Assembly: GCA_001797815.1 (NCBI GenBank)
Contig: MGQK01000067.1
Coordinates: 44,964-53,019 of the forward strand
Source of the DNA: Deltaproteobacteria bacterium RBG_13_61_14
Lineage (GTDB): Bacteria; RBG-13-61-14
DNA length: 8,056 nucleotides
Reading direction: 5' to 3'
The position numbers and the translations under genes were made by a program. This document shows, piece after piece, positions 1 to 8,056 of this stretch. The notes under the pieces were generated by a model, which had not been told where the DNA came from, made no database searches, and saw nothing but the letters and a program-made list of their open reading frames with translations. How positions within the stretch are numbered: the first letter of the stretch is position 1; the number at the start of each line of letters is the position of its first letter.

Positions 1-572
1 AAGACTAGCTGGTAGCTGTTACCGGGCGTGTTGGTATAGAACTGAATGTAGCCCCTCGCGCCGTTCTCGATCGCTCGGCTGTAGGAATTTGAAAACGCGG
101 CCAGGGACATCAGGTTCAAGAACCGATGGCCCCAGCTCACCAGCACCACCTTGCCCGAGACGTCCTCCTCCCCAAAGGCGCGCTCGCCGCCCTTGCCCAC
201 GTAAACCAGCTCGGCCGTGAGCCCGTCCCGTCCAGTGGGACCGCTGTGCCACATGGGAAAACTCTCCAGGATCCGGCCGTTGGGCGAGACCACCTCCAGG
301 CTCCACCTCTCCGGGAAATACTGTTCAAACGGGATCGAGTCGGTCCACACCTTGTATCCCCATTCCTCAAGCTGGCTGATAATATGATCCCGCGCCCGGT
401 CCATGGCCTCGGTGCCCGGCCGACGCGGGCCGAACCCGGTCTGGACGGTGGCCCATCCGTAGATTTCTTCGCCGGATGGTCCGGGCGGAGCGGGATACAC
501 CTCCTCTCCCAAGAACAGAAAGAAAAAAAACCCAAGCATGAGGGATCCCCTTCTGATTCCTTGATTCCTCAT
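1..572 (-). CDS. M28-like peptidase paralogue, N-terminal part only (3' end off window)
   Basis: The frame is open from an ATG at 572 to the left edge, giving 190 residues; the C-terminal catalytic part lies outside the window. The start is supported by an AGGAGGAG Shine-Dalgarno 5 nt upstream; an in-frame ATG at 590 has a much weaker site. Residues 5-22 look like a signal peptide: RR-containing n-region, then a Phe/Leu-rich core (LMLGFFFFLFLG). Residues 35-110 align by eye with the downstream-numbered neighbour at 641-2242: both have EEI.GW, then F-G-x-R-R-P-G-T-E-A, then a helix and W-S-L. Residues 119-180 (AELVYVGKG, DVSGKVVLV, AIENGARGYI) resemble the PA-type insert of M28 aminopeptidases. 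The gene lies 68 bp downstream of its paralogue and is probably co-transcribed. An A8 run (523-530, plus strand) lies in the signal-peptide codons. Family assignment rests on the paralogue and is fairly secure; activity cannot be judged. Confidence 0.8.
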   Translation of the reverse strand, partial: MRNQGIRRGSLMLGFFFFLFLGEEVYPAPPGPSGEEIYGWATVQTGFGPRRPGTEAMDRARDHIISQLEEWGYKVWTDSIPFEQYFPERWSLEVVSPNGRILESFPMWHSGPTGRDGLTAELVYVGKGGERAFGEEDVSGKVVLVSWGHRFLNLMSLAAFSNSYSRAIENGARGYIQFYTNTPGNSYQLV

Positions 573-640
573 TTTCTCCTCCTGGGTCATGTCCCTTGGC
601 CGATCTTTTCCCCTTCCCTGGCTGGTGTCCGGCCGGAAGA

Positions 641-2242
641 TCATCGTTTCATCAGGTTGATGATATAGCCGACGGCCGCAGAATAATATTGAAACCGGTA
701 GCGAGGAATCCAAGCCTGTTTGCTTACGACCTGAGACGGCGTTTGGTCAATGGATTCGATGATGTCCGCAAAAGCGGTGGCGACCGGGTTCAATTGATCC
801 ACCGCCACTTTATCCGGCGTGTCCACCAGATCATAAATATAAAGCGGCGGACTGATCAAACTGATAATCGTGAACCCGGCCCGATTAAAATCTCCGGCGT
901 CGGTGGGCACGCCGAGGATGGTATAAGTCGGCAGGAGCACGGTGCGCTCGAGGTTGTGCCTCTCCACGGCCTGGCTGACGAGGGAAATGAGATACGGGTT
1001 TTCTGTAACAAATATGCCCCTGGGTTCAACAAACCCTGTCTCCACCAGCTTCCCGTCCTTTTCCACGATTTCTTTGCCGATATGTTCCAAGACGATATCA
1101 ACAATCACGTTCATCTTTTTTTCCCTGATTTCCTTGATCAAGGCCAGGTGTCCCTGATACATGGAAAAGTGCGTGTCCAGGCTGACGAACATCAGGGTTT
1201 TTTCCCTTTGGTCCGCGGGAATCGAGCCGAAATATTTGGCCAGGGCCAGGACTTCCGCAACCCCGGACGCGTCTTCAACCGCGCTCGCCCAGGGCGCGTC
1301 ATGGTGGGAGTGCACCATGATAATCTCGTCGGTTTTTCCCGGCAGAAAACCGATGACATTATAGGCTTCGGCCGGCACAATTTTCCCGTCCAGCACCAGC
1401 GTCGCTTGATTGGTGGAATCTTTCTGAAGTAATTCCTTTAAGCTGGCGCCGTCGGATTTGCTCAGCCACAACCCCGGGATCGGCCACAAACAGGGTTCCT
1501 CCCCATAGAGTTCGTTGTAATAGGTGTTACGGTCAAAATAGTCGGTGAGGATCCCGACAAATCCCACGGCCCCATGCTGGGCGGCCCGGGAAAAATTGGA
1601 CGGGAAATTATTGGGCGAATAGGGGTTGGCCTGGTGCCAGTCCGGGGGCGCGGTATTATTCGGGTCATAGGCGAAATAGGCGACGCCGACCGAATCGGAC
1701 TGATACAACTGGCTGAAGCGAACGTCCGCCAGCACGATCTTGCCCCGGACGTCAACTTTCCGGAAATCTTTCTCTCTCCCTTCCCCGACATACACGATCT
1801 CCGCTCGGATTCCCTCAGGACCGGCGCTGAAACCCTCGTATTCCTTGATCCAATAAGAATGGGACAGGTAAAAACAGGGAATGTCTTCGCCATTGACCGT
1901 CAGGCTCCATTTTTCCGCAGTCCAGAGAGGCATCGCGACCGGTTCAAGATGCGCCTTTTCCAACCCGAATTCCTTGAACTTGTCCAGGATATATTGGGCT
2001 GCCTGGTGATCGGCTTCGGTTCCAGGCCTTCTATAACCAAAATTGCATAGATCCTGGATCCAGCCCAAAATCTCTTCATTCGAGGGCAATTGCTTGACCG
2101 AGGGATTCAAAACAAACTTTTCCGAGGCCCAGGCCCGAAAACCTTGAACAAATAGAACCGCCGCGCCGACCAAGAACAAGATCATCAAACCCGCGACCTT
2201 CTGGTTAAGAATCTTGGACTTTTTTCCCTTCATTTCTGGCAT
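641..2242 (-). CDS. M28 (aminopeptidase-like) family protein, membrane-anchored, altered metal site
   Basis: 533 residues. Residues 15-38 form an N-terminal hydrophobic anchor or uncleaved signal; the rest should be periplasmic or extracellular. Residues 55-130 form the N-terminal segment shared with the paralogue at 1-572. Residues 145-290 look like a PA-type insert (AEIVYVGEG, DVRGKIVLADV, AAQHGAVGFVGIL). The M28 core follows: NVIGFLPGKTDEIIMVHSHHD (H313, D315), then A-V-E-D-A-S-G (E323, D324), a VSLDTHF segment at 353-359, LEHIG (E386) and DLVDTPD (471-477). M28 enzymes normally have H-x-D, D-N-x-S-G, Glu-Glu, Asp and a late His. Here the Glu-Glu position reads His-Phe, the bridging Asp position reads Glu, and the late His appears to be Asp. 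The fold assignment is good; catalysis is doubtful or uses a different ligand set. The start has AAGGGGG 7 nt upstream of the ATG; the gene begins 22 bp after the M24-like gene ends. Confidence 0.85.
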   Translation of the reverse strand: MPEMKGKKSKILNQKVAGLMILFLVGAAVLFVQGFRAWASEKFVLNPSVKQLPSNEEILGWIQDLCNFGYRRPGTEADHQAAQYILDKFKEFGLEKAHLEPVAMPLWTAEKWSLTVNGEDIPCFYLSHSYWIKEYEGFSAGPEGIRAEIVYVGEGREKDFRKVDVRGKIVLADVRFSQLYQSDSVGVAYFAYDPNNTAPPDWHQANPYSPNNFPSNFSRAAQHGAVGFVGILTDYFDRNTYYNELYGEEPCLWPIPGLWLSKSDGASLKELLQKDSTNQATLVLDGKIVPAEAYNVIGFLPGKTDEIIMVHSHHDAPWASAVEDASGVAEVLALAKYFGSIPADQREKTLMFVSLDTHFSMYQGHLALIKEIREKKMNVIVDIVLEHIGKEIVEKDGKLVETGFVEPRGIFVTENPYLISLVSQAVERHNLERTVLLPTYTILGVPTDAGDFNRAGFTIISLISPPLYIYDLVDTPDKVAVDQLNPVATAFADIIESIDQTPSQVVSKQAWIPRYRFQYYSAAVGYIINLMKR

Positions 2243-2264
2243 CTGAAAACCCCCTTTGAAATGA

Positions 2265-3362
2265 TTATTTTTCCAGGATTGCTGGCCGGAGAATCGTCTG
2301 GCCGCTTCCTTGGATCTTGAGCATGGGCCAATGGCCGGTAAAGGTTAAAATCTGCGGGCCGGCGGCTGTGGCCAGGATGGTGTCCTCGGACTTGGTGCCG
2401 GCGATGGATGGGTTCCAGGCAATGGGCTGATTGGGTTGAATGAAGCGCTTTTCCTGGGCATTAGCCACGAACTCGCGGGTGGCATAACCGGTCGGGCCGC
2501 CCTGGTGGTGGCAGCGCCACTCGCCGGCAAAGCCTAATTCACGATAGGTCCTTTGCGCGACCCGGAAGACCTCGCCGAAACTTGCGCCCACCCGGGAAGC
2601 CGAGATCATGGCCGCATCCACTTTACACACAGCCAGGTGCCGGCGGCTCAAATCGCGCGGGAGCTTGCCGAAGTGGATCAGCCGGGAAGCGGCCGCCACC
2701 AGGCCCCGACGCTCGGCGCAGAGCACCAGCAGGCAGGTCTTGCGAATTTTCTTTTCGGTGGGGATGGGATGGCGAAAGTTGCGGATGCGCTCGTCCGCCG
2801 CGACCAGGCGGACCAGAGGATCCAGTCCCCATTGCGTGCACAGCCAGGCAAGATCCGCGGCCACCTCGTGCTCGGTCATGCCCGGCTTGACCGCCAGGGC
2901 CGCGGCTTCGAGCGCCACCGCCGCTTCCTGGGCCAGGGCGCGGTAGCGCTTGAGCTCGGAAGGCAGGAGAGAATAGCGGAGCGCGTTCCAATCTTCAGAG
3001 AGCAGCGGGAACTTGAAGAGGGGAATGTCCGAGGCCACCCTACCCTTTGCGAGCCGCCGCAGAATTTTTTCCCGGCCGGCCGGCTCGTGCCAGGCAAAGT
3101 CCAGGAGCTCGAAGTCCGGGGGCAGCTCTTCGGAGAGCAGCCTTGCGGCCTCGATGTTATTCGCAATCGCATAAACCTTGCGGCCGCCGAGGAACACGGT
3201 AGCCGTGCCCTCGGCCTGGCCCAGGCTGACGTGGTTATCGCCCCCGGCGGTGATCCAGGCGAAGTTGTTGCGGCGGGTGAGAAACACGCCGGAGAGTTTG
3301 TGGGCATGGAGAAAGCGACGGGCGAGTTTGAGTTTAAGCGCAATTTCTTCGGAACGGGTCAT
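2265..3362 (-). CDS. M24 (Xaa-Pro aminopeptidase-fold) protein lacking most metal ligands
   Basis: 365 residues from ATG 3362; an adjacent GTG at 3365 is also in frame. AGGGAG lies 8 nt upstream of the ATG, which is why ATG is preferred. Residues 1-130 are a creatinase-type N-terminal domain (GVFLTRRNNFAWITAGG, then ATVFLGGRKVYAIANN). Residues 135-360 follow the pita-bread order of aminopeptidase P: KPGMTEHEVAADL, NFRHPIPTEKKI, a LLVLCAERRG strand, CHHQGGPTGYATRE, a WNPSI segment and GTKSEDTI. Family enzymes bind two metals with Asp, Asp, His, Glu, Glu. Here the DxG strand reads CAE, the second Asp is absent, GHG reads GGP or similar, EPG reads NPS, and only the Glu of SEDT remains. Either a non-catalytic relative or a divergent enzyme is possible. 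No signal peptide is visible, so it is probably cytoplasmic. It sits between aroC (47 bp gap) and the M28 genes. Confidence 0.85.
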   Translation of the reverse strand: MTRSEEIALKLKLARRFLHAHKLSGVFLTRRNNFAWITAGGDNHVSLGQAEGTATVFLGGRKVYAIANNIEAARLLSEELPPDFELLDFAWHEPAGREKILRRLAKGRVASDIPLFKFPLLSEDWNALRYSLLPSELKRYRALAQEAAVALEAAALAVKPGMTEHEVAADLAWLCTQWGLDPLVRLVAADERIRNFRHPIPTEKKIRKTCLLVLCAERRGLVAAASRLIHFGKLPRDLSRRHLAVCKVDAAMISASRVGASFGEVFRVAQRTYRELGFAGEWRCHHQGGPTGYATREFVANAQEKRFIQPNQPIAWNPSIAGTKSEDTILATAAGPQILTFTGHWPMLKIQGSGQTILRPAILEK

Positions 3363-3384
3363 CACCTCGACTCCCTGGAGGAAA

Positions 3385-3404
3385 GGGCAAGGCCAGCCTT
3401 GCCC
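3385..3404 (-). terminator. GC-rich hairpin between aroC and the M24-like gene (terminator-like, weak)
   Basis: GGGCAAGGC and GCCTTGCCC form a perfect 9-bp inverted repeat with a 2-nt centre (as RNA, about 8 bp with a 4-nt loop). On the minus strand it begins only a few bases after the aroC stop codon and is followed by TTTCC, a very short U tract. It could be a leaky terminator or an RNA stability element that separates aroC expression from the peptidase genes. Weak termination is inferred from the poor U tract. Confidence 0.35.
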
Positions 3405-3409
3405 CTGCG

Positions 3410-4480
3410 TTAGAAACCGACCTGGCCGCGCAGGCGGAGCAGATGGTCAGCCAGCACCAGGGCGACCATGGCCTCGGCCACGGGCACGATCCGGGGGCAA
3501 AGGCAAGGGTCGTGCCGGCCCTGGATTTGTATGGTCGTGGCTTTGCCGGACTGGGTCACGGTCTTTTGTTTCCGGGCGATGGAAGACGTGGGCTTGACCG
3601 CCAGCCGGACGATGATTTCCTCGCCGGTGGAGATCCCGCCGAGGATGCCGCCGCCCCGATTGTCGCGGGTAGAGAATTTCCCGCTTCGATACAGGATTGG
3701 ATCGGCATTTTCCGAGCCCAGGCGCGAAGCCACGCTAAAGCCGTCGCCGATCTCCACCCCCTTGACTCCGCCGATGCCCATGAGCGCCGCGGCCAGGTCC
3801 GCATCCAGCTTGTCAAAGACCGGCTCGCCCAGTCCGGCCGGCACGCCCTGCGCCCGGACTTCCACCACGCCGCCCACCGAGTCGCCGCGCTTCCTCGCCC
3901 GCTCGACCAACGCCGCCATCTTCGCCGACGCCTGGGGGTCTGGACAGCGCATCGGATTTTGCTCGATCACCCGGGGATCGAATTTTTCCGCCCGCACTTT
4001 TCCGGCCTGGACCGTGGCGGCCAGGACTTTGACCTTGAATTTGGCCAGGAGCTTTTTGGCGATGGCGCCGGCCGCCACCCGGGCCGCGGTCTCGCGGCCG
4101 GAGGCGCGGCCGCCGCCGCGGTGGTCGCGGAGCCCGTATTTGAGGAAGTAGGTCAGGTCGGCGTGGCCGGGCCGGAAGACACGGCGGAGGTTGTCGTAGG
4201 CGGAGGGAGCGGCATCGCGGTTCCGGATGAGGAGGGCGATGGGGGTGCCCAGGGTCTTGCCCTCGAACACACCGGAGAGAAGCTCGGCCTGGTCCGGTTC
4301 CTGGCGGGAGGTCGTGACCCGGCTTTGGCCGGGCTGGCGGCGGTCCAGCTCGCGCTGGAGGTCGCGGAGCGAGAGCGCCAGACCCGGCGGGCAGCCGTCC
4401 ACCACCACGCCCAAGGCGATGCCGTGGGACTCGCCGAAGGTGGTCACTCGAAAGAGTTGCCCGAAACTGTTGCCGGCCAT
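3410..4480 (-). CDS. aroC: Chorismate synthase
   Basis: 356 residues, normal for the family. The enzyme converts 5-enolpyruvylshikimate-3-phosphate to chorismate using reduced FMN; it is the last step of the shikimate pathway and is cytoplasmic. Hallmarks visible in order: [16 protein letters not shown] at 3-20 (His19), the RRQPGQSR segment at 47-54, RPGHADLTY at 103-111 (His106), [14 protein letters not shown] at 118-131, SVGGVVE at 201-207, [10 protein letters not shown] at 275-284, KPTSSI at 296-301, and GRHDPC at 321-326 followed by the C-terminal helix. Nothing appears missing. The ATG at 4480 has GGAAAGG 6 nt upstream. A likely sigma-70 promoter (TATAAT) is directly upstream. No other aromatic biosynthesis gene is in view; the following genes are peptidase-like, so the linkage is probably not functional. 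Confidence 0.97.
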
Positions 4481-4500
4481 GGATTGCCTTTCCGGGTTTG

Positions 4501-4529
4501 ATTATAGTGAAACTCCTCGAGGAAAGCAA
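4501..4529 (-). promoter_or_regulatory. Likely sigma-70 promoter of aroC
   Basis: On the minus strand a perfect TATAAT (4501-4506) is preceded, after 17 bp, by TTGCTT (4524-4529; three of six match TTGACA). The predicted start near 4494 gives a very short leader of about 14 nt that still contains the GGAAAGG ribosome site. The spacer holds the 10-bp palindrome TCCTCGAGGA (4514-4523), which could be an operator or chance. A trp- or tyr-type operator was not recognised. Confidence 0.45.
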
Positions 4530-4592
4530 AAACCGTTATCTGCTCCGCGCCGACAACAAGAACTATCGCCGTTATCCGCAAAGATTTCGATA

Positions 4593-4658
4593 CTTGATCT
4601 TGAGCCAGCCTTTGAATTTGCGGATGCAGGAGCAGGGTTGCGGGATTTCAAGATCAAG
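4593..4658. repeat. 11-bp perfect inverted repeat spanning the stop codon of the URO-D-like gene
   Basis: CTTGATCTTGA (4593-4603) and TCAAGATCAAG (4648-4658) are perfect inverted copies separated by 44 bp. The right copy includes the stop codon (4654-4656) of the URO-D-like gene, so a transcript of that gene would fold a stem at its 3' end. There is no U tract after the left arm, so it is not a standard intrinsic terminator; it may protect the 3' end or block read-through into aroC. Confidence 0.4.
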
Positions 4659-5823
4659 CCGGGGCCTGGTATTTGCGGGGCGCCTGGATCATGGCCTTGA
4701 CATTCTCCGGCTTGGCGTTGGGCGGGATCTCGCAGCCCGCGGCCAGAATGAATCCGCCGCCCCTGCCCACCTCTTCAATCAAGCGATGGCAATACTCGTC
4801 AATCTGGGATGGGCTGCCCATGACCAGGTCATAGGCATTGACATCGCCGAAAAGGCAATGGATGTCGCCGATCTCCTGCTTGGCCCGGAAGATATCGGTG
4901 GGGCCGTCGAACTGGATGATGCACTTTTGGGGAGGAAGCTGTCGCAGGTGCTTCAGGTTTTTGTCCCAGTTGCCGTCGCAGTGGAGGATGGGTGTCACCC
5001 CGGCTTGGATCAAGAGCTCGCAGATTTCCTGGAGCGGGGGCAAAGAAATTTCGGCAAAGATTTTGGGGGAGATGAAATCGGTGCTGGAGCGATGCACGTA
5101 AAGGAGCATGCGCGGGACTCCCGAGAGCCGAGTTAATAGGATATGAGTCCGGGCAAAAGGCCGGGCCAGCCGCCGGGCCGCGGCCTTGACCTTTTCCGGC
5201 CGGTCGGCCAGGTCGTAAGTGAAGGGCTGCATCGAGCGGGACATGGAAAACTGGTCAAAGGGAGACTCGGACTGGGAACCGCTCAAGATCGCCACGCCTT
5301 GCGCCCGCCACCAGCGGAAGTGAAGCCGCCACCTCAGGAAATTTTCCGCAATCTTCCAGGCCAGCCGGGCCCGGGCTTTCCAGCCCTCGCCGGCAAAGCC
5401 GGGCAGGAACTTGGCCAGGATATGCAAGGTGTGGTCTGAAAACAACAGGGCTTCCGACCCCGGGTAATCCAAGATCCAATCGTAGTCCTCGGGCAGCATC
5501 ATCTCGTATTCATCGAACTGGCAGATGTTGTCCGGCTCCAGGTCCACGCCCGGATACTTCACCTTCATCATCAGGCAGGCCTGGTAGGCCTCGGGCGAAT
5601 ACGGGCAGATATTGTAATAGATGTCCCAGGGACCCAGCTCTCTAAAGCACTTCTGGATAGCGAGCTCATACTTTTTCCAGTCGGACCAGAGCTCGTGCAC
5701 GGTGATCCCGGCATAGAAAGCGGCAAAATAATAAATCATGGGCGCCACCGGGACCCGGTCGGGTGGTTCCAGGCGGATGGCCGCCTGGAGGCGCTCTTCC
5801 GAACTCATGGAAATTCCGGACAC
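4654..5823 (-). CDS. Uroporphyrinogen decarboxylase (URO-D)/MtaA-CmuA-like family protein
   Basis: 389 residues from a GTG at 5823, chosen because AGGGGG lies 7 nt upstream; an in-frame ATG at 5808 has only a weak site. The N-terminus (ERLQAAIRLEPPDRVPVAP, residues 10-28) and the C-terminal run (ILHCDGNW at 279-286, IIQFDGPTD at 302-310, FGDVNAYDLVMGSP at 325-338, AAGCEIPPNAKPENV at 361-375) are typical of URO-D superfamily proteins. True HemE is shorter and its N-terminal arginine signature is not seen, so a haem role is unlikely. Methylcobamide:coenzyme M-type relatives bind zinc with H-x-C and a later Cys; here the first motif reads H281-C-D283 and the later Cys is C364, so a modified zinc site is possible. 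Such proteins often demethylate or transfer methyl groups with a corrinoid protein, but no partner is in view. Substrate unknown; cytoplasmic. Confidence 0.85.
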   Translation of the reverse strand: MSGISMSSEERLQAAIRLEPPDRVPVAPMIYYFAAFYAGITVHELWSDWKKYELAIQKCFRELGPWDIYYNICPYSPEAYQACLMMKVKYPGVDLEPDNICQFDEYEMMLPEDYDWILDYPGSEALLFSDHTLHILAKFLPGFAGEGWKARARLAWKIAENFLRWRLHFRWWRAQGVAILSGSQSESPFDQFSMSRSMQPFTYDLADRPEKVKAAARRLARPFARTHILLTRLSGVPRMLLYVHRSSTDFISPKIFAEISLPPLQEICELLIQAGVTPILHCDGNWDKNLKHLRQLPPQKCIIQFDGPTDIFRAKQEIGDIHCLFGDVNAYDLVMGSPSQIDEYCHRLIEEVGRGGGFILAAGCEIPPNAKPENVKAMIQAPRKYQAPA

Positions 5824-5884
5824 AGCCGATCCCCCTGCTCCGCAACTTTTCGAGGCAATCGTTTTTTGGAGAGCACGCCTCGCG

Positions 5885-5913
5885 GTAATAGCTTAGCATA
5901 AATTCTACGGCAA
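5885..5913 (-). promoter_or_regulatory. Possible sigma-70 promoter for the URO-D-like gene
   Basis: Minus strand: TTGCCG (5908-5913) and TATTAC (5885-5890) with a 17-bp spacer, each matching four of six consensus positions. The predicted start near 5878 leaves about 55 nt of leader before the GTG. The 232-bp gap to the preceding gene argues for a separate promoter, but this match is modest. Confidence 0.3.
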
Positions 5914-5974
5914 GGAAGGCTGTTTTTTGGGTTCGGGCATGGGAGATGTTGAGCTTCATGAAAAATGAATGGAA

Positions 5975-5990
5975 CCAGGACGCGCCCTGG
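5975..5990. repeat. Imperfect GC-rich hairpin downstream of the outer-membrane-like gene
   Basis: CCAGGACGCGCCCTGG can form a five-pair CCAGG/CCTGG stem. On the minus strand it lies about 65 nt past the stop codon at 6056 and is followed by TTCCATTCATTTTT, so it might act as a weak terminator. The U-rich stretch is interrupted and the stem is short. Confidence 0.25.
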
Positions 5991-6055
5991 GGAGGCAAGC
6001 GGCCAGGCAAATCCGCCGGGGAAAATTCCGGGAAAAACTAGGGAGGAAGAGAGGC

Positions 6056-7051
6056 TTAACGCTTCAATAAATTTCGCAGGGCTCGGGCAGCCGCCCGTTG
6101 CGGATCGTGAGCGTTAACGCCGAGATAGCCGCCCAGCATCTCGACGGCAAACTGGTTGTCGGCCCAGTTGCCGTCGTCTTCCAGGCCGGTGAAGTGCAGG
6201 TCCAGGTCCCAGTATTCGAAGCCGCCTTGGACCGAGAAGGTGCGGGTGAGGGAGTATTCGGTAAAAAGACTGACCTGGTTGAAGCGGGCATCGGCCGGCA
6301 TGTCGGTAAAGAGCGGAATTTCGACCGAGGCTCCGGGGTCAAGGGGGATGTTGAAAAGCGAAGTTTTCAGATCCAGGCCCAGGGAGAACTTGCGGTTAAA
6401 CCGCCAATCGGAATGGGCGGAGAGGTAGGGGACCAGGGGGGCGTAGATCACTTCGGTGCCCATGACGGCTTCTTGGTCCTCATCCGAGAAGGCAATGGTG
6501 GAGCGCAATTGGCGGAGCCCGGCGCCCAGGTCCAAGGTCAAGCGCCGGGGGTAAAAGCCCCGGTCCAAGGCGCGGTAATACCAGCCCAGTTGGAGTGAAT
6601 CCAGAATGACCCCGCCATCCGAAGGTCCTACCTCATGGTAATAGTTATCGTTGAAGCCGGTGGGTTCCTGGAACGTCCCCTCTCCCTCTTGTTGGCCCCA
6701 CCAATACCCCAGGGTGAGATGGTTTCTCCGGCTAAGCCGGAAGTCCAGAGAAAGATCATAGATGGGAATGTTCACCAGACCCATTTGATCCGGCACATCG
6801 AGAGGCTTCATCTGGTAGCTTCGGGTGTCGCTGTTCCGGGCAAGGGCGCTGCCCGCAAGGATTGAAAAGTAGTGGGTCTTCAACGCCAGATCGAGGCGAG
6901 GATCGTGGTAAAGGTTCGGAGAAGCGGGCCGGACCAGCTTTTCGGCTACGGGTTGAAGGGAAACCGAAGTTTCAGACCGAAGGGTTCCCGGTCCAATCAA
7001 CATCCCACTGATCGCGAGCAGTCCCGCGATGCCCCAGAATGAGGTTTTCAA
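6056..7051 (-). CDS. Putative outer-membrane beta-barrel-like exported protein
   Basis: The frame is open back to 7123, but the best start is TTG at 7051: AAGGAG lies exactly 6 nt upstream, and a good promoter occupies 7096-7123, inside the longer reading. This gives 331 residues. The N-terminus (MKTSFWGIAGLLAISGM...) is a basic residue followed by a hydrophobic stretch of about 18, as in a signal peptide. The mature part has repeated amphipathic strands separated by Asp/Gly/Asn turns: YDLSLDFRLSRRNHLTLGYWWG, DSLQLGWYYRAL, RRLTLDLGAGLRQL, LVPYLSAHSDWRFNRKFSLGLDLKT, QVSLFTEYSLTRTFSVQGGFEYWDLDLHF, FAVEMLGGYLGV. This fits a small outer-membrane barrel. The usual C-terminal aromatic is absent; the protein ends in a basic ARALRNLLKR tail. 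No family or substrate was recognised. It is probably a single-gene unit. Confidence 0.7.
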   Translation of the reverse strand: MKTSFWGIAGLLAISGMLIGPGTLRSETSVSLQPVAEKLVRPASPNLYHDPRLDLALKTHYFSILAGSALARNSDTRSYQMKPLDVPDQMGLVNIPIYDLSLDFRLSRRNHLTLGYWWGQQEGEGTFQEPTGFNDNYYHEVGPSDGGVILDSLQLGWYYRALDRGFYPRRLTLDLGAGLRQLRSTIAFSDEDQEAVMGTEVIYAPLVPYLSAHSDWRFNRKFSLGLDLKTSLFNIPLDPGASVEIPLFTDMPADARFNQVSLFTEYSLTRTFSVQGGFEYWDLDLHFTGLEDDGNWADNQFAVEMLGGYLGVNAHDPQRAAARALRNLLKR

Positions 7052-7057
7052 CTTGAT

Positions 7058-7063
7058 CTCCTT
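7058..7063 (-). promoter_or_regulatory. Strong Shine-Dalgarno that decides the TTG start at 7051
   Basis: AAGGAG followed by a 6-nt spacer and TTG-AAA-ACC. No upstream ATG, GTG or TTG of this frame has a comparable site, and a transcript from the promoter at 7096-7123 would begin near 7089, excluding the longer start codons. Confidence 0.7.
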
Positions 7064-7095
7064 ATCAGAAAAGACAACGATAGGATTATTGGGTG

Positions 7096-7123
7096 ATAAT
7101 ACCATAACAAGTGAGGAAGACAA
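7096..7123 (-). promoter_or_regulatory. Likely sigma-70 promoter of the outer-membrane-like gene
   Basis: Minus strand: TTGTCT (7118-7123), 16-bp spacer, TATTAT (7096-7101; five of six consensus). The predicted start near 7089 leaves about 38 nt to the TTG start codon, including the AAGGAG site. It lies just downstream of the intrinsic terminator at 7192-7217, so the gene appears insulated from upstream transcription. Confidence 0.55.
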
Positions 7124-7191
7124 GGATTATCTATTTTGCCCATTTCTTTTCCCTGATTTTTAGATAGGCATTTCCATGCAAGCGATTCATT

Positions 7192-7217
7192 AAAAAAAGA
7201 GCCACCGGGCCCGGCGG
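7192..7217 (-). terminator. Intrinsic terminator at the end of the candidate sRNA
   Basis: On the minus strand CCGCCG and CGGTGG pair (one G-U wobble) around a GGCC loop (7217-7202), immediately followed by CTC and seven Ts (7198-7192). This is a textbook rho-independent terminator. The nearest upstream protein gene stops at 7585, about 370 bp away, so the terminator probably serves a separate transcript. Confidence 0.75.
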
Positions 7218-7360
7218 AGATGGGGTTGAGGTGGGGATAAGGGTTGATTCGCCGGTTTCCAGATGGCCCATGTCAACGCGAGAGCCAAGCCTCGCGATTT
7301 TCAATTGTTACGGCGATGAGCACTCCAGGGGTCTCTTTCCTGATGCTCATCGTAACTGAT
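7192..7360 (-). ncRNA. Candidate sigma-54-dependent structured small RNA (about 169 nt)
   Basis: The boundaries are the start predicted from the sigma-54 promoter (12 nt past the GC, near 7360) and the terminator U tract. The RNA would fold in three parts. A long 5' hairpin (7307-7356) has arms GATGAGCA/TGCTCATC, extended by GTTAC/GTAAC with a GCC bulge, and capped by an inner CAGG/CCTG stem. A second hairpin (7277-7296) has CGCGAG/CTCGCG with an 8-nt loop. A C-rich unpaired stretch (about 7221-7248, with CCCC, ACCTC and ACCCC) precedes the terminator. C-rich loops in known sRNAs can pair with Shine-Dalgarno sequences. Short frames exist (7273-7350, 25 codons; ATG at 7382, 28 codons) but lack ribosome sites. 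Alternative: a long regulated leader of the gene at 7051. Inference from sequence only. Confidence 0.45.
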
Positions 7361-7370
7361 CGTTAAAGGT

Positions 7371-7386
7371 AGCAATTCATGTGCCA
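7371..7386 (-). promoter_or_regulatory. Near-perfect sigma-54 (-24/-12) promoter
   Basis: Minus strand TGGCAC, five bases, TTGCT: the consensus is TGGCACG-N4-TTGCW, and only the G after TGGCAC differs. GG and GC are exactly one helical turn plus two bases apart, as sigma-54 needs. Just upstream is AATCAA-TGGG-TTC (7391-7403), matching the IHF consensus WATCAA-N4-TTR except for the last base, behind an A/T-rich stretch. A sigma-54 promoter needs an enhancer-binding activator; the palindrome at 7490-7522 is at a suitable distance. Confidence 0.65.
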
Positions 7387-7489
7387 TAATGAACCCATTG
7401 ATTTAATTAGATTTTTAAAACAACCATTGCTAAAAAAGAGCTTTGAAGGTGCCATAAAGGGTCAGCGACTGACAATTTTCGGCAGCTAT

Positions 7490-7522
7490 AACTTAACATG
7501 GGGTCAGACCCCATGTTAAGTT
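7490..7522. repeat. Perfect 33-bp palindrome (REP-like element or activator site)
   Basis: Arms AACTTAACATGGGGTC and its exact complement flank a single central base (7506), a 16-bp arm without mismatch. It lies about 62 bp past the PiT stop codon and has no U tract on either side, so it is not a normal terminator. Two readings: a REP-like palindrome (GGGGTCAGACCCC cores occur near Y1-type transposases in some genomes, from memory), or the upstream activator site of the sigma-54 promoter, 146 bp from its predicted start. No transposase is in view. Confidence 0.75.
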
Positions 7523-7584
7523 GAGGTGCGGTTTAGCCGGATGATCTAAATGCTAGCTGTGGGCTGGGATTCTCGGCCGGTCAA

Positions 7585-8056
7585 TTAGTGGAGCAATACT
7601 TTTTTGGCAAACTCCAAAGCAAGAAAGGCTAATGCAGCAACTAAAGCCGAGCCGGGGATGGTCAGAACCCAGGCCCAGATGATTCGGAGGCTGACGCCCC
7701 AGCGCACCGCGGTCAGGCGCTGGATGGAGCCTACTCCCACGACCGCACCGGTGATGGTGTGGGTGGTGCTGACCGGGATTCCGGCGATGGAGTTGCCGAT
7801 AATGGAGACGGCCGCGGCGAGTTCGGCGCAAAAGCCGCCGACCGGCCGGAGTTTGGTCACCTTCATGCCCAGGGTATTAACCACGCGCCAGCCGCCGGTG
7901 AGAGTGCCAAGCGCGATGGCGGTGTAGCAGGCAAAGATCACCCAGGCCGGGACGTGGAAATCGTTCTGATAATGCGCGGTATAGAGAGCTAGGACGATGA
8001 TGCCCATGGTCTTTTGGGCGTCGTTCATGCCGTGGCCCAGGCTAAAGGCGGCAGAG
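7585..8056 (-). CDS. PiT-family inorganic phosphate transporter, C-terminal part (5' end off window)
   Basis: 156 residues visible, entering from the right edge in frame and ending at TAA 7585-7587. The fragment begins with SLGHGMNDAQKTMG, the PiT repeat signature (GxNDAQK) that lines the substrate path, and contains GGFCAELAAAVSIIGNSIAGIPVSTTHTITGAVVGVG, the second typical motif with the SxTH segment. Four to five hydrophobic membrane segments follow one another (about residues 16-28, 40-57, 79-97, 103-117 and 131-150). PiT proteins import phosphate (or metal-phosphate) in symport with H+ or Na+ across the inner membrane. Genes for PiT often sit with a PhoU-like DUF47 gene, which would be off the window. 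A symbol such as pit was not assigned because only half is visible. Family call very secure. Confidence 0.95.
   Translation of the reverse strand, partial: SAAFSLGHGMNDAQKTMGIIVLALYTAHYQNDFHVPAWVIFACYTAIALGTLTGGWRVVNTLGMKVTKLRPVGGFCAELAAAVSIIGNSIAGIPVSTTHTITGAVVGVGSIQRLTAVRWGVSLRIIWAWVLTIPGSALVAALAFLALEFAKKVLLH

Follow-up and report, generated by a model that had tools for sequence, protein, structure and literature searches.

A putative orphan small RNA gene with a sigma-54 promoter and its own terminator in Deltaproteobacteria bacterium RBG_13_61_14

Results and Discussion

An intergenic spacer on the minus strand of the window, by which we mean the whole 8,056-nt stretch that was analysed (contig C67, positions 44964-53019), holds a predicted small RNA (sRNA) of 169 nt that runs from promoter to terminator (7360-7192). 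We infer that this RNA is transcribed, and the locus is probably an orphan sRNA gene under enhancer-dependent (sigma-54) control. At the level of the gene, the sequence gives good support for an sRNA gene that has a sigma-54 promoter and a terminator of its own, because an exact promoter, an rpoN gene, a candidate activator site, a strand-specific predicted fold and an intrinsic terminator all point to it. The promoter, the terminator, the predicted fold and the presence of rpoN and hfq are read directly from the DNA. What is new is the candidate enhancer at 7433-7419 and the predicted location of a C-rich stretch in the loop of the terminator hairpin.

Genome and neighbouring genes

The genome is a 132-contig draft of 4,736,847 bases, 95% complete, from a phylum represented in our collection by three genomes only; the chorismate synthase of the window has as its nearest named relative that of "Nitrospinae bacterium RIFCSPLOWO2_12_FULL_45_22" (68% identity). 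The minus strand carries every protein gene that could be identified in the window, in the order PiT-type phosphate transporter, spacer of interest, signal-peptide protein, URO-D-type protein, chorismate synthase, M24 peptidase and M28 peptidase. The 3' part of the upstream PiT gene (PHO4; PF01384, E 5e-50) occupies 7585-8055 and is truncated by the window and contig end. The downstream gene (6056-7054) encodes a 332-aa signal-peptide protein without a Pfam family, probably an outer membrane protein; a search of five related genomes gave no homologue of it either, so that the region as a whole may be specific to the lineage. Two related genomes (G001 and G002) had PiT with other neighbours, and a consensus sigma-54 site was not found beside it in either. 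At the far end of the window (3-2242), two adjoining head-to-tail genes read like related peptidases, the second an M28 match and the first without a Pfam match, and possibly represent a tandem duplication.

Sigma-54 promoter

The -24/-12 element TGGCACATGAATTGCT (7386-7371, minus strand) agrees with TGGCACNNNNNTTGCW (TGGCAC-N5-TTGCW) with zero mismatches, with GG at -24, GC at -12 and 10 bases between them. A preliminary description of this DNA had called the element near-consensus and had named rpoN as something to confirm; the match proved to be exact, and a single rpoN gene was present in the genome, on contig C123 (PF04552, E 2.6e-62). With the GG at -25/-24, the GC at -13/-12 and the C of the GC placed at -12, the predicted +1 is the A at 7360.

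Exact copies of the promoter number three in the whole 4.7-Mb genome, and simple base counting gives about 0.002 exact matches expected in the window, in which the remaining four sigma-54 matches had two mismatches each and were at chance level. Genome-wide, sites with at most one mismatch numbered 96 as against 79 in a reversed control, so that a site carries information only if it is exact or nearly so. Among the best sites, which were read individually, the likely sigma-54 promoters of this genome have the form TGGCAT-N5-TTGCT and lie mostly in AT-rich spacers 50-260 nt 5' of genes.

A second sigma-54-like site, TGGCACCTTCAAAGCT (7454-7439), lies 68 nt upstream of the main promoter; it is weaker, has a degenerate -12 part and has TTATGGCAC in common with the main promoter. 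Elsewhere in the genome (contig C100, L185, about 1104-1764), a sigma-54-type promoter stands directly 5' of a gene that was judged by eye to resemble an ECF-type sigma factor, which suggests a sigma cascade.

Candidate activator site and a related locus

A 15-nt element, TTAGCAATGGTTGTT (7433-7419, minus strand), about 47 nt upstream of the -24 box, is a candidate enhancer, or upstream activating sequence (UAS). Elements of the form TTAGCAA(C/T)(A/T)GTT or TTAGTAACTATTGCC stand 100-114 nt 5' of the -24 box at two sigma-54 promoters of contig C99 and one of C79, and the window's element is one mismatch from the consensus of the sites at other sigma-54 promoters, which was built without the window. 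The comparison was post hoc; among 3000 dinucleotide-shuffled versions of the 198-bp upstream region, 6 matched this consensus equally well. The genome contains eight copies of the degenerate pattern TTAGYAAYNRTTRYY, which was written so as to cover the element in the window, versus zero for a reversed control; six of these copies precede consensus sigma-54 promoters (the window, C79 and four in the tandem pairs of C99), and two, on C92 and C110, do not. The candidate in the window is a single copy and lies nearer to its promoter than the elements elsewhere.

Immediately 5' of one C99 promoter is a gene whose product combines receiver, Sigma54_activat and Fis-type HTH domains, and downstream of that promoter are genes for MalQ_N/MG2-like, Ig-like/ice-binding and OmpA-family proteins. 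A similar element stands upstream of the sRNA, which may therefore belong to a surface-related regulon, a lead that is post hoc and in which the spacing differs. As a guess, such a regulon would link three protein promoters and one RNA promoter through a single activator and a single site.

The C99 locus itself (33500-42500, L183) consists of an NtrC-type activator gene, then tandem upstream sites, then the sigma-54 promoter. A second copy of this promoter, with a nearly identical upstream region and the start of the response regulator, lies 5.4 kb away; one of the two response-regulator copies is cut short, and the MalQ_N/MG2-like, Ig-like/ice-binding and OmpA-family genes sit between the two promoter copies.

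Within the window, GTCAGCGACTGAC (7461-7473) was also considered as an enhancer and rejected; similar dyads (GGGGTCAGGTCCTGACAATT) recur elsewhere, a REP-like palindrome lies next to it, and these were treated as repeats. The palindrome (7490-7522) is a perfect 16-bp AACTTAACATGGGGTC/GACCCCATGTTAAGTT, and the genome contains over 30 copies of this repeat.

Fold, terminator and coding potential

The minus-strand RNA (7360-7192) had a predicted minimum free energy of -58 kcal/mol (z -2.46, with 2 of 200 shuffles as good), and a 171-nt version of it gave z -2.71. Over these positions the plus strand reached only z -0.98, so that the called strand is the more structured of the two. GC content was 0.5-0.64 in the RNA segment versus about 0.3-0.4 in the flanks on either side. 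The most significant part of the fold is hairpin 1 (7356-7307), with 18 pairs interrupted on the 3' side (z -4.98, 0 of 200 shuffles), followed by hairpin 2 (CGCGAGGCUUGGCUCUCGCG, 7296-7277; z -3.25) and by a predicted hairpin 3 (7269-7199), an extended terminator stem of 16 pairs that closes a 33-nt loop. The compact terminator hairpin, CCGCCG-GGCC-CGGTGG, has a 6-bp stem (7217-7202) and is followed by CTCTTTTTTT; the U-tract (T7) of the intrinsic terminator spans 7198-7192. The extended stem includes the terminator's 3' half and leads without a break into the seven U, with -25.9 kcal/mol versus -9.3 for the compact terminator alone. Its C-rich apical loop, AAUCAACCCUUAUCCCCACCUCAACCCCAUCUC (7249-7217), is predicted to be unpaired with a probability of 0.93-1.0 throughout.

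Two small proteins were considered and rejected: the only long frame, of 57 aa from a TTG, traverses the terminator and has no Pfam match, and a 25-codon ATG frame at the start of the RNA lacks a ribosome site. As judged from sequence, the segment has its own promoter and intrinsic terminator and appears to be free of a coding frame. It had earlier been described as strongly structured over about 169 nt, as ending in a classical intrinsic terminator and as containing no protein gene, and on all of these points our analysis agrees. The C-rich stretch noted at the same time is indeed predicted to be unpaired, but it is the loop of the extended stem rather than a segment placed before the terminator. 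The seven U, together with an hfq gene in the genome (PF17209, E 7e-19), are what is looked for in an Hfq-dependent sRNA.

The terminator could instead serve the PiT mRNA, with the structured stretch as its 3' UTR and the sigma-54 match either incidental or part of an sRNA embedded in that UTR. PiT is on the same strand, and there is no other minus-strand terminator-like site between its stop (7585) and 7217, but a 3' UTR of about 390 nt would then have to cross the REP-like palindrome, and both the exact promoter match, so rarely expected in the window, and the candidate UAS would be left unexplained; we consider this quite unlikely.

Search for relatives and the role of chance

An Rfam cmscan of the window (E <=5) identified no GlmY, Qrr, CrcZ or other family for the RNA, in line with the preliminary description, which had not recognised it as any of these three; the only weak match in the window, mir-463 at 7487-7527, is the REP-like palindrome. 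A search of related genomes had also been proposed, and it yielded no homologue: a DNA search of the phylum (3 genomes) and of 60 genomes, and a single-sequence covariance model run on 8 chosen genomes and a set of 290, gave nothing credible beyond the locus itself, and plasmids contained no match to the RNA. A supposed second copy on contig C62 (24.7-bit model match) was rejected as chance, being antisense within an ORF and without a U-tract, and an 18-bit match in one genome (G062) and one viral-contig pattern match were likewise read and dismissed.

We also scanned 413 kb of the genome, on both strands, for a sigma-54 site with at most two mismatches followed within 60-320 nt by a terminator, defined as a stem of at least 6 pairs plus five T. 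The scan matched the studied locus and one site within an ORF, and no second intergenic pair was present in the 413 kb. These results bear on the possibility that there is no RNA gene at all and that, in an AT-rich spacer, a sigma-54 match arose by accident next to an ordinary terminator. Such an accident would fit the lack of conservation in the genomes searched, the bare genome-wide enrichment of one-mismatch sites and a z of only about -2.5 for the fold of the whole RNA. It would nevertheless require an exact promoter, a well-placed and correctly oriented terminator, a strand-specific fold and a candidate UAS to coincide, in a pairing of promoter and terminator otherwise absent from the intergenic DNA of the sample, and we regard it as distinctly improbable.

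The apical loop and its possible targets

The loop segment UCAACCCCAUCUCC shows 79% complementarity over 14 nt to the downstream membrane-protein gene, at its ribosome site and start, a pairing matched by 18 of 2000 shuffled loops. This complementarity would suit a reading in which the structured RNA is a regulated 5' leader of that gene, with the transcript usually stopping at 7192 and reading through conditionally to 7054 (attenuation); the two are on the same strand, and 137 nt separate the terminator from the start codon. The pairing energy of -13.7 kcal/mol is average, however, with 135 of 312 start regions pairing as well or better; the region holds several imperfect inverted repeats of equal quality, and no anti-terminator fold was found among the predicted structures. 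A separate extended -10 promoter-like site, TTGTCT-16-TATTAT with TG preceding the second hexamer (7123-7096, minus strand), lies between the terminator and the gene and suggests that the downstream gene is independent of the sRNA promoter. A leader is therefore an unlikely explanation, and an sRNA gene that ends at its own terminator is preferred.

On the same average duplex energy, the complementarity was rejected as evidence that such an sRNA specifically targets the adjoining membrane-protein gene. The C-rich stretch had been proposed to pair with G-rich ribosome sites in general, and this found no support over base composition: as an anti-Shine-Dalgarno element, the loop paired with 130 start regions no better, on average, than 400 shuffled loops did. 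It prefers start regions over coding DNA, and shuffled loops do so equally; its richness in C is thus enough to account for the match to G-rich ribosome sites. The start regions were predicted with a simple script in place of a gene finder, on about 9% of the genome. Among the 312 sampled, the strongest pairing, at -35.1 kcal/mol and without conservation support, was with the start of an anti-sigma-like zinc-finger gene (L158, 16584-17355, minus strand). The C-rich loop is a possible seed region, one for which the pairing tests gave no specificity over composition.

Proposed mode of action

In the mechanism that we propose, the RpoN holoenzyme would wait at TGGCACATGAATTGCT until it is switched on by an NtrC-family activator, possibly the product of the C99 gene, bound some 60-75 nt 5' of the start; transcription would then begin at about 7360. 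The resulting 169-nt RNA would have two 5' hairpins and then the extended terminator hairpin with its 33-nt C-rich single-stranded loop, and its tail of seven U would be suited to Hfq, which presumably binds there. Base-pairing of the loop with mRNA start regions would be the most likely mode of action.

A bolder version, which we think unlikely, is that the RNA is lineage-specific, carries a C-rich antisense seed in its terminator loop, shares a single NtrC-type activator with the OmpA/ice-binding surface operon and represses envelope-protein mRNAs. If true, this would be a GlmY- or RybB-like circuit of independent origin in a deep uncultured phylum.

Comparison with known sigma-54-dependent and C-rich sRNAs

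Sigma-54-driven sRNA genes are an already known kind, and the RNA described here is without a relative in the genomes searched. The well-described examples are from Pseudomonadota (GlmY, Qrr, CrcZ and NrsZ). CrcZ and CrcY have single-stranded CA/C-rich stretches, and CrcZ is longer, with repeated A-rich Hfq/Crc motifs; the anti-Shine-Dalgarno loop of certain sRNAs of Alphaproteobacteria could mask ribosome-binding sites. We take GlmY to be similar in length to the present RNA, and the pairing region of the Qrr RNAs is presumably replaced here by the C-rich loop.

In Enterobacteriaceae, GlmY is an intergenic sRNA with a sigma-54 promoter and upstream sites bound by the NtrC-type response regulator QseF/GlrR (PMC6075780). 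The predicted sRNA likewise has an intergenic spacer, a sigma-54 promoter and a candidate upstream site, but that site is TTAGYAAYNRTTRYY rather than the TGTN12ACA of QseF, no activator gene is adjacent, an Rfam match is absent, and no link to RapZ or glmS is apparent. The Qrr RNAs of Vibrio are controlled by sigma-54 and the NtrC-type activator LuxO (PMC10162802); the present sRNA, in contrast, is single copy, without a LuxO neighbour and without an Rfam match to Qrr. CrcZ and CrcY of Pseudomonas and Azotobacter are regulatory RNAs under RpoN control (PMC6292655), from which the present sRNA, again without an Rfam match, differs in having one C-rich loop. The anti-Shine-Dalgarno sRNAs of Alphaproteobacteria present a C-rich sequence in a hairpin loop (PMC6234868), a feature that the predicted sRNA shares, although it lacks CUCCUCCC, pairs no better than shuffled loops do and has a sigma-54 promoter.

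By sequence, then, the predicted sRNA belongs to none of GlmY, Qrr and CrcZ, which it resembles in its control. As one locus in one genome, it offers a credible case from a deep, uncultured lineage and suggests that enhancer-dependent control of sRNAs of the GlmY, Qrr and CrcZ kind may be wider.
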